DNA of 64,000 bases, from the NCBI RefSeq assembly GCF_036287215.1, contig NZ_CP142860.1:2480001-2544000 (forward strand), read 5' to 3'. The stretch is from Caproiciproducens sp. CPB-2 (lineage in GTDB: Bacteria > Bacillota > Clostridia > Oscillospirales > Acutalibacteraceae). How positions within the stretch are numbered: position 1 is the stretch's first letter; the number at the start of each line of letters is the position of its first letter. Of the stretch, positions 1 to 64,000 are shown one piece after another. A model generated the notes under the pieces. It made no database searches and had not been told where the DNA came from. It saw only the letters and a list, made by a program, of their open reading frames with translations. A program made the position numbers and the translations under genes.

Positions 1-1008
1 AGGGTCCTCTCCGATAAAGGCGACCGTGCCCTCCAGCGCATGCTGCGCCGCTTCCCGGGTAAAAACGGCGCCTTCCAGAAAAACGGTCCCGCTGTCCGGA
101 TACAGCCTGCCGTTCATAATCCGCATAATATCCGGCAGTACGGTGTTGTCCATATCGAACAGCACCGTACACTCTCCCCTGGCCACCGAAAACGTCATGT
201 CCCTTAGATTTTCCGTACAGACATTCTGAAAAGCGAGGATGCTGTCTTTTCTCCCGACGTCCGTTTCCGGTGCGGCAAGGTCGGCAAATTCCCCGACATA
301 ATACGGAACAATATTGTCGTTCCGAAACTGATTGCGGTCAAACACCCGCAGAATTTTTCCGTCCTTCATCAGCGACATCCGGGTGCAGATTTTAAACGCT
401 TCCTCGTGATGGTTGCAGATATACAGGAAGGAAAAACCCTTCCCGCAGTAATACCGGAGCAGCTCGTGAAACCGGATCAGGTCCGCCGCGCCGATACAGT
501 TGCTGACATCCCGGATGACAATGAGCTTCGCGCCCATGATGACGGCGCGAAGAAGCTCCACGACACATTTTTGGTAAGGGCTTAAATGCGCCACCAGGTC
601 CCGGCCGTCGATATCGGCGTCGATTTCCTGTGCAAACTGACGGAACTGTTCGTTCAGGACGCGGGGACTGATGACATATTTCCGAAATCCCCTGCGCAGA
701 ACGAAAACGTTGTCGGCAACGCTCAGATCTTCGATCAGCCTGCTTTTCTGCTCGATGACGGCCACCTTGTTCATCGTCATCGGGCTGTGCCGGTAATTGT
801 TCACAAGCACCTCGTTGAAATAGACGCGGCCGTAATGAATGGGCAGATTCTGGCTGATGAGCTGAATGAGGGGTTCCTTGCCGTTCGCGTTGATGCACAC
901 CAGCCCCATGATTTCGCCCTGAAAAATATGCAGGTTAAAATTATCCAGCAGGGTCACCTCGTCCCGGATGACGGTGACCTTTTCCAGCCTTAAAATTTCA
1001 TTCTTCAT
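1..1008 (-). CDS. ABC transporter ATP-binding protein, sugar (RbsA/MglA) type, degenerate nucleotide site, partial
   Basis: Open frame from an ATG at 1006-1008 to the left window edge with no stop: 336 codons of a longer gene. The order of motifs is that of the N-terminal ABC domain of CUT2 sugar importers, followed by the start of a second ABC domain. The nucleotide motifs are poor. The Walker A region reads CINANGKEPL where GENGAGKST is expected, the signature reads LSPYQK, and the Walker B end reads LIVIRDVSN with no DE pair. It lies 1 bp after the sensor kinase stop, so it is co-transcribed. It may be a signalling or accessory subunit rather than an active ATPase; that is inference. Confident in the family, not in the activity. 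Confidence 0.75.
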   Translation of the reverse strand, partial: MKNEILRLEKVTVIRDEVTLLDNFNLHIFQGEIMGLVCINANGKEPLIQLISQNLPIHYGRVYFNEVLVNNYRHSPMTMNKVAVIEQKSRLIEDLSVADNVFVLRRGFRKYVISPRVLNEQFRQFAQEIDADIDGRDLVAHLSPYQKCVVELLRAVIMGAKLIVIRDVSNCIGAADLIRFHELLRYYCGKGFSFLYICNHHEEAFKICTRMSLMKDGKILRVFDRNQFRNDNIVPYYVGEFADLAAPETDVGRKDSILAFQNVCTENLRDMTFSVARGECTVLFDMDNTVLPDIMRIMNGRLYPDSGTVFLEGAVFTREAAQHALEGTVAFIGEDP

Positions 1009-1009
1009 C

Positions 1010-2035
1010 TTATTTTCCCGTATCCTTTTTCACCAGCGGCAGGGTGATCTCCACATCCGTCCCCACGTTCCGCGTGCTGTACATGCAGATTCCGTATTCC
1101 TCGCCGAACAGGAGCTTGATTCTGTTGTTGACATTGACAACGGCGATGCCTCCGTGGGCCTCGCTGTCCGGCTTGATGTAATCCAGGATCGTGCGGCTCA
1201 GCTTGTCGTCGATTTCCCGGAGCCGTTCCTCCGTCATGCCGATTCCGTTGTCGGAGATCGTGATAATCAGCCGGGTCGCGGTCGTTTCTATTTTGATGCT
1301 CACATTGCCGTCCCCGATTTTCCGCTCGATCCCGTGGTAAATCGCGTTTTCCACAATCGGCTGAAGGGTCAGCTTCGGCAGCTTGCAGGACATGATTTCC
1401 CTTTCGCTTTCCGGGTCGTATTCCACGCTGAGGTTTAGCCTTTCCCCAAAACGGTAGCGCTGGATGATATAATAATTATTGACGTTGGTGAGCTCCTCCT
1501 CCAGCGTCACCAGATTTTCCACATTGGAAATGGTGTAGCGGAAGAAGGTAGCCAGCGCCTCCGTCATTTTGGACACGTTTTCAAGACCGGCGTTCAGTGT
1601 TTCCCCGCGGATTCCCTCGAGCGTATTGTAAAGGAAGTGGGGGTTGATCTGGTTCTGCAGGGCGAGGTACTGCGCCTGCTTTTTGGTCGCGTTGACCAGC
1701 TCGTCCGTATTCATGATCTGCTCCACTTTTTGGGTCATCTCTTCGATTTCCGGGCTCAGCAGCACCTTCTGGTCAAAAAGAGCGTCGATGGTATAGCCCG
1801 TTAAAAACAGGCGCAGGACCTTTGCGCTTTCCAGATAAGGCCGGTAAATCCACCGGTAAAAAACATACGCCGCCGCGCCCAGCACGGCATACCCAGCGAC
1901 GGCAAAAAAGAGATGGCGCCCCTCCCGGACGGCAGTTGCCGTAAAGACGGTCAGGAAGATCAGCAGAAGCGCAAACAGGAGCAGGAACATCCACGCGGCG
2001 CGGCTGGAAAGATACCTTATTTTTTGTATTTTCAT
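1010..2035 (-). CDS. Sensor histidine kinase, YesM/LytS-type (His_kinase + HATPase_c)
   Basis: A 341-aa membrane sensor kinase. Two hydrophobic segments (about residues 13-35 and 48-65) flank only a very short outer loop, so it lacks the large extracellular sensor and the HAMP domain of typical YesM proteins. The phospho-acceptor motif QINPHFLYNTLEG (His133) is intact. The C-terminal HATPase domain has the N box (NAIYHGIE) and the G box (DNGIGM). It sits between the YesN-type regulator (15 bp upstream) and the ABC protein (1 bp downstream), and presumably phosphorylates the former. The short outer loop suggests that the signal comes from a partner protein (inference). Confidence 0.9.
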   Translation of the reverse strand: MKIQKIRYLSSRAAWMFLLLFALLLIFLTVFTATAVREGRHLFFAVAGYAVLGAAAYVFYRWIYRPYLESAKVLRLFLTGYTIDALFDQKVLLSPEIEEMTQKVEQIMNTDELVNATKKQAQYLALQNQINPHFLYNTLEGIRGETLNAGLENVSKMTEALATFFRYTISNVENLVTLEEELTNVNNYYIIQRYRFGERLNLSVEYDPESEREIMSCKLPKLTLQPIVENAIYHGIERKIGDGNVSIKIETTATRLIITISDNGIGMTEERLREIDDKLSRTILDYIKPDSEAHGGIAVVNVNNRIKLLFGEEYGICMYSTRNVGTDVEITLPLVKKDTGK

Positions 2036-2050
2036 TTCATCAACCCCGGA

Positions 2051-3664
2051 TCAGGAGTAGAGTTTTCGGTACTCGTTCGGCTTTAACCCAACACTTTTCG
2101 TAAAGCCTTTGGTAAAATTTTTGAGGTCGCTGTAGCCCACCTGCTCACAGACGGCGGCAACCGTCAGATTGGATTCCCGCAGGAGGTCCTTCGCCCGGTT
2201 CATACGGATTTCGGAAAGGTAATTCACAAAATTGTTTCCGGTCTCCTTCTTAAACAGCGTGCTGAAATAAGTAGGATTGAACCCCACGATCCCGCTGACT
2301 TCCTCCAGCGTGATCGGCTTGCTGAAATTTTCCTGAATATATTCCTTTGCCACCCGGATCGGTCTGGTGTCCGCCTGCTTTTTCTCCTCAATAATCACTT
2401 CCATGGATTCGCCCACCATGACGGACAGGTACTCAAACAGCCGGTCAATGGAGCTGCAGCGGTCCGCGTGAATGCAGAATTTCTCATAAAATTCCTGCCC
2501 GTACTGAATCTGGATCTGGTTGTTGCGAAGGTGGAGCAGGTACATTTCACAGACATGCTTCACCAGAGAGAAAATTTCCGCCCCGCTCAGGTTTTCCGTC
2601 CCGAGCTGCTTTTTTAACCCGGTGATGCAGTTCAGCACGGCGTCTTTTTTCAGCACTTCCACCGCCGCGCCCATCGTTTTATTCAGCTCCGCCAGCAGAA
2701 CGCCCACCCGCTGGGGGTCCTTATGTACGGTTACGTCCTCGATCAGCCTGCCCGTGCCCTCGATCAGCCTTTGCCCCACGGCGTACCGGGCCGCCCGGAA
2801 GCTTTCTTTCAGTTCGCCGACGTCTTCCACCACGCTGCCCGCGCCGATTGTAAAGTCGTGCTGTTCAAACGAGGCTTTCTGCACCAGCAGCTCGTCAAAG
2901 ACCGCTTTGATCTGCTTGCGCACGGCCTTTCTGTTTTCCGGGCCATAATTCAAAACGCAGTAGGTGATGCTGTCGTCCAAATCCATTTCCATATCGAAAC
3001 ACAGCTCTTTCAGCTGCGTGTTCAAAAGCCTCATGACCGTTTCTTCCAGAATCTGAATGGTGTTGTTGTACTCGTCTTCAAATCCGCAGTCGATTTTTAC
3101 CGCGCAGACCTGAAACAGTCCCGGCTGAAAAGCGTAATGATAGCTTTCGTTGACCTCTTCTATTGTCAGATCCTGTGTGGTCATCCCTTTTCTCAGCAGC
3201 CGTTCCGCAAACAAGCCTGTACGCAGCTTGTTCACGTCGTTTTTCAGGCGTTTTTTCAGCTGTTCCTCATTGTTCAGCCGCTCCGTGCGCTTCAGGTACC
3301 GGTCGCGCATCTTGTTGAGGGAGGCCAGAAAATCCTCCTTCCTGATCGGCTTTAAAAGGTAGTCGCTCACCCCGTATTTGATTGCGTTCTGCGCATATTC
3401 GAAATGATGGTATCCGCTGATAATAATAAAGTCCAGATCCTGCCTGACGTTTGTGGCGCGCCGGATCATTTCCAGCCCGTCGTAGCCCGGCATGCGGATA
3501 TCCGTAATCATCAGATCGGGCAGAAGCTTTTCCACCATGTCCAGCGCTTCCACGCCGTTATGCGCAATTCCCACGATTTCCATATCCAGCGAAGCCCAGT
3601 CGATCAGACCGCGGATCAGCTGGCATACGTTTTCCTCATCGTCCGCTATAATGACCTTTATCAT
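2051..3664 (-). CDS. Response regulator, YesN-type (REC + AraC HTH)
   Basis: 537 aa. An N-terminal receiver domain has the acidic pair near residues 8-9, phospho-acceptor Asp55 (DLMITDIRMPG) and Lys about 106. A long middle region follows, and the C-terminus is an AraC-type double helix-turn-helix (NPTYFSTLFKKETG, then VGYSDLKNFTKGF). The start at 3664 follows an AGGAGG ribosome binding site; the frame stays open further upstream without one. It is the partner of the adjacent YesM-type kinase. Such pairs usually control carbohydrate uptake genes, which fits the ROK kinase, SIS isomerase and ABC protein around it. Confidence 0.92.
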   Translation of the reverse strand: MIKVIIADDEENVCQLIRGLIDWASLDMEIVGIAHNGVEALDMVEKLLPDLMITDIRMPGYDGLEMIRRATNVRQDLDFIIISGYHHFEYAQNAIKYGVSDYLLKPIRKEDFLASLNKMRDRYLKRTERLNNEEQLKKRLKNDVNKLRTGLFAERLLRKGMTTQDLTIEEVNESYHYAFQPGLFQVCAVKIDCGFEDEYNNTIQILEETVMRLLNTQLKELCFDMEMDLDDSITYCVLNYGPENRKAVRKQIKAVFDELLVQKASFEQHDFTIGAGSVVEDVGELKESFRAARYAVGQRLIEGTGRLIEDVTVHKDPQRVGVLLAELNKTMGAAVEVLKKDAVLNCITGLKKQLGTENLSGAEIFSLVKHVCEMYLLHLRNNQIQIQYGQEFYEKFCIHADRCSSIDRLFEYLSVMVGESMEVIIEEKKQADTRPIRVAKEYIQENFSKPITLEEVSGIVGFNPTYFSTLFKKETGNNFVNYLSEIRMNRAKDLLRESNLTVAAVCEQVGYSDLKNFTKGFTKSVGLKPNEYRKLYS

Positions 3665-3698
3665 ACCTTCCTCCTTCTGTCTGCCTGAAAAATGACCG

Positions 3699-4346
3699 TC
3701 AGCAAGAAAACATCTCCGACTCAACGACTGCGCAGATCAAATGGTAAACGGCCAGATGATATTCCTGAATACGGTAGGTTTCCTGCGCAGGGACAATCAG
3801 GCTGAAGTCGGCAAGCCGGGCGATCTTCCCGCCGTCGCGCCCGGTCAGGGCGACCGCTACCGCGCCCGCCGTTTTTGCCGCCATCAGCGCATAGGCCACA
3901 TTGGCCGCGTTGCCCGAAGTGCTGATTCCGATGACCGCGTCCCCTTTTTTCGCGTAGCCCATCACCTGCTGCGCGTAAACCAGCTCCGGGTCCGCGTCGT
4001 TGCCGAAAGCCGACAGCAGAGCGGCATGGGCGTTCAGCGAAATGGCCGGAAGCCCGCCCTGCAGCTTTTCCGCCAGCAGGGCCCCCTCGTTCCCGAAATC
4101 TTCCTTCAGCCGCCTCTGTGTGTCCGGGTCCAGCGGCCTTTTCAGCAAAAAGCCCTTCATCAGCTCGCCGACGATATGGTCGCCGTCCGCGCAGCTTCCC
4201 CCGTTGCCGCAGACCAGAAGCTTCCCTCCGCCGCGATACACCCCCACGAGGATCTCGCAGACACGGCGGATATCTTCCCGCAAAGGCAGCAAATCCCGAT
4301 GCCGGTCAAAAAACTGCCGGCAAAATTCCAGTGTGCGTTCTTTCAT
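3699..4346 (-). CDS. SIS domain protein, phosphoheptose-isomerase (GmhA)-like
   Basis: 215 aa. A single SIS sugar-isomerase domain shows the phosphosugar-binding segments LLVCGNGGSCADGDHIVGEL and GISTSGNAANV. Length and motifs match the GmhA/DiaA group, which isomerises sedoheptulose 7-phosphate in heptose biosynthesis. In Gram-positive bacteria relatives handle other phosphosugars, so the substrate is open. The start at 4346 overlaps the stop of the ROK gene as ATGA and has GGAGG seven bases upstream; the alternative ATG at 4352 sits too close to that site. The tight coupling points to a shared pathway in which a sugar is phosphorylated and then isomerised. Confidence 0.85.
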   Translation of the reverse strand: MKERTLEFCRQFFDRHRDLLPLREDIRRVCEILVGVYRGGGKLLVCGNGGSCADGDHIVGELMKGFLLKRPLDPDTQRRLKEDFGNEGALLAEKLQGGLPAISLNAHAALLSAFGNDADPELVYAQQVMGYAKKGDAVIGISTSGNAANVAYALMAAKTAGAVAVALTGRDGGKIARLADFSLIVPAQETYRIQEYHLAVYHLICAVVESEMFSC

Positions 4347-5326
4347 GTCCATTCCTCCCATCCCAAATGATAGCCGGCGACGACTAAGCCGGCGATATCC
4401 CCGACCGATTCCGAAAGCCGGCTCGGCAGGATTCTGCACGCCCCGCGGACCGCGGGGAGCGTTTCCCTCTCGATGACCTCCTGTGCGTAGGGCCAGATTT
4501 CGTCGTAGCTCCGCACAAAGATGCTTCCGATCACAATACACTCCGGATTGAGAATGTCCATTATGACGGACAGGCCCTTCCCCAGCTGTAATCCAACCCT
4601 TTTTAAAATTTCCCTTGCCAGCGGGTCGCCGTCTTTCGCGGCCGTTCCGACCTGTGCCGCCGTGATCCGCTCAAGGTCCTCCGGGTTCCCGCAAAGCTCC
4701 GGTTTCCGGCCCGTTTGATACTCTTCGCGGATCATGGACCGGGCCAGCTGGGCGATGCCTCCGCCGCTGCAAAAGCCTTCTAACGACCCCATCTTTCCGT
4801 ATCCCGCCGGGCCGTAGTCCGAAAGGCGGATATGGCCGATTTCCCCCGCCATGTCACAGGCGCCGGCATACAGGCGGTTGTCCAGAATCAGGCCGGCCCC
4901 CAGCCCCGTGCCGAAGGTGATGAAGATCATGCTGGACATCCCTTTTCCCGCGCCCAGTTTCCATTCCGCAAGGGCACAGGCGTTGGCGTCATTGCAGAGC
5001 CAGACGGGGATCCCGGTTTCCCGCTGAAAATACTCCGTAACGTGAATCCTGTCCCAGCCCGGCAGATTCGGCGGGGAAAGGATGGTCCCCGTCCGGCTGT
5101 CCAGCGGACCCCCGCAGCTGATCCCGATCCCTTCGATTTTTTGCCCGTTTCCCTTTTCCACACAGGAACGAACGTCCTGCGCCAAAGCTTCCAGCATTTC
5201 CGCCGGGGAATACGCCGCTGTTTTCCTGACTTCGCACTTATGTACGGCGGCGGCGCCGCTTTTTGAGAGTTCTCCCAGATTGACGGCGCATTTCGTTCCC
5301 CCGATATCGATGCCTATTACCAGCAT
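4343..5326 (-). CDS. ROK family sugar kinase
   Basis: 327 aa. The N-terminal phosphate-binding segment GIDIGGTKCAVNLG and the second ATP-site motif ITFGTGLGAGLI are typical of ROK kinases (glucokinase, N-acetylglucosamine and N-acetylmannosamine kinases). The usual zinc-binding motif CxCGxxGCxE is not conserved: the equivalent stretch reads YGPAGYGKMGSLEGFCSGGG and keeps only the final Glu and one Cys. The start at 5326 follows GGGAGG. It is the first gene of the minus-strand cluster and is preceded by a strong promoter. Substrate unknown; an amino sugar or heptose is possible from context. Confidence 0.88.
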   Translation of the reverse strand: MLVIGIDIGGTKCAVNLGELSKSGAAAVHKCEVRKTAAYSPAEMLEALAQDVRSCVEKGNGQKIEGIGISCGGPLDSRTGTILSPPNLPGWDRIHVTEYFQRETGIPVWLCNDANACALAEWKLGAGKGMSSMIFITFGTGLGAGLILDNRLYAGACDMAGEIGHIRLSDYGPAGYGKMGSLEGFCSGGGIAQLARSMIREEYQTGRKPELCGNPEDLERITAAQVGTAAKDGDPLAREILKRVGLQLGKGLSVIMDILNPECIVIGSIFVRSYDEIWPYAQEVIERETLPAVRGACRILPSRLSESVGDIAGLVVAGYHLGWEEWT

Positions 5327-5443
5327 ATTTTTCCCTCCCGTTAGATGAACGCTCCTCATCCGGCTCATCTTCGCCGAATGAAGACGTTCCCTGCAATTGC
5401 AAAATTACTCTTTCAATGACAGACCTTTCCATTCTGCATCCTT

Positions 5444-5472
5444 AGTATATTCTAATAGAATATCATTTTCAA
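5444..5472 (-). promoter_or_regulatory. Promoter with palindromic operator for the ROK-SIS-YesNM-ABC cluster
   Basis: On the minus strand TTGAAA (5467-5472) and TATACT (5444-5449) are separated by 17 bases. Positions 5447-5463 form a perfect palindrome (ATATTCTA, central base, TAGAATAT) that fills the spacer and overlaps the -10 box. This is the expected place for a repressor or activator site. The regulator is not identified. Confidence 0.75.
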
Positions 5473-5647
5473 GAAACAAAGTCGCAGCGTGCAGAACCGC
5501 GGGGGATTTCTTCCTGCGGCCGCCGGGATTGATCCGGGGCTCCGGCCGACCCGCAAAGCGCCTTTGAGCCAAAAGTCAAGCCTTGTATCGGGAAAATATT
5601 TCGGGTATAATTGTTTTTCGTGTCACATAGTGGAAAGGATTGATTCG

Positions 5648-6079
5648 ATGGACGAAATTAACGAAATATTCTGTGGTGACAGCTATACCCCGTTTCTGGA
5701 TTACTGCGAGCTTCACAATTACAAGCGCATGTCCGACCTGATGAGCTGCCGGTTTGAGGAACTGCCGGAGCTGCTCGGCATTTCCTCTATCCTGCTCAGC
5801 CGCATCAGGGCCATATGCGTCCTTTATTTTAAAAAGCATCCGGAATGCCGCGCCGTCTCAAAACCGTCAAAAGCAAGGGCTTCTTCGAAAATGGACGACC
5901 TGCCGGACCGTCTGCTGGTCGTTTTTCAGCAGAATGCCAATAAGCTCATCCATATTTCCGAAATTACCAAGGACCTTGGAAAGGGTGTAAAACGCAGCGA
6001 CATCATCCATGTGCTGGAGCATCAGAGCTGGTGTAAAATTGTAGATGGCAGCACCTTCTTTTACTCCCCGACCGACTGA
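5648..6079 (+). CDS. Hypothetical protein, two small helical (HTH/HhH-like) regions
   Basis: 143 aa, not recognised as a named family. The start at 5648 has GGAAAGG upstream; the open frame reaches back to 5489 but that part overlaps promoter-like sequence. Residues about 15-55 (FEELPELLGISSILLSRIRAI) look like a short helix-hairpin-helix motif. Residues about 85-140 (LIHISEITKDLGKGVKRSDI) look like a winged-helix element. A nucleic-acid-binding role is only a guess. It stands alone, divergent from the sugar cluster, and ends before a long bidirectional hairpin. Confidence 0.7.
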   Translation: MDEINEIFCGDSYTPFLDYCELHNYKRMSDLMSCRFEELPELLGISSILLSRIRAICVLYFKKHPECRAVSKPSKARASSKMDDLPDRLLVVFQQNANKLIHISEITKDLGKGVKRSDIIHVLEHQSWCKIVDGSTFFYSPTD

Positions 6080-6130
6080 ATATCCCCAATGCAGATTTTT
6101 CAGACGGTCCCGATAAAACGGAAGCCGAGC

Positions 6131-6186
6131 CTGTTTACAGAACGCCCTCTCATTTACCTGAGAGGGCGTTCTTAAGCTGTAAACAG
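6131..6186. terminator. Bidirectional hairpin between convergent genes
   Basis: A perfect 14-bp stem (6139-6152 with 6159-6172, loop TTTACC) separates the convergent gene ends at 6079 and 6206. An outer 8-bp arm (CTGTTTAC, 6131-6138, with GTAAACAG, 6179-6186) extends it with a six-base bulge. The T tracts are short on both sides. Confidence 0.7.
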
Positions 6187-6205
6187 CATTTCCAATCATT
6201 TTCAT

Positions 6206-6463
6206 TTACTTGCTGGATGTTATCTCTGAAATCGTTCCGGAGGCCTGGCTGGCAAGCTCCTGTCCGCCGGACTGCACGTCGGAAACCACTCCGGAAACCT
6301 GACTGCCCAAATCTTTTGTGTCGGATTCCACTTTCGACACAACGCCGGACACTGTGCTGTTCAGATTTGCTCCGCTGGATGCGCCCGGCAAATACCGGCA
6401 TCCGGAAAATACGGAAAGCATAAGAACTGTGACGATCAGCAGGAAAACCATTTGTTTTTTCAT
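6206..6463 (-). CDS. Small lipoprotein with imperfect internal repeats
   Basis: 85 aa. A signal peptide with lipobox LSVFSGC predicts cleavage before Cys22 and lipid anchoring. The mature part is low-complexity, rich in Ser, Val, Gly and Gln, with repeating units such as STVSGVVSKVES, SQVSGVVSDVQS and SQASGTISEI, which suggest an amphipathic helix or coiled coil on the cell surface. AAGGAGGG lies just before the ATG. No function is recognised. Confidence 0.8.
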   Translation of the reverse strand: MKKQMVFLLIVTVLMLSVFSGCRYLPGASSGANLNSTVSGVVSKVESDTKDLGSQVSGVVSDVQSGGQELASQASGTISEITSSK

Positions 6464-6624
6464 ATTGTCCCTCCTTTCTGTTTATATCTTCTCCATTTTT
6501 AAAATAAAATGCAGTCCCACACGATTTCCTTTCCGCCGTACGGCCCAAAATAAATTTGTCACATTTTGTTACATACCCTAAAAATACAGAGCTTCCGCCG
6601 AATATATAGTGGGAGGAATCGGCA

Positions 6625-6798
6625 ATGACACAAGAAGAAATTAAAAAGCTTGACAAAAAAATCCGTGCAATTTCAGATCCTTTCGGAAAAGGATTCCCTT
6701 CTTTTCAAAGAATGCTTTGGGAAATGGCCGTAAAAAAGGATATTAACGAAGAGGCAGTATTGCGCGAATACCTTATCTGGAAACGCAGCAAAAAATAA
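6625..6798 (+). CDS. Small hypothetical protein (57 aa)
   Basis: An ATG at 6625 preceded by GGGAGGA nine bases upstream opens a 57-codon frame ending in TAA at 6796-6798. The product is charged and soluble, with Lys-rich ends and a Pro/Phe/Gly patch (SDPFGKGFPSFQR). The good ribosome binding site makes it a credible gene. No family is recognised. It runs divergently from the lipoprotein gene. Confidence 0.6.
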   Translation: MTQEEIKKLDKKIRAISDPFGKGFPSFQRMLWEMAVKKDINEEAVLREYLIWKRSKK

Positions 6799-6825
6799 TC
6801 CTTCCGAAAACCTGCTCTTGAAAGG

Positions 6826-7041
6826 CTATATCCTTCCTTTCATCCTCGCGTTTTCCGTATCGTCGGAATTTTCTCCTTCATTGAGGCTGTGGGCGTGTTC
6901 CATGGCCTCCGCTGCGCTGTTCCATTTGCTTTCCTGCTGCCAGGTTCCGGAATCCGTATAATATCCCACCGCCCAGATTCCCGGTTCGGATTTTTGGTAA
7001 ATATACAACTGCTGTCCCCCCTTTTCATTTATGGATGACAC
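6826..7041 (-). CDS. Small hypothetical protein (71 aa)
   Basis: A short soluble protein with the pattern YIYQKSEPGIWAVGYY followed by a Trp-rich middle and a charged tail. This resembles a common family of small clostridial and phage proteins of unknown role. The longest frame starts at a GTG (7039-7041) without a clear ribosome binding site. A TTG at 7006-7008, seven bases after GGGGGG, would give a 60-aa protein starting at the conserved YIYQ region and is a good alternative start. Confidence 0.6.
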   Translation of the reverse strand: MSSINEKGGQQLYIYQKSEPGIWAVGYYTDSGTWQQESKWNSAAEAMEHAHSLNEGENSDDTENARMKGRI

Positions 7042-7117
7042 CTATCAGTTTTTCCATAAATTCCGGAAATATCGGCTGATGGATCAAATCGCCATTTTGT
7101 ACCGTATTCGCCGACGC

Positions 7118-7155
7118 AAAAGAGGCCCTTTCGCAGCTGCGAAAAGGCCTCTTTT
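7118..7155. terminator. Hairpin terminator downstream of the 7.2-8.2 kb membrane protein gene
   Basis: A long near-perfect palindrome (AGAGGCC...GGCCTCT arms with TTTCGCAGCTGCGAAA inside) has T-rich sequence on the plus side (7152-7160) and TTTT on the minus side. It lies just after the minus-strand stop at 7172. Confidence 0.75.
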
Positions 7156-7171
7156 TTATTTTATATAAATA

Positions 7172-8194
7172 TCAAGCTGCAGATTTTGTTCCCTGATGGC
7201 CTGCGGTTTTCTTCTGTATCCAATTGTACTCCAGAAAGCTGTAAATTATCGCGACGATCAGAATAACGGCGGCAGCGGCTTCGCCCGGAATCTGATACAG
7301 TCCCCCCGTTTTGAACAGCCCCAAAAACAAAAACGACGTTAACGCAATGGTCATTGCCGGGGGATCGATATGTACATCGCCGTAATTGTAAAGGCTTCTT
7401 GCCAAAAAGTCGCCCGCAAATGCCGCAAAAATTGCCGCTACGATTCCCCAGTACAGATTCCCACTGGCAAGAACGGCATAAGACGCGCAAAGGGTGATGT
7501 GGTGCGTTACCGGAACGGGTGCCCCAAACTGTGAGAAAATCAGGGAAACAGCCGAGATGCAGAAGCCCACAAAGGGCGCGACCCCCGCCGTCTGCTGATT
7601 CTGGAGCATCTGATAGGTAACATAGGCGGAAAGGCCGCCCACCGCTACGGACAAAACCGTTTTTTCCGCGGCGGCCGTCATGTAGGGGACCCACGCCGTT
7701 TTCGCAAGGGGGCTGTATCTGCCGCCCAGCTTTTTGTCCTCTTCGCTGACCTTGCCGAACAGTTCCCCTGAAAACACGATTTTGGCAATGATCGCCGAAA
7801 CGATCACGGTAAAGCCGCCTGCATCAATCTGGCCGGGCAGGGCCTGTCCCACGCCATAGGCGACAATGTAACCAAATGTACCGAACACGCCGCCGACCAG
7901 CAGCACACTGATTTTTTTAAGGCTCAGCAGCGGCAGGGAAATATTTTTGCCCGAATCCAGCACCTTGATCTTTTTTGCAAACGCCGCGGCGCCCACTCCC
8001 CCGGCAAAAGCGATGTTCGGGGCAAAAAACGGCCCGAAAGCAATGACTCCCAAAAAATCAAACGGCACCCCGGCGCACGCTAAGGCAATCCCGATCAGGC
8101 CGGTAATACCGGTAAAAATAAACGCTTCCAGCGCACCGAGGATAGCGCCGAATACGCCGCCGCAGAAAGCCAGCACGACCATAATCAATGTCAT
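7172..8194 (-). CDS. Multi-pass membrane protein, possible transporter, family uncertain
   Basis: 340 aa with about ten hydrophobic segments, Gly/Ala-rich, and a soluble loop around residues 150-165 (KVSEEDKKLGGRYSPL). The start at 8194 follows GGGAGGATTGAAA; longer frames from 8218 or 8224 lack such a site. Near the C-terminus the conserved-looking polar segments FGAPVPVTHH and YGDVHIDPPA could be substrate-contacting loops. I do not recognise a characterised family. It lies divergently from the DeoR-type regulator and shares an AT-rich operator-like motif with the kinase operon at 17.2 kb, so it may import that operon's substrate (inference). Confidence 0.7.
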   Translation of the reverse strand: MTLIMVVLAFCGGVFGAILGALEAFIFTGITGLIGIALACAGVPFDFLGVIAFGPFFAPNIAFAGGVGAAAFAKKIKVLDSGKNISLPLLSLKKISVLLVGGVFGTFGYIVAYGVGQALPGQIDAGGFTVIVSAIIAKIVFSGELFGKVSEEDKKLGGRYSPLAKTAWVPYMTAAAEKTVLSVAVGGLSAYVTYQMLQNQQTAGVAPFVGFCISAVSLIFSQFGAPVPVTHHITLCASYAVLASGNLYWGIVAAIFAAFAGDFLARSLYNYGDVHIDPPAMTIALTSFLFLGLFKTGGLYQIPGEAAAAVILIVAIIYSFLEYNWIQKKTAGHQGTKSAA

Positions 8195-8224
8195 TTTCAA
8201 TCCTCCCAAAATTTTCATTCTCAA

Positions 8225-8781
8225 CTGGTATCAATATCATTGATCCTGTTTCCGTTTCTGCCGTCAAACAGCGTAACGGAAAATTTATTGATCATCTGCC
8301 CAATGTCAAACTTCTCTCCTTAACCTCCTTTATGATTGATTAACAGTGAGACAGATCAATTGGAAAGGGTCTGAAACGTCTATAATATCAATATAATCTC
8401 TTATTATACTTTTATAATTCTATAAATATTGCATATAAATTCTGTGATGATTTGATTTTATATTAAAATTAGGTCGTTGTCAATAAGATTTCATAAAAAT
8501 ATGTGATAATTTATTTAATTTATTGAGTATTGTATAAATTTTATGCCGATAATTTTAGAGTATTAATAGGTTTTATAATAATTTTATATTATTTTTATGG
8601 TTGATTTTCAGATTCTATGCCTGAATATATCGAATTGCAATAGAAATTGGAATCAATTCCCTGATTCATCAGCAAATCTTGTTGTATTTCAGGCTATAAT
8701 CTGCTATAATGACAAAAAACAAAAACAGCATATTCATATAATCTTAAAATTATTGCATTACAATTCCAGGAGGTTATTCTT
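8225..8781. other. AT-rich divergent intergenic region (about 560 bp)
   Basis: Very AT-rich DNA between the membrane protein and the DeoR-type gene. It holds the operator-like motif at 8381-8397, a strong AAAGGAGG at about 8324-8331 on the minus strand without a substantial gene behind it, and many TATAAT-like strings that prevent a confident promoter call. No conserved coding frame is visible. Confidence 0.6.
8381..8397. promoter_or_regulatory. Candidate DeoR-family operator
   Basis: TATAATATCAATATAAT at 8381-8397 shares its first 11 bases (TATAATATCAA) with the palindromic promoter element at 17232-17242 ahead of the FGGY kinase operon. The two sites lie at opposite ends of a locus that contains one DeoR-type regulator, so a common regulator is likely. 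Confidence 0.5.
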
Positions 8782-9549
8782 GTGTTGAACGTAGACCGTC
8801 AGAAAAATATTTTGGACATGCTTTACCGGACGGGGTCCGTTAAGGTTTCCGAGCTCGCGGACCAGTTCGGAGTGGGAGCCGAAACGATACGCAGAGATCT
8901 GAAGGCGCTGGCCGCGGAATGGGATATCGAGCTGATCTACGGCGGGGCATACATGAAAAACGCCACAAACAGCATCAGCGTTCACGAGCAGACGATGGCG
9001 ATGAAGCGCAGTGAAAACTATGAAGCAAAACAGATCATCGCACGAAAGGCCGCGGCCCTTGTTTCCCCGGGCGATACCATCGCGCTGAATTCGGGAAGCA
9101 CGGTGGAGTATATCCTCGATTATCTGGCGGGAAAAACGCCGCTGAACATCATCACGCTGAACGTCAATGTCGCGTCCAAAGCGCTGGCCATTCCCGGCAT
9201 CAACATCTATCTTCCCGGCGGAAGGGTACGCAGCAGCTCTGGGATGACCGTCGGGCCGTCCTCCACGGATTTCATCGGCACGTTTACGATCGACAAATGT
9301 TTCTTCGGCGTATCGGCAATCAACCTTTCCCACGGGATTACGCACCCGGTCATGGAAGAAGTGGAAAGCAACCGCGCGCTGCTCGCCGTCTCCTCCAAAA
9401 ATTACGTCGTTGCCGATTCCTCCAAGCTCGACAAACAGTCCCTTGTCCGAATGGCAAAACTGGAGGAAATGGACGCGTTTATTGTGGATGACGTATTCCC
9501 CCAGAATTACCGCAAATATATGGCGTTAAACGGAATTGAAGTCATATAG
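8782..9549 (+). CDS. DeoR/GlpR family transcriptional regulator
   Basis: 255 aa. The N-terminal DeoR winged helix (VSELADQFGVGAETIRRDLK) is followed by a sugar-phosphate-sensing DeoRC domain with the segments GDTIALNSGSTVEYI and VVADSSKLDK. The GTG start at 8782 follows AGGAGG by eight bases. In this family the C-terminal domain binds a phosphorylated sugar or polyol that releases the repressor. It sits between the membrane protein and the kinase/FAD enzyme operon, so it is the likely local regulator of both. Confidence 0.92.
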   Translation: MLNVDRQKNILDMLYRTGSVKVSELADQFGVGAETIRRDLKALAAEWDIELIYGGAYMKNATNSISVHEQTMAMKRSENYEAKQIIARKAAALVSPGDTIALNSGSTVEYILDYLAGKTPLNIITLNVNVASKALAIPGINIYLPGGRVRSSSGMTVGPSSTDFIGTFTIDKCFFGVSAINLSHGITHPVMEEVESNRALLAVSSKNYVVADSSKLDKQSLVRMAKLEEMDAFIVDDVFPQNYRKYMALNGIEVI

Positions 9550-9565
9550 CCGGATTCCTTTTCAA

Positions 9566-9611
9566 AAAAGCCTCCGGCCGCAGGTGCTAACCGTGCGGCC
9601 GGAGGCTTTTT
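9566..9611. terminator. Strong bidirectional terminator
   Basis: A 15-bp perfect stem (9568-9582 with 9594-9608) around AAGCCTCCGGCCGCA, flanked by A and T runs, ends the DeoR-type gene on the plus strand and the FAD enzyme operon on the minus strand. Confidence 0.9.
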
Positions 9612-9638
9612 CCATGATCGGAACTTTCAGGGGGTCAT

Positions 9639-10763
9639 TTATTGCAATATTGAGGTGAAATAAACAAGGTGATCCGTACAGCCGTGTTTCATTAGCGCAT
9701 CATAGGCATACGGGTCGCAGACGACCAACTGCCGGTGGCCCGCCCTGTGGATTTCCTCCACGCCGGCTTCATAGATTTTTTCAAGAATTTCCTGCCGCGC
9801 TCCAAAGGGAACATATTCGGCAGAAACCGGAGCCTGCCAGATAGTAACCCTGTTGGTACGTCTGCCGCCCTGCACCAGAGGGACGAATTCCCAGCTATTC
9901 GGGACGTCGCGCTCGCCGGGAACGCCGGACAGGCGGTTAAGGAGTCCGTCCATGCGCAGGTAGCGCGTGAAAAAGCTTCCGCCGTAAAGGTATCCTTTGT
10001 CCACGGCAAGGCTGTCACAAAGGGAAAGGATACTTTCCACGCGGAGATCATGTCGGATTCCGAGCTTATCGCACAGCGTCGTCAGCAGGTACTGGCTCTG
10101 TCCGCTCAGCGTGATGACCCTGCGCACGCCCGTTTCCTGCAGAGCCTGCACCAGATCGGAAAGGTGCCGATACCCTTCGTCGATCAGCCCCGCGGCGAAA
10201 TACTCAAAGCCGCCGAAGAACGGGCCGAACCGGGGCTGTACCGCAATTCCGCGCGATTTCAGGAAAACGCCCAGATCATACGCGCAGTGGGAAGTAAACG
10301 CAAAGGTGGCGTCATCCACGAACAGGCATGTCGTGCTGCCGTCCGCAACGGGGACGGCTTCCTTCCAGAGTCCGTACGCGCTTTCCCCGGCCTTTATGAT
10401 ATGACCGTCATTTTTTTTCACGGTATCGTGAAGGGAAGCCACCGCGTCGGGCTTGAAGTTCCGATTGACAAACAATTCCCTGAACAGCATCATGCACAGA
10501 AGGTAATCGTTCTGATCTTCCCCGAAATTCTGCCAGCGCTCTCCCTGTCCGGAAAGGATGGAAGAGAAAACAATGTCCGCGCCGTATTCCGAAGGCGGAA
10601 GCTGCCCAAGCCAGACGGCGCGCGCAATCTGGGCCACACGGGAAGGGTAATGGCACATTGCCCTCGTGGCAAGGTATTCGGGGCAGTAGCAGGCGCCCTG
10701 ATCCATATGGACCGACTGTCTGTCTACCTGAAAGCGGTATGCATCCAACGAAAACTCTCTCAT
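9639..10763 (-). CDS. CCG-fold-like protein, last gene of the FAD enzyme operon (degenerate HdrB/GlpC-like)
   Basis: 374 aa. The middle part follows the spacing of a cysteine-rich CCG domain (SHCAYDLGVFLKSRGI, then GVRRVITLSGQSQYLLTTL), but the usual Cys pair is replaced: the second block has Ser-Gly-Gln-Ser where Cys is expected. In HdrB, GlpC and glycolate oxidase subunits this domain carries Fe-S clusters or passes electrons to quinone or another carrier. The start overlaps the stop of the FAD protein as ATGA, so the two are a translationally coupled pair. The electron-transfer role is uncertain because of the missing cysteines. The family call is by pattern only. Confidence 0.6.
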   Translation of the reverse strand: MREFSLDAYRFQVDRQSVHMDQGACYCPEYLATRAMCHYPSRVAQIARAVWLGQLPPSEYGADIVFSSILSGQGERWQNFGEDQNDYLLCMMLFRELFVNRNFKPDAVASLHDTVKKNDGHIIKAGESAYGLWKEAVPVADGSTTCLFVDDATFAFTSHCAYDLGVFLKSRGIAVQPRFGPFFGGFEYFAAGLIDEGYRHLSDLVQALQETGVRRVITLSGQSQYLLTTLCDKLGIRHDLRVESILSLCDSLAVDKGYLYGGSFFTRYLRMDGLLNRLSGVPGERDVPNSWEFVPLVQGGRRTNRVTIWQAPVSAEYVPFGARQEILEKIYEAGVEEIHRAGHRQLVVCDPYAYDALMKHGCTDHLVYFTSILQ

Positions 10764-12169
10764 AATCCAAGTACTCCTTTATTCAAAATGCCGTCCGGGT
10801 CCAGCGCGTCTTTGATCGCCTTCATCACCTTTACGCCGGCTGTGCCGTGCTCCAGGGGAAGGAATTCCGCTTTCGCCGTTCCTACGCCATGGTGATGGGA
10901 AACGTTTCCGCCATACTTCAGGCTTGTTTCCACAGCGATGCGCAGGCAGTCAAGATACCTCTGCTCGCCCGCCTTGTCGTCGCCGTTTGTCTTTGCGTGG
11001 AAAATGACATATACGCTCGCGCCGGTATGGTAGACATGGGAAAAATGACAATCTATCACTTCGCAGTAGGGAGCCAGCGCGCTGCGCATTTCCTTCCACA
11101 CGGCCGCGATGGAATCCCACGGGGCAGCCACTTCGATGGCATCCGCCGTTCCGCCCTTTACCGCGTCGTAATCCAGCATTTTTTTCGTGGAGAAACGTGT
11201 GGCGAACCAGTCCTCCGCGATTTGGGAAGTCTTTGGCCGTCCGCCGCCCGCACGGCAGATTTCGTCCGTCAGCCGTTCCTCCAGCTCCGTCATTTCATCG
11301 ATTCCCTCAAATACCAGGATCAGAAGGGCAAAACCCTTCTCAAGGCCGTACTGGCTGATTTTTCCCTGTGCCTCCACCTCGTCGTACAGACGGACGACCG
11401 CGGGATGCAGGCCCTTCTGGATGAACCGGCGGATAGCGCCGAGCCCTTCTTCCGTAGCGGCAAAGGTATAGGCTTTGAAAATCCGCTTTTCCGCCACCGG
11501 AAAAATACGCATTTCGACGGAAGTGACAATGCCGTAAACGCCCTCGCTGCCAAGGAAAAGCTGGTTCAGCTCCGGCCCGGTGGAACGCTTCGGCGCTTTG
11601 TGGGTGGAAAGAATATCCCCGTCCGGAAGGACTACCTCCAGAGAGGTAACCATGTCGTCCATTTTGCCGTATTTTGTGGAGAACGTACCCACCGCGCGGG
11701 TCGCGGCCATACCGCCCAGACAGGCGCTCTGAAAGGACTGCGGATATTGGCCGCAGGTATAGCCGCGTTCATTGAGCATATTTTCAAACTCGGCGCCCGA
11801 AAGGCCGCAGCCGCCCACGGCGGTCCCGTTGACCGGATTGATGGAAAAATGGCGGATGCGTTTGGTGTCTATCATGATCTGCCCGTCGTAGGGAATTGTT
11901 CCGCCCACGATGCCGCTGCCGCCGCCGTAGGGGATGACGCCGATATGGTACTGTACGGCAAGCTTCAGGATTCTGCTGATTTCTTCGGTATCCGCAGGAC
12001 GAAGGACGCCGTCGGTCAGATACGGATACGTTCCCTGAAGCATCCATTTATATTCGCGGGGATAACATCCGTGGGAATAAATCAGTCTTTCCTCAGGCTG
12101 TGTCAGTATTTCCGTTTGAGGACATTGCTCGTTTACTTTCTCAAAAAAAGGGATTGTGTTTTTCTGCAT
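10760..12169 (-). CDS. FAD-binding oxidase, alkyl-DHAP-synthase/GlcD-like
   Basis: 469 aa. An N-terminal FAD-binding type 4 domain (YGGGSGIVGG, then CLGGMAATRAVG) and a C-terminal FAD oxidase domain ending in KDALDPDGILNKG place it in the vanillyl-alcohol oxidase superfamily. The segment SHHHGVG is the triple-His signature of alkyl-dihydroxyacetonephosphate synthases; glycolate and lactate oxidases usually differ there. AAGGAAG precedes the ATG. It is coupled to the CCG-like gene downstream. Since the operon also holds GlpA- and GlpB-like proteins and a kinase, it probably oxidises a glycerol-like or hydroxy-acid intermediate (inference). Confidence 0.82.
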   Translation of the reverse strand: MQKNTIPFFEKVNEQCPQTEILTQPEERLIYSHGCYPREYKWMLQGTYPYLTDGVLRPADTEEISRILKLAVQYHIGVIPYGGGSGIVGGTIPYDGQIMIDTKRIRHFSINPVNGTAVGGCGLSGAEFENMLNERGYTCGQYPQSFQSACLGGMAATRAVGTFSTKYGKMDDMVTSLEVVLPDGDILSTHKAPKRSTGPELNQLFLGSEGVYGIVTSVEMRIFPVAEKRIFKAYTFAATEEGLGAIRRFIQKGLHPAVVRLYDEVEAQGKISQYGLEKGFALLILVFEGIDEMTELEERLTDEICRAGGGRPKTSQIAEDWFATRFSTKKMLDYDAVKGGTADAIEVAAPWDSIAAVWKEMRSALAPYCEVIDCHFSHVYHTGASVYVIFHAKTNGDDKAGEQRYLDCLRIAVETSLKYGGNVSHHHGVGTAKAEFLPLEHGTAGVKVMKAIKDALDPDGILNKGVLGL

Positions 12170-12217
12170 TCAAATTCTTCCTTTCCTGCTGTTGGTAGTT
12201 CACTGGTAAATCGCTGC

Positions 12218-12577
12218 TCAAAGGGTAATGCTGCGCGCAGCTATGATATCCACACCTGTTCCCAGGATATTGGCGACAATGACGTCCCCCTGCCGGACGG
12301 GCGCGTCCACCACTGTTGCGTACAGCTGCTTCATGCAGTCCCGCAGCAGCTTTTTCGGCACGGCCTTCCTGCTGATCACCGGCAGGCAGCGCAGCCGCGA
12401 GCCCCGCAGCCCCACGGTGGTCGTAATCATCCTCTTGGGGTCCGTATACTCGTTTTTCGCGTATTCCTCCCCGCGTTTGCAGGTATTCCCCTTCACTGTC
12501 AGCACGCCGCTGTCGTCGGTCAGCTCAATGGAGCAGCTCATCGGGCAGACAATACACACATATTGTTTTGTGGTCAT
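12218..12577 (-). CDS. DUF1667 protein (GlpA/GlpB-associated small Cys protein)
   Basis: 119 aa. The N-terminal CIVCPMSC and a later NTCKRGEEYA give four cysteines able to bind a metal or Fe-S cluster. This is the DUF1667 architecture, commonly encoded beside FAD-dependent GlpA- and GlpB-like dehydrogenases in Firmicutes. It lies 12 bp after the GlpB-like gene. A role as electron-transfer subunit replacing GlpC is plausible but unproven. Confidence 0.88.
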   Translation of the reverse strand: MTTKQYVCIVCPMSCSIELTDDSGVLTVKGNTCKRGEEYAKNEYTDPKRMITTTVGLRGSRLRCLPVISRKAVPKKLLRDCMKQLYATVVDAPVRQGDVIVANILGTGVDIIAARSITL

Positions 12578-12589
12578 TTTCCATCCTCC

Positions 12590-13837
12590 TTACCGCACGT
12601 CGACTGTCAGCGGACCGTCCAGCGGACCGTCCGGAACAAACCTGAGCGCAATCATTTCGGGCGGGTTTGCCACCCCGTAACGCGTGGATTTTAAAATCTT
12701 CCCGTTGCACACAATCTCCGCCCTGACGTCCTTCATCGGCTTGCGGACGCGCAGGTAAAGATTGATTTCTTTTCCCCCGCAGTCCGCGTTCACGCGCTGG
12801 GGAAGGACAAAGCCCACATTGCTGCCCGCAACCGTATCGACCATATTTCCCCGCGCGCTCTGACGGCGGATAAAATCCACCGCTCCCTGCGCGGCAATTT
12901 CGCCGGACCGCGAAACATAATCCACCAGGTCAAACACGGCCACCACGTTCCCCGCGGCAAAAACACCCGGAATCGAGGTCATCATCGTATCGTCCACAAC
13001 GGGGCCGCGCGTCACGGGGTGCAGCTGCACCCCCGCTTTCCGGCTCAGCTCGTTTTCCGGGATCAGGCCCACGGACAGCACCAGAAGGTCGCACGGGATC
13101 ACGCGCTCCGTCTCCCGGACGGGTTTTCCGTCCGACCCGACCAGCGCGACCGTCACCGCTTCCACCCGCTTGTTTCCGTGTATTTTCGTTACCGTGGTGG
13201 ACAGGTGGAGCGAAATCCCGTAGTCGTCCAGGCACTGCACCTTGTTGCGGCGCAGTCCCCCGAGGGAAGACATGACTTCGTAGACGCCTTCCACCTCAAT
13301 ACCCTCCAGGGTCATGCGGCGCGCCATGATGAGGCCGATATCGCCGGAGCCGAGGATCACCGCCTTCTTTCCGGGAAGGTAGCCTTCCATGTTGATGTAC
13401 CGCTGCACGGAACCGGCTGTCAGGACTCCCGCCGGGCGGGAACCCATGATACTGACCTGAGAGCGGGTGCGCTCCCGGCATCCCATGGCAAGAATGACCG
13501 CCTGCGCCCGGATTTCCAGCAGTCCCTCCTGCGCGCTGACCGCGTAGATCCTGCGGTCGTCCGTCAGCTCCAGGACCATGGTGTCGCAAAGGACGTCGAT
13601 GCCGCCCTCGGCAACCAGATCGATGAATTTCTGTGCGTATTGGCATCCGGAAAGCTGCTTTTTGAAACGGAGCAGGCCGAATCCGTCATGGATGCACTGC
13701 TGAAGGATTCCTCCAAGCTCGTAGTCCCGCTCGACCAGCAGAATCCGGTCCATACCGAGTTCTCTCGCCTTTACCGCAGCCGCGAGGCCGGCCGGTCCGC
13801 CGCCGATCACGGCGATGTCATACGAAAGTGTGTTCAT
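12590..13837 (-). CDS. GlpB-like NAD(P)/FAD-dependent oxidoreductase
   Basis: 415 aa. The N-terminal FAD dinucleotide-binding fingerprint (AVIGGGPAGLAAAVKA), a second nucleotide-binding site (AVILGSGDIGLIMARR) and the C-terminal FAD motif (GVFAAGNVVAVFDLVDYVS) are intact. This resembles the disulfide-reductase-like partner found beside GlpA homologues, and lets electrons pass to NAD(P) or a carrier. Its ATG overlaps the stop of the GlpA-like gene as ATGA, and DUF1667 follows. A glycerol-3-phosphate dehydrogenase complex component is likely. Confidence 0.85.
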   Translation of the reverse strand: MNTLSYDIAVIGGGPAGLAAAVKARELGMDRILLVERDYELGGILQQCIHDGFGLLRFKKQLSGCQYAQKFIDLVAEGGIDVLCDTMVLELTDDRRIYAVSAQEGLLEIRAQAVILAMGCRERTRSQVSIMGSRPAGVLTAGSVQRYINMEGYLPGKKAVILGSGDIGLIMARRMTLEGIEVEGVYEVMSSLGGLRRNKVQCLDDYGISLHLSTTVTKIHGNKRVEAVTVALVGSDGKPVRETERVIPCDLLVLSVGLIPENELSRKAGVQLHPVTRGPVVDDTMMTSIPGVFAAGNVVAVFDLVDYVSRSGEIAAQGAVDFIRRQSARGNMVDTVAGSNVGFVLPQRVNADCGGKEINLYLRVRKPMKDVRAEIVCNGKILKSTRYGVANPPEMIALRFVPDGPLDGPLTVDVR

Positions 13838-15570
13838 TCTGCATTCCTCCCTGTATTGCGTGAAGGCCGGACCAGTATTTCAGAGCCCTTCCCTTTCAGG
13901 GTTACCTCCGAAGGGTCGATCTTCCACTCGCGGGCCAGCAGTTCCAGCACGCGGGAACCGCAGAAACCGCTTTGGCAGCGGCCCATGCCGGCGCGTGTGC
14001 GGCGCTTTACGGCGTCCATCGTCCGCGCGGGAATTTTACCGTGAACGGCGCGGAGAATCTCCGCCTCCGTGACGGTTTCACAGCGGCAGACCACGCGGCC
14101 GTAAGCGGGGTTTTCGGCAATAAGCCGGTCGCGTTCCTCCTGCGTGCAGTCGCGGAAAGCGGGTTCCGGCTTCCGGATGGGATTGAACGCCGTGTTGATC
14201 GGGGTATCCGGATTCTGTCCGAGGTACAGGCTTTCCACCAGCTCCGCGATTGCCGGAGCAGAGGCAAAGCCGGGGGACTGAATGCCCGCCACATGAATAA
14301 AGCCCTTGATTTTACGGGAATTCTGAATCACAAAATCCTCGCTGTAGGTTGCCGCGCGGTTTCCGCTGAAATAGGTAATGACGGACCTGGGGTCAATGCC
14401 CTTCGTCAGGCGCATTCCCTTTTCCAGTATGAATTCCATGTCTTCCCTGTCAACGTCCCTGTCTTCCTTATCCGGCACCTCAAGCGCGGAGGGACCCCAG
14501 AGCAGCGTTCCTTCCGGCGTTTCTTCCGGCCCGCCGCCCTTTGTATAATTGTTTGGGGCAACACCCGAAAAAGTACGGATTTTCCCCTTGTTTTCCTTAT
14601 CGAAGATCACCAGCGCGCCGCGCCGCGGATGAATGGAATAAAAACGGTCCCCCGCCATTTCCGCGATTTCGTCCGCGTAAAGCCCGGCGGCGTTGATGAC
14701 ACAGTCACACGGAATAACGCCCTGTGTGGTAACCACGCCCTGCACGCGCCCGTCCTTTGTCAGGATATCCACCACCTCGCAGCCGAGGCGGAACCGTGCC
14801 CCGTTGTCCACCGCGTTTTCCGCCAGCGCAAGGGTGACCTCGTAAGGCTCCGCGTAGCCGGCGGAAGGAGTCCAGAGGGCAAACTGAACGCTGTCGGAAA
14901 GCCCGGGCTCCATCTCCCGCGCGCGGTTCCCGCTGATGATTTCGATTCCCGGCACGCCGTTGGTCACGCCGTTTTCATACAGCCCTTCGATGGCTGCCCG
15001 GTCCTCTTCCCCGAAGCCGCAGACAAAGGAACCGGTACGGTTGAACTTGAAACCCAGCTGCTGGGACCACTTGGTATACTGGGCGTTTCCCCTGACGTTG
15101 AGTCGGGCTTTCAGGCTGGCGGGCTTGGAATCATAACCGGAATGCACCATTCCGTTATTCGCTTTGGAGCTTCCCTCACAGAGGTCCTCTTCCTTTTCGA
15201 GCAGGAGGATGTTCACCCGGTACTGCGTCAGCTGCCTTGCGATGGCGCATCCCGTCACCCCGCCGCCGATAATCACTACGTCCGCTTTGTCCACGACCCC
15301 CATCGCCCGGTACGGGGCGCTGTCCTTCCTTTTCAGGGGGACAGCGCCGGGGGCGGTCAGATCGCTGACCACATTATGTACACCGGGAAGCTTTGCCGCC
15401 ATATGGCCGATATCAACAGCCGTCTGCCATGTTTTTGTACTGCCTTCAAGCGTGAGGATTCCGTCATCTTCAATACGGGCGGAGACTGCGCTGGAATCCA
15501 GATCAAATTTTTTCAGCCCCTCTGAAAAAGCGGCCAATATCTCCTGCTTATTTGCAGTCAAATCTCTCAT
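13834..15570 (-). CDS. GlpA-like FAD-dependent glycerol-3-phosphate dehydrogenase with N-terminal BON domain
   Basis: 578 aa. Residues about 5-75 look like a BON domain (DDGILTLEGSTKTW, then KLPGVHNVVSDL). The DAO catalytic domain starts at DVVIIGGGVTGCAIARQL. The C-terminus is a BFD-like [2Fe-2S] domain with CRCE and GRCQSGFCG, as in bacterial GlpA. It oxidises sn-glycerol 3-phosphate or a related compound to the ketone. The BON domain is unusual on such an enzyme. The annotated ATG has its AGGAG directly adjacent; a TTG three codons later has better spacing. It is second in the operon, after the kinase. Confidence 0.85.
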   Translation of the reverse strand: MRDLTANKQEILAAFSEGLKKFDLDSSAVSARIEDDGILTLEGSTKTWQTAVDIGHMAAKLPGVHNVVSDLTAPGAVPLKRKDSAPYRAMGVVDKADVVIIGGGVTGCAIARQLTQYRVNILLLEKEEDLCEGSSKANNGMVHSGYDSKPASLKARLNVRGNAQYTKWSQQLGFKFNRTGSFVCGFGEEDRAAIEGLYENGVTNGVPGIEIISGNRAREMEPGLSDSVQFALWTPSAGYAEPYEVTLALAENAVDNGARFRLGCEVVDILTKDGRVQGVVTTQGVIPCDCVINAAGLYADEIAEMAGDRFYSIHPRRGALVIFDKENKGKIRTFSGVAPNNYTKGGGPEETPEGTLLWGPSALEVPDKEDRDVDREDMEFILEKGMRLTKGIDPRSVITYFSGNRAATYSEDFVIQNSRKIKGFIHVAGIQSPGFASAPAIAELVESLYLGQNPDTPINTAFNPIRKPEPAFRDCTQEERDRLIAENPAYGRVVCRCETVTEAEILRAVHGKIPARTMDAVKRRTRAGMGRCQSGFCGSRVLELLAREWKIDPSEVTLKGKGSEILVRPSRNTGRNAE

Positions 15571-15615
15571 CTCCTATTGTTATCTCGTGTTCTTCCCTTT
15601 GCCGTTTTCTTCGTT

Positions 15616-17109
15616 TTAATGCCGAATCCAGTTCGAGGAGCGTTTTACTGCCTCCTGCCAGTCGGAATAACGCTGACTGCGGTTTTCGTCCGTAATCTGA
15701 CAGGTGAACGTCGCGTCGTATTCGACGGCCTTATCAAAATCGGATTCCTGCCACAGGCCCGCAAACAGTCCGGCCATTTCCGCAGCACCCAGGCTGGTTG
15801 CCTCCACAGACGCCGGGCGGTCCACCCTGCAGTCGAGGATATCCGCAAAGAATTGCGCGAGCAGATTGTTGCGGGAAGCGCCGCCGTCGATTTTGACGTT
15901 CGTCATCGCGGTTTTCGTGTACGCGCCGATAGAGTCCGTGATATCCTTGATACTGAACGCGATCGCTTCCAGCGTGGCGCGGCAGATGTGCGCTTTGGTC
16001 GTGCCGCGGCTGATGCCGATAATCATACCGCGGGCGAACGGGTCCCAATACGGCGCACCCAGTCCCGTTAAAGCCGGTACGAAATAGATTCCGTTGGAAT
16101 TTTCAACGCTGCGCGCAAGGGTTTCCGATTCCCCGGATTTTTGGATAATGTTCAGCCCGTCGCGCAGCCACTGGATGGCGGAGCCTGTCACGGCCGCATA
16201 GCCCTCCATCGCATACTGCGTTCTGCCTTTGATTCTCCACGCGATCACGGTGTTGATGCCGCCGTCAAGCACAACGCATTTTTCCCCGATGTTCACATCC
16301 AGGAAAGAGCCGGTGCCGTTTGTCAGCTTTGCGGTTCCCGCGGTACGGCAGCCCTGCGCGTAAAGCGCGGCGTGCTGGTCGGCAATGCAGCCGCCGATCT
16401 GAATGGGCCCTCCGAACAGCCCGGGCTCCGTCATGCCGTAATCCCCGGAGTCGTCCGTCACGTTGGGATAGATGGAAACGGGAACGCCAAGGTAATCCAG
16501 GAATTCCTTGTACCACTCGCCGGTTTCCAGATTGAGGCTGCCGGTCACGGAAGCGTTGGAATAACTGATGGCGTGCGTTCTGCCTCCGGTCATTTTCCAG
16601 ACCAGCCAGGTGTCGATCGTACCGAACAGTGCTTCGCCGCGGTCAACCTTCTCCTTTACTTCCGGTACGTTTTTCAGGAGCCATTCCAGTGAAAGGGAAG
16701 AATAAACGGGCGCGATTGTCCAGCCGGTCGCTTTTTTGGCTTTTTCTCCCCATTCGCTTGCGTTCAGCTCGGCGCACCGCGGGCCGGTACGGCTGTCCTG
16801 CCATACAATCGCCTTGTACAGCGGCTTCCCCGTCGCCTTGTCCCAGACCACGCTCGTGGCCCTCTGGTTGGTGATGCCGATGGCGGCGATATCCGCCGCT
16901 GTCAGCCCCGCCTGCTCCATGGCCAGTTTACAGTGCTTCATGCTCTTTTCGTAGATCTCTTCCGCGTCGTGCTCCACTCTTTCTTCGCTGGGGGTGTACT
17001 GGGTAAACTCTTCGTAGCTTTGCGCCACAATATTCAGCCCTTGGTCGAATATCAGTGCGCGGGTTCCGGTAGTGCCTTCATCGATGACCATTACATGACT
17101 TTTCAACAC
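15616..17109 (-). CDS. FGGY carbohydrate kinase, glycerol-kinase-like
   Basis: 497 aa, the usual GlpK length. The phosphate motif DEGTTGTRALIF, the IDTWLVWKMTGG segment, ADQHAALY (equivalent of Asp245) and GLGAPYWDPFARG all follow GlpK. The key difference is ITNQRATSVVW: Arg83 is kept but Glu84, which binds glycerol in GlpK, is Ala. The substrate may therefore be another polyol. The GTG start at 17109 follows GAGGAAG; a TTG one codon later is equally possible. It is the first gene of a six-gene minus-strand operon behind a strong promoter with a palindromic operator. Confidence 0.85.
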   Translation of the reverse strand: MLKSHVMVIDEGTTGTRALIFDQGLNIVAQSYEEFTQYTPSEERVEHDAEEIYEKSMKHCKLAMEQAGLTAADIAAIGITNQRATSVVWDKATGKPLYKAIVWQDSRTGPRCAELNASEWGEKAKKATGWTIAPVYSSLSLEWLLKNVPEVKEKVDRGEALFGTIDTWLVWKMTGGRTHAISYSNASVTGSLNLETGEWYKEFLDYLGVPVSIYPNVTDDSGDYGMTEPGLFGGPIQIGGCIADQHAALYAQGCRTAGTAKLTNGTGSFLDVNIGEKCVVLDGGINTVIAWRIKGRTQYAMEGYAAVTGSAIQWLRDGLNIIQKSGESETLARSVENSNGIYFVPALTGLGAPYWDPFARGMIIGISRGTTKAHICRATLEAIAFSIKDITDSIGAYTKTAMTNVKIDGGASRNNLLAQFFADILDCRVDRPASVEATSLGAAEMAGLFAGLWQESDFDKAVEYDATFTCQITDENRSQRYSDWQEAVKRSSNWIRH

Positions 17110-17227
17110 AAACAACTTCCTCTCTTTATATGATCCGCAAAATAGCGACAATGGAAACAGGATTAATCAATCATGTGCAAATAATGTGGTTTTAGAGAGT
17201 TTATTATCAAAATTATGTTGGTTTATG

Positions 17228-17261
17228 ACAATATAATATCAACATTATATTGTGTTGTCAA
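17228..17261 (-). promoter_or_regulatory. Promoter and operator of the FGGY kinase operon
   Basis: TTGACA (17256-17261) and TATTAT (17233-17238) on the minus strand are 17 bases apart. A perfect 10-bp inverted repeat, ACAATATAAT (17228-17237) and ATTATATTGT (17244-17253) with six bases between, covers the -10 box and spacer. It shares TATAATATCAA with the site at 8381, and is likely bound by the DeoR-type regulator. Confidence 0.8.
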
Positions 17262-17407
17262 TAGAGAAACGGTGAATTATTGAAATAAATAGGGAGAGGC
17301 TATTTTACAGGGCGGAAATCCCACCGGAAGCGGCGGAACATTCCCGCCGCGGCGTATTGAAATGTGCCTTAAGATAGGATAGAATGATTTTAATGTGATT
17401 TTAATTT

Positions 17408-17436
17408 TTGACAAATTCCCTTTAAAGTTTTATTTG
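17408..17436 (+). promoter_or_regulatory. Possible promoter for the DUF4342 and two-component genes
   Basis: TTGACA at 17408-17413 is followed after 17 bases by TATTTG, a weak -10. The rest of 17110-17530 holds the kinase promoter and otherwise nothing recognisable. Confidence 0.4.
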
Positions 17437-17530
17437 TTAGAATTCAAGCATGCTCAGCTGAGAGGAAACCGATCGTGAAATAAAGAATTTACATGCAGGG
17501 ATTCCAACAAATGATGAAGGAGAAATTTTT

Positions 17531-18082
17531 ATGACTACACTGGAGCAAGTAGAAAAACTGCGCGAAAAGGCAAACGTAAGCTATGACGAGGCAAAAGCGG
17601 CACTGGACGCGACAAACGGCGACCTGCTGGAAGCGCTGATCTATCTGGAGAAACAGGGAAAAGTGACGGCCCCAGCCGGCGGCGGCTACTACAGCAGCGC
17701 GAAAGCCGAGGACCGGAATCCGGCGGCGGGCACGGAACCGGGCCGGGCGTATGCAGACCCGAAATACAACGGCGGAGAATCCTTTTCTTCCCTGATGAGA
17801 AAGTTCGGGAGATTTCTGATGAAGATGATCCGCATAGGCAACACCAACTATTTTGAAGTCGTGAAAGGGCCGGAAAGCAAAGCGTGCATCCCGGTTTCCG
17901 TTCTCGTGCTTCTTCTCATCTTCGCGTTCTGGGTAACCATTCCGCTGATGATCGTGGGGCTGTTCTTCGGCCTGCGCTACCGCTTCGGCGGCCCCAATTT
18001 CAGCGGTGACACGGTAAACCACGCCATGGACAGCGCCGCGGACGCCGCGGAAAGCATCAAGAATTCCATCAACCAAAAATAA
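17531..18082 (+). CDS. DUF4342 protein with N-terminal UBA-like domain
   Basis: 183 aa. Residues 1-45 (TLEQVEKLREKANVSYDEAK, then ATNGDLLEALIYLE) match a UBA/EF-Ts-N-like three-helix fold. A disordered Gly/Pro-rich linker follows. The DUF4342 core is about residues 95-150, with one transmembrane helix (VSVLVLLLIFAFWVTIPLMI), and the tail is an amphipathic helix. Function unknown. It sits 21 bp ahead of a two-component system and may share its transcript, which suggests an envelope-related role (inference). Confidence 0.8.
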   Translation: MTTLEQVEKLREKANVSYDEAKAALDATNGDLLEALIYLEKQGKVTAPAGGGYYSSAKAEDRNPAAGTEPGRAYADPKYNGGESFSSLMRKFGRFLMKMIRIGNTNYFEVVKGPESKACIPVSVLVLLLIFAFWVTIPLMIVGLFFGLRYRFGGPNFSGDTVNHAMDSAADAAESIKNSINQK

Positions 18083-18103
18083 CGGGAAACGGCAGGACTG
18101 ACA

Positions 18104-18784
18104 ATGGGTGCGAACATACTGATTGTTGAGGACGAAGAAAAAATCGCCCGCTTTGTCGAGTTGGAGCTCGGCTACGAGGGCTATGCCGCAACGAAAGCAT
18201 TTGATGGAAGAACGGGGCTCGAGCTTGCCGAATCCGGCAGGTTCGACCTCGTTCTGCTGGATATCATGCTGCCGAAGCTGAGCGGAATGGAGGTGCTGCG
18301 CAGACTGCGCCGGACCTCCTCCGTGCCGGTGATCATGCTGACGGCGCGCGACAGCGTAATGGATAAGGTCTCCGGACTGGACAGCGGGGCGAGCGATTAT
18401 ATTACCAAGCCCTTTGCCATTGAAGAGCTTCTCGCAAGAATCCGCACCGCGCTGAGAAAAACAACGCCGCAGCCGGAAAACACGGTGCTTTCCTGCCGCG
18501 GCGTCACGCTGGATACCGCGCGGCGCACCGTTACGGTGAAAGGCGCACCCGTGGAGCTGACCAAAAGGGAGTTTGACCTCCTTCATTACCTGATGAAGAA
18601 CAAGGGACTGGTGATTTCCCGCGAAACCCTGCTCGAAAACGTCTGGGGCTTTGATTTCACGGGCGAGACCAACGCCGTCGACGTCTATGTACGGTACCTG
18701 CGCGGAAAAATCGACGATGTCTTCGGGCTGAAACTGATTCAGACCGTCAGAGGAGTGGGGTATGTGATCAAAGATGAACAGTGA
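18104..18784 (+). CDS. Response regulator, OmpR/PhoB family
   Basis: 226 aa. The receiver domain has phospho-acceptor Asp53 (LVLLDIMLPKLSG) and conserved Lys near 102 (YITKPF). The C-terminus is an OmpR-type winged helix (LTKREFDLLHYLM, then VDVYVRYLRGKID). It overlaps the sensor kinase start by 11 bp, so it forms one operon with it. Targets are unknown; the DUF4342 gene ahead is a candidate. Confidence 0.95.
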   Translation: MGANILIVEDEEKIARFVELELGYEGYAATKAFDGRTGLELAESGRFDLVLLDIMLPKLSGMEVLRRLRRTSSVPVIMLTARDSVMDKVSGLDSGASDYITKPFAIEELLARIRTALRKTTPQPENTVLSCRGVTLDTARRTVTVKGAPVELTKREFDLLHYLMKNKGLVISRETLLENVWGFDFTGETNAVDVYVRYLRGKIDDVFGLKLIQTVRGVGYVIKDEQ

Positions 18785-20243
18785 GCCGGCCAGCAGCCCC
18801 GCCAGCCGGCTGGGCGACAAATTTAAATTCTCCATTGTCCTGAAGCTCAACGCGCGGCTTTTTCTGCGTGTTCTCGGCCTGTTTCTCACCCTCGACATCC
18901 TTCTGTGCATCCTCTGCGCGACGGGCCTCGCCATGCTCAGCGAGCAGTCAGCGGGAAATGCCGCCGAAATTCTGAGCAAAAGCGGGCTGCCCCCGCAGTC
19001 GGATCGGGCCTGGCTGGCCGAGGCGGGAATCGATGTATTGGAAAATCAGGGAGAGCCGGAGGGGATTCGGTTCGCAATCCCCGGCTTTCTGCAGAGCCGT
19101 TTTTCAAAGCTGACGGCGAAAAGCGTGCGCGGCATTGTGTTTCCGGCTGCGCCCGGGCTTCCTTTCGGGAAATACCTGCAGGGCGCCGTTTACAGGGTCT
19201 CGGCCGAAATCGGCGGGCAAACCTACCTGATTTCCGTCACAAACGCCGCCGCCATCCGGATGATGGAATCCGGCTTTCTCATTCTTCTCGTGCTGGAGCT
19301 GCTCCTGCTCCTGGGAGGGATTTCCCGCGGAGCCAGAGTGATCCGGAGAACGCTGCGGCCGATTGAAGAACTGGCTGAAACCGCAAGGAACCTCAACACC
19401 GGCGGCGCGCTGACGCCCGAACAGCTGGAAACGCTGGCGGGCAAGCTGGACGGGATCAACGCCGCCCGGCTGGATACACGGATTGCGGTGGGTGAAACGC
19501 AGAACGAGCTGAAAACGCTTGCATCCGCCATCAACGGGATGCTGGACCGGATCAACGAATCCTACCGGTCCCAGGTGCGCTTTGTTTCGGACGCGTCCCA
19601 CGAGTTAAGAACGCCGATTTCCGTGATTCAGGGCTACGCAAACCTGCTGGACCGCTGGGGGAAAAATGATGCGAAAACCTTGCAGGAATCCATCGACGCC
19701 ATTAAGGACGAAACCGCAAACATGAAGGCGCTGGTGGAACAGCTTCTGTTTCTGGCCCGGGGCGACAACAACACCATGGCTCTTCAGATCGAGCGGTTTG
19801 ACCTGTCCGCCCTTGCCGCGGAGGTGCTGCGGGAAACACAGATGATCGACTCGGGGCACGAGTACGAATCCCATCTCTCCCCCGTTTTCGTCAACGCGGA
19901 CGAGGGGCTGATCAAACAGGCTCTGCGGATTCTGACGGACAACGCCATCAAATACTCTCCCGCCGGGAAAAAGATTACGATCTCCGTTTCCGGCGAAGAA
20001 GGCCGCGCCAGACTGACGGTCCAGGATGAAGGCATCGGAATTCCGTCCGAGGCGGTCCCCCGCATTTTCGACCGTTTCTACCGCGCCGACGAATCCCGCG
20101 CAAGGGCCACGGGCGGAACGGGGCTGGGGCTGTCCATTGCGAAATGGATCGCGGAGCGCCACGGAGGGCATCTGGAGGTTCTGAGCCGGGAGGACATCGG
20201 CACCCGCATTTCCATGATCCTTCACGCCGCCGCGGAAAAATAG
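18774..20243 (+). CDS. Sensor histidine kinase (HisKA + HATPase_c)
   Basis: 489 aa. Two transmembrane segments (about residues 26-58 and 160-182) enclose an outer domain of roughly 100 residues. A HAMP-like linker (RRTLRPIEELAETARNLN) follows, then the H box SDASHELRTPISVIQGY, N box, DEGIGIP and GGTGLGLSIAKWI. All catalytic motifs are intact. It is the partner of the OmpR-type regulator that it overlaps by 11 bp. The signal is unknown. Confidence 0.94.
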   Translation: MNSEPASSPASRLGDKFKFSIVLKLNARLFLRVLGLFLTLDILLCILCATGLAMLSEQSAGNAAEILSKSGLPPQSDRAWLAEAGIDVLENQGEPEGIRFAIPGFLQSRFSKLTAKSVRGIVFPAAPGLPFGKYLQGAVYRVSAEIGGQTYLISVTNAAAIRMMESGFLILLVLELLLLLGGISRGARVIRRTLRPIEELAETARNLNTGGALTPEQLETLAGKLDGINAARLDTRIAVGETQNELKTLASAINGMLDRINESYRSQVRFVSDASHELRTPISVIQGYANLLDRWGKNDAKTLQESIDAIKDETANMKALVEQLLFLARGDNNTMALQIERFDLSALAAEVLRETQMIDSGHEYESHLSPVFVNADEGLIKQALRILTDNAIKYSPAGKKITISVSGEEGRARLTVQDEGIGIPSEAVPRIFDRFYRADESRARATGGTGLGLSIAKWIAERHGGHLEVLSREDIGTRISMILHAAAEK

Positions 20244-20252
20244 GCAAAGCTA

Positions 20253-20291
20253 AGGCCTGAGCCCCAATGGAGGGTTCAGGCCTGTTTTTTT
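20253..20291 (+). terminator. Terminator of the two-component operon
   Basis: AGGCCTGAGCCC (20253-20264) pairs with GGGTTCAGGCCT (20272-20283), one G-T pair, followed by eight T. The remaining 20292-20515 is AT-rich, with a TATACT at 20470 as a possible -10 for the small peptide gene. Confidence 0.92.
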
Positions 20292-20515
20292 ATATAGATC
20301 CGAAACATGACGGTTAAATTTCACCGGTATTTTTATTATATAATGGTGGGAACGAAATTTCAAGAGAAAAATTCAATATTAATAATTATTATTATTTTAT
20401 ACAAAAGAAAATGCTTTTTTGCTTCTAAAATCTACCTTTTAGGGATAGATTAAATACCAAAAACAGGCTATACTATAACCACAGAAAAGAAATAAATCAA
20501 CAGGAGGTTTTGATT

Positions 20516-20659
20516 ATGAATGAAAAAAATGTAAATAGAAAATTGAGCCCGGCGCAGGAAAACAACTACGGAAATCCGGTTTCCCGTCAGGACGAATACG
20601 AAATTCCGGATGAGGTCAGCTGCTCCATGGAATTTTCCAACGGGTGCATCGGCGAATAA
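20516..20659 (+). CDS. 47-aa peptide with Cys-containing C-terminus, possible RiPP-like precursor
   Basis: The ATG at 20516 is preceded by CAGGAGG with ideal spacing; TAA at 20657-20659. The product has a hydrophilic N-terminal part and ends in DEVSCSMEFSNGCIGE, with two cysteines in the last 13 residues. A charged leader and a short Cys/Ser/Asn-rich end are the shape of a modified-peptide precursor. However, no radical SAM, lanthipeptide or cyclodehydratase gene is adjacent; only a nitroreductase-family gene follows 64 bp later. Real small gene: likely. Precursor role: speculative. Confidence 0.6.
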   Translation: MNEKNVNRKLSPAQENNYGNPVSRQDEYEIPDEVSCSMEFSNGCIGE

Positions 20660-20723
20660 GCGAAGCGGATTTTTCCCCCCCGCTATTACGAAATTGACAG
20701 TATATGAGAAAGGCAGAGATTGC

Positions 20724-21323
20724 ATGGAAAAGAATTTTCTGGAAGCCCTGAAAAAGCGCAGGTCTTATTACGCAATCAGCAAAGAAAAAGTTCTCTCCGA
20801 CGAAGAAGTCGTCAGCCTGGTTGAGGATGCCGTGAAATACACCCCCAGCGCCTTCAATTCACAAAGCGCGCGCACGGTCGTTCTTTTCGGCAAAGAACAC
20901 GACAAGCTTTGGGATATCACAATGGAAATATTAAGAGGCATTGTCCCAGCGAAGAATTTCGCATCTACGGAAGAGAAAATCAACTCCTTCCGCGGCGGGT
21001 ACGGCACCGTTCTTTACTTTGAGGACCAGAGCATTGTTACCGGGCTGCAGGAGCAGTTCCCTCTTTATAAGGATAATTTCCCGGTCTGGTCGCTGGAATC
21101 CTCTGGCATGCTGCAGTTCGTCATCTGGACGGCGCTCGAGTCCAACGGCTATGGCGCAAGCCTTCAGCACTACAACCCGCTGATCGATGAAAAAGTCGCC
21201 GCAAGCTGGAACATTCCGAAAAGCTGGAAGCTTCTCGCACAAATGCCGTTCGGCAAACCCACCGCTTCCCCCGATGAAAAGACCTTCCTTCCCCTTGAAG
21301 ACAGAGTCAAAATATACAGATAA
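20724..21323 (+). CDS. Nitroreductase family protein
   Basis: 199 aa. The FMN-binding nitroreductase fold shows in KKRRSYYAISKEK at the N-terminus, YTPSAFNSQSARTVVLFG, and the glycine-containing helix TALESNGYGASLQHYNP. Length and motifs fit the short Frm2/YdfN-like branch that acts on nitro compounds or lipid-derived oxidants with NAD(P)H. The start at 20724 has AAAGG upstream; the longer frame from 20610 overlaps the 47-aa peptide and is unlikely. A strong terminator follows. Confidence 0.9.
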   Translation: MEKNFLEALKKRRSYYAISKEKVLSDEEVVSLVEDAVKYTPSAFNSQSARTVVLFGKEHDKLWDITMEILRGIVPAKNFASTEEKINSFRGGYGTVLYFEDQSIVTGLQEQFPLYKDNFPVWSLESSGMLQFVIWTALESNGYGASLQHYNPLIDEKVAASWNIPKSWKLLAQMPFGKPTASPDEKTFLPLEDRVKIYR

Positions 21324-21330
21324 CACACAA

Positions 21331-21366
21331 AAAAACAACGCCGGTTTTTCCGGCGTTGTTTTTTTT
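21331..21366. terminator. Bidirectional terminator
   Basis: AACAACGCCGG and CCGGCGTTGTT arms with a short T-rich loop, flanked by A and T runs on both sides. It separates the convergent nitroreductase and amino acid ABC genes. Confidence 0.93.
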
Positions 21367-21374
21367 GCGTTCCG

Positions 21375-22223
21375 TTACTGGAGTTTTCCGCCCTCAATCA
21401 CCACGTCATCCGCGGAGACGGAGTCACCGTAGGCCGGTTTCAGTGTGGCGTCATAGGCCTCGTGAATGAAGTTTTCCTTGCCCAGTGCGGTCAGCTCATT
21501 GTTGACCCAGTCAAGAAGCTCCTTGTCGCCCTTTTTCACCGCGGGCGCAATCGTGTCCTGTTCGCCCAGCGACGAAACCCCGACCGTATAGCCGCTGTTT
21601 TCTCTCGCCCAGGCAAACAGCAGGGTGTTGTCGTGCGCAAGAGCGGCGCCGCGGCCGTCCTTCAGTGCCTGAAACGCCTCGGTATTCTGGTCGTATTTGA
21701 GCAGCTCAATATCCGGATAGTTTTTCGTGAAGTACGTTTCCGCCGTCGTCCCCTTGTTGACGATCAGCTTTTTGCCCTTGAGCTGGGAGACATCGGTAAT
21801 CTGGCTGCCGTCCGGAGAAACCACTCCGAGCGCGACCTTCATGTACGGATTTGCGAAATCGACCTTCTCTTTTCTCTCGTCCGTTACGGTAAAGTTGGCC
21901 ATAATCAGGTCCACCTTGCCGGACTGCAGGTACTCTACGCGGCTCGCGGCTTCCACAAGGACAAATTCGACCTTGTTTTCGTCACCCAGAAGGTCTTTTG
22001 CAAAGCGCTTCGCAATGTAAACGTCAAATCCCTGATTTTTCCCCTGAGCGTCAACATACCCGAAAGGAGGTTTGTCGCTGAACACTCCGACCTTGATTTT
22101 TCCGTTCTGCTTGATGGTTTCCAGCGAGGACTTCTGGGTCCCCTGCTGGGAGCAGCCCGCAAATGTTCCCAATGCCAGTACGACCGCCAGCACGGCGGCA
22201 AGAATTCTGCCTGTTTTTTTCAT
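21375..22223 (-). CDS. Polar amino acid ABC transporter substrate-binding lipoprotein (possibly cysteine/cystine)
   Basis: 282 aa. The signal peptide ends in a lipobox (LGTFAGC), so the protein is lipid-anchored outside the membrane. The mature part is an SBP type 3 domain: IKVGVFSDKPPFGYVDAQG, then FDVYIAKRFAKDLLGD and the substrate-contact block VDLIMANFTVTDERKEKVDF. Segment order resembles the cysteine/glutamate-type binding proteins of Firmicutes and Campylobacter. The exact ligand is not certain. It is the last gene of the five-gene operon. Confidence 0.9.
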   Translation of the reverse strand: MKKTGRILAAVLAVVLALGTFAGCSQQGTQKSSLETIKQNGKIKVGVFSDKPPFGYVDAQGKNQGFDVYIAKRFAKDLLGDENKVEFVLVEAASRVEYLQSGKVDLIMANFTVTDERKEKVDFANPYMKVALGVVSPDGSQITDVSQLKGKKLIVNKGTTAETYFTKNYPDIELLKYDQNTEAFQALKDGRGAALAHDNTLLFAWARENSGYTVGVSSLGEQDTIAPAVKKGDKELLDWVNNELTALGKENFIHEAYDATLKPAYGDSVSADDVVIEGGKLQ

Positions 22224-22225
22224 AA

Positions 22226-22981
22226 TTAACCCTTCTCTTCATCAAAATTAAAAATATTCAGAAACTGTTTTGCCCTGTCGGTTTTCGGATCGGTAAAAAA
22301 GAGCTCCGCGCCGGATTCCTCTACAATCTTCCCTTCGTCAATAAATACGACCTTATCCGCGACCGCTCTGGCAAAACCCATTTCATGGGTAACAATCACC
22401 ATCGTCATGCCCTGCTTTGCAAGGCCGAGCATTACGTCGAGCACCTCGCGCACCATTTCGGGGTCGAGCGCCGCCGTGACCTCATCGAACAGCATTACCT
22501 CCGGATTCATACACAAAGCGCGCACGATGGCCACACGCTGCTTCTGCCCGCCGGAAAGCTGGCGGGGATACGCGTTTTTTCTGTCCAGAAGTCCGATGCG
22601 CTCCAACAGCGCTTCCGCCTGCCGCCGGGCTTCTTCCCGGCTCCGCTTCTGCACCTTCAGAGGGCCGAGCAGAATGTTTTCCAGGATCGTCATATGCGGG
22701 AAAAGATCATAGCTCTGAAAAACCATCCCGATTTTCTGCCGGACCAGATGCCACTGTGTTCCGGCGGAGGAAATAGGCTGACCGTCAAGGCTGATCTCCC
22801 CCGACTGTATCGGCTCAAGGCCGTTGATACATCGCAGCAGGGTGCTTTTCCCGCAGCCGGAAGGCCCGAGAATGACGACGACCTCGCCCTTGTGGACCTG
22901 CAGGTCGATCCCGTCCAGCACGGTCCTGTCGTCGTAGCTTTTATGAAGCTGTTTGATTTCAAGAAGAATATCTTTCTCCAT
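22226..22981 (-). CDS. Polar amino acid ABC transporter ATP-binding protein
   Basis: 251 aa. Complete ABC ATPase: Walker [12 protein letters not shown] loop ([12 protein letters not shown]), signature [11 protein letters not shown], Walker [15 protein letters not shown] and switch His (VTHEMGFA). The pattern is that of the GlnQ/HisP family of amino acid importers. It lies directly between the permeases and the substrate-binding protein and powers the same transporter. Confidence 0.95.
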
Positions 22982-22992
22982 TTTTTACCTCC

Positions 22993-23658
22993 TCAGGACT
23001 GCCATTTCCGTTCCAGCCGTTTGGACAGGAGCGAAACAGGATAACAGACTGCAAAATACAGCAGGAATATAAAGCCGTATATCCAGAAGGATGCCGTGGG
23101 CACCTCTAAAATGGACCGCTCGATAATCTGCTGGCCCACCTTCAGGACCTCCACCACCCCGATCAGCACCACCAGCGAGGTGGTCTTGATCATGCGCGTC
23201 GCAAGGTTGATCGCGGCGGGCAGCAGACGCCGCACGGTCTGCGGAATAATGACATAGCGGTAAATCTGCACGTTGGTCAGTCCAAGGGCGGCGCCGGATT
23301 CTCTTTGATGTTTCGGCAGGGATTCCACCGCGCCGCGGACAATGTCCCCCATTTCCGCCGTGCCCCAGAGGGAAAAGACCATGATGGAGACGACCTCCCC
23401 GCCCAGCTCCAGGTTCAGGGTAAAATAGAAGATAAACAGCCACACGAGAATCGGGATGATGCGCACCGCTTCCAGATAAATCCGGCAGACGGAACGAATG
23501 GCCTTCCATTTCGACGTCATCACAATGCCCAGCACAATCCCGAGAACGCCGGAAATCAGAACGGAAACCAGCGCGATCCGCGCCGTTACCAGCAGCCCGT
23601 TCAGCAGGCGGAGAAGGTTCGAACCCTCAAAAATAACGTTAATTCCCGAACTGGCCAT
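22993..23658 (-). CDS. Polar amino acid ABC transporter permease (second subunit)
   Basis: 221 aa, about five transmembrane helices. The coupling-loop signature of HisMQ permeases is present as GAALGLTNVQIYRYVIIPQT. It overlaps the other permease gene by 20 bp, so the two probably form a heterodimer. Confidence 0.93.
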   Translation of the reverse strand: MASSGINVIFEGSNLLRLLNGLLVTARIALVSVLISGVLGIVLGIVMTSKWKAIRSVCRIYLEAVRIIPILVWLFIFYFTLNLELGGEVVSIMVFSLWGTAEMGDIVRGAVESLPKHQRESGAALGLTNVQIYRYVIIPQTVRRLLPAAINLATRMIKTTSLVVLIGVVEVLKVGQQIIERSILEVPTASFWIYGFIFLLYFAVCYPVSLLSKRLERKWQS

Positions 23659-24298
23659 AGCGCACCTTCCTTTCCAGGGCGGACAGAAGCAGGGATACCG
23701 GCAGCAGAAGCAGCAGATAGAACAGCACGAGCAGGGTGAGCGCCTCCGTAGTCGAATAATACATGCCGATCAGGTCCTTGGCGACAAACATCAAATCCGG
23801 CAGCGCCACCGCGCTGACAATCGACGTCTCTTTCATCAGGAAAATCGCGTTGGCTTCCAGAGCGGGCATGGAAACGGAAAACGCCTGCGGGAAAATGACA
23901 TAGCGCACCAGCTGCGCGCGGGAAAGGCCGATACTGAGTCCCGATTCGATCTGGGTTTTCCCCACCGCCTCCAGTCCGCTGCGGAACGCTTCCGCCATAT
24001 AGCTTCCGCCCAGAAAAGTCAGCCCCGCAACCGCGCAAAGCTCCGCTTCCAGCTTCAGCCCGATCTGCGTCAGTCCGTAATACAGGAAGAACAGCTGTAT
24101 CAGCGACGGGGTATTCCTGGAAAACTCAATATAAATCTTCACAATGGATTTCAGCACGCGGACCCGGTAATAAATCGCCAGGCTGCAGAGGAAACCCACC
24201 AGAAGCGACAGCGCAATTGCCCACACGGAAATGGTCAGCGTCAGCTGCGCCGCTTTCCAATAGAGAGGCAGGCTCTGTACAATAAAGCCGAAGTTCAA
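23639..24298 (-). CDS. Polar amino acid ABC transporter permease (first subunit)
   Basis: 219 aa, about five transmembrane helices, with the EAA-loop signature SGLSIGLSRAQLVRYVIFPQ. The start is a TTG at 24298 with AAGGAAGG about nine bases upstream. It is 24 bp after the pyridoxal-kinase-like gene and overlaps the second permease. Confidence 0.92.
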   Translation of the reverse strand: MNFGFIVQSLPLYWKAAQLTLTISVWAIALSLLVGFLCSLAIYYRVRVLKSIVKIYIEFSRNTPSLIQLFFLYYGLTQIGLKLEAELCAVAGLTFLGGSYMAEAFRSGLEAVGKTQIESGLSIGLSRAQLVRYVIFPQAFSVSMPALEANAIFLMKETSIVSAVALPDLMFVAKDLIGMYYSTTEALTLLVLFYLLLLLPVSLLLSALERKVRYGQFGN

Positions 24299-24322
24299 TA
24301 AAATCCGCCTTCCTTTTGTGAT

Positions 24323-25234
24323 TTAGCCGAAAAGCTTCAATGCTTTGAGAAAATCCGGGATACCGGCTTCAAAGCTGATCCCGAAGCGGAAATCCGAACC
24401 CGCCGCCCGGGTCCGGCGGATTCCTTCCACCGTAAAATCGGCAGCGATCCGGGCCGCCTTTACAAGCGGAAAATCGTTCAGAAGCGCGGCGAACAATGCG
24501 CTTGCGAAAACGCCCTCCGCTCCGCGGCAGTCTCCTTCCGTACAATCGGAAAGGACATAATCGATTTCTCCGTTTTTCGTGTCGTAGACCGCGGCGCCCG
24601 GATGGGCCGCGTCGAAGCGGACGCCGGTCAGAGCAATTTTTTCCGGGCCAAGCCCACCCAGCTTCTTTAAAATACTGTCAATATAAACTCTTTTGTACGG
24701 CCCTTTCAGATACGGTTCGTTCAGCAGAAGAGAGGCTTCCGTCAGATTCAGCACAAGGACATTCGCTTTGCCGCAGAGGTTTCTCATCTCCGCCGGGAAC
24801 GTGCCGCCCAGGTGCGGATACAGCTTTCCGCCGTCCGCCATGTCCGGGTTCACAAGAACGAGCGCATCCTCCTTCTGAAATCCGTCGATCAGGGCGAATA
24901 CGGCTTTTACCTGTTCCGGGGAGTTCAGATCACCGGTACAGATCCCGTCAAACTTCAGCCCAAGGCTTTTCCAGTGCTCCTGAATTTTGGGGATATCCCC
25001 CGCAAGACCGCGATATGTACAGTCCGGGAATCCGTCCCTGCGGGCGGACAGCACCGCGGTGGGAAGCACGGCCGTTTCGATTCCCGCCGCCGAAAGAATG
25101 GGCAGCGCAGCCGTCAGCAGGCCTTTCCCGAAGCAGGGCAGGTCATGGATCGCCAAAGCCCTCTTCCGGGGTCTCTCCCTCGCTCCGGTTTGATCAATTC
25201 GTCTGAACAGGGTGTTTATGAACTGGGACCGCAT
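24323..25234 (-). CDS. Pyridoxal/pyridoxamine kinase-like protein lacking the catalytic Asp
   Basis: 303 aa. The PdxK/PdxY fold is clear: AIHDLPCFGKGLLTAALPIL, then GLKFDGICTGDLNSPEQV and VLVNPDMADGGKLY. The anion-hole motif GTGDxF, whose Asp is the catalytic base, reads RGAEGVFASAL here, so the Asp is Gly. An extra 27 or so residues precede the usual N-terminus. It opens the amino acid ABC operon behind a consensus promoter. It may be an inactive, ligand-binding or altered kinase; a link to PLP-dependent amino acid metabolism is possible. Confidence 0.8.
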   Translation of the reverse strand: MRSQFINTLFRRIDQTGARERPRKRALAIHDLPCFGKGLLTAALPILSAAGIETAVLPTAVLSARRDGFPDCTYRGLAGDIPKIQEHWKSLGLKFDGICTGDLNSPEQVKAVFALIDGFQKEDALVLVNPDMADGGKLYPHLGGTFPAEMRNLCGKANVLVLNLTEASLLLNEPYLKGPYKRVYIDSILKKLGGLGPEKIALTGVRFDAAHPGAAVYDTKNGEIDYVLSDCTEGDCRGAEGVFASALFAALLNDFPLVKAARIAADFTVEGIRRTRAAGSDFRFGISFEAGIPDFLKALKLFG

Positions 25235-25280
25235 CTTGCCACCGCCTCGCGCTTATATTAAACATATATTTTTAGTAGTT

Positions 25281-25309
25281 ATTATATGCGCTATCCTCTC
25301 TTTTGTCAA
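25281..25309 (-). promoter_or_regulatory. Consensus promoter of the amino acid ABC operon
   Basis: On the minus strand TTGACA (25304-25309), 17 bases, TATAAT (25281-25286): a full sigma-A consensus. No clear operator palindrome overlaps it. Confidence 0.9.
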
Positions 25310-25443
25310 CAGGAAAATCAAGATTCCCTGAAAATGACGATGTGCGGAAAAATCGGGAAAACCGGCTTATTTCCCGACCGACATAAACTATTAATGAATT
25401 TTTAACAGAATTCCATTTAAAATGGGATATAATATTATTTACA

Positions 25444-25553
25444 GCATCTACAGTCGATTCTGCAACAAGTTTGCGTTTCTCCCCCGCCTTCGGCGGGGGA
25501 GAAACATGTTCTGTCTTTCAAACTGAAATGGAATCGCTGTAATCGTATTTTCC
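25444..25553 (+). repeat. Dispersed hairpin repeat, copy 1
   Basis: About 105 bp resembling 46301-46397. It contains a 14-bp stem (GTTTCTCCCCCGCC, 25475-25488, with its complement 25492-25505 around TTC) and a conserved right flank (CAAACTGAAATGGAAT). It lies upstream of the phosphodiester glycosidase gene. Confidence 0.75.
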
Positions 25554-25616
25554 AGCAAACGGAAAAGTTTGAAAACAGAGAAGGTTCATGATCGCACGGA
25601 AGGGAGATATCAATTC

Positions 25617-26912
25617 ATGAATATCAGAACAAAATCGAAAACGAAAAAAGGAATCGTTTGCGCGGCGGTCCTTTGTCTGGCGGCCCTGCAGGTCACATCG
25701 GCAAGCCCGGTGCAGGCCCTCGGCGCTCCGGATATTTCCATCAGCACGGCGTCCTCTCTGGTGGATGAGATCAAAACCACCGTCGCGTTCGGACTCACCC
25801 AGAAGGAATTTATATACACCGATCAATCCGGCAAAAGGCTGACCTGCTTTATCATGGAGTACAATCCGCAGCAGGCCGGCGTGACCCTTGCGGCGGGCAC
25901 TCCGCACGACGGAACGAAAATCGGCCTCGCCACCGTACGGGACCAGGCGGGCGCCGCGGTCCGAAACGGAAAACAGGTGGTTGCCGCCATCAACGCGGAT
26001 ATGTACAATATGAGCACGGGCGACCCGTGGGGCGTAGTGGTCAAGGACGGAGCCGAAATCCACTCCTATGCGCCGGTGCGAACCTGGTGGAAGTTTTTCG
26101 GCGTTAAAAAAGACGGTTTCCCGATTTACGGAGACCGCCGGACTTACGAAGCCAACAAGGGAAACATCCAGCAGGCGCTGGGTATTCACAGTATTCTGGT
26201 CGACGGCGGCATCGTCGTCAACACGGACCTGACGTCCACGCTTGCCCCCCGCAACGCCGTGGGCGTGCGCAGTGACAACTCCGTTTTCTTCCTGCTGGCG
26301 GACGGCAGAAAGGACCCGTATTCCCACGGGCTGACGCTGCAGCAGACCGCGCAGCTGATGAAGGACCTGGGAGCGGTGTGGGCCGGAAACCTGGACGGCG
26401 GCGGCTCGTCCACCCTGATGACCAGGACCCCCGGAGAAACCGCGCTGACCGTAAAAAACCATCCTTCCGACGGCTGGGAGCGCGCCGTAGCCAATTCGTG
26501 GCTCTTTATCGCCAACCCGAAGCCGGACGGCGTCTTTGTCTCCGCCGCGCTGACGCCCTATGACAAAACCTATTCCCCGAAATCCATCGTTCCGATCACC
26601 GCGAAGGGGCTGGATTTCTCGGGCGCTCCGACCGCCCTTCCCAAAAGCGGGTTAAGCTGGGCGCTGTCCGATTTCAGCTTTGGCAGCATCGGCCAGGACG
26701 GTGTTTTCTCCTCCAACGGCAAAGAGGGGCAGGTACAGGTACAGCTTTGGTACAACGGCGGGATCGTCGGTTCCACCTACGTTGAAATCGCCACACCGGA
26801 CAATTATGTCTCTGTCGGCACCGTCTCGCCGAACGCCGGGAAAGACGCCGGACTGACGGCCACCTATCAGGGACGCGAGGTCATCCTGACTATGAACAAA
26901 TCGGACTGGTAA
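25617..26912 (+). CDS. Secreted phosphodiester glycosidase family protein (NAGPA-like, DUF2233)
   Basis: 431 aa. A Lys-rich N-terminus and hydrophobic stretch (GIVCAAVLCLAALQVTSA) form a signal peptide. The NAGPA domain spans about residues 60-300, with INADMYNMSTGDPWG, NAVGVRSDNSVFFLL and the Gly-rich catalytic loop NLDGGGSSTLMTR. The tail is a Big-like beta domain. Relatives remove N-acetylglucosamine from phosphodiester-linked glycans or act on wall polymers. The start at 25617 has AGGGAGA upstream. It is monocistronic with its own terminator. Confidence 0.88.
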   Translation: MNIRTKSKTKKGIVCAAVLCLAALQVTSASPVQALGAPDISISTASSLVDEIKTTVAFGLTQKEFIYTDQSGKRLTCFIMEYNPQQAGVTLAAGTPHDGTKIGLATVRDQAGAAVRNGKQVVAAINADMYNMSTGDPWGVVVKDGAEIHSYAPVRTWWKFFGVKKDGFPIYGDRRTYEANKGNIQQALGIHSILVDGGIVVNTDLTSTLAPRNAVGVRSDNSVFFLLADGRKDPYSHGLTLQQTAQLMKDLGAVWAGNLDGGGSSTLMTRTPGETALTVKNHPSDGWERAVANSWLFIANPKPDGVFVSAALTPYDKTYSPKSIVPITAKGLDFSGAPTALPKSGLSWALSDFSFGSIGQDGVFSSNGKEGQVQVQLWYNGGIVGSTYVEIATPDNYVSVGTVSPNAGKDAGLTATYQGREVILTMNKSDW

Positions 26913-26921
26913 TTTCAGACA

Positions 26922-26962
26922 CAAAAATGCTGTCCCGGTTAAAAGCCGGGACAGCATTTTTT
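26922..26962 (+). terminator. Terminator of the phosphodiester glycosidase gene
   Basis: AAAAATGCTGTCCCGG pairs with CCGGGACAGCATTTTT (26946-26961); a T run ends it. It also lies after the minus-strand gene that stops at 26975. Confidence 0.92.
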
Positions 26963-26974
26963 ATCGGGAAAACA

Positions 26975-27118
26975 TCAGTTCCCGTATCCGCTCTGCCCTT
27001 CTTTGCCGAATTTCGCTCTGGCGCTCTCGGCCTGAGGGTCGTGCCTGATGTGTTTCTTATCCGTTTTCGCCTGTTTTTTGTCGCTGCCGCCCTTCTTGTC
27101 CTTCTGTGTATGGCTCAT
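26975..27118 (-). CDS. Small Lys-rich protein (47 aa)
   Basis: ATG at 27116-27118 preceded by AAGGGGA; TGA at 26975-26977. The product is strongly basic and carries KHIRHDPQAESARAKFG, a motif I associate with short conserved clostridial proteins of unknown function. It is the last gene of a minus-strand group of three small genes. Probably disordered. Confidence 0.65.
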   Translation of the reverse strand: MSHTQKDKKGGSDKKQAKTDKKHIRHDPQAESARAKFGKEGQSGYGN

Positions 27119-27136
27119 TGAAATCCCCTTTCCGCC

Positions 27137-27346
27137 TTATTCGTATTCGATTTTAAAGCCGGTGTGTTCAATGCAGTCCTTGATCTCCTCTTCCGTGGCG
27201 GGCTCATTGTACTCCACCTTGACCGAACCGGTCGTCAGGTTCACGCCGACTTCCTGGACTCCCTTGATTTTGTCCAGCGCGTTTTTGATTTGGGTTTTGC
27301 ACTCTTTATTCTGAATTCCCGATACGCTGCAAAGCATCGTATTCAT
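27137..27346 (-). CDS. Heavy-metal-associated (HMA/CopZ-like) domain protein without CxxC
   Basis: 69 aa with the ferredoxin-like beta-alpha-beta fold pattern of HMA proteins (VQEVGVNLTTGSVKVEYNEP). The metal site normally reads GMxCxxC; here it is GIQNKECKTQ, with only the second Cys kept. Copper binding is therefore doubtful. GGGGGAGA precedes the ATG, which overlaps the upstream gene's stop as ATGA. Confidence 0.8.
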   Translation of the reverse strand: MNTMLCSVSGIQNKECKTQIKNALDKIKGVQEVGVNLTTGSVKVEYNEPATEEEIKDCIEHTGFKIEYE

Positions 27347-27513
27347 TTTCTCTCCCCCTCGTTCTCGTTGTTGTTTTTTTCATGCCTGCCGTCATGCATG
27401 CCCAGTTTGCGGCCGTCGATCATCCCGGCGTCCGCATTTTCCCCGGGCTTCATCTTTCTCAGCTCCGGGTTGCTCTTTTCCCGGTCCTTCCTTCTGTTTT
27501 TGTTATTGTCCAT
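27343..27513 (-). CDS. Small charged hypothetical protein (56 aa)
   Basis: The start at 27513 is preceded by GAAGGGA; a longer frame from 27534 starts inside that site. The product is almost entirely charged or polar (Lys, Arg, Asn, Glu, two HDGR/IDGRK patches) and probably disordered. It is translationally coupled (ATGA) to the HMA-like gene. Function unknown. Confidence 0.55.
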   Translation of the reverse strand: MDNNKNRRKDREKSNPELRKMKPGENADAGMIDGRKLGMHDGRHEKNNNENEGERK

Positions 27514-27605
27514 CTTTTTTTCCCTTCCCGTCATGGTATTGTGCCGCCTATCTTCTTAGTATTGATGGAATGAAAAAATTTATACGGGCGCCCCAAAACG
27601 CAGAA

Positions 27606-27635
27606 AAGCCGCATCGGCACGAACCAATGCGGCTT
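27606..27635 (-). terminator. Hairpin downstream of the DUF362 gene
   Basis: AAGCCGCAT (27606-27614) and ATGCGGCTT (27627-27635) form a 9-bp stem; on the minus strand it is followed by TTTTCTGCGTTTT. Confidence 0.7.
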
Positions 27636-27662
27636 AAATAAAAGGAAACAAAATCAACAATT

Positions 27663-27693
27663 TTGCGGCTGCGCGATTTTATCGGCGGCCTGA
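27663..27693 (+). repeat. 31-bp dispersed repeat, copy 1
   Basis: TTGCGGCTGCGCG followed by TTTATCG and GCCTGA; matches 35540-35570 at 27 of 31 positions. Both copies lie between a gene stop and a terminator hairpin. Confidence 0.5.
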
Positions 27694-27701
27694 AAACCGG
27701 T

Positions 27702-28811
27702 TTACTTTACTGTGATCAATTCATATTCCCGGCTGCCCAGACCGATCTTTACAGCGTGGTCGATGCAGCTTTTCCAGTTGGTCTCCGGATGCGTGTCGGT
27801 AAAATAGTCATGATGGTCGTGCGGCTTTTTCGACAGGATGCTGCCGCTGAGAACGGGCTGGCGGTTGACCGCGTCGGCACAGGCGACATCCAGCGCCACC
27901 GGGTCAAAGGAAGCAAACATCCCGACATCCGGAACGATCGGGATATCGTTTTCGGCATGGCAGTCGCAGTACGGGGAAACATCCACCACAAGGCTGATAT
28001 GGAACTGCGGACGGTCCTTTAAAACGGCGTACGCATATTCCGCGATTTTGCAGTTCAGAATATCATTCGTTTCATCGCCCATGGGGTTTACCGCGTCGAA
28101 ATTGCAGGCGCCGATGCAGCGGCCGCAGCCGACACACTTATCGTGGTCGATCTGCGCCTTTTTATGTTCGTCAAAGGAAATCGCGTCATGTGCGCAGTTT
28201 TTGCGGCACATCCCACAGCCTCTGCAAAGCTCTTTATCCACAATCGGCTTGCCGGCGCTGTGCATTTCCATTTTCCCCGCGCGGGAGCCGCAGCCCATTC
28301 CCACATTCTTCAGCGTGCCGCCGAACCCGGTGGACTCATGGCCCTTAAAATGGGTCAGGGTGAGGAAAATATCGGCGTCCATCATCGCACGGCCGATTTT
28401 GGCTTCCCTGACATATTCGCCGTCGATCGGGACCAGGGCCTCGTCGGTTCCCTTCAGGCCGTCCGCAATGATCGCATGACAGCCGGTCGCAAAGGGGTTG
28501 AAGCCGTTTTCATACGCCGCGTCAAGGTGATCGAGCGCATTCTTCCTTCTGCCCACATACAGGGTATTGCAATCGGTAAGAAACGCCTTTCCTCCCTGTT
28601 TTTTAATGAGGTCCACAATGACCTTCGCGTAGTTGGGGCGCAGGTAGGAAATATTGCCCGGCTCCCCAAAATGAATTTTGATGGCCGTATATTTGTCTTT
28701 AAAATCAATGGATTCCATTCCCGCTTTCCTGACCAGCTTTTCCAGCTTCTGCAGCAAATTGCAGCTTGGTGTCGCACTGAAATCCGTGAAATATACTTTT
28801 GAAGCTCCCAT
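27702..28811 (-). CDS. DUF362 protein with two 4Fe-4S clusters
   Basis: 369 aa. The N-terminal DUF362 domain (TAIKIHFGEPGNISYLRPN, then HFKGHESTGFGGTLKNVGMG) is followed by two ferredoxin motifs, CRGCGMCRKNC and CVGCGRCIGAC, at about residues 195-240, and a C-terminal part of the DUF362 fold. These proteins are widespread in anaerobes and are presumed redox proteins with no settled substrate. AAAGGAG precedes the ATG. It stands alone, with its own hairpin downstream. Confidence 0.92.
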   Translation of the reverse strand: MGASKVYFTDFSATPSCNLLQKLEKLVRKAGMESIDFKDKYTAIKIHFGEPGNISYLRPNYAKVIVDLIKKQGGKAFLTDCNTLYVGRRKNALDHLDAAYENGFNPFATGCHAIIADGLKGTDEALVPIDGEYVREAKIGRAMMDADIFLTLTHFKGHESTGFGGTLKNVGMGCGSRAGKMEMHSAGKPIVDKELCRGCGMCRKNCAHDAISFDEHKKAQIDHDKCVGCGRCIGACNFDAVNPMGDETNDILNCKIAEYAYAVLKDRPQFHISLVVDVSPYCDCHAENDIPIVPDVGMFASFDPVALDVACADAVNRQPVLSGSILSKKPHDHHDYFTDTHPETNWKSCIDHAVKIGLGSREYELITVK

Positions 28812-29116
28812 ATTCTGTTCTCCTTTTCAGCTTAACGCGTCCCGATTCCTCTGCCTGGAGGCAGACAAAGCAGGATCGATTTTCATTCATTATTATAGCA
28901 TAAGTTTTTCGGAAGGGAAACATTCTCTCCGCGGAAGGCGGAAAAAGGTCCCGCATATATCTCCCGCCGCGGCACAAAAAATATCCGGTGATTCATAATA
29001 TATAAAGATTTCATTAAGAAGTTAAAAATTTTACACAATTCAACAAAATTCTATTATTATTTTTCCGGAAAATCCGATACAGAACATAGAATTAAATTGC
29101 AAAAAGGAGATGTTTT
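28812..29116. other. Intergenic region between DUF362 and cheW
   Basis: A TATAAT on the minus strand near 28898 may serve the DUF362 gene. The half next to cheW is very AT-rich and has a CCGATAC at about 29074, reminiscent of a sigma-D -10 but without a convincing -35. No coding frame is seen. Confidence 0.4.
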
Positions 29117-29599
29117 ATGTTAACACCGTATCAATTATCTGAAAATTCAATGAGCGGACAGTTTTTGCCATTCCGGCTGGACAATGAAATTTTTGCAATT
29201 GAAAGCATGTATGTAACGGCTATCTCCAAAATGCTGATGATTTCTCCCCTGCCCGGCACCCCGGAATACTGCAAGGGAATTGCCAAAGTAGAGGGAAGGA
29301 TTCTCCCGGTCATCGACATGCGCTTAAAACTGCGCAAAAATTCCATCCCCTACAATGATGAGACACCGATCATCATGGTCAACCTGGAAGGAGCACAGAG
29401 CGGGCTGATCGTAGACACGCTGGCGGACGTTCTGACCGTATACCCCGGATGTCCCGACGGAGATGAGGAACCTCTTCCAAAATCAAATCCGTATTTTAAA
29501 GGCATCATAAAAGTCAGCGGCAGCCCGGCAATGGTTCTGGACTGCAAAAAGATCCTGATGGAAGACGGTATTTTTGATCTGGCCCAGCTTGTCTCTTAA
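29117..29599 (+). CDS. cheW: CheW-like chemotaxis coupling protein
   Basis: 160 aa, a single CheW domain: FLPFRLDNEIFAIESMYV, then GIAKVEGRILPVIDMRLKL and a C-terminal GLIVDTLADVLTV block. It couples methyl-accepting receptors to the CheA kinase. AAAGGAGATGTTTT precedes the ATG at 29117. It is isolated from other chemotaxis genes here, although a receptor gene occupies the right edge of the window. Confidence 0.92.
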   Translation: MLTPYQLSENSMSGQFLPFRLDNEIFAIESMYVTAISKMLMISPLPGTPEYCKGIAKVEGRILPVIDMRLKLRKNSIPYNDETPIIMVNLEGAQSGLIVDTLADVLTVYPGCPDGDEEPLPKSNPYFKGIIKVSGSPAMVLDCKKILMEDGIFDLAQLVS

Positions 29600-29610
29600 G
29601 CATTCATACA

Positions 29611-29640
29611 GAACAGCGGCGGAATTTTCCGCCGCTGTTC
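29611..29640. terminator. Bidirectional terminator after cheW
   Basis: Perfect 14-bp palindromic arms GAACAGCGGCGGAA and TTCCGCCGCTGTTC between convergent genes; short T tract on the plus side. Confidence 0.85.
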
Positions 29641-29659
29641 TTAATAAGGAAGGCCGGTG

Positions 29660-30274
29660 TTACCGGCGCTTTGACCTTCTGAGAAAGTACCACGCACAGA
29701 AACCAACCAGAGATGCGGCGACGACCGCGATCGCAGCCACCGAGTAAGTATCCACATACCGTACCACCGTTTCCCAGGAAGAGCCGAAAAAAGCCCCCAG
29801 ATAAACCAGAACGACGTTCCACAGAAGCGTTCCCAGCGCGGTCAGCAGCAAAAACATCCCCATCCTCATTTTTGCCATTCCGGCGGGGATGGAAATGAGG
29901 CTGCGCACGACGGGAATAAACCGGCAGAAAAACACCGTAAACTTTCCCCGCCGGGCAAACCACGCTCCCGCGTGGCGGACGTCCTCCCTTTTTAAATGAA
30001 GGACTCTCCCCAGCTTCCCGCCCAGCAGACGCTCCAGCCGCTGCGGGCTCATCAGCCTGCCCACGCTGTACAAAACCACGGCGCCCAGAACGGAGCCAAT
30101 GGTCGCCGAAAGCACCACGCCCCATATTTTCAGGTCCGTTACCGTGGTCATGAATCCGCTGAAGGTTAAAATCACCTCCGACGGAATAGGGGGAAATATG
30201 TTTTCAACCGCAATCAGCAGCGCGATTCCAAAATAGCCGTATTGGTTGATAATCCCTATGATCCAATCCTGCAT
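29660..30274 (-). CDS. DedA family membrane protein
   Basis: 204 aa. The DedA/VTT signature is complete: ENIFPPIPSEVILTFSGF near the N-terminus and FFCRFIPVVRSLISIPAG in the middle, with five or so hydrophobic helices. DedA proteins are lipid-handling membrane proteins (undecaprenyl or phospholipid flipping). A lipid-related role fits the LPG-synthase-like gene 62 bp upstream on the same strand. Confidence 0.93.
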   Translation of the reverse strand: MQDWIIGIINQYGYFGIALLIAVENIFPPIPSEVILTFSGFMTTVTDLKIWGVVLSATIGSVLGAVVLYSVGRLMSPQRLERLLGGKLGRVLHLKREDVRHAGAWFARRGKFTVFFCRFIPVVRSLISIPAGMAKMRMGMFLLLTALGTLLWNVVLVYLGAFFGSSWETVVRYVDTYSVAAIAVVAASLVGFCAWYFLRRSKRR

Positions 30275-30336
30275 CTCATCAAACTCCTTGCCTCACCTGA
30301 ATCCTTAGTATTTTCCGGGCACGGCATCCGCCGCCG

Positions 30337-31365
30337 TCAATCGGGAAGATATTTCTTCCCTCCGAAATAAACGAGCACGCTTCCCAGAAGAATATTAAGA
30401 TAATAGCTTGAAAATCTCCAAAGGGTGATTCCCGGAATGATATACGGGCCGAAGAATTCCCGGAAGAAGAGATAGAATCCCCCCTCCGCGCCGCCGGAAG
30501 AACCCGGCAGCGGAATGAACGACGCGGCCATCATGACAAAAGTATCCGCCGCAACCATCGTAAACACCGGCTCCCCCTTCAGGTTAAAGCTGCGGTAAAC
30601 AAAGAAGGATAACAGGCTGGCAATCGTAATCTGAATCAGCGTGAAGAAAACCGCGATCGCATACAGGGTGTAATTTTTCCCGAAAATTTTAGAGCTGTCG
30701 TGAAAAACAGCAAGCTGACCGTGCACCTGATCGTAAAATTTCCGAGAAAGCTTATGAAGGTGAATTTTGTCCATCAAGCGGATAACCGTCCGCAGGATCA
30801 AATCGGTAAGCCTTTCATTCATCATGAAAACCAGCGCAAGCAAAATAAAAAGGCTGTTGGTAACCAGCCCGAAAACGGCGATCACGGCAAAATTACTTAC
30901 TTTGGTCTGAAAATAATTCAGCTCAAACGCGACCAGAATAAAGGAGTACACAAACGTAACCCCATGGTGGATCAGGGACTTTACGGCCACGATGGAAGTA
31001 GCGGTGCCTGTTTCCATTCCCATCTTTGTCATACAGTAGACTTCCATGGGCTCCCCCGTCCCGAAAGGGGCAAGGGCGCTGTAAAAAATTTCGACCATGC
31101 CGATATAAAGCGATTCTACCAGGGTCCACGCTTTGTCAAGATGGTTGCAGAGCAGGTGAAGCACATATCCCTCCAAAAACCACCCGGCAAGCACCCCCGC
31201 CAGAATCCAGAGAAGCCAGACCGGCTGAAGCTCTGAAAGAACATGCCCCAAACTCTCCATACCGTCTTCGGTAAACAGAAAGAAAGCCAGAATTCCTATT
31301 GAAAGTAAAATGGTTGCAGCCGAAAAAATATTTTTAGCAGTCGCCAGTTTTTTTTGATTCTGCAT
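30337..31365 (-). CDS. Lysylphosphatidylglycerol synthase transmembrane-type (YbhN/UPF0104) protein
   Basis: 342 aa with about eight transmembrane helices. The family landmarks TGEPMEVYCMTKMGM (substrate-site loop) and the C-terminal PLPGSSGGAEGGFYLFF are present. It corresponds to the flippase-like half of MprF without the cytosolic aminoacyl-transferase domain, so it likely moves or shields lipids rather than making lysyl-PG. The start at 31365 follows AAGGGGA; a longer frame begins at 31398. Same strand as dedA. Confidence 0.88.
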   Translation of the reverse strand: MQNQKKLATAKNIFSAATILLSIGILAFFLFTEDGMESLGHVLSELQPVWLLWILAGVLAGWFLEGYVLHLLCNHLDKAWTLVESLYIGMVEIFYSALAPFGTGEPMEVYCMTKMGMETGTATSIVAVKSLIHHGVTFVYSFILVAFELNYFQTKVSNFAVIAVFGLVTNSLFILLALVFMMNERLTDLILRTVIRLMDKIHLHKLSRKFYDQVHGQLAVFHDSSKIFGKNYTLYAIAVFFTLIQITIASLLSFFVYRSFNLKGEPVFTMVAADTFVMMAASFIPLPGSSGGAEGGFYLFFREFFGPYIIPGITLWRFSSYYLNILLGSVLVYFGGKKYLPD

Positions 31366-31685
31366 GGCATCCCCTTCAGATACTGTTTTCATTATCATAA
31401 CACGAGTTTATATTATACAACAGAAAGCCTTAAAAGAACAGCGTGGATTTATAAACAATACATGAAGACTTTATGTACAGGCTTTCATTTACGCCAAAAT
31501 CGGCTGCAGGAAGCCATTGAACCGGTTTTCAGCCAAATCATCCGCAATGATTATTTTATTATTGCTCTATCCGGCAAACAACATACATAAATCGAAAAAA
31601 CCGCCTTACGACGGACAAAGCGCCGCACTGGCTGTTCCAATACGGCGCTTATTACAATGAAAATTATGGAAAACGGTATTGGGGG
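31366..31685. other. Intergenic region between the LPG-synthase-like and MATE genes
   Basis: It contains a TATAAT on the minus strand near 31415-31420 as the likely -10 of the LPG-synthase-like gene, and an 8-bp inverted repeat (AAGCGCCG/CGGCGCTT, near 31618-31650) that may end the MATE gene. A 42-codon frame at 31462 lacks a ribosome binding site. Confidence 0.4.
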
Positions 31686-33044
31686 CTAACGCAGCACGGA
31701 GGACCATTTTACCCGCAGGATCAGGATGATGGAAATGACCGCGGCTGCATAATTGGAAAACAGGTTGCCCCAGAAAACGGAATAGAACTGCAGCGCCTGT
31801 TCCGTGGCCAGAATAAAAAGATACCGCAAAAGCCAGATACGCAAAACGCCCAGCACCAGCGGCACGCCGGTACGGCCAAGGCCGATAAACGCGCCCTGCA
31901 CCGCCATACAGACGCCGAAGCCCACCACGGAATAGGTGTAGATGTGCAGCGCCCTGTTGGCTACCTCCAGCACGTCCGCCCTCTGCGTGAACAAAACCGT
32001 AAGGAAGGGGGACGTCGGTACGATCAGGGCGATGATGGCGACAGCCGTCACCGCGCTGGCCACGCACCCGATCAGGCAGGAACGCTTCGCTTTGTCCGGC
32101 TGCTCCGCCCCGATATTCAGGCTGACCATGGTCGTTATGGCCGAACCGAACGCCGCCGGCAGATTAAAGCAGACGGCGGTAATATTGTTGGCGATGCCCT
32201 GCCCGTTTAGGACCACCGCGCCGTATTTCTGGGTTTCGTTATTGATCAGGAAAAAGCCGAGATTCAGCATCAGGCTGGTCAGCATGGCGGGAACCCCCAC
32301 CTGGAAAAGCTGAAAAATCAGCCGTTTGTCAAACCGGAATCCTTTCAGGGTAAGCTTGTCCTCTCCCTCCCTGACAAACAGCTCATAGAACATCCAGCCG
32401 CAGATCAGGAAGTTGGCGAAGAACGAAGAGAGCACGCAGCCGACTACCTCCAGCCGCAGCCAGACGACGAATACGATATTAAAAATAATTTTCAGGAAGA
32501 GCATAAGCAGCATGCGGATAAAGGTAGCCTCCGGTTTTCCGGTAGCGTTCTTGATCGCGTTGTAGATGCTCTCCAAAAAGGAAAACGGCAGAACAAACGC
32601 ATAAAGGCTGATATACAGCATGACATTGTGCGAGATTTCCGGGTCCACATTGGCCGAAATCGGAAACGCCACCAGCGCGGACAGGGGCGCGATGCAAAAC
32701 CCCATGGTAAAGGAAAACACGACGATCTGCGCGGAAATGCTCCGTACCCGGTCAAAATCGCCGTGGCCGTTCGCTTGGCCGATAATGGCCATCGCCGCTA
32801 CGCTCAGCCCCTGGGCCAGCGCCGTCATCATGTTGATGACGGGTTCGCTGTAGGTGACCGCGCTCGCGACCAGCGTTCCCGCCGCATTATTGATAAAAAG
32901 TCCGTCCGTCAACGGCATCAGAGACTGTATGACGCTCATCATCAGCGTTGGCAGTGACAGCATCATCAGGGTCTGCAATATATTTCCGTGCAGAATCAGG
33001 TCCCGTCTCTGCTCGGTACTCTGATGTAAAAATTCAAATTTCAA
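31686..33044 (-). CDS. MATE family efflux transporter
   Basis: 452 aa, twelve transmembrane helices. MATE landmarks occur in both halves (LPTLMMSVIQSLMPLTDGLF near the N-terminus and QGIANNITAVCFNLPAAFG in the second). It exports organic cations, drugs or metabolites by Na+ or H+ antiport. The start is a TTG without a strong ribosome binding site, so it may be a few codons off. A good promoter lies 30 bases upstream. Confidence 0.92.
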   Translation of the reverse strand: MKFEFLHQSTEQRRDLILHGNILQTLMMLSLPTLMMSVIQSLMPLTDGLFINNAAGTLVASAVTYSEPVINMMTALAQGLSVAAMAIIGQANGHGDFDRVRSISAQIVVFSFTMGFCIAPLSALVAFPISANVDPEISHNVMLYISLYAFVLPFSFLESIYNAIKNATGKPEATFIRMLLMLFLKIIFNIVFVVWLRLEVVGCVLSSFFANFLICGWMFYELFVREGEDKLTLKGFRFDKRLIFQLFQVGVPAMLTSLMLNLGFFLINNETQKYGAVVLNGQGIANNITAVCFNLPAAFGSAITTMVSLNIGAEQPDKAKRSCLIGCVASAVTAVAIIALIVPTSPFLTVLFTQRADVLEVANRALHIYTYSVVGFGVCMAVQGAFIGLGRTGVPLVLGVLRIWLLRYLFILATEQALQFYSVFWGNLFSNYAAAVISIILILRVKWSSVLR

Positions 33045-33074
33045 TCTAAACCCGCTTTCTGTCTGTGAGTTTTT

Positions 33075-33103
33075 ATTGTATCATGATAAAATCAGGTTTT
33101 CAA
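33075..33103 (-). promoter_or_regulatory. Promoter of the MATE gene
   Basis: TTGAAA (33098-33103), 17 bases, TACAAT (33075-33080) on the minus strand. Confidence 0.75.
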
Positions 33104-33166
33104 GACAGAAATCCTTTCTTTTCGCGTTTCTTCCGGAAATTCCGGGCCGCCGTGCAAAAGAAGAAA

Positions 33167-33212
33167 CCGCGCCGGGTATTTCTTCCAAAAAGGAATTCAT
33201 ACCGGGGCGCGG
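33167..33212 (-). terminator. Terminator of the aldo/keto reductase gene
   Basis: CCGCGCC plus GGTAT (33167-33179) pairs with ATACC plus GGCGCGG (33199-33212) with a small internal loop; a T/C-rich tract follows on the minus strand. Confidence 0.55.
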
Positions 33213-33219
33213 CCGGGTT

Positions 33220-34416
33220 TTAATTTGATTTTATCCTCATCATTTTCCTGACAATGGCAACAAGCGGTTTATAGAGAACGCCTTCCATCTCACGGCTGAC
33301 TGTTTTCAGTTCCTTCCGGATGGCTATTTTCTGAGGACAGTGGCTTTCGCATTTTCCGCACTGCCTGCACCGGGACGCGACGGCCGGTTTGGCCGACAGG
33401 GCGCCCAGCGACTGAAAATACCGGAACCGCGCCGATTTATCCCGCATCAGGTACTTGTCGTTGTAACAGGAAAAGCATCCGGGAATGTTCACCCCCGCGG
33501 GGCAGGGCATACAGTACCCGCAGCCCGTACAGGGGATTTTCGTCTTTTCACCGATTTCCTTTCCGACCGTCCGGAACACATCCAGTTCCTCCGCACAAAG
33601 GGAATCGGGCTCCGCCTGTCCCGCGATGCGGATATTTTCCTCCATCTGCGTTTCGTCGCTCATACCGGAAAGCACCACGTTCACTTCGGGATGGTTCCAT
33701 ACCCAGCGCAAAGCCCACTCCGCCGGAGAACGGTTTTTGTCGTAGCTCTGAAAGGCCTTCGTCACCAGTTCGGGCAGGTGCGTGACCAGCTTTCCGCCGC
33801 GCAGAGGCTCCATGACGATCACCGGGATTCCCATCGCCGCCGCGGTCTGCAGCCCGGCTTTCGTCGCCTGGTTGTTTTCATCCATATAGTTGTACTGGAT
33901 CTGGCAGAAATCCCACGGATACGCTTTTAAAATCAGCTCAAAGTCCGTCCTGCTCCCGTGGAAAGAAAAGCCGATGTTTCTGATTTTGCCCTGTGCTTTC
34001 AGCTCTTCCAGCCATTCCATGACGCCGAGCGAAGCAAGGCGGTCATACCCCGGCTTGTCGGTCAGCATGTGCAGCAGATAATAATCGATATGGTCCGTCT
34101 GCAGCCGCTGAAGCTCCGTTGCAAAGATTTTCTTTGCATTTTCCAGCTTTCCGACCAGAAAAGGCGGCAGCTTTGTGGCGATTTTCACCCGGCCGCGGTA
34201 GCCCCCGGCCAAAGCCCGGCCCAGCAGCAGTTCGCTTTTCCCGTTCTGATAGATATAGGCCGTATCAAAATAATTCACGCCCTTTTCGACGGCGTCGTGA
34301 ATCATCCGAATCGATCTCGTTTCATCGATCGAGCCGTTCTTTGTGGGCAGCCGCATACACCCGAACCCCAGAATGGAGAGTGCATCGCCGTTTTTCACGT
34401 TTACTCTTGTCTTCAA
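33220..34416 (-). CDS. Aldo/keto reductase with 4Fe-4S ferredoxin domain
   Basis: 398 aa. The N-terminal barrel has the AKR catalytic set (GVNYFDTAYIYQNGKSE, KIATKL, HIDYYLLHM). The C-terminal third carries the cysteine clusters CTGCGYCMPCPAG with CFSCYN and CRQCGKCESHCPQ, so it binds Fe-S clusters, as is common in Clostridia. The start is a TTG preceded by GGAGGG. The substrate is unknown. Confidence 0.93.
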   Translation of the reverse strand: MKTRVNVKNGDALSILGFGCMRLPTKNGSIDETRSIRMIHDAVEKGVNYFDTAYIYQNGKSELLLGRALAGGYRGRVKIATKLPPFLVGKLENAKKIFATELQRLQTDHIDYYLLHMLTDKPGYDRLASLGVMEWLEELKAQGKIRNIGFSFHGSRTDFELILKAYPWDFCQIQYNYMDENNQATKAGLQTAAAMGIPVIVMEPLRGGKLVTHLPELVTKAFQSYDKNRSPAEWALRWVWNHPEVNVVLSGMSDETQMEENIRIAGQAEPDSLCAEELDVFRTVGKEIGEKTKIPCTGCGYCMPCPAGVNIPGCFSCYNDKYLMRDKSARFRYFQSLGALSAKPAVASRCRQCGKCESHCPQKIAIRKELKTVSREMEGVLYKPLVAIVRKMMRIKSN

Positions 34417-34456
34417 ATGAATCCCTCCGAAAATTCAGGGGCGCGGAAAGCGCCCG

Positions 34457-34978
34457 TCACTGTTTTTCGAGCAGCTCAATGAACGCCTTCATATATTCCG
34501 GCAAATCCGGCGGGCGGCGGCTGGAAACGATATTGCCGTCCACAACCACCGGAAGGTCGTACCATGCGGCCCCGGCGTGAATCAGGTCGTCCTTGATGCC
34601 CGGAGTGCTCGTGACCTTTTTGCCCCGCAGGATATCCGCGGAAGCCAGGACCCAGCCCGCGTGGCAGATATGCCCGATGGGCTTTTCCCGCCGGTCCATA
34701 GAGCGGACCATTTCCAGCACCTCCGGAAAACGCCTTAATTTATCCGGCGCCCAGCCGCCGGGTACCAAAAGCGCGTCGTAATCCTCAATACGGATATCCC
34801 CGAACGCATAATCGGAAACCGCCGGAACGCCGTACTTGCCGACATACTTTTGGTTTGCCTTTTCGCCGACCAGATGGACGGTGACGCCCTCTTCCCGGAG
34901 CCTCAGCACCGGATACCACAGCTCCAGATCCTCAAAATCGTCCGAAATCAGACAAATGGCTTTCAAGTCCTTTTTCAT
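34457..34978 (-). CDS. DJ-1/PfpI family protein
   Basis: 173 aa. Glutamine-amidotransferase-like fold with the nucleophile elbow IGHICHAGWVLAS (Cys, followed by His) and preceding VPGGWAPDKLR. Members act as deglycases, proteases or stress chaperones. AGGAGGG precedes the ATG. It lies 40 bp upstream of the aldo/keto reductase and may share its transcript; both can act on reactive carbonyls (inference). Confidence 0.92.
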   Translation of the reverse strand: MKKDLKAICLISDDFEDLELWYPVLRLREEGVTVHLVGEKANQKYVGKYGVPAVSDYAFGDIRIEDYDALLVPGGWAPDKLRRFPEVLEMVRSMDRREKPIGHICHAGWVLASADILRGKKVTSTPGIKDDLIHAGAAWYDLPVVVDGNIVSSRRPPDLPEYMKAFIELLEKQ

Positions 34979-35154
34979 GGAAATTCCCTCCTTTTTTTCT
35001 GCTGTTTATGTTGATTATAGTATTGCAGCCCGGATTTAGCAATAAGGAAACAGGGATTTTGTGCGGAACGGGATTTTATTCCGCGGCATATTTATGATAT
35101 CATATAAATAAAAAATAAACCGCCCGACCGGCGGTCAAATCGGAGCGTTATGTT

Positions 35155-35514
35155 ATGGGATGTCTGGGGAATTTGATCTGGTTCGTCTTCGGCGGCCTGA
35201 TTATGGGTTTGAGCTGGCTTCTGGTAGGCATTCTGTGGTGTATTACCATTGTGGGGATTCCCGTCGGGATCCAGTGCTTTAAATTCGCGGAGCTGGCGTT
35301 TTTCCCGTTCGGGAAAGAGGTTTCCTTCGGCGGCGGTGTCGGCTCGTTTTTGCTCAATATCCTGTGGCTCGTCTTCGGCGGTTTCGCGCTGGCGGTGGAA
35401 GCCGCCGCGATCGGCGGGCTGTTCTGCCTGACAATCGTCGGAATTCCTTTCGGGCTGCAGTGCTTCAAGATCGCAAAGCTGGCGCTGATGCCGTTCGGCG
35501 CCTGCGTTCATTAA
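35155..35514 (+). CDS. YccF domain membrane protein
   Basis: 119 aa made of two tandem YccF repeats: WCITIVGIPVGIQCFKFAEL and LTIVGIPFGLQCFKIAKLAL. Each repeat has a hydrophobic hairpin. Function unknown; inner membrane. Monocistronic with a strong terminator. Confidence 0.92.
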   Translation: MGCLGNLIWFVFGGLIMGLSWLLVGILWCITIVGIPVGIQCFKFAELAFFPFGKEVSFGGGVGSFLLNILWLVFGGFALAVEAAAIGGLFCLTIVGIPFGLQCFKIAKLALMPFGACVH

Positions 35515-35539
35515 GAATTTTCAAATATGGCAAAGTGAT

Positions 35540-35570
35540 TTGCGGCTGCGCGGCTTTATCGACTGCCTGA
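35540..35570 (+). repeat. 31-bp dispersed repeat, copy 2
   Basis: Matches 27663-27693 at 27 of 31 positions and, like that copy, sits between a stop codon and a terminator hairpin. Confidence 0.5.
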
Positions 35571-35576
35571 TACACG

Positions 35577-35628
35577 AGAAGCGCGCCTTGAAACGGCTGT
35601 CAGCCAATCAAGGCGCGCTTCTTTTTTT
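35577..35628 (+). terminator. Terminator of the yccF gene
   Basis: Perfect 14-bp stem (AGAAGCGCGCCTTG, 35577-35590, with 35609-35622) followed by a run of seven T. Confidence 0.93.
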
Positions 35629-35681
35629 GAGCCTGCTGCTTTTTGCAATTTGCCATCGCGAATTGATTCAACAGTCCCGTT

Positions 35682-36845
35682 TTAAGAACTCATTCTTTTT
35701 TTCTTCCCCACGACCATGGAGACCGCGAAAAACGCGACTGCGAAGCCTGCCTCAATCAGCATGGCGGTATAGACTTCGGAAAGGCTGGAGAAGCTGAAGC
35801 TGGCCAGCGAGGAAATCCGGTTGTTCGCTTTGACATACCAGTAGGTCGGGGTAAAGCTGGCGATTTTCAAAACGGTGGAATTCAGGAGCTCCTGCGGTAC
35901 GAATACTCCGCTGATAAAGCAGGGACCCAGGGAGACAACGTTGCAGACCGCCGAAATCGCTCCGCGTTCCTTCAGAAGGTTCCCGATAAGAAAGCTGATG
36001 CCGGACATGCTGAGCGTAAACACAAAAGAGTTCAGGACCAGATAAGCCGTGTTCCGGGTCATAATGTTCCGGTAATCCAGCAGGAAACAGAAGCCGACCA
36101 TGACCGCCCAGCAGGCAACGGTAAAAACCAGGTTCGCAAGGATAAACTGGAAATTGATCTTTCCCGCGCTCAGGGGGGAGCAGAAATTTCTGCGGCTCAG
36201 ATCCCGGTCATTGAACACCAGCATGATGGCGGAGACGCCCAGAACGAGCACGGAAGAAAGCGCATAGGCAAGGTAATTGAAGAAATACTCGGAAAAGCCG
36301 TTGTCGGTATCCGGCTGTGCATCTGCTTTCATTGCGACGGGGGTATTGATTTCCATATCCGCTTTCAAATGCCGGACCAGGTCCTCCTGCGTAATGCCGG
36401 GAACCGTTTTTACATAGAGCGCCGCCGTGTTGAAATACTGGTTGATATTTAAATCGATATAGGCGTTGCTGACGGAATTCGGCACGGTGGTCTTCTCGAT
36501 CCGCACGTCTTCTCCCCGCATAAAGCTCTGGGTAAAGCCTTTGGGGATACGGAGAATATAACTGACGGAGCGGAAGAAAAGCGCGTCCTGAAGCTTTTCC
36601 GTTTCGTCCGGGACCTCTACGAAGCTGGCTGTTTTGGCCAGCTCCGCCTGAAAGCCGTCGATCAGAGGGCTGTCTTCTTCGCTGAGAAAGGCGATATCGG
36701 TTTTTTCCTGAGAAAAACCGGTTTCCCGCACTTTTGAGCTGTTCAGCGAGAGAAGCGTGGAGACGGCAAGAAAAACGGCTACATAGATCATCATGGAGGA
36801 CAGATTTTTTTGGATGATTTTCATACAGAGCTTAAAGACTGGCAT
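35682..36845 (-). CDS. ABC-2 type exporter permease (second)
   Basis: 387 aa. One N-terminal helix, a large outer domain (about residues 45-190) and five or six C-terminal helices: the ABC2_membrane_3 layout. The start overlaps the other permease by 14 bp. Together with that permease and the ATPase it forms one exporter of the kind linked to peptide or drug resistance. Confidence 0.9.
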   Translation of the reverse strand: MPVFKLCMKIIQKNLSSMMIYVAVFLAVSTLLSLNSSKVRETGFSQEKTDIAFLSEEDSPLIDGFQAELAKTASFVEVPDETEKLQDALFFRSVSYILRIPKGFTQSFMRGEDVRIEKTTVPNSVSNAYIDLNINQYFNTAALYVKTVPGITQEDLVRHLKADMEINTPVAMKADAQPDTDNGFSEYFFNYLAYALSSVLVLGVSAIMLVFNDRDLSRRNFCSPLSAGKINFQFILANLVFTVACWAVMVGFCFLLDYRNIMTRNTAYLVLNSFVFTLSMSGISFLIGNLLKERGAISAVCNVVSLGPCFISGVFVPQELLNSTVLKIASFTPTYWYVKANNRISSLASFSFSSLSEVYTAMLIEAGFAVAFFAVSMVVGKKKRMSS

Positions 36846-37971
36846 ATTTCTGCCTCCTTATCATGAAATACGACCCCAGGCAGAACAGCAGCGCATAAGC
36901 GCAGACCGCCGCCATATTCCACCCGTACCGGGTCATGACGTCGTAATAGTACAGGGAGTAAAAGGCGTCTGTAAGCAGGTTCACCGGATTCAGGTAAGAG
37001 AGAACCGGCGCGTTCTGCGCGACGATATACTTCATATCCTCGAACATCATTCCCGCCAGAAACGAACCGGCCATGCTGACCGCCAGCAGAACCGCTACCT
37101 TGATTCCCTCCCCTTTTTTTACCAGCGCACTGACAAAGGCGCCGAAGGAAACGCCCAGCACACTGCCGGCGAAGGTCGTCAGAAGGACAAAAAGGCTTTT
37201 AGGCCCAAAGTCGATTTTCAGCCCGAAATACAGATAGGCGAGAAGCACCAGCATCTCCGAGAAATGGAGCAGGATTGCCGCGCACACATTGTAAAGAAAG
37301 ATTTTCAGCTTATGGACCGGGGCCACGTTGACGCGTGCCGCCCGCTGCGAAAGATCGGCCTGAACGTCCGCTACTTCCTTCAGCCCCAGGAAGCCGCCGT
37401 ACAGGCAGCTCATGGCGATCAGGGAGTAAAAATAATTGAGCACATTGTTCGGCTCCGCGCTGCTGCCGGAAACCTCCCGGGTGTATTCTCCGCGGGCGGA
37501 AACGGCGTCGATCAACCCGTCTTTAATGGAAGCGGGGTTCTCCCTGACAATCGAGGCCACCGCGGAGGACGTCTGGCTGTAGCTGTTCAGGAAAGCCCGG
37601 ACAATGTTCTGGCTGAGGCCCGATTCCCGGACCGTCATCCCGATCTCCGTACCCACCGTAACGTACGCCTTGATTTTCCCGTCGTCAAGCAGCTTTTTCG
37701 CCTTTTCCCCATCGGTTTTTGTCAGGTTGAAAATCCGGTCTTCCCCTTGGGAGACTTCCTCCAGCACCGACTGAAAATCCTTGTTCTGCCGGTACCGGTC
37801 GTTGTCCACCACGGCGATATCGATGGGATGAAAGGCTTCCGTATTGTTCAGATTGGACAAAGCCATATTGAAGAAGGTGGCAAGCAGCAGCGGGAAAAGC
37901 AGGGTCCAGAACATCATCTGCCTGTCGCGGATCAGGCATTTCAGCCTTGCCGTGAAAAGATGCTGAAACAT
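36832..37971 (-). CDS. ABC-2 type exporter permease (first)
   Basis: 379 aa with the same ABC2_membrane_3 layout (N-terminal WTLLFPLLLATFFNMALS, outer domain, then five or six helices). It begins 11 bp after the ATPase stop and overlaps the second permease, implying a heterodimeric membrane part. Confidence 0.9.
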   Translation of the reverse strand: MFQHLFTARLKCLIRDRQMMFWTLLFPLLLATFFNMALSNLNNTEAFHPIDIAVVDNDRYRQNKDFQSVLEEVSQGEDRIFNLTKTDGEKAKKLLDDGKIKAYVTVGTEIGMTVRESGLSQNIVRAFLNSYSQTSSAVASIVRENPASIKDGLIDAVSARGEYTREVSGSSAEPNNVLNYFYSLIAMSCLYGGFLGLKEVADVQADLSQRAARVNVAPVHKLKIFLYNVCAAILLHFSEMLVLLAYLYFGLKIDFGPKSLFVLLTTFAGSVLGVSFGAFVSALVKKGEGIKVAVLLAVSMAGSFLAGMMFEDMKYIVAQNAPVLSYLNPVNLLTDAFYSLYYYDVMTRYGWNMAAVCAYALLFCLGSYFMIRRQKYASL

Positions 37972-37982
37972 TCTTCTCCCCC

Positions 37983-38915
37983 CTAATCCCTGAGCTGTTT
38001 TCCGGTGATTTCCAGAAACACGTCGTTGAGGGTGGGCAGCTCGGAATAAATCTTCCCGAAGGTGATCTCATTCTTTTTCAGAAAATCCAGTACGGCTTCC
38101 AGGTTGTTCTGCCCCTTCCCGGACTTTACGACCAGCAGATGGTCGCGGTACTCGGCGGAAACGATATTCGGGAGTTTTTTCAGGGCCGCCAGATGTTCCT
38201 CACGGAGAGAGAAGGTCTCGACCGTGATTTTCTCCCCGAGCGTGATCATGGCCTTCAGTTCTTCCTTGGTGCCGTCGGCGATCATCCTGCCCTTATCTAA
38301 AATCATGATCCTGGTACAGATCTGTTCCACTTCCTCCATATAATGGGAAGTATAGACAATGGTGGCGCCTTCCCGGTTCAGCCGCACAATGCCCTCCAGA
38401 ATATTGTTCCGGCTCTGGGGATCGACCGCCACCGTCGGTTCGTCCAGAATGATCAGCTTCGGCCGGTGCGCGATTCCGCAGGCGATGTTCAGCCGGCGAA
38501 GCAGGCCGCCGCTCAGCTTTTTGGGATAAAACTTCCGAAAATCGTTCAGCCCTACAAAATCGATGGCGTCTTCCACCAGCTTTTTTCTTTTTGCTTTGTC
38601 CGGGACATACAGCCCGCAGAAATAATCGATGTTTTCGTACACTGTCAGTTCCTCGAACACGGCGACATTCTGCATGATGATTCCGATGTCCCGTTTGATG
38701 TCGTAAGCGTCCGGAGCCATGGGCCGGTCAAAAATTTCAATTTCGCCCTTGTCGTATTTTAAAAGGGATAAAATACAGTTGATGGCCGTCGTCTTTCCGG
38801 AGCCGTTCGGCCCGAGCAGCCCGAATATTTCCCCTTCCTTTACTTTTAGCGAAAGATGATCCAGCGCGACCAGATCGCCGTATCTCTTCACCAGATTGTT
38901 CACCCTGATAATCAT
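37983..38915 (-). CDS. ABC exporter ATP-binding protein
   Basis: 310 aa. Walker A GPNGSGKTTAI, signature LSGGLLRRLNIA, Walker B LIILDEPTVAVDPQ and a switch His (YTSHYMEEVEQ) are intact. The C-terminal extension is typical of DrrA/CcmA-like drug and antibiotic exporters. It is first in the three-gene operon and runs divergently from the NarL-type two-component genes, which probably control it. Confidence 0.93.
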   Translation of the reverse strand: MIIRVNNLVKRYGDLVALDHLSLKVKEGEIFGLLGPNGSGKTTAINCILSLLKYDKGEIEIFDRPMAPDAYDIKRDIGIIMQNVAVFEELTVYENIDYFCGLYVPDKAKRKKLVEDAIDFVGLNDFRKFYPKKLSGGLLRRLNIACGIAHRPKLIILDEPTVAVDPQSRNNILEGIVRLNREGATIVYTSHYMEEVEQICTRIMILDKGRMIADGTKEELKAMITLGEKITVETFSLREEHLAALKKLPNIVSAEYRDHLLVVKSGKGQNNLEAVLDFLKKNEITFGKIYSELPTLNDVFLEITGKQLRD

Positions 38916-39037
38916 AAGCGGAACCTCCTTGTTTTCATGCTCCTATTTTAGCGCATAATAACGGGGATGATCAGTGCCGCCTGTCAGTGTTTTCCGTGAC
39001 AGATGTCATGTTCTTCCGTGATCCCCGTAAATTGCGA

Positions 39038-39066
39038 TTGTGAACCGGAAAGAAAGATGTTACTAT
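39038..39066 (+). promoter_or_regulatory. Promoter of the NarL-type two-component genes
   Basis: TTGTGA (39038-39043), 17 bases, TACTAT (39061-39066). Confidence 0.65.
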
Positions 39067-39115
39067 AAAAGAAACGACGGGCCGTCCGAATGGAAGATAG
39101 GAGGAGTTGGCCGTA

Positions 39116-40183
39116 ATGATTCTCATCGATAAAATCATCCTTCTGATCTGCTGCTTTGTCCTTTACCTGTGCGAGCCCGGTTTCGGCGCAAGCGTGGTGC
39201 CGGTGCTGACCGCCGTTGTTTTCACGTGCTTCCTGAGCTATTTTGAAAAACCGGTTCTTCGGGCCGTGCTGACCGGCGGATTTATTGCGGCAAGCGTATT
39301 TCTTCCCGGACTGACCGTATTTCTTCCGCTGATCTGTTACGACCTGCTGTTCGAAAGATTCCAGTTTCTCTGTCTGGCCGCGCTGATCCCACTCGTTTTT
39401 CTCTGGCAGGGCGCGGGCACTGCCGTCAGTGCGGCAACGGCCATTCTCTTTCTGCTCTGTGTATTGCTGAAATACCGTACCGCCCGGCTGGAAAAGCTGA
39501 GATCGGATTACAACGATCTGCGCGACACCACAAAGGAAATGACGCTCCTGCTGAACCAGCAGAACAGTGACCTGCTGGAAAAGCAGGATTATGAAGTCAG
39601 CATCGCCACCCTGAACGAGCGCAACCGCATCGCGCGGGAAATTCACGATAATGTGGGGCATCTGCTGTCCAGCTCTCTGCTGCAGATCGGCGCGCTGCTC
39701 GCCGTCAACAAGGATGAAAAGGCGAAGGAAAACCTGCTGGCGGTAAAAGACACCCTGACGCGGGCCATGGAAAGCATCCGCTCCAGCGTACACAACCTGT
39801 ACGACGAATCCATCGACCTGTACGGACAGATGGAAGAACTGGCGCGTAACTTCACTTTCTGCGAGCTGAGCCTGGACTACGACATTCACAGCAACCCGGA
39901 CATCCGGCTGAAATACGCGTTCCTTTCCATTGTAAAGGAGGCGCTGGCAAACATCATCCGGCACTCCGACGCAAGCCGGGCGAGCATCACCTGCCGGGAA
40001 CATCCCGCGCTTTATCAGCTGATTATAGAAGACAACGGGACCGTGAAAAATCACGACGCGGGAAGCGGGATCGGCCTGAAAAACATCACCGACCGGGTGG
40101 ACGCTTTTCACGGAAACATCAATATTATGACCGATCACGGCTTTAAAATTTTTATCACTATCCCGAAGGAGGCGGCAAATTGA
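39116..40183 (+). CDS. Sensor histidine kinase, NarL-partner (HisKA_3) type
   Basis: 355 aa. Four or so N-terminal transmembrane helices with little outer domain are followed by the HisKA_3 dimerisation motif ERNRIAREIHDNVGHLLSSS (His177) and a HATPase domain (EDNGTVKNHDAGSGIGLKN). The start at 39116 suits the AGGAGG upstream better than a TTG at 39107. The lack of an outer sensor resembles intramembrane-sensing kinases that respond to envelope damage or to the adjacent exporter (inference). Confidence 0.92.
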   Translation: MILIDKIILLICCFVLYLCEPGFGASVVPVLTAVVFTCFLSYFEKPVLRAVLTGGFIAASVFLPGLTVFLPLICYDLLFERFQFLCLAALIPLVFLWQGAGTAVSAATAILFLLCVLLKYRTARLEKLRSDYNDLRDTTKEMTLLLNQQNSDLLEKQDYEVSIATLNERNRIAREIHDNVGHLLSSSLLQIGALLAVNKDEKAKENLLAVKDTLTRAMESIRSSVHNLYDESIDLYGQMEELARNFTFCELSLDYDIHSNPDIRLKYAFLSIVKEALANIIRHSDASRASITCREHPALYQLIIEDNGTVKNHDAGSGIGLKNITDRVDAFHGNINIMTDHGFKIFITIPKEAAN

Positions 40184-40803
40184 TAAGAGTACTGATTGTG
40201 GACGACGACAGGCTCGTTTCAAGTTCGCTCAAAACCATTCTCGAAGCGGACGGCGATATCGAGGTGGTGGGAACGGGCGCCAGCGGCAGTCAGGCGATCG
40301 CGCTGTTCGGCGAGTGCAGGCCGGACATCCTGCTGATGGATATCCGCATGGACGGCATGACCGGCATTGAGGTAGCCGAAATTCTGCTGAAACGGGACCC
40401 CGGCACGAAAATCCTGTTTTTGACCACCTTCTCCGACGATGATTACATCATCAAGGCGCTGCGGATCGGCGCGAAGGGCTATCTTTTAAAACAGAATTTT
40501 GAAAGCATCGTGCCTTCCATCAAGACGGTCGCGATCGGACAGCGGGTGTTCGGGGATGAAATCATCACCAGAATCCCCGCCATGCTCAGCGGCAGCCCGA
40601 AGGACGATTTCAAAGAATTCGGCCTGAGTGAAAAAGAAACGGAAATCATCACACAGGTCGCAAACGGCCTGTCCAATAAAGAAATCGCGGAAACCCTGTT
40701 TTTGAGCGAGGGAACCGTGCGCAATTACATCAGCGTCATCCTCGAAAAACTTGGGCTCCGCGACAGAACGCAGCTTGCCATTTTCTATTATAAGCATTCC
40801 TGA
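40180..40803 (+). CDS. Response regulator, NarL/LuxR family
   Basis: 207 aa. Receiver domain with Asp54 (DILLMDIRMDGMTG) and a C-terminal LuxR helix-turn-helix (LSEKETEIITQVANGLSNKE). The TTG start overlaps the kinase stop (TTGA), giving tight coupling. The likely target is the divergent ABC exporter operon. Confidence 0.95.
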   Translation: MIRVLIVDDDRLVSSSLKTILEADGDIEVVGTGASGSQAIALFGECRPDILLMDIRMDGMTGIEVAEILLKRDPGTKILFLTTFSDDDYIIKALRIGAKGYLLKQNFESIVPSIKTVAIGQRVFGDEIITRIPAMLSGSPKDDFKEFGLSEKETEIITQVANGLSNKEIAETLFLSEGTVRNYISVILEKLGLRDRTQLAIFYYKHS

Positions 40804-40821
40804 CCTTCCGTTTTCTCCGCA

Positions 40822-42573
40822 TTACTCCAGGCAGCAGGAGCTTCCGTTCTGCTGCTTGCTTTTCTTTTTTATTTTCGCCAGTTCCTCCGTCAGCTCCTGC
40901 ATCGTGCCGAAGCGGCGGGTGCGGTTGCTTACTCCCGCAACGGACAGGGAAATCAGCGGAAATTTTTCCAGCTCCCCCCGCCTGTTTTCCGCGAGGATAT
41001 ATCCGTTTTGGATATCCCTCGGATTATAGTACTGCAGCACGTTTTTATCAAAATCTTTGATGATTTTGGCACACAGGCTGCCGCAGCTGAAACCGCTCAG
41101 CACCGCCACGAAATCGTCTCCGCCCACATGGCCGGCAAACTGCTTTTCCGGCACATGGGATACGATCGTTTTCGCAAGCAGCTTGATGATCCTGTCCCCG
41201 TTTTCAAAGCCGTAAACGTCGTTATAGGCCTTGAAATTATCGATATCGAAATAGATGACGCTGTAGGGCGTATCTCTTTCGATACAGGCCCGGATTTTCT
41301 GCTCGATCACCAGATTCCCGGGCAGGCCGGTCAGGGGATTCTGATATTTCGCGTTCGCCACTTCGATTTCCGTGGTCTTTTCCAGAAGGTCCTTGATGGT
41401 GACGGTCCCCAGATATTTTTCATCCATGGTCACGACGATAAAGTCATACAGCTTTTCCGGAGGGCGGGACATGGCGATGTGCGAAACGTCGCTGATCGGG
41501 GTGTCTTGGGCCACCGCTAAAAACTGCCGGTCCATCAGGCAGGAAACCGGCCTTTTCTGGTTCAGGCTGAACCCGTACCGTCCGCTGAGCTTGAGCACCA
41601 GATTGGCCTTTGTCACCACGCCCAGCACCGTGCCGTCTTCCACCACGCACATTCCGAAGGACGACGGGTCCTTTTTGAGCTCCTCGAAAACATCCTCCAC
41701 CTTTGCTTCCGGGGAAATCGTTTTGGTCTGTGTGCAGATATTCTGGATATAGATATTGCTGGCCTGACTGCCCAGAACATGGTTTTTCCGGCGGTTGGCC
41801 TCGATGATGAAGCCAAGGACGTCGGGCGCGGGCTCCTTCATCTGCTCGTCCGGCCGCTGCAGATAGTATCCCTGTGCGTACTGCACGCCCAGATCGATCA
41901 GGGTGGCGAGTTCCTCCTGGGTTTCCACCCCCTCCGCGACGAGGCTGATATTGGCCACGTGAGAAAGCTCCGTCATGCTTTTTACAAGGGCAAACTTAAT
42001 GCTGTCCTTGTCGATATTGCGGATGAGGTTCATATCCAGCTTGATGTAGTGCGGGTTGATGTCGCTGATCAGGTTCAGCCCGGAATACCCGGCGCCCGCG
42101 TCATCGATGGCGATTTTGTAGTTCTGGTCCTTATAATGGGAAACGGCCCCGTGAAAGGCATCCATATCGGAGGCCGCGTTCCGCTCCGTGATTTCAAAAA
42201 TGATATCCTCCGGCACCGCGCCGTAATTTTTCAGATATTCCTTGGTAAAGCCCTGCCTGAATTTCGCGTCGTGCATCACATCGGGATTTACATTGAGAAA
42301 AAGCTTCTTTTTCAGCGTGATCCCCGTCTTCAGATAGGCTGTCTGGAGCGCCGTGGACCGGCAGAGAAGCTCCAGGTCCCAGAGGCGGCTGCTTTCCCCG
42401 GCGATCCGGAACAGTTCCTCGGGATTTGCGATGGCGCTCTCACAGGTAACTCTGCTCAACGCCTCATATCCGATAACGGAACCGTCGCGCAGGGATACGA
42501 TGGGCTGAAAAACAGTCTTTATATATTTCCCGTCGATAATTTTATCCAGTTCCGATTTCATTTTCTCATCCAT
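40822..42573 (-). CDS. EAL-CBS-GGDEF c-di-GMP signalling protein
   Basis: 583 aa, cytoplasmic. An N-terminal EAL phosphodiesterase domain (about 13-245; YEALSRV; FEITERN; DDAGAGYSG) is followed by a CBS pair (about 265-395) and a C-terminal GGDEF domain with GGDDF (about 410-565). All parts of both catalytic sites visible to me are kept, so it may break down and make c-di-GMP, with the CBS pair sensing a nucleotide. It is monocistronic. Confidence 0.9.
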   Translation of the reverse strand: MDEKMKSELDKIIDGKYIKTVFQPIVSLRDGSVIGYEALSRVTCESAIANPEELFRIAGESSRLWDLELLCRSTALQTAYLKTGITLKKKLFLNVNPDVMHDAKFRQGFTKEYLKNYGAVPEDIIFEITERNAASDMDAFHGAVSHYKDQNYKIAIDDAGAGYSGLNLISDINPHYIKLDMNLIRNIDKDSIKFALVKSMTELSHVANISLVAEGVETQEELATLIDLGVQYAQGYYLQRPDEQMKEPAPDVLGFIIEANRRKNHVLGSQASNIYIQNICTQTKTISPEAKVEDVFEELKKDPSSFGMCVVEDGTVLGVVTKANLVLKLSGRYGFSLNQKRPVSCLMDRQFLAVAQDTPISDVSHIAMSRPPEKLYDFIVVTMDEKYLGTVTIKDLLEKTTEIEVANAKYQNPLTGLPGNLVIEQKIRACIERDTPYSVIYFDIDNFKAYNDVYGFENGDRIIKLLAKTIVSHVPEKQFAGHVGGDDFVAVLSGFSCGSLCAKIIKDFDKNVLQYYNPRDIQNGYILAENRRGELEKFPLISLSVAGVSNRTRRFGTMQELTEELAKIKKKSKQQNGSSCCLE

Positions 42574-42868
42574 ACTCTTTTCTGGCTACCTCCAAAACAG
42601 ATTGTTGATCCATGATGGTACCGTCTGCCGCCGAAAAAAAACGGCGGCCTGTTTCTTTGGAACATCATGCCTGCCATCTATACAATATCGCCTGAACCCG
42701 CGCTGTTTCATTAGGATTCGATTAAAAACTGTTAAATTTTTCAAAAATTTCATCAGTCCCAATTCTAACAGGAAACGGGCATAAAATCAAACATTGGGAG
42801 CAAAATATAACCAACATTTAACAATTCCCCGGTGGATTCCGCGCGGCGGATTCCATAAAAGGGGATGT

Positions 42869-42897
42869 TTGACTTTTTTTGATTCCTGTGCTATGAT
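42869..42897 (+). promoter_or_regulatory. Promoter of ileS and its T-box leader
   Basis: TTGACT (42869-42874), 17 bases, TATGAT (42892-42897), about 275 bases before the ileS start. Confidence 0.8.
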
Positions 42898-42904
42898 TAA
42901 TTCC

Positions 42905-43152
42905 TGAAAATATGACAAAAACGTTGAAAGAGACAGTAGGATTCAGACAAAAAGCAAAGCGAGCCGGTGACAGTGAGAGTCCGGCCTGAGTCGTTTACTT
43001 CCGAACATCACTCTCGAGTTCCGGGCTGAAAGAGTTCTTCGACTAAGCTTTGGCGGTTTTCCCCCGTTACCGGGAGCACATATGACAGTATGCTGCAATA
43101 GGTGGTATAACGAAGCGAAGCCTTCGTCCTGTTCTCAGGGCGGAGGTTTTTT
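42905..43152 (+). ncRNA. T-box riboswitch (isoleucine) controlling ileS
   Basis: The leader between promoter and ileS has the T-box layout: Stem I segments with GAGCCGG...CCGGC, a candidate specifier ATC (43007-43009, Ile codon), the T-box sequence AATAGGTGGTATAACG (43098-43113) and a terminator stem (CCTTCGTCCT, 43121-43130, with 43137-43146) followed by six T. Uncharged tRNA-Ile should favour the antiterminator and raise ileS expression. Confidence 0.9.
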
Positions 43153-43171
43153 ATTTTGGGAGGTTTCAGCA

Positions 43172-46100
43172 ATGTACGACAAGGTTCCTGCAAATTTAAA
43201 CTTTGTAGAACGCGAAAAGAAGATCGAAAAGTTCTGGGAAGAAAACAAAATCTTCGAAAAGAGCATCGACAGCCGCAAAAACGGAAAAACCTATATGTTT
43301 TACGACGGCCCGCCGACCGCGAACGGCAAGCCCCACATCGGTCATGTCCTGACAAGGGTCATCAAGGATATGATTCCCCGCTACCGGACGATGAAGGGCT
43401 ATCAGGTCCCCCGGAAGGCCGGCTGGGACACGCACGGGCTTCCCGTGGAGCTGGAGGTGGAAAAACTCCTTCATCTGGACGGCAAGGAGCAGATCGAGCA
43501 GTACGGGCTGGAACCCTTCATCAAGCAATGCCGCGAAAGCGTATGGAAATACAAGGGGATGTGGGAGGACTTCTCCCGGACCGTCGGCTTCTGGGCGGAC
43601 ATGGAGCACCCTTACGTGACCTATGAAAACGATTATATTGAGTCCGAATGGTGGGCGTTAAAGCAGATCTGGGAAAAGGGCCTTCTGTACAAGGGCTTTA
43701 AGATCGTCCCCTACTGCCCGCGGTGCGGGACCCCCCTTTCCAGCCACGAGGTGGCCCAGGGGTACAAGGACGTCAAGGAGAAATCCGCGATCGCGAAATT
43801 CCGGGTAAAGGGCGAGGACGCCTTTATTCTGGCGTGGACAACCACCCCCTGGACGCTGCCGTCCAACGTGGCTTTGTGCGTGAATCCCGACGAAAGCTAT
43901 GTGAAGGTGAAAACGGCGGACGCCGTCTATTACCTGGCGGAGGCCCTTGCCCCCAAGGTGCTGGGGGAAGAATACACCGTACTGGAAAAGTATGTCGGAA
44001 AAGACCTGGAATATAAGGAATACGAGCCGCTCTTTGACTTTGTAAAACCGGACAAAAAGTGCTGGTACGTCACCTGCGACCGCTACGTTACGCTGACGGA
44101 CGGCACCGGTGTGGTTCATATCGCGCCCGCCTTCGGCGAGGACGACGCGAATGTCGGCCGCAAATACGGCCTGCCCTTCGTGCAGCTGGTAGACGGGAAA
44201 GGCGAGATGACCAAAGAGACCCTCTGGCCGGGCATGTTCTGCAAGGACGCCGACAAGGAAATCCTGAAAAACCTGAACCAGCGCGGGCTTCTGTTCTCCG
44301 CGCCCGCCTTTGAGCACAGCTATCCGTTCTGCTGGCGCTGCGACACCCCGCTGATCTATTACGCCAGGGATTCCTGGTTCATTAAAATGACTGCGGTCAA
44401 GGACGATCTGATCCGCAACAACAATACCATCCACTGGATCCCGGAAAGCATCGGCAAGGGCCGCTTCGGCGACTGGCTGGAAAACGTGCAGGACTGGAGC
44501 ATCAGCCGCAACCGCTACTGGGGCACCCCGCTGAATATCTGGGAATGCGAGTGCGGGCACAAGCACTCCGTCGGCAGCATTGAGGAGCTGAAAGCCATGT
44601 CCCCCAACTGCCCGGAGGATATTGAGCTGCACCGGCCGTACATCGACGCGGTGACCATTACCTGCCCGAAATGCGGCAAACAGATGAAACGCGTGCCGGA
44701 AGTGATCGACTGCTGGTTCGACTCCGGTTCCATGCCGTTCGCTCAGCATCACTATCCGTTTGAAAATCAGGAGCTTTTCCATCAGCAGTTCCCCGCCGAC
44801 TTCATTTCCGAGGCGGTGGATCAGACAAGAGGATGGTTCTATTCCCTTCTTGCGATTTCCACCCTGATTTTCAACAAGGCCCCGTATAAAAACGTCATCG
44901 TCCTCGGCCATGTACAGGACGAGAACGGGCAGAAGATGTCCAAATCCAAGGGCAACGCAGTCGACCCGTTCGAGGCGCTGGAGACCTACGGCGCGGACGC
45001 GATCCGCTGGTACTTCTACAGCAACTCCGCCCCCTGGCTCCCGAACCGTTTCCATGGCAAGGCCGTGACGGAAGGCCAGCGCAAATTCATGGGCACGCTG
45101 TGGAACACCTATGCTTTCTTCGTACTGTACGCGAACATCGACGAGTTCGACGCCACCAAATACACGCTGGACCGCGGCAGCCTGACCGTCATGGACAAAT
45201 GGCTGCTGTCCCGCCTGAACACCTCTGTAAAAGCCATCGACGGCCATCTGGAGAACTACCGGATTCCGGAGGCGGCGCGTGCGCTTCAGGATTTTGTCGA
45301 TGAAATGAGCAACTGGTACGTCAGAAGAAGCCGAGAGCGCTTCTGGGTCAAAGGGATGCCGCAGGACAAGATCAACGCCTACATGACGCTGTACACCGCG
45401 CTCGTCACCATAGCGAAAACGGCCTCTCCCATGATTCCGTTTATGGCGGAGGATATTTACCGCAATCTGGTCTGCAAGATCGACCCCTCCGCGCCGGAAA
45501 GCGTCCATCTCTGCGATTTTCCGAGCGTCGACGAATCCCTGATTGACAAAGAGCTGGAAGAAAACATGGAGCTGGTGCTCGACATCGTCGTGCTGGGCCG
45601 AGCGGCGAGAAATACCGCCAACATCAAGAACCGCCAGCCGATCGCGAAAATGTATGTCCGTTCGGAAAAGCCGCTGAGCGAGTTCTACCGGACCATCATC
45701 CGCGACGAGCTGAACAGCAAGGAAATCCTGTTTACCGAGGATGTCTCGGACTTCACCTCCTACCATTTCAAGCCGCAGCTTAGAATTCTGGGGCAGAAAT
45801 ACGGCAGGAAGATCGGCGAAATCCGCACCGCGCTCGCCGGACTCAACGGAAGCGCGGCGAAGAAGGAGCTCGACGCCAACGGCGCCCTGACCCTCGCCCT
45901 TTCGGACGGGGAGATCTCCCTGACCCCTGAGGAACTGCTGATTGAAACCGCTCAGGCGGAAAATTACGTTTCCATGGCGGACAACGGGATCACGGTGGTC
46001 ATCGACACCCATTTGACGGAAAACCTGATCGAAGAGGGATTCGTCCGCGAAATCATCAGCAAAATCCAGACCATGCGCAAGGACGCGGGCTTTGACGTGA

Positions 46101-46282
46101 CCGACCATATCATCGTCTATGAAAAGGGAAACGACCGGATCGCGAAAATCATCTCCGACAATCTCGCCTCTATTCAGAACGACGTGCTGGCCGAAGAAGT
46201 CAGGCTGAACGAAATGGCGGGCTTTGCCAAGGAATGGGACCTGAACGGCGAAACCGTCGAGCTGGGCGTTCAGAAAATCTGA
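43172..46282 (+). CDS. ileS: Isoleucyl-tRNA synthetase, long (eukaryote-like/type 2) form
   Basis: 1036 aa. Class I signature PPTANGKPHIGHVLTR and KMSKSKGN are present, with the connective (editing) domain between them and an anticodon-binding domain behind. The length, about 100 residues above the E. coli enzyme, and the absence of a C-terminal zinc-cysteine cluster point to the type 2 group, often less sensitive to mupirocin (known for the group, not shown here). The start at 43172 follows GGGAGG; the T-box leader precedes it. Confidence 0.96.
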   Translation: MYDKVPANLNFVEREKKIEKFWEENKIFEKSIDSRKNGKTYMFYDGPPTANGKPHIGHVLTRVIKDMIPRYRTMKGYQVPRKAGWDTHGLPVELEVEKLLHLDGKEQIEQYGLEPFIKQCRESVWKYKGMWEDFSRTVGFWADMEHPYVTYENDYIESEWWALKQIWEKGLLYKGFKIVPYCPRCGTPLSSHEVAQGYKDVKEKSAIAKFRVKGEDAFILAWTTTPWTLPSNVALCVNPDESYVKVKTADAVYYLAEALAPKVLGEEYTVLEKYVGKDLEYKEYEPLFDFVKPDKKCWYVTCDRYVTLTDGTGVVHIAPAFGEDDANVGRKYGLPFVQLVDGKGEMTKETLWPGMFCKDADKEILKNLNQRGLLFSAPAFEHSYPFCWRCDTPLIYYARDSWFIKMTAVKDDLIRNNNTIHWIPESIGKGRFGDWLENVQDWSISRNRYWGTPLNIWECECGHKHSVGSIEELKAMSPNCPEDIELHRPYIDAVTITCPKCGKQMKRVPEVIDCWFDSGSMPFAQHHYPFENQELFHQQFPADFISEAVDQTRGWFYSLLAISTLIFNKAPYKNVIVLGHVQDENGQKMSKSKGNAVDPFEALETYGADAIRWYFYSNSAPWLPNRFHGKAVTEGQRKFMGTLWNTYAFFVLYANIDEFDATKYTLDRGSLTVMDKWLLSRLNTSVKAIDGHLENYRIPEAARALQDFVDEMSNWYVRRSRERFWVKGMPQDKINAYMTLYTALVTIAKTASPMIPFMAEDIYRNLVCKIDPSAPESVHLCDFPSVDESLIDKELEENMELVLDIVVLGRAARNTANIKNRQPIAKMYVRSEKPLSEFYRTIIRDELNSKEILFTEDVSDFTSYHFKPQLRILGQKYGRKIGEIRTALAGLNGSAAKKELDANGALTLALSDGEISLTPEELLIETAQAENYVSMADNGITVVIDTHLTENLIEEGFVREIISKIQTMRKDAGFDVTDHIIVYEKGNDRIAKIISDNLASIQNDVLAEEVRLNEMAGFAKEWDLNGETVELGVQKI

Positions 46283-46300
46283 TGTAAAATAAATTTGCGG

Positions 46301-46397
46301 CAGCTACCGCATTTCCACAAGATTGCGTCTCCCCCGCCTTCGGCGGGGGAGACGTTTTGTCCCGCAAACTGAAATGGAATTGCCGTAATTGCATAGG
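46301..46397 (+). repeat. Dispersed hairpin repeat, copy 2
   Basis: Resembles 25444-25553. The stem CGTCTCCCCCGCC (46326-46338) pairs with 46342-46354 around TTC. The outer stem bases differ from copy 1 but remain paired (GTTT/AAAC against CGT/ACG). Located between ileS and its terminator. Confidence 0.75.
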
Positions 46398-46421
46398 ACA
46401 ACAGCTTTTAAAAGAAAGAAA

Positions 46422-46471
46422 TACACCTTAAAGCGGGGTTTTAAAAGCCCACTCAAGGTGCATTTTTTATG
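46422..46471. terminator. Terminator between ileS and the racemase gene
   Basis: CACCTT and AAGGTG outer arms with an inner GCGGG/GCCC pairing, followed by TTTTTT on the plus side. Confidence 0.65.
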
Positions 46472-46512
46472 CATTATTTTATTGAAGGGTTATTGAGCAA
46501 CAGCCCCTTCAT

Positions 46513-47202
46513 TCAGGACAGCGCGTACAGGGCCGCGCGTTTCGCGTGGATTTCGGTCGTATCGAACAGCGGCACGGACGTGTCCTTCTGCTGAACCAGC
46601 ATCCCGATTTCCGTACAGCCGAGAATCACGCCCTGCGCACCCTGTTCCGCCATTTTCCCTATGATTTTCAGGAACGCCGCTTTCGATTCATTGGAAACGA
46701 TGCCGAGGCAGAGCTCGTGAAAAATAATATGATTAATGAGTTTCCTGTCTTCTTCATCCGGTACAAGGACTTCCAGATTCTTTTCCGCCAGCTTTTCCTT
46801 GTAAAAATCCTGCTCCATGGTGTAAACCGTCCCGAGCAGAGCGATTCTTTTAATTTGATTCTGCAAGAGCTCCGCCGCGGTCACCTCGGCAATGTGAAGC
46901 ACCGGGATGGAGACGGCGCTTTGAATCTGTCCGGCGACCTTATGCATGGTATTGGTACAAATCACAAGGAAATCGGCGCCCCCTTTTTCCAGGCTCCGCG
47001 CGGCGGAAGACAGGATTCCCGCGCATTTTTCCCAGTCGCCCTCCTCCTGGCACTTTTCTATTTCATGGAAGTCCATACTGTAAAGCAGGCATTGCGCGGA
47101 GTGGAACCCTCCCAGCTTCTGCTGAACCGTGCGGTTGATGATCTGATAGTAACCGACGGTGCTTTCCCAGCTCATTCCTCCGATCAGGCCGATTGTTTTC
47201 AT
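46513..47202 (-). CDS. Aspartate/glutamate racemase family protein
   Basis: 229 aa. Both catalytic cysteines are present: ICTNTMH (Cys82) and LGCTEIGML (near residue 195). The N-terminus GLIGGMSWESTVGYYQIIN is typical of PLP-independent aspartate racemases, and the phosphate-like site pattern fits YgeA. It interconverts L- and D-amino acids. It lies 51 bp after adenine deaminase on the same strand. Confidence 0.92.
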   Translation of the reverse strand: MKTIGLIGGMSWESTVGYYQIINRTVQQKLGGFHSAQCLLYSMDFHEIEKCQEEGDWEKCAGILSSAARSLEKGGADFLVICTNTMHKVAGQIQSAVSIPVLHIAEVTAAELLQNQIKRIALLGTVYTMEQDFYKEKLAEKNLEVLVPDEEDRKLINHIIFHELCLGIVSNESKAAFLKIIGKMAEQGAQGVILGCTEIGMLVQQKDTSVPLFDTTEIHAKRAALYALS

Positions 47203-47253
47203 ATTGATTCACTCTCCCGATATTCTATTTACCTGCTCTATTTTTATAAAACT

Positions 47254-49050
47254 CTATTCTTCCACAAAGAGCGGAGTAAACCGGAATTCCGTACAGTCCA
47301 CCAGCCCCCTGTCGGTCAGGCGCAGTTCGGGCAGGCAGGCAAGCGGAATCAGCGCCATGGTCATAAAGGGAGAAACCATGCTGCACCCAATCTTTTCCCA
47401 CGCCTCGCTCAGCTTTCCGACGATTTCAGCCATTTCCTCCACCGGCTTGTCGTTCATCAGGCCGGCGATCGGGAGCGGAACCGTCCCCAGAACCCTGCCG
47501 TTCTGTACGGCGGTCATTCCCCCGCCGCACGCGATCAGCGTATTGGCGGCCAGCGCCATGTCCTCGTCGTTGGTGCCGATCACCAGCAGGTTGTGCGCGT
47601 CATGCGCCACGGTGGAAGCCATGGCCCCGCACCGGATACCAAACCCTTTGACAAAGCCGAAGCCGGCCTTTCCCGTTTCATGGTGCCGCTCAAAGACCGC
47701 CGTTTTCAGGACATCCTGTTCGACGTCGGAACCGACCCGCCCGTTTTCCACCCTGAGCGAAACATGCCGTTCGTAGGAGCCGACCCTGGCGGGGATCACT
47801 TCAATGACGCGGGCGGTCACACGGTCGCCCTTCGCGGGAATGGCAAAGGACTCCGGTGTAATGGGATTTTTGATATGCATGGATTCCGTCGCCCACTTCG
47901 GGTAATGATAGGGCGGGAGCTTTTCGGTAAGCTTTCCGTTTTCCGCCGCAACGGCGCCGTTGATCAGCACCCGCGTAACGTCCAGCCTGTCCAGACTGCC
48001 GATAAAAACGATATCCGCGCATTTCCCCGGCGTAATGGACCCCAGCTCATGGTCCATCTGAAAGCACTGGGCGCAGTTGATGGTGACCATCTGAATGGCA
48101 GTCATGACGTCGATTCCCTCTTCCACCGCGCGGCGGACGATGTGGTCCAGATGCCCCTGATTCAGCAAGGTGTACGGGTGCGTATCATCGGAAATCAGCA
48201 CCCCGAACCGGGTGTCGATTTTATTTTCCGTAATGCTTTTCGCCACCTCATGAAGGTCGCGCCACGCCGAACCTTCCCGCAGCATGGCGTACATGCCGAG
48301 CCGCATTTTCGCGAGGGCGTCCTGCGCGCGGGTGGACTCGTGGCAGCAGCGCACACCGGAAGCAATATAGGCGTTCAGCCCACGCCCCGTCTCCGGCATG
48401 GAGTAATGACCGGTCACGATCTTGCCCGCCCTGAGCGTCTCGGCGACCTCGCCATGCATCTGTGGGTCCGAGTTCAGCACGCCCGGAAAATTCATCAGTT
48501 CCCCAAGGCCCACCACGCTGTCCCACCGCATGGTCTCGGCGATCTCCGCCGGACCGATGGAGGAGCCGGTATCTTCAAAGCCGGGAACGGCGGGAACACA
48601 GGCCGGTGTGGTGACCATCGTTTTCAGCGGAGTCCTTTTGGAGTCCTCGATCATGCAGGAAACCCCGTCCAGCCCGAGGACATTGCAGATTTCATGCGGG
48701 TCCATATAGATTCCCACCGTGCCGTGAGGAATGACCGCCCGCGCGTATTCCCCCACACTCATCATGGAGGATTCCACATGCATATGCCCGTCTAAAAATC
48801 CGGGGGCGATATACTGACCGGCTGCGTCCAGGACGGTTGTGCCTTCTCCGATACAGTGCTTCGCGTCGCCGACAAGGGCAATCCTGCCGCAGGAAATAGC
48901 CACATCGGTATCCGGCAGGATCTCCCCGGTACAGACATTCACCAGCCTGGCGTTGATAATCACGGTTTCCGCCGGAACGGCGCCCTGCGCGACCGCGGCA
49001 AGCGTCCTGCCGGATTCCCACAGCGGAGAAGTACAAAACTTGTTAATCAT
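47254..49050 (-). CDS. ade: Adenine deaminase
   Basis: 598 aa, the typical length. The amidohydrolase metal site GFLDGHMHVESSM, the segment GELMNFPGV and the C-terminal signature segments match adenine deaminase (adenine to hypoxanthine and ammonia). The ATG at 49050 is preceded by AAAGGGG; a GTG one codon earlier is less likely. A strong promoter lies about 30 bases upstream. Purine salvage. Confidence 0.94.
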   Translation of the reverse strand: MINKFCTSPLWESGRTLAAVAQGAVPAETVIINARLVNVCTGEILPDTDVAISCGRIALVGDAKHCIGEGTTVLDAAGQYIAPGFLDGHMHVESSMMSVGEYARAVIPHGTVGIYMDPHEICNVLGLDGVSCMIEDSKRTPLKTMVTTPACVPAVPGFEDTGSSIGPAEIAETMRWDSVVGLGELMNFPGVLNSDPQMHGEVAETLRAGKIVTGHYSMPETGRGLNAYIASGVRCCHESTRAQDALAKMRLGMYAMLREGSAWRDLHEVAKSITENKIDTRFGVLISDDTHPYTLLNQGHLDHIVRRAVEEGIDVMTAIQMVTINCAQCFQMDHELGSITPGKCADIVFIGSLDRLDVTRVLINGAVAAENGKLTEKLPPYHYPKWATESMHIKNPITPESFAIPAKGDRVTARVIEVIPARVGSYERHVSLRVENGRVGSDVEQDVLKTAVFERHHETGKAGFGFVKGFGIRCGAMASTVAHDAHNLLVIGTNDEDMALAANTLIACGGGMTAVQNGRVLGTVPLPIAGLMNDKPVEEMAEIVGKLSEAWEKIGCSMVSPFMTMALIPLACLPELRLTDRGLVDCTEFRFTPLFVEE

Positions 49051-49080
49051 CACAGCACCCCTTTACATGTTTTTCATTCT

Positions 49081-49109
49081 ATATTAAACGTCATCAAAAT
49101 GCCTGTCAA
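49081..49109 (-). promoter_or_regulatory. Promoter of the adenine deaminase gene
   Basis: TTGACA (49104-49109), 17 bases, TAATAT (49081-49086) on the minus strand. Confidence 0.8.
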
Positions 49110-49129
49110 GCATCTTTTACTGCCGTAAA

Positions 49130-49176
49130 ATAAAAAAGGCGCCCCGCAGCGGTCAAAAACCGCCGGAGCGTCCGTT
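49130..49176 (-). terminator. Terminator of the pyrophosphatase gene
   Basis: Imperfect GC-rich hairpin (GACGCTCCGGCGGT with ACCGCTGCGGGGCGCC, read on the minus strand) followed by six T. Confidence 0.7.
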
Positions 49177-49190
49177 CTTTACAGGGGAGA

Positions 49191-49730
49191 TCAGGCGTTG
49201 GTCCCGCCGAATTTTTCAGTGTAAGCGTCGATGCTTTCCTGTATAATCCGTTTTGCGTCCTGCACGCTGCGGATGTAATCCACCGCGGTGGCTTTGCCCT
49301 CCAGTTCCTTATACACCGCAAAAAAGTGAATCATTTCGTCAAAAATATGCGAGGGCAGCTCGTCGATGTTCCGGTATTCGTTGAAGGTCGGGTCGCCGAA
49401 CGGAATCGCGATGATCTTGTCGTCCACAAAACCTCCGTCCTCCATGGAGATCACCCCGATGGGGTAACAGCGCACCAGAGAGAGCGGCTGAATGTCCTCG
49501 GAACAGAGCACCAGCACGTCCAGCGGATCGTGATCCGCCGCGTAGGTACGCGGAATAAAACCGTAATTCGCAGGATAATGCGCGGAAGTGTACAGGATAC
49601 GGTCCATGGAAAGAAAGCCGGATTCCTTATCCAGCTCATATTTTGTCTTGCAGCCCTTGGAAATTTCAATCACCGCGAAAAAGCTGTCCGCATGAATTCT
49701 GTCCTGAGAAATCTCGTGCCAAATATTCAA
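49191..49730 (-). CDS. ppa: Inorganic pyrophosphatase, family I
   Basis: 179 aa. The family I active-site block is recognisable as YGFIPRTYAADHDPLDVLVL, with Asp residues for Mg2+ and pyrophosphate and Tyr/Lys around it. It hydrolyses PPi to phosphate. The start is a TTG preceded by GGAGGGA. A fluoride riboswitch lies upstream, which fits because fluoride inhibits this enzyme. Confidence 0.95.
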   Translation of the reverse strand: MNIWHEISQDRIHADSFFAVIEISKGCKTKYELDKESGFLSMDRILYTSAHYPANYGFIPRTYAADHDPLDVLVLCSEDIQPLSLVRCYPIGVISMEDGGFVDDKIIAIPFGDPTFNEYRNIDELPSHIFDEMIHFFAVYKELEGKATAVDYIRSVQDAKRIIQESIDAYTEKFGGTNA

Positions 49731-49770
49731 AAAAGTCCCTCCTGCATCTTAAATTTTCTGATTTGCAAAT

Positions 49771-49858
49771 AAAAAAGCCGACAACCCGCTGTGTATATCA
49801 CAGAAGTCATCAGCATAAAAGCAATTTTAGCGTTCGCTACGGGAGAACTTCATTCCCG
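49771..49858 (-). ncRNA. Fluoride riboswitch (crcB motif) with overlapping terminator
   Basis: On the minus strand the leader has stem CGGGA...TCCCG around AATGAAGTTC, then AACGCT, and the core GCTGATGACTTCTGTG. The loop GAAGT can pair with ACTTC, the pseudoknot typical of this aptamer. The last aptamer segment also forms a 16-bp terminator stem with CACAGCGGGTTGTCGGC (one bulge), followed by TTTTTT at 49771-49776. Fluoride binding should therefore prevent termination and switch the gene on. Confidence 0.9.
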
Positions 49859-49864
49859 ATTTTT

Positions 49865-49894
49865 ATTATAGCACAATGGAAAACATTCTGTCAA
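49865..49894 (-). promoter_or_regulatory. Consensus promoter of the fluoride riboswitch and ppa
   Basis: TTGACA (49889-49894), 18 bases, TATAAT (49865-49870) on the minus strand, just ahead of the aptamer. Confidence 0.9.
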
Positions 49895-49939
49895 TAAACA
49901 GAAAATAAGAGAACCGGCAGAAGCCCCGCAGACGGATTC

Positions 49940-52210
49940 TCATTCCTGCTCAAACCACCGGACACAGTCGCGCCCCTCTTTTTTGGCCAGATACATCGCC
50001 TTGTCCGCGTGATTGATCAGGTCGTACAGGTTCACCTGCTCCCTTTTTCCCCTTGCGACGCCGATACTGACGGTCACATGAATATGGTCGTTACCCTCAC
50101 AGGAATAGCTGCAGCTTCTTACTTCCCTGTTCAGCTTTTCCGCCAGCAGGCCGACGTCCTCCTTTTCCATGTCCTTGAGGAAAATGAGGAATTCCTCGCC
50201 GCCGTACCGCCCGACCACCGCGCTGACCGGGATACACCGTTTGCAGATATTCGCAACGTTTTTAATGATTTTATCCCCGAACAGATGGCCGTATGTATCG
50301 TTGACGGCCTTGAAAAAATCGATGTCAAGCATCATTGCGTAAAAATCGCAGCCGGCTTCCCTGGCCGAAATATATTCCATAATGCCGAGCTTCATCAGCT
50401 GCCTGCGGTTGTAAATACCGCTCAGCTCGTCATACAGGGCAAGTTCTTTGATTTTTTCATAGGATTTTGCGTTCTGAAACGCTAAAATCGACTGCTCCGT
50501 ATAGATATCCACCAGTTCCAGGTCTCCGGCAGAAATCTCCCTGCTTTTGCTGACAATCATTTTTATGACGCAGAACAGCTTGTGATTATAGTAAAGAGAC
50601 TTCACGATCAGGCTTTTTCCGTCTTTGCCCCGGGTGTAAAGATCGTGCACGCGAACCTTTTCGCCGCCGTTTCGGTTCTCGGACTGATTTTGATCCCTGA
50701 GGACGATTCTCCCGGAATACCTGCGGCAGACCACTTTTTCGTGATTCAGTTTGGTCACAATGTAACCCAGGCTCTCATTCACCCGCAAAACCATGACGGC
50801 GCTTTCAAATTCGATAATCTGATACAGATTTTCCAGAATGCTGACCAGAAGGCCCTCGATTTCCAAAGCGGAAACCATCGCTCTCAGACCGTTGTTCAGT
50901 TTTTCCGTAATACTCCTTTGCTTCATTTCGTATTCCAGCTTCAGATTTTTGATTCCGACCTCATTGGCCAGCTTTTCGTTCAGCAGATCGCTTTCCCTGA
51001 ATCTTCCTACCTGCAGGAAGACCTGAATGAACGTGACGACGAGCATTGCGATCGGAGTATAGTAAAGGTTCATTTCGATAAGCCCGTTATTTTTCAGGAT
51101 ATCCACAATGGACAGGAAAAACAGGAGCAGGACGCTTAAAAGGTTGATTCCGGCGTTTTCGTATTTTTTTCTCATTGCGCGCATCAGCGTCACAAGGCAG
51201 TTGGCAACGGTGACGGGAATCATCGCTTCCAGAAGAACAACGGGATACAGCATATACCGGGCCGGAAGAAAAACGCCCACAAAAACAATGGCGGACACCG
51301 CTGCTCCGCTGACACGCATAAACCTTCTGCTCGACAGTTCTTTATACTGATAGTAAAAAAACAGGCACAGCAGCTGGATCACCACGAAATTGACCAGGTA
51401 CAGTTTGGTGTTGAATTCAAAATTGATGCCGGGGAAAATCTTATTGAAATAGCACTCGCCGTAAAGCAGCGGACGCAGGGAGATGGCCGCTGCAAAAAGC
51501 GCCAGACAGATATGGGCCTTGTCGTGAGAACGCACAAAATACAGCAGAAAGAAAAACACCGCCATTACAAACAGGGATGAAAAGAGAAAGGTGTCCATAA
51601 ACAAGCCCTGATCGCCCAGCCGCTGGATCTGCTGCTGGGTTCCCACCACAACGGGAATCGTCAGGCCGGAACGGAAATAGTCGAAGTTGGAAACCTCTAT
51701 CAGAATTTCCGTGTCTTCCCGCTGTGTCTGAAAGAAAACCGACTGCGTCGTCCACTCCGGTCTGGATTCCGACGCGTTTTTCCCGACCCGGCCGCTTTCG
51801 AAGCGTATGTTTCCATCGATCCACAGCCGGTAGGAAGAACCGATCTGGGGAATTTTCAACCCAAGACAAAGGCCCTTCTGTGCTTTCAGCACCACCCGGT
51901 AGACGGCGTATCCCTCCTGTGAACAGGCTTTATTGTCCGCATCACGGTACGCCGTCCAGTTTGCGGGAACCTGAACCAGCTGTTTATTGTCCGCATCCGT
52001 TATCTTCCCCTGAGGGCTCACCTGCCGGCCCCAATAAAACTCCCATGCCCCGGTCATCGGAACAGGTGAGGAAAGGCCGGCGCTGCCGATATCCAAAACG
52101 CCGTTCGAAACAGCATTCTCATGCCGGCCGGTTCCCGAAAAAACCGAAAGCAGAATCAGGCAGAAGGATACAATCAGCAGCCCGTCGGCGAATTTGATAA
52201 ACCTTTTCAT
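49940..52210 (-). CDS. Membrane diguanylate cyclase (7TM-DISM + GAF + GGDEF)
   Basis: 756 aa. A signal-anchor helix and an outer jelly-roll sensor domain (about residues 25-200, WEFYWGRQVSP) precede seven transmembrane helices (about 205-395), a coiled coil, a GAF-like domain and a GGDEF domain with intact RYGGEEFLIFL. It should make c-di-GMP in response to an extracellular ligand. The start at 52210 follows GGGGG; a longer frame begins at 52249. Confidence 0.9.
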   Translation of the reverse strand: MKRFIKFADGLLIVSFCLILLSVFSGTGRHENAVSNGVLDIGSAGLSSPVPMTGAWEFYWGRQVSPQGKITDADNKQLVQVPANWTAYRDADNKACSQEGYAVYRVVLKAQKGLCLGLKIPQIGSSYRLWIDGNIRFESGRVGKNASESRPEWTTQSVFFQTQREDTEILIEVSNFDYFRSGLTIPVVVGTQQQIQRLGDQGLFMDTFLFSSLFVMAVFFFLLYFVRSHDKAHICLALFAAAISLRPLLYGECYFNKIFPGINFEFNTKLYLVNFVVIQLLCLFFYYQYKELSSRRFMRVSGAAVSAIVFVGVFLPARYMLYPVVLLEAMIPVTVANCLVTLMRAMRKKYENAGINLLSVLLLFFLSIVDILKNNGLIEMNLYYTPIAMLVVTFIQVFLQVGRFRESDLLNEKLANEVGIKNLKLEYEMKQRSITEKLNNGLRAMVSALEIEGLLVSILENLYQIIEFESAVMVLRVNESLGYIVTKLNHEKVVCRRYSGRIVLRDQNQSENRNGGEKVRVHDLYTRGKDGKSLIVKSLYYNHKLFCVIKMIVSKSREISAGDLELVDIYTEQSILAFQNAKSYEKIKELALYDELSGIYNRRQLMKLGIMEYISAREAGCDFYAMMLDIDFFKAVNDTYGHLFGDKIIKNVANICKRCIPVSAVVGRYGGEEFLIFLKDMEKEDVGLLAEKLNREVRSCSYSCEGNDHIHVTVSIGVARGKREQVNLYDLINHADKAMYLAKKEGRDCVRWFEQE

Positions 52211-52430
52211 GGATACCCCCAAAAAACACAGAAAACCGCAGGCCGGCACCCGGCCGAAAATCGATCCGCATGGTTTTCGGCGTCACAGTATCCGGTTTGT
52301 TATGTACTTTAAAAATATCTATATTTTAGCACAGATTTCTTTCGATAACTATATCAAGTCTTAAATTTCCTGTTAAAATTTCCCATGTTTTAATCCTATC
52401 ATTCTTCGGTGAGAAAGCGTTGATAAGAAT

Positions 52431-52700
52431 GCTGAAAAAGAAAAGAGACGGAAATTCTATTCGGAATTCCCGCCCCTCCAAGCTCGTATTTAATTATCAA
52501 AACTTGAGAATCAATGAGTTCAGCCAAACTTATCTTTGGGTCTTCATAAAGGCATTACTGCACGGATCATGATAGGTTCCCAGACTGATCTGTTCAACTT
52601 AACCATCTCCCAGTATTCTTGATTAAATCTTTGCTTGCCAATCTGTTTTTTTAAGGGTACTGATCCACCAGGAATCATTCAATGTACCCAGGACTTAGTA
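52431..52700 (-). ncRNA. Candidate structured non-coding RNA
   Basis: A 530-bp gap with no gene. On the minus strand it ends in a clear terminator (52446-52474: GGGCGGGAATTC with GAATTTCCGTCT, G-T pairs, then CTTTTCTTTTT). Ahead of it are a hairpin GGGTAC...GTACCC and smaller ones (GATCA...TGATC, CCAAA...TTTGG), separated by purine-rich single strands. It starts near AAGTCCTG, as the 6S RNA of Bacillus does, but no matching 3' strand is seen. A 6S-like, raiA-like or new RNA, or a leader of the cyclase gene, are all possible. Confidence 0.45.
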
Positions 52701-52742
52701 TGTGCGCCCGACTCGTTTTTATTCCGCTGTCCCGAAGAGAAA

Positions 52743-55397
52743 TTAATTTCCATAAGAAGTGGAAACTTTTGCAAATTTTCTTTGAAACGCTTTCACGATT
52801 TCCACAATCGGAATAACCGAAAAAGCAAGCAGCAGAGCGACCGAGTACTCCAGCAGTGAAATCTCTTCAAACTGGAAGGCAAACGCCAGAGCGGGGATAT
52901 AGATCACGGCCGTGGTCAGCAGCAGCGACATGAGCATGGCGCCGATCAGGTATCCGTTCTGTTTCCTCATGCTGAAAATCGAATGGCGCTGGGAACGCAT
53001 GTTGAAGGAGTGGAAAATCTCCGCCATCGACATGGTCAGAAAAGCCATGGTCATGCCGTCGGCGCTGTTGGTGATTTCCCAGATTCCGGACTCGAGAAAA
53101 TGGCCGATGAAATACGCGGACAGGGTGACAACCGTGACCAGGATCCCCTGATAGGCGACGTCCGTGCCGAGTCCTCCGGCAAAAATGCCGTCGCGGGGAT
53201 TGCGGGGACTGCGCCGCATGAGGTCTTTTTCGCCCTCCTCCATTCCGAGCGCCAGGGCCGGGAAGCAGTCGGTAATCAGATTGATCCAGAGCAGGTGCAC
53301 CGGCTTCAGAATGACAAAGCCCAGAAGGGTAGCGACAAAAATGGAAAGCACTTCGCTCAGGTTGGAAGCCAGCAGAAACTGAATGGCCTTCCGGATATTG
53401 TCGTAGATCCTTCTGCCCTCTTCCACCGCGGAAACGATGGTGGCGAAATTGTCGTCCGCAAGCACCATGTCCGCCACGTTTTTGGTGACGTCCGTACCCG
53501 TAATTCCCATGCCCACGCCGATATCGGCGCTTTTGATCGACGGGGCGTCGTTGACGCCGTCGCCGGTCATGGCGGTAATCATCCCGTTGGTTTTCCATGC
53601 GTTGACAATACGGACCTTATGCTCCGGCTGGACTCTGGCGTAAACGGAATAATTCCCAATGGTATCCTTCAGTTCGTCGTCGCTGATTTCATCCAGTCGG
53701 GCGCCGGTAATCGCCTGCGACTCGTCCGTGATGATTCCGAGCTGGGTCGCAATGGCCACCGCCGTATCGCGGTGATCACCCGTGATCATGACCGGGCGGA
53801 TTCCGGCCTCCCTGCACTCCTGAATCGCGTCCACAACCTCGGGACGGATGGGGTCGATCATCCCGGTCAGACCGATCAGGGTCAGGCCGTTTTCCAGATC
53901 GGACGGTTCAAAGGAAGCGGGCATGCCGTCATATTTCTTAAATGCCGCGCAGAGCACGCGCAGGGCCTTGCCCGCCATCGCCTTGTTCTGCGAGCGGATT
54001 TCCCCGTGCAGGGCCTCCGTCATCGGCACGACCTGTCCGTTTTTCAGGACATGGGTGCATTTTTTGATGACCTCGTCCGGGGCGCCCTTCGTGTACTGGA
54101 TGTAGCTTCCGTCCGCGAGAGAATGGACGGTGGACATCATTTTGCGCATGGAGTCGAACGGCGCTTCGCCGACGCGCGGATTCGTCTTTTTCAGCTCGTT
54201 TTTATCGAGCTTCAGGCTGGCGGCATAGCTGACAAGCGCCGCTTCCGTCGGTTCCCCGGTGACTTCGCCGTCTTTGCCCAGCTCGGCGTCGCTGCACAGG
54301 GCCATTGCGGTGGCAAGCAGCGGCTCGTCTTCCGAGTAATGCTCCACAACGGTCATTTTGTTCTGTGTCAGCGTGCCGGTTTTGTCGGAACAGATCACCT
54401 GCGCACAGCCAAGCGTTTCCACCGCCGTCAGTTTCCGGATGACGGCGTTTCGTTTGGACATGTTGGTAACGCCGATGGAGAGCACGATCGTCACGACGGT
54501 GGCGAGTCCCTCAGGAATCGCCGCGACGGCAAGGCTGACCGCGACCATGAAGGTGTTCAGCACGACCTGGCCGCTGAAATCTCCCGATTTAATCAGGCTG
54601 AACGCAAAGATGAAAATACAGATGCCGATGACCAGACGGCTCAGGATTTTGCTGAGCTGATTCAATTTGATCTGGAGCGGGGTAACGTTGTCCTTCGCGT
54701 TTGCGAGCGCGTCGGCGATTTTTCCCATTTCGGTATCCATGCCGGTCGCAACGACCACCGCTTTTCCGCGGCCGTAAACGACGGTGCTGCCCATATACGC
54801 CATATTTTTACGGTCGCCGAGCGGCACTTCCTTCTCTTTCTTCAGCGTCAGCGCCTGAATGATCTTGTTGACCGGCACCGACTCGCCCGTCAGGGCGGCC
54901 TCCTCGATTTTTACGCTTGCGCTTTCAATCATGCGGCAGTCGGCCGGGACGGCGTCTCCCGCTTCCAGCAGAACCACGTCGCCGGTGACCAGGTCTTCGC
55001 TTTTCATCGTGACGACATTGCCGCCGCGCAGGACCTTGGAGGTCGCGGCGGACATTTCCTGCAGCGCTTCGATCGCTTTTTCCGCCTTGCTTTCCTGATA
55101 GACGCCAAGCACCGCGTTGATCAAAACAACGATCATAATGATGAAGACATCCGCAAAGGATTCGTGCGCGTAAGACGCGGTAATACCCGAAATGACCGCG
55201 GCGACGATCAGGATGATGGTCATCGGGTCGCCGAGCTGCTGAATAAACCGCCTGAATACGGAAACCTTTTTGCCTTCGGCCAGCTTGTTCTTTCCATCGC
55301 GCTGCAAACGGGAATCCGCGTCAGCCTGTGACAGGCCCTGCGGGCTGCTTTGGACCTGCTCAAGGACCTGATCCAAATCTGCTAAATAGTACTTCAT
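52743..55397 (-). CDS. P-type cation ATPase, P2A (Ca2+/Mn2+) type
   Basis: 884 aa. N-terminal cation ATPase domain, phosphorylation site SDKTGTLTQNKM, TGES (AALTGESVPVNK), TGDGVNDAPS hinge and C-terminal helices with NLSEVLS and INLITDCFPALALGME. These fit the SERCA-like Ca2+ and Mn2+ exporters. The start at 55397 (MKYYLADLDQ) suits AGAGGAAG; the frame extends to 55421. An upstream yybP-ykoY motif suggests that manganese export is a main role. Confidence 0.94.
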   Translation of the reverse strand: MKYYLADLDQVLEQVQSSPQGLSQADADSRLQRDGKNKLAEGKKVSVFRRFIQQLGDPMTIILIVAAVISGITASYAHESFADVFIIMIVVLINAVLGVYQESKAEKAIEALQEMSAATSKVLRGGNVVTMKSEDLVTGDVVLLEAGDAVPADCRMIESASVKIEEAALTGESVPVNKIIQALTLKKEKEVPLGDRKNMAYMGSTVVYGRGKAVVVATGMDTEMGKIADALANAKDNVTPLQIKLNQLSKILSRLVIGICIFIFAFSLIKSGDFSGQVVLNTFMVAVSLAVAAIPEGLATVVTIVLSIGVTNMSKRNAVIRKLTAVETLGCAQVICSDKTGTLTQNKMTVVEHYSEDEPLLATAMALCSDAELGKDGEVTGEPTEAALVSYAASLKLDKNELKKTNPRVGEAPFDSMRKMMSTVHSLADGSYIQYTKGAPDEVIKKCTHVLKNGQVVPMTEALHGEIRSQNKAMAGKALRVLCAAFKKYDGMPASFEPSDLENGLTLIGLTGMIDPIRPEVVDAIQECREAGIRPVMITGDHRDTAVAIATQLGIITDESQAITGARLDEISDDELKDTIGNYSVYARVQPEHKVRIVNAWKTNGMITAMTGDGVNDAPSIKSADIGVGMGITGTDVTKNVADMVLADDNFATIVSAVEEGRRIYDNIRKAIQFLLASNLSEVLSIFVATLLGFVILKPVHLLWINLITDCFPALALGMEEGEKDLMRRSPRNPRDGIFAGGLGTDVAYQGILVTVVTLSAYFIGHFLESGIWEITNSADGMTMAFLTMSMAEIFHSFNMRSQRHSIFSMRKQNGYLIGAMLMSLLLTTAVIYIPALAFAFQFEEISLLEYSVALLLAFSVIPIVEIVKAFQRKFAKVSTSYGN

Positions 55398-55451
55398 GCG
55401 TAGTTTCTTCCTCTCATTCATTCAACTGATGATTATGATATGTATAATAAT

Positions 55452-55583
55452 AAAAAAAACTCATGTACAGCCCATACAAAGCTATACATGAGTCTTGTTC
55501 ATTAAGGCAAGCCAGACCGAAACGGCCATGCTGTTGACTTGACACATGCGGCGAACCGCATGCAAACTACTCCCTCAAGAGAT
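55452..55583 (-). ncRNA. yybP-ykoY (Mn2+) riboswitch with terminator
   Basis: On the minus strand TCTTGAGGGAGTAG starts a leader that returns at CAAGA to close the P1 helix. Inside are a hairpin (GCATGCGG TTCG CCGCATG) and the GTCAACA and GGTCTGGC segments of the family. A terminator (ACTCATGTATAGC with GCTGTACATGAGT, 55461-55492) and a T run (55452-55459) follow. Mn2+ binding would be expected to allow read-through into the ATPase gene. Confidence 0.8.
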
Positions 55584-55602
55584 ATTGTTTTTGTGTTTCC
55601 TT

Positions 55603-55631
55603 ATCATATCATCTATCAGGCGCTCTGTCAA
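55603..55631 (-). promoter_or_regulatory. Promoter of the Mn2+ riboswitch and cation ATPase
   Basis: TTGACA (55626-55631), 17 bases, TATGAT (55603-55608) on the minus strand. Confidence 0.88.
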
Positions 55632-55710
55632 CAGGATTTCATCAACAAACCCGGTAATTTACATGCTTTTAAGCTGAGTTTTACAACATTCGGTCGCAGA
55701 AAAAAAGGAA

Positions 55711-55738
55711 TTGACAGCGGCTAAGGAAATAGTATAAT
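55711..55738 (+). promoter_or_regulatory. Promoter of the ketopantoate-reductase-like gene
   Basis: TTGACA (55711-55716), 16 bases, TATAAT (55733-55738). Confidence 0.85.
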
Positions 55739-55823
55739 TTGAATACCGATATTTTAGCGGAGAAGAAACAGCACAGTAACAAACAGGGAAACAGAAACGA
55801 AACACAGGAATGGGGAATGGAAG

Positions 55824-56738
55824 ATGCAGATCAAAAAGGCTGCCCTCATCGGAATGGGTGCGATTGGCACCGTTTATGGGAAATTGCTGCACGACCGCTA
55901 CGGCGCCGATTTTGCCGTGATCGCCGGCGGGGCGCGGAAAGAAAAGCTGAAGGGAAACGGAATCCGGCTTAACGGCAGTGTGTTTTACCCGCGGGTGCTT
56001 TCGCCGGGGGAACAGAATTTTCCGGCCGACCTAATCATTGTCAGCGTAAAAAACGACCAGCTGAGCAAAGCGCTGGAGGATATGCGCAGCTTTGTCGGTA
56101 AAAGCACCGTAATCCTTCCCCTTTTGAACGGAGTCACCGTCAGGGACAGAATCCTGTCGGTCTTTCCGGACAACCGCGTCTTTTACGGGCTTTCCATTTA
56201 CATAGACGCGGTGCGAACCGCCGACGGTGTGCAAAACACGGTAGACGGTGTGATTGATTTCGGGGACGCGGACAACACGGTCCCTTCGCCGGAAGTGACC
56301 GCAGTCAAAGCTTTTCTGGCCGCGGCCGGGATTGAATGCGAAGCCCCTTCGGACATGATCCGCACCGTATGGAAAAAATGGATGCTCAATGTGGGCTGCA
56401 ACCAGGTTTCCGCCATCACCGGCGCGCCCTACGGAAAAATGACCGGCATAGAAACCAACGGAATCCTTTTTCATGAAGCCATGATGGAGGTCGTCGCTCT
56501 GGCAAAGGCCCGCCATATCGATTTAACCGAACAGGACGCCCTGGAATACGAAAATCTGATGTCCACGTTTTCACCGCTGGGGAAAACCTCCATGCTGCAG
56601 GATATAGAGGCAAAGCGGCGCACCGAGGTAGATTATTTTGCCGGTACCGTCGTGGAGTTGGGCCGGAAATATCAGGTTTCCACTCCCGTGAATCACGTTT
56701 TATACTGCATTATCAAATCCATGGAACAGCTTTACTGA
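55824..56738 (+). CDS. 2-dehydropantoate 2-reductase family protein
   Basis: 304 aa. The Rossmann NADPH site is ALIGMGAIGTVYGKLL. Conserved family segments follow: VKNDQLSKAL and the catalytic Lys region (IRTVWKKWMLNVGCNQVSAI). PanE/ApbA reduces ketopantoate for pantothenate synthesis. Since no panB, panC or panD is near, another keto-acid reductase role is also possible. It has its own promoter. Confidence 0.88.
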   Translation: MQIKKAALIGMGAIGTVYGKLLHDRYGADFAVIAGGARKEKLKGNGIRLNGSVFYPRVLSPGEQNFPADLIIVSVKNDQLSKALEDMRSFVGKSTVILPLLNGVTVRDRILSVFPDNRVFYGLSIYIDAVRTADGVQNTVDGVIDFGDADNTVPSPEVTAVKAFLAAAGIECEAPSDMIRTVWKKWMLNVGCNQVSAITGAPYGKMTGIETNGILFHEAMMEVVALAKARHIDLTEQDALEYENLMSTFSPLGKTSMLQDIEAKRRTEVDYFAGTVVELGRKYQVSTPVNHVLYCIIKSMEQLY

Positions 56739-56812
56739 GTATTTTACGCATGGCACAGCAGCCGTTAAAAAACATTGATAAAAATTCAGGATATCAGAAA
56801 GTGAGTGAAGCT

Positions 56813-57274
56813 ATGGAGTATCGAAGGGCGACGATCCATGATGTTGACCAGCTGGCAGAAATCAGAGTGGAGATGCGAAACGAAAGGGAAAATCCTCAAA
56901 ATTCCGGCACCGCCGAATTTTACGCGAACACCTACCGGTATTTTGAACAGCATCTTGCAAACGACAGCTTTGTCGCATGGGTTGCGGTTCAGGACGAAGA
57001 GATCATAGCGACCAGCGGGATCGTGTTCTATTCGATTCCCCCGGTCTATTCCAACATCACGGGGTCGGTGGCGTACATCATGAACATGTATACGAAACCG
57101 GCACACCGGAACAAAGGGATCGCTTCCGCTCTTTTAAGCCGTCTGCTGGAGGAAACACGTGCCAGAAACTGCATGAAAATTACGCTGAACGCTTCCGAAA
57201 TGGGAAAGCCGCTGTATGAAAAATACGGTTTTCAGGAGGCAAAAAATAATATGGAGTATTCTCTGACCTTTTGA
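56813..57274 (+). CDS. GNAT family N-acetyltransferase
   Basis: 153 aa. The acetyl-CoA site is TKPAHRNKGIASALLSRLLE (R/Q-x-x-G-x-A). An N-terminal ATIHDVDQLAEIRVEM and a C-terminal YEKYGFQEAKNNMEYSL complete the fold. The start at 56813 is chosen because the longer frame from 56750 has no ribosome binding site. Substrate unknown. Ends in a strong hairpin. Confidence 0.9.
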   Translation: MEYRRATIHDVDQLAEIRVEMRNERENPQNSGTAEFYANTYRYFEQHLANDSFVAWVAVQDEEIIATSGIVFYSIPPVYSNITGSVAYIMNMYTKPAHRNKGIASALLSRLLEETRARNCMKITLNASEMGKPLYEKYGFQEAKNNMEYSLTF

Positions 57275-57307
57275 TCGGTATCGGTCGGCCGGAGAAGCTC
57301 TTCCCGC

Positions 57308-57346
57308 AAAACGGCGCTGATTCCCTTTGGAATCAACGCCGTTTTT
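57308..57346. terminator. Bidirectional terminator
   Basis: AAACGGCG and TGATTCC pair with GGAATCA and CGCCGTTT around a short loop, with T runs on both strands, between convergent GNAT and ohrR genes. Confidence 0.9.
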
Positions 57347-57355
57347 ATCATGCTT

Positions 57356-57814
57356 TCAGACGGTATCCTTCTGTACGGCCCGTATGTTCCCGAGAAGCTG
57401 GGAAAGCATTTCCCTGAGGCGAAGGGCCTCTTCCGGAGCAAGGCCCGTACAGCAGAACATTTTCTGAGGAAGGTCCAGAAAATGTTTTTTCAGGCTTCTG
57501 CCCTTTTCCGTCAGACAAACCTGTACACTGCGCTCGTCACGGACACTGCGCACGCGTTCGACAAGCTCCAGCTTTTCCAGCTTTTTCAGAAGCGGGGTCA
57601 GGGTTCCTGAATCCAGAAGCAGCCGGCTTCCCAACTCCGATACGCTGAGATTGTCCTTTTCCCACAGCACCAGCAAAGTGATATACTGCGTATACGTAAG
57701 GCCATACGGTTCGAGGTACGGCTTGTAAAGGCGGATCACTTCCTTTGAGCACGCATAAAGCGCAAAACAAAGCTGGCTGTCAAGCTTTAACAGATCGTCG
57801 GGCCGCACATCCAA
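57356..57814 (-). CDS. ohrR: MarR family peroxide-sensing regulator OhrR
   Basis: 152 aa. The N-terminal LDSQLCFALYAC contains the reactive Cys (Cys16 here, Cys15 in Bacillus OhrR). The wHTH is VSELGSRLLLDSGTLTPLLK, and DERSVQVCLTEKG is the wing. Thiol oxidation by organic peroxide should release it from DNA. The TTG start at 57814 follows AAGGAG at the end of the gpx gene, giving tight coupling. An OhrR box lies upstream of gpx, so the pair is autoregulated. Confidence 0.92.
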   Translation of the reverse strand: MDVRPDDLLKLDSQLCFALYACSKEVIRLYKPYLEPYGLTYTQYITLLVLWEKDNLSVSELGSRLLLDSGTLTPLLKKLEKLELVERVRSVRDERSVQVCLTEKGRSLKKHFLDLPQKMFCCTGLAPEEALRLREMLSQLLGNIRAVQKDTV

Positions 57815-57815
57815 A

Positions 57816-58358
57816 TTACAAACACTCCTTAATTGCGGATTCCATTTCCTCGGGCGTCGTTGTCGGTTCAAAACGTCCGGCAATATTTCCTTCCCTGTCG
57901 ATCAGGAATTTCGTAAAATTCCATTTGATGGAGCTGTCGTTGAACTCTTTTCCGTATTTCGTTTTCAGCATCAGTTCCAGCGTCCTGTTTTTTACGCCCT
58001 TTCCAAAGCCTTCAAAGGCTGTGTGGCCGGTCAGATAGCGGAAGATCGGGTCTGCGTTTTCCCCGCGGACGTCAATTTTCACCGAAAGCGGAAAAGTAAC
58101 CCCATACCGCAGCTTACAGAACTCCTGCACCTCGCTGTTCGTTCCCGGCTCCTGCTCCGCAAACTGATTGCAGGGGAAGCCGATCACCGTGAGACCCTGT
58201 TCGCGATAGGTCTGATAAAGCTTTTCCAGACCTTCGTACTGCGGCGTAAAGCCGCATTTGCTTGCCGTATTGACGAGGACCAGAACCTTGCCTTTTAATT
58301 CTGAAAGCGGAACGGTCTTTCCCTCCATCGTCTGAATGGAATAATCATAAATCGTCAT
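57816..58358 (-). CDS. Glutathione peroxidase family protein (Cys type)
   Basis: 180 aa. The active-site block is NTASKCGFTPQYEGLE with Cys35, followed by FPCNQFAEQEP (Gln) and KWNFTKFLID (Trp, Asn). All four catalytic residues are kept. Such bacterial enzymes usually reduce organic peroxides with thioredoxin. It is the first gene of the gpx-ohrR operon, with promoter and OhrR box directly ahead. Confidence 0.94.
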   Translation of the reverse strand: MTIYDYSIQTMEGKTVPLSELKGKVLVLVNTASKCGFTPQYEGLEKLYQTYREQGLTVIGFPCNQFAEQEPGTNSEVQEFCKLRYGVTFPLSVKIDVRGENADPIFRYLTGHTAFEGFGKGVKNRTLELMLKTKYGKEFNDSSIKWNFTKFLIDREGNIAGRFEPTTTPEEMESAIKECL

Positions 58359-58372
58359 AAAGGATCACCTTT

Positions 58373-58424
58373 CAAATTGTATTTTTTACAATTTGATTGT
58401 ATGCAATTTAATTTACTTTGTCAA
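58373..58424 (-). promoter_or_regulatory. gpx-ohrR promoter with OhrR-type operators
   Basis: On the minus strand TTGACA (58419-58424), 17 bases, TACAAT (58396-58401). The near-palindrome TACAATCAAATTGTA (58387-58401) covers the -10 box and resembles the OhrR box (TACAATT-AATTGTA). A second repeat, CAAATTGTA with TACAATTTG (58373-58395), overlaps it downstream. The -35 box lies inside the end of the flavodoxin gene. Confidence 0.8.
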
Positions 58425-58902
58425 GAGTTAAATTTTTCACCCAGTCCGCGAAGGATTTCCGGGCCTTATCCGGGGAAAGGGGGCTTTTCATGACGGTCTG
58501 AAGAAAGAAGCAGCCGGACACTTCCCCGCCACGCAGCTTCACTCTCTGCGTCAGGGACTGAAAAACGGACTGCGGCTCATGCTCGTCCGCCTGCGTGATA
58601 AATAAATAGACCTTTTTCCCGGAAAAATCCGCCCGTTCCAGAAAGGCATTGACGGCGGGCGTACTCCGGCCCGCCCAGACCGGGCCGCCGAGAAAAACGG
58701 AATCATAACCGTTCAGGGAAAAATCCATCGGCCCGATTTTGCTCTTCAGGCCAAAGACCGCCGAACATGCCGCCATACCGAAGGATTTCCGCGGTTTTGT
58801 CTCTTCAATCCGTTTTAGGTCCCCGCCAATTAATTCGGACAGCTCTTTCACCGCGACCTCCGTGTTCCCCTTCCAGGAATAATAGACAACCAGATTTTTC
58901 AT
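58408..58902 (-). CDS. Flavodoxin-like protein
   Basis: 164 aa. FMN phosphate loop YYSWKGNTEVAVKELSEL and later VFLGGPVWAGRSTPAVNAFL are typical of the flavodoxin/NAD(P)H-quinone oxidoreductase-like group. The start at 58902 follows AAGGA; a longer frame begins at 58932. It ends inside the gpx promoter. Probably an electron carrier or quinone reductase in oxidative-stress defence (inference). Confidence 0.88.
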   Translation of the reverse strand: MKNLVVYYSWKGNTEVAVKELSELIGGDLKRIEETKPRKSFGMAACSAVFGLKSKIGPMDFSLNGYDSVFLGGPVWAGRSTPAVNAFLERADFSGKKVYLFITQADEHEPQSVFQSLTQRVKLRGGEVSGCFFLQTVMKSPLSPDKARKSFADWVKNLTLDKVN

Positions 58903-59249
58903 CTTTGAGCATCCTTTCCGTATCTTTCTCATTTTGTTCCGGCCTGATGATTTTCAATCGGGAATTTTCATTGAGTGATGGGACATCCGGTAAGATTATC
59001 TTTAGATTAGCATAATTAAAAGAGGAATGGTATAAAATTTTGTTTGGAATTTATTAAAATTGTCCCGAATTTCAGTTTCTGTGCCTGCTGTTTCCAAGCC
59101 AACTGTCACTCGACTGAAAATCAGGCGTATGGTTTTGCGCGGAGATGTATTATTTGCAGCAGCCGCAAATGCGTTTTTAAGCGGTCGGAAAAACGCTATA
59201 CAACCATTGCAGAACTGTAAAGAGAATATAAAATATTTTGAAAATCTCT

Positions 59250-59277
59250 TTGCTGTTTGTAAAAATATTGCTATAAT
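59250..59277 (+). promoter_or_regulatory. Promoter of the encapsulated ferritin-encapsulin operon
   Basis: TTGCTG (59250-59255), 16 bases, TATAAT (59272-59277). Confidence 0.7.
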
Positions 59278-59289
59278 ATAAGAAAGGCA

Positions 59290-59341
59290 TTTTGACAGAT
59301 ATTTACAGAAAACAAATTTGATTCCGTCGAATCTGTCAAAA
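59290..59341 (+). promoter_or_regulatory. Inverted repeat in the ferritin-encapsulin leader
   Basis: TTTTGACAGAT (59290-59300) and ATCTGTCAAAA (59331-59341) are perfect inverted arms with 30 bases between. It lies in the 5' leader, just before AGGAGG. It could fold as an RNA stem or bind a dimeric regulator. No known motif. Confidence 0.55.
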
Positions 59342-59369
59342 AAACAATCATAACAGGAGGTTGAGAAAA

Positions 59370-59738
59370 ATGCCGGCTTTTGCAAATCCTTTTCAGGCAA
59401 ACGTTGAAAGGAAATTAACACATGAGGAACTTGTTCAGGCCATCCGTCTGGACATTGCGGGGGAACTGGAAGCCATCTATCTTTATGACGCCCATGTTCA
59501 GGCCACGGACAATGAACTGGCCAAAACGGTCATCAGCGATATCCGCGATGAAGAAAAGGCCCATATCGGTGAATTGATGACGCTGCTTCGGCAGCTGGAC
59601 CCGAAAGAAGCGGAGCTGTTCGCCTCCGGTGAAGCGGAAGTAAGAGAGATGCTGGAGGGGCTGGGAATTTCCGAACCGTCCGCAGAGCCCGCTGCCGACG
59701 CCCCCGGACAGACGGTCGGCAGCCTGCTGAACGAATAA
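59370..59738 (+). CDS. Encapsulated ferritin (EncFtn-type) cargo with encapsulin targeting peptide
   Basis: 122 aa. The two-helix ferritin-like core has the ferroxidase residues in the EncFtn positions: Glu32, Tyr39, Glu62 and His65 (GELEAIYLYDAH; DEEKAHIGEL). A flexible Ala/Pro/Glu linker (about 101-113) leads to a C-terminal TVGSLLNE, the shape of an encapsulin cargo-loading peptide. The start at 59370 has AGGAGG nine bases upstream. It should oxidise Fe2+ inside the shell encoded 25 bp downstream. Confidence 0.92.
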   Translation: MPAFANPFQANVERKLTHEELVQAIRLDIAGELEAIYLYDAHVQATDNELAKTVISDIRDEEKAHIGELMTLLRQLDPKEAELFASGEAEVREMLEGLGISEPSAEPAADAPGQTVGSLLNE

Positions 59739-59763
59739 ATAAATCTGTAAAGGAGCTGATCAT

Positions 59764-60579
59764 ATGGATTATCTTTCAAGAGAAGGTTCCCCGGTACCGC
59801 AGGAGCTTTGGAAACAAATTGACGCTGCCGTAGTGGAATCGGCGCGCCGTATTCTGGCGGGCAGAAGATTCTTACATATTTTCGGGCCTCTCGGCATCGG
59901 AGCGGACAGCATCGCGATTGACGACGCGGACAAAATCGGGGAAATCACCAAAGACGGACTGACGGTCACCGCCGGCAGAAAGCATGTGGAAATCCCCACC
60001 GTTTACGACGACGCCACCCTTTTGGCAAAAGATCTGGAAAGCAGCCGCAAATCCGGTTATCCGGTGGATTTATCCGCCGTTATGGCTTCCGCCGAGGCCT
60101 GCGCCCTGAAAGAGGACCGGCTGATTTTCTTCGGGGCCGAAGGACTGGGCTATGAAGGGCTTCTTACCGCAGCGGGAACAAACCGGATTGAAAAGAAAGA
60201 CTGGTCCGAGGGAGAAAACGCGTTTACCGATATCGCCGCGGCAATCCAGCTGCTGACTTCTAAAAACGTTTACGGCGCTTATGCGCTTGCGGTCAGTCCC
60301 GACCTGTATCTGCAGATGCAGCGGATTCAGCCCGGAACGGGTTTATTGGAAATTGAGCGTGTGAAAAAGCTGCTGAACGGCAATGTTGTCAGCAGCCCTG
60401 TATTGGGAAATGACAAAGCGGTGCTCGTCTGCACCGGTCCGAGAAATATCGATCTGGTGATCGGACAGGACCTTGCAGCCGCTTATCTGGAGCAAAGGGA
60501 CCTCAATCACTGCTTCCGTATTCTGGAGACCGTTCTGCTCCGCATCAAGCGCAGGCAGGCTATCGTCGTTTTTGAATGA
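59764..60579 (+). CDS. Encapsulin shell protein (family 1)
   Basis: 271 aa, typical for family 1. The N-terminal MDYLSREGSPVPQELWKQID and AGRRFLHIFGPLGIG, and the C-terminal DLVIGQDLAAAYLEQ, match the Linocin M18/HK97-fold shell. Sixty or more copies make a hollow compartment that holds cargo with a C-terminal targeting tail, here the EncFtn-type ferritin. AGGAG precedes the ATG. Together they form an iron storage and detoxification nanocompartment. Confidence 0.95.
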   Translation: MDYLSREGSPVPQELWKQIDAAVVESARRILAGRRFLHIFGPLGIGADSIAIDDADKIGEITKDGLTVTAGRKHVEIPTVYDDATLLAKDLESSRKSGYPVDLSAVMASAEACALKEDRLIFFGAEGLGYEGLLTAAGTNRIEKKDWSEGENAFTDIAAAIQLLTSKNVYGAYALAVSPDLYLQMQRIQPGTGLLEIERVKKLLNGNVVSSPVLGNDKAVLVCTGPRNIDLVIGQDLAAAYLEQRDLNHCFRILETVLLRIKRRQAIVVFE

Positions 60580-60662
60580 CCCGAAGCTTTGCCACCGCAC
60601 GGTATCTCTTTTATTTGCTGTTTTATTTATAATAATCAAATGATGGAAATGAGGTTGTAAAA

Positions 60663-61037
60663 ATGTCAAAAGTTGTTTTTTACCGCTGTGAGATTTGCGG
60701 CAATATGGTAGCGCTGATCAGGAGCGGCGGCGGCACACTCACCTGCTGCGGCCAGAACATGACGAAGCTGGAAGCAAACACCACCGACGCCGCGACCGAA
60801 AAGCACGTTCCGTTTATTACAAGGGAAGACGGAAAAATCAAAGTTCAGATCGGTTCCACCATTCACCCCATGCTCCCGGAGCATCATATTGAATGGATTG
60901 CGCTGGAGTCCGGCGACAGGCTGGAAATCGCCTACCTGAAGCCCGGCATGGACCCGAAGGCGGAGTTCAACGACGCCGAATCCGGCACGGTTTACGAGTA
61001 CTGCAATCTTCACGGCCTTTGGAAAGCTGAATTCTAA
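60663..61037 (+). CDS. dfx: Desulfoferrodoxin / superoxide reductase
   Basis: 124 aa, two-domain desulfoferrodoxin. Center I (desulforedoxin-like) has Cys9, Cys12, Cys28 and Cys29. Center II has His48, His68, His74 or His75, Cys114 and His117. It reduces superoxide to hydrogen peroxide without releasing oxygen. It follows the encapsulin gene by 83 bp and has its own ribosome binding site. Peroxide it makes could be handled by the neighbouring gpx. Confidence 0.96.
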   Translation: MSKVVFYRCEICGNMVALIRSGGGTLTCCGQNMTKLEANTTDAATEKHVPFITREDGKIKVQIGSTIHPMLPEHHIEWIALESGDRLEIAYLKPGMDPKAEFNDAESGTVYEYCNLHGLWKAEF

Positions 61038-61048
61038 TTGATCAGATG

Positions 61049-61086
61049 AAAAATGGCTTTGCGGGTTTTCCGCAAAGCCATTTTTG
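61049..61086. terminator. Terminator after superoxide reductase
   Basis: AAAAATGGCTTTGCGG pairs with CCGCAAAGCCATTTTT, ending the plus-strand genes; lysA ends on the other side. Confidence 0.93.
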
Positions 61087-61115
61087 TTATATCATCCCAT
61101 TTTGGCAGGGTATTA

Positions 61116-62396
61116 TCAATCTTCTTTCCCGTGGCCGCCGTTTTCCGGAAACAGCCCCAGGAAATCAAGGGTCGCGAAATAATCGGCCGGGGTTTCCGCG
61201 CGGCGGATGAGCTGCGCCGACCCGTCCTCTTTCAGCAGCACTTCCGCGGAACGCAGCCTGCCGTTGTAGTTGTAGCCCATGGCATGGCCGTGCGCGCCGG
61301 CGTCATGGATCATTAGAAGGTCCCCCATATCTATTTTCGGAAACATACGGTCAATGGCAAATTTGTCGTTATTCTCACACAGGCTTCCGACAATGTCGTA
61401 TTTGTGGTCGCAGGGGGCGTTTTCCTTCCCCATCACCGTAATATGGTGGTATGCGCCGTACATGGCGGGGCGCAGAAGGTTGGCCGCGCAGGCGTCCACC
61501 CCGATATATTCCTTATAGATATGTTTTTCGTGGATCGCTTTCGTCACCAGACAGCCGTACGGCCCAAGCATGAAGCGTCCCAGCTCGGTGTAGATCGCCA
61601 CGTCCTTCAGGCCCGCCGGAACAAGGATCTCCTCAAAGGCTTTGTGGACGCCTTCCCCGATCTTTGCGATATTGGCCGGTTTTTGTTCCGGACGGTAGGG
61701 AATTCCTACGCCGCCGGACAGATTGATAAAGGAAACAGCAACGCCCGTTTTACGGTAGATGTCGGCGGCCGTACGGAACAGGATACCGGCCAGCGTCGGG
61801 TAATACCCGTCGTCCGTCGTATTGCTGGCGAGGAAAGCGTGGATGCCGAAGCGCCTGGCCCCCAGCTCCTTCAGCTTTACAAACCCCTGCTCCAGCTGTT
61901 CGCGGGTAAAGCCGTATTTGGCTTCCCCCGGCGTGTCCATAATGGCGTTGCTGATCTGAAAGGTCCCGCCCGGATTGAAGCGGCAGCAGATGGTTTCCGG
62001 AATGCCCGCCGTGGATTTCAGAAAATCGATATGCGTAAAATCGTCCAGATTGATCAAAGCGCCAAGCTTTTTTGCCAGCACAAATTCCTCGGGCGGCGTT
62101 TCGTTGGACGAAAACATGATGTTCTGTCCGTGAAAACCCACCGCGTCGGAAAGCATCAGCTCTGTCAGCGAGGAACAGTCGACCCCGCAGCCCTCTTCCT
62201 TCATGATTTTCAAAATGACCGGGTTGGGCGTTGCCTTCACCGCAAAATACTCACGGAAGCCGCTGTTCCACGCAAAAGCCTTCTGCAGTCTGCGCACGTT
62301 TTCCCGGATCCCCTTTTCATCATAAAGATAAAACGGAGTCGGAAATTGGGCCGCGATCTTTTCAAGTTCTTCCTTATTTACGAAGGTGTTTTTCAA
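61116..62396 (-). CDS. lysA: Diaminopimelate decarboxylase
   Basis: 426 aa. The PLP lysine is in YFAVKATPNP (Lys54), and the PLP-phosphate loop NLSGGVGIPYRPEQ and CENNDKFA (the latter near the substrate site) are present. It converts meso-diaminopimelate to lysine. Start at a TTG with GGGAG about 12 bases upstream. It overlaps nothing but follows the TrmB-type regulator by only 7 bp, so it is likely controlled by it. Confidence 0.9.
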   Translation of the reverse strand: MKNTFVNKEELEKIAAQFPTPFYLYDEKGIRENVRRLQKAFAWNSGFREYFAVKATPNPVILKIMKEEGCGVDCSSLTELMLSDAVGFHGQNIMFSSNETPPEEFVLAKKLGALINLDDFTHIDFLKSTAGIPETICCRFNPGGTFQISNAIMDTPGEAKYGFTREQLEQGFVKLKELGARRFGIHAFLASNTTDDGYYPTLAGILFRTAADIYRKTGVAVSFINLSGGVGIPYRPEQKPANIAKIGEGVHKAFEEILVPAGLKDVAIYTELGRFMLGPYGCLVTKAIHEKHIYKEYIGVDACAANLLRPAMYGAYHHITVMGKENAPCDHKYDIVGSLCENNDKFAIDRMFPKIDMGDLLMIHDAGAHGHAMGYNYNGRLRSAEVLLKEDGSAQLIRRAETPADYFATLDFLGLFPENGGHGKED

Positions 62397-62403
62397 AACA
62401 GTT

Positions 62404-63099
62404 TCAGCTCCCTTTCGTTACGGTAATCAATGTGATTTCATTTTTCAGCGCCTCTTTGAAAAGCTCAACCAGATTGCGCTTTTGAGAATACAGGCAGGTG
62501 GACTCGGAACCCGCGGCGATATCGCCGGTCAAAACGCTTTTGGAATCGGCAATCAGGCGAATCTGATGCCGCTCGGTTTTCGTGTGGTACACCAGCGTGC
62601 CCTCCAGATCAAACGGAGGGTCGGTGATGATGACGACCTTCAGCCCCCGGCGCAAAGCCGAACAGAGCTGCGGCAGAAGCAAAGAAAGCGTCTGTTCGGA
62701 CACGGCAAGGTAAATACGCTCTTTCGCCGCGTCGATCATGTTTTTCATTTTATCCATGATGTTGGTCTCGCCCTTGACGGTGATGTACCCCTCCCCGGCT
62801 TCCCTGCGCCTGGGCGCCGCCCCCACCAGCAGCTCCCGGTATTCCTGCATGCGCCGGATACGGTTGCTGCAGAATTCCTCGACCGGAACGGGAAGATAAT
62901 GGGTGGCCGTGTCTTCCTCCACAAGGGCCGCGCCTTTTTCAACCAGACCGGCCAGCGCCGTATAGGTATTGGAACGGGATATGCCGGACGCTTTCGCGGC
63001 CTCATATCCCGTCAGTTTTCCTTCGGAGCAGAGCAGAAGATACAGGGCCGATTCCTGCCGTGTAAGATTGTAATATCCCAGCAGTTCCACCAGATCCAT
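62404..63099 (-). CDS. TrmB family transcriptional regulator
   Basis: 231 aa. N-terminal TrmB winged helix (LTRQESALYLLLCSEGKLTG, then ASGISRSNTYTALAGLVEKG) and a C-terminal PLD-like effector domain (KNMIDAAKERIYLAVSEQTL). Such regulators sense sugars or other metabolites; here it precedes lysA. Its promoter carries a 10-bp palindrome, probably its own operator. AGGGGG precedes the ATG. Confidence 0.9.
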   Translation of the reverse strand: MDLVELLGYYNLTRQESALYLLLCSEGKLTGYEAAKASGISRSNTYTALAGLVEKGAALVEEDTATHYLPVPVEEFCSNRIRRMQEYRELLVGAAPRRREAGEGYITVKGETNIMDKMKNMIDAAKERIYLAVSEQTLSLLLPQLCSALRRGLKVVIITDPPFDLEGTLVYHTKTERHQIRLIADSKSVLTGDIAAGSESTCLYSQKRNLVELFKEALKNEITLITVTKGS

Positions 63100-63112
63100 C
63101 GTGCCGCCCCCT

Positions 63113-63164
63113 GTATAGTGTTTCTCTATAGGAACACTATACGATATTTATCATCATTTGTCAA
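63113..63164 (-). promoter_or_regulatory. trmB-lysA promoter and operator
   Basis: TTGACA (63159-63164), 17 bases, TATAGT (63136-63141) on the minus strand. Perfect inverted arms GTATAGTGTT (63113-63122) and AACACTATAC (63133-63142), spaced by ten bases, overlap the -10 box and start site, as a repressor site would. Confidence 0.82.
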
Positions 63165-64000
63165 TTAATATTTCTGGCCCGCCGCCTCCGCCGTCAGGTC
63201 TGAAAGATTTTTTTCAGCTTTCGCGCCGGTTTCCGGGCCTCCTTCGATCACCGTGAACTTTCTCTTTTTCAGCTGAAAAGCGCCGACCAGCTTCCTGAGC
63301 ATATCCGCCTGTGCGGACAGTTCTTCGCTCGCCGCCGCGCTTTCCTCCGCCGTGGCGGAATTCGTCTGAACGACCGCGGAAACCTGATCCACGCCGGTTG
63401 TAATCTGTTCGATCGCGGCGGCCTGATCGGAAGAGGCCATATCGATTTTGACGATCGTTTCTCCCACAAGCCCCACCTTGGCCGCGATCTCATTCAGTTC
63501 TTTCGCCGTACGCCCGGCGATAGCGGTTCCGTTTTTCACGCTCTGGATGGAACCCTCGATCAGGCTGGTGGTCTGCTTGGCCGCGTTGGCGGACTTGCTT
63601 GCCAGATTCCGCACCTCGTCGGCCACCACGGCAAACCCTTTTCCGGCGCTGCCGGCCCTTGCCGCTTCCACGGCGGCGTTCAGGGCAAGGATATTGGTCT
63701 GGAACGCAATGTCGTCGATCACCTTGATGATTTTTCCGATCTCACTGGAAGTATTGCTGATTTCTTCCATGGAAGAGAGCATCTGCCGCATCTGTTCGTT
63801 GCCCTGTTCTACCTGTGCGACGGTATCTTTTACGTAACCCGCCATTACCCTGACATTATCCGCCGTCTCGCTGACTTTTCCGGAAACCTCGGTAACGGAG
63901 GCCGCCAGCTCTTCCACGGAGCTTGCCTGCTCTGTCGCGCCCTGCGCAAGCTCCTGAGAACCGTCGGAAACCTGGGCCGCTCCGCTGTTGACCTGTTCCG
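63165..64000 (-). CDS. Methyl-accepting chemotaxis protein, C-terminal part (partial)
   Basis: The frame is open to the right edge, so the N-terminal sensor part is outside. The MCP signalling hairpin is complete: [20 protein letters not shown] followed by [20 protein letters not shown]. Flanking methylation helices with Glu/Gln pairs lead to a basic tail (KKRKF). It should signal to CheA through a CheW such as the one at 29.1 kb. Confidence 0.95.

Follow-up and report, generated by a model that had tools for sequence, protein, structure and literature searches.

Encapsulated ferritins (EncFtn) oxidize Fe(II), the encapsulin shell around them stores the mineral, superoxide reductase (SOR) makes H2O2 from superoxide, and rubrerythrin reduces H2O2. 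The closest solved relatives of the locus described here belong to M. xanthus, in which one shell, EncA, is combined with two types of ferritin, EncB and EncC. The main text of PMC11202242 gives TVGSL-type tails for EncB and EncC (Table 2) and for the IMEF systems, which are iron encapsulins of Firmicutes (see also PMC8346489), whereas SLGIGSLK is its tail form for the EncFtn of R. rubrum and H. ochraceum. The same text reports that oxidative stress raises the expression of the T. maritima and M. xanthus encapsulins, and that water is released when H2O2 replaces O2 as the oxidant in ferroxidation; it places no SOR beside the M. xanthus shell. By contrast, a SOR gene stands directly behind the shell gene at the present locus, and each shell is accompanied by a single ferritin.

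The locus lies in a 64,000-nucleotide stretch of DNA (the window), which corresponds to C1:2480001-2544000 of the 3,446,181-base, single-contig genome of Caproiciproducens sp. CPB-2 (G000). Its gene cassette, called A, begins with an encFtn gene at 59370..59738 (+ strand), which encodes 122 residues between an ATG at 59370 and the stop at 59738; a mechanically assigned TTG start at 59361 is unnecessary. Position 59250, where an earlier reading of the letters alone (the sequence-only reading) let the feature begin, belongs to the promoter and not to the gene. The curated model NF058679 (EncB_fam encapsulated ferritin; 169.1 bits, cut-off 90) assigns the protein to the EncFtn/EncB family. It scores below the cut-offs of TIGR04535 (103.9 bits, cut-off 125) and of NF058678, the model of EncB proper (34 bits, cut-off 210), and barely above that of PF22277 (27.3, cut-off 27). 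The closest solved relative is M. xanthus EncC (7s8t, E 2.4e-18); the EncFtn of R. rubrum (5da5, E 1.9e-4) is of the same ferritin family and differs in its tail. Glu32, Tyr39, Glu62 and His65, to which the sequence-only reading had drawn attention, occupy the positions named there and align with E, Y, E and H of EncC. We take Glu32, Glu62 and His65, together with Tyr39, to be the residues of the EncFtn ferroxidase site, each in the role presumed for it in the family. IMEF was considered as the identity of the cargo and discarded: the protein matches EncFtn-type and COQ7 models only, and there is no ferredoxin among the neighbours scanned.

The ferritin ends with TVGSLLNE (59712..59735, + strand). 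The proposal that this is a C-terminal targeting peptide is supported by the distribution of the motif among the EncFtn proteins of the loci examined: it is present in all 67 that have an adjoining shell gene and in none of the 39 that do not. Tail and shell go together across EncFtn-like proteins. The proteins counted score more than 100 in an EncFtn profile made for this analysis, a shell gene was regarded as linked if it lay no more than 300 bases away in the same orientation, and the motif was defined as the core [TSR][VI]G[SGAND][LMV] in the last 32 residues, a pattern that was widened after the tails had been seen. Nine more shells with a weakly matching ferritin, whose tails are mostly of the GDLK type, are outside the 67, as are four frames scoring below 100, including runs of N in L062 and L063. 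The tail had been thought to depart from a commoner SLGIGSLK type. Instead, TVGSL is the commonest form of the 67 shell-linked ferritins (36), followed by TIGSL (18) and TVGGL (5), with eight others; the 36 TVGSL and 18 TIGSL tails rule out an unusual type. Because of the complete association with shell genes and the tails given in the main text of PMC11202242, TVGSLLNE is the tail expected of such cargo.

Loci L022, L031, L040, L042, L047-L051, L053-L061, L108, L112-L121, L123 and L125-L132 hold EncFtn-like proteins with neither the tail motif nor a shell gene within 300 bases; among the matches listed, which come from at least 60 loci, some are 72–87% identical in the core. The genome of the window itself encodes a 172-residue protein (C1:1149942-1150460; L178 3943-4461, - strand) that seemingly combines two EncFtn-like helical hairpins within a single chain. 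This tandem protein has neither the tail motif nor an adjoining shell gene, and it is included in the 39.

The stop codon of the ferritin gene is followed after 25 bp by a family 1 encapsulin gene (59764..60579, + strand), in the spacing, order and orientation described before. The 271-residue product belongs to the Linocin_M18/encap_f1 family (NF041155, 281.1 bits, cut-off 100; PF04454, 241.4, above the cut-off), and the adjoining cargo gene with its C-terminal TVGSLLNE is of the kind expected of family 1. M. xanthus EncA provides the closest solved shells (E 5.9e-57). T. maritima encapsulin (3dkt) is of the same shell family; however, its match is much weaker and follows far behind (E 5.7e-17). 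Judged by sequence, the shell and its cargo are a further member of the known EncFtn nanocompartment type.

The third gene (60663..61037, + strand) starts 83 bp past the encapsulin stop and encodes, as had been recognized, a SOR of 124 residues. It is a 2Fe SOR (desulfoferrodoxin) with an N-terminal desulforedoxin-like domain (PF06397, 49.6) and a C-terminal SOR domain (PF01880, 67.8), both above their cut-offs; the score in TIGR00320 is slightly below the cut-off (138.6 versus 146.9). The alignment to 2ji1 spans 4-123 (E 9.7e-36) and includes the motifs YRCEICG, TCCGQ, EKHVP, HPMLPEHHIEW and YCNLHG, which provide the four cysteines of centre I and the four histidines and the cysteine of centre II. 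Which residues of these motifs bind iron at either centre is presumed from general knowledge of desulfoferrodoxins. Both domains are those of a desulfoferrodoxin-type SOR, and it is the position directly behind an encapsulin gene that distinguishes the window SOR. No targeting motif is present in its sequence.

The link between shell and SOR, which the sequence-only reading had proposed from this one locus, holds throughout the genus. Encapsulin genes are present in seven of 11 genomes, at nine loci, and encFtn is upstream and SOR downstream at all nine. SOR is present in all 11 genomes, including the four in which encapsulin was not found, two of which are less than 90% complete. The SOR can do without the shell, as is evident from these four genomes and from the sister loci with SOR alone that are described below. 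A family-wide sample contains shells in three of 200 genomes, all three from this same genus, and in a sample of the class 38 of 391 genomes match the encapsulin search, 36 of them above the cut-off. The class sample gave 40 match rows; the locus was obtained for 30, and the second copy of G000, which is among the other ten, was covered separately. Loci were also obtained for 30 matches of a further search.

A shell tree calculated by a quick method from 80 loci, which vary in length and from which same-contig duplicates had been removed, contains a clade of 24 rows (SH-aLRT 99) that holds every shell with SOR directly downstream. The clade was delimited after the positions of SOR were known. 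SOR follows the shell at 16 of the 24 loci (a short frame of 47 residues at L009) and at none of the 56 outside. Of the remaining eight, four have rubrerythrin instead of SOR and four have neither, one of these uncertainly since the contig of L020 ends 266 bp past the shell; rubrerythrin is downstream of two of the 56 shells outside. The rows with SOR include Lachnospiraceae, Oscillospiraceae, Pectinatus and one member of another family (f11), those of Treponema have rubrerythrin, and that of an Atopobiaceae bin has neither. SOR is thus a frequent operon partner within one shell clade, which is a new observation: in a literature search that reached few subscription papers and no supplements, no publication was found that joins encapsulin with SOR, desulfoferrodoxin or neelaredoxin. 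The term superoxide reductase is absent from the main text of PMC8346489, and superoxide from that of PMC11202242. Two observations concern individual genomes of the wider comparison. In a Lachnospiraceae bin (L064 5997-6618), a damaged-looking EncFtn frame runs into SOR and no encapsulin was found there, which is perhaps another lost shell. A member of the class, G587, has two encapsulins (C1:1061755 and 4209910).

The locus as a whole is probably a standard EncFtn nanocompartment that is co-expressed with SOR. The gene order and the shared promoter suggest that encFtn, encapsulin and SOR would be transcribed from a single promoter at approximately 59250. As in the rest of the family, the TVGSLLNE tail of the ferritin would dock inside the shell, and Fe(II) would enter the shell, be oxidized at the Glu32/Glu62/His65 site, and then be stored. 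Because it has no tail, the SOR is placed in the cytosol, where it would convert superoxide to H2O2. It is possible, if somewhat doubtful, that the oxidation of Fe(II) uses part of the H2O2 made by SOR and at the same time removes Fe(II) that would yield hydroxyl radicals. The remaining H2O2 would be reduced by rubrerythrin, which is found in cassette B (see below) and elsewhere in the clade.

The same shell-and-cargo core would be retained, and only the H2O2 step dropped, if the compartment were a plain EncFtn iron store and its chemistry unconnected with that of SOR, which would be just the next gene in an operon driven by a common oxygen-stress promoter. We give this alternative a little less than an even chance. 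Three sister species that keep SOR without a shell, the lack of a targeting motif on SOR, and the 64 of 80 shell loci without a downstream SOR are all consistent with it; however, adjacency is not needed for co-regulation alone, and the gene order, which occurs twice in this genome, is kept at 16 of the 24 loci in a clade spanning several families. The presence of SOR in the operons of the shell clade points to SOR-made H2O2 as the oxidant of EncFtn. In its widest form, the proposal of a nanocompartment co-expressed with SOR would make the anaerobe shell clade a line leading from superoxide to mineral, in which SOR-made H2O2 is the normal EncFtn oxidant and yields ferric mineral and water, and in which the two shells of G000 are separately wired and have separate tail–pocket pairs. 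We consider this extension rather unlikely.

The genome contains a second complete encFtn-encapsulin-SOR set, which was not visible to the sequence-only reading. The encapsulin gene of this cassette B is at C1:676424-677239, on the strand opposite to that of the window cassette; it is preceded by an encFtn gene with the tail TVGGLLNQ and followed by SOR, and a rubrerythrin gene is 683 bases further. There are no direct repeats between the SOR and rubrerythrin genes. The proteins of cassettes A and B are identical at 97 of 122 positions in the ferritin (79.5%), 172 of 271 in the shell (63.5%) and 100 of 124 in SOR, and two of the eight final residues of the ferritin tails differ. At the DNA level, the similarity of the two cassettes ends at window position 59346, right before the ferritin gene, and therefore the two promoters differ. 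In the promoter of cassette B, the palindrome AATAACAGTTATT comes after a -10-like TATATT; the palindrome is exact in four of the five genus loci aligned, cassette B itself included, and deviates in G010. A search of the whole genome found the palindrome AATAACNGTTATT once, in the B promoter, so no wider regulon is visible. Conceivably, a repressor such as PerR binds the palindrome.

The two cassettes have distinct promoters and slightly distinct tails. The levels of identity between the shells and between the ferritins, and tails that differ at only two of the last eight positions, might allow both ferritins and both shell proteins to mix in hybrid shells, so that the cassettes act as one. 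We regard such mixing as unlikely, because the absence of a DNA match upstream of 59346 means that the regulation probably differs, and because TVGGL is found at all five B-type loci and TVGSL in the A pair, which would fit separate pairs of cargo and shell.

Further cargo with TVG or TIG tails was sought across the genome. The patterns occur at 21 and 24 places, as compared with 35 and 27 for reversed control patterns. Eight of the 21 TVG places could code for TVGS(L/F); in these and in all 24 TIG loci, only the window ferritin ends a convincing gene with the motif. One of the eight is inside a long frame of L003, L183 has a 52-residue frame ending in TVGSF, and at L184 TVGSF is seven residues into a frame without a preceding start codon. 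A sequence containing ACTATCGGCAGTTT is present at 12 places in G000 (for example C1:309087, 464211 and 756364; L188, L190 and L192), each with the same 89-residue frame, which carries TIGSF 19 residues before its end. L188 has no match in Rfam at the gathering score. The repeated sequence is probably a mobile element.

The promoter and leader of cassette A (59206..59357, + strand) are shared with the SOR gene of related species, as indicated by BLAST matches in G001 and G005. Promoter hexamers were read by eye: a -35-like TTGCTG at 59250-59255, a 16-nucleotide spacer, and the -10 element TATAAT at 59272-59277. A scan for consensus promoters did not return this pair and listed instead a weak one at 59238-59266. 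The region matches G001 (59212-59340) and G005 (59213-59315) at approximately 78% in BLAST; in G010, where BLAST gives no match, the correspondence comes from alignment alone. In all three genomes the gene served by the aligned promoter is SOR itself. The leader contains a weak candidate for a hairpin, TTTTGACAGAT...ATCTGTCAAAA (59290..59341, + strand), with a predicted energy of -15 kcal/mol and a z-score of -1.89, which eight of 200 shuffled sequences equal. By eye, its arms are kept in G004, partly kept in G001, and absent from G005 and G010. An Rfam scan of the leader gave nothing near the thresholds and one chance-level match.

The arrangement of the window is kept in G004 with 95% DNA identity. 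By contrast, G001, G005 and G010 have a B-type cassette elsewhere, and at the site of cassette A they have the syntenic SOR, with the aligned promoter before it and lysA behind; neither encFtn nor encapsulin was found at this site in the three genomes. Their SORs form one group with that of the window (SH-aLRT 100). In G001, 119 bases between the promoter and SOR (L168 from 5386) are colinear with window positions 60318-60436, part of the encapsulin gene (+ strand). The local alignment score of 71 is reached by none of 2000 shuffles and none of 72 control stretches (maximum 37 in both), and tblastx gives 7e-6; the match to the B shells is weaker, with scores of 60 for G000 and 50 for G001. A shorter fragment in G005 (60327-60390; L170 from 5627) scores 38, above all 2000 shuffles (maximum 35) and all 72 controls (maximum 33), but it is weak: against the whole insert one of 300 shuffles reached the score, and there is no BLAST match. 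No shell fragment was found in the spacer of G010. From these remnants, the encFtn-encapsulin pair surely once stood at this site in G001, and probably also in G005, and was then lost while SOR and its promoter were kept. The window shell is a dispensable copy, because sister species lost the shell and kept SOR.

It is also conceivable that the ancestor of G000 and G004 acquired the window pair from another lineage, by insertion between the promoter and SOR. The best trees set shell A apart from shell B, either beside R. cellobioparum and its kin or in no resolved position, and the fragments start near the same base, which would fit a single early deletion and subsequent regain. However, AU tests allow A and B to form one clade (p 0.079 for the shell alone, p 0.184 for shell and ferritin), and the shell-gene remnants that G001 and G005 share in position are those of an earlier shell there. 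A foreign origin is thus improbable. The nearly equal fragment starts, 60318 and 60327, may reflect one common deletion followed by a regain in G000 and G004; against this, flank identities place G001 with G000 and G004. The genus is a natural experiment, comprising genomes with two shells (G000 and G004), one shell and a fragment (G001 and G005), one shell (G010, G008 and G009), and none found. SOR is present throughout these states, including the genomes in which no encapsulin was found.

On the opposite strand, upstream of the operon and outside it, are genes for a flavodoxin (58408..58902, - strand; PF12682), a glutathione-peroxidase-family protein (57816..58358, - strand; PF00255) and a MarR-family regulator resembling OhrR (57356..57814, - strand; PF01047). 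The first two families are those named by the sequence-only reading. For the third, the assignment to the MarR family stands, whereas the score in the OhrR model NF052638 (154.7 bits) is below the cut-off of 200; its start was set at 57814 in a frame that is open to 57883. The three genes had been combined with the cassette into an island against peroxide, superoxide and iron stress. Of this island the link to SOR, found at nine of nine genus loci, remains, and the case for the other genes is weakened. In the relatives that were read (G004, G001 and G010), gpx, ohrR and flavodoxin do not occur together with the encapsulin operon, since pflA and pflB, identified by Pfam scan in G004 and by eye in G001 and G010, separate the flavodoxin from the SOR promoter; this stretch is missing from the window. 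Only the flavodoxin of the three neighbours is matched in G001. In G000, the protein closest to the G004 pyruvate formate-lyase shares 58% identity with it and is encoded at another location.

In place of window positions 59061-59206, G004 has a DUF6884 gene and pflA-pflB, and G001 and G010 have pflA-pflB, divergent from the SOR promoter. The DUF6884 gene is whole in G004 (460 residues), with pflA and pflB next to it, and the window retains 86 bases of it (59061..59146, - strand; 87% match to L171 1712-1796, within L171 1326-2708). The segment 59061-59206 is likely a deletion scar. Because relatives have pflA-pflB at this position and the window has a remnant of the DUF6884 gene, a deletion is the best explanation of why gpx, ohrR and flavodoxin lie so near the encapsulin operon.
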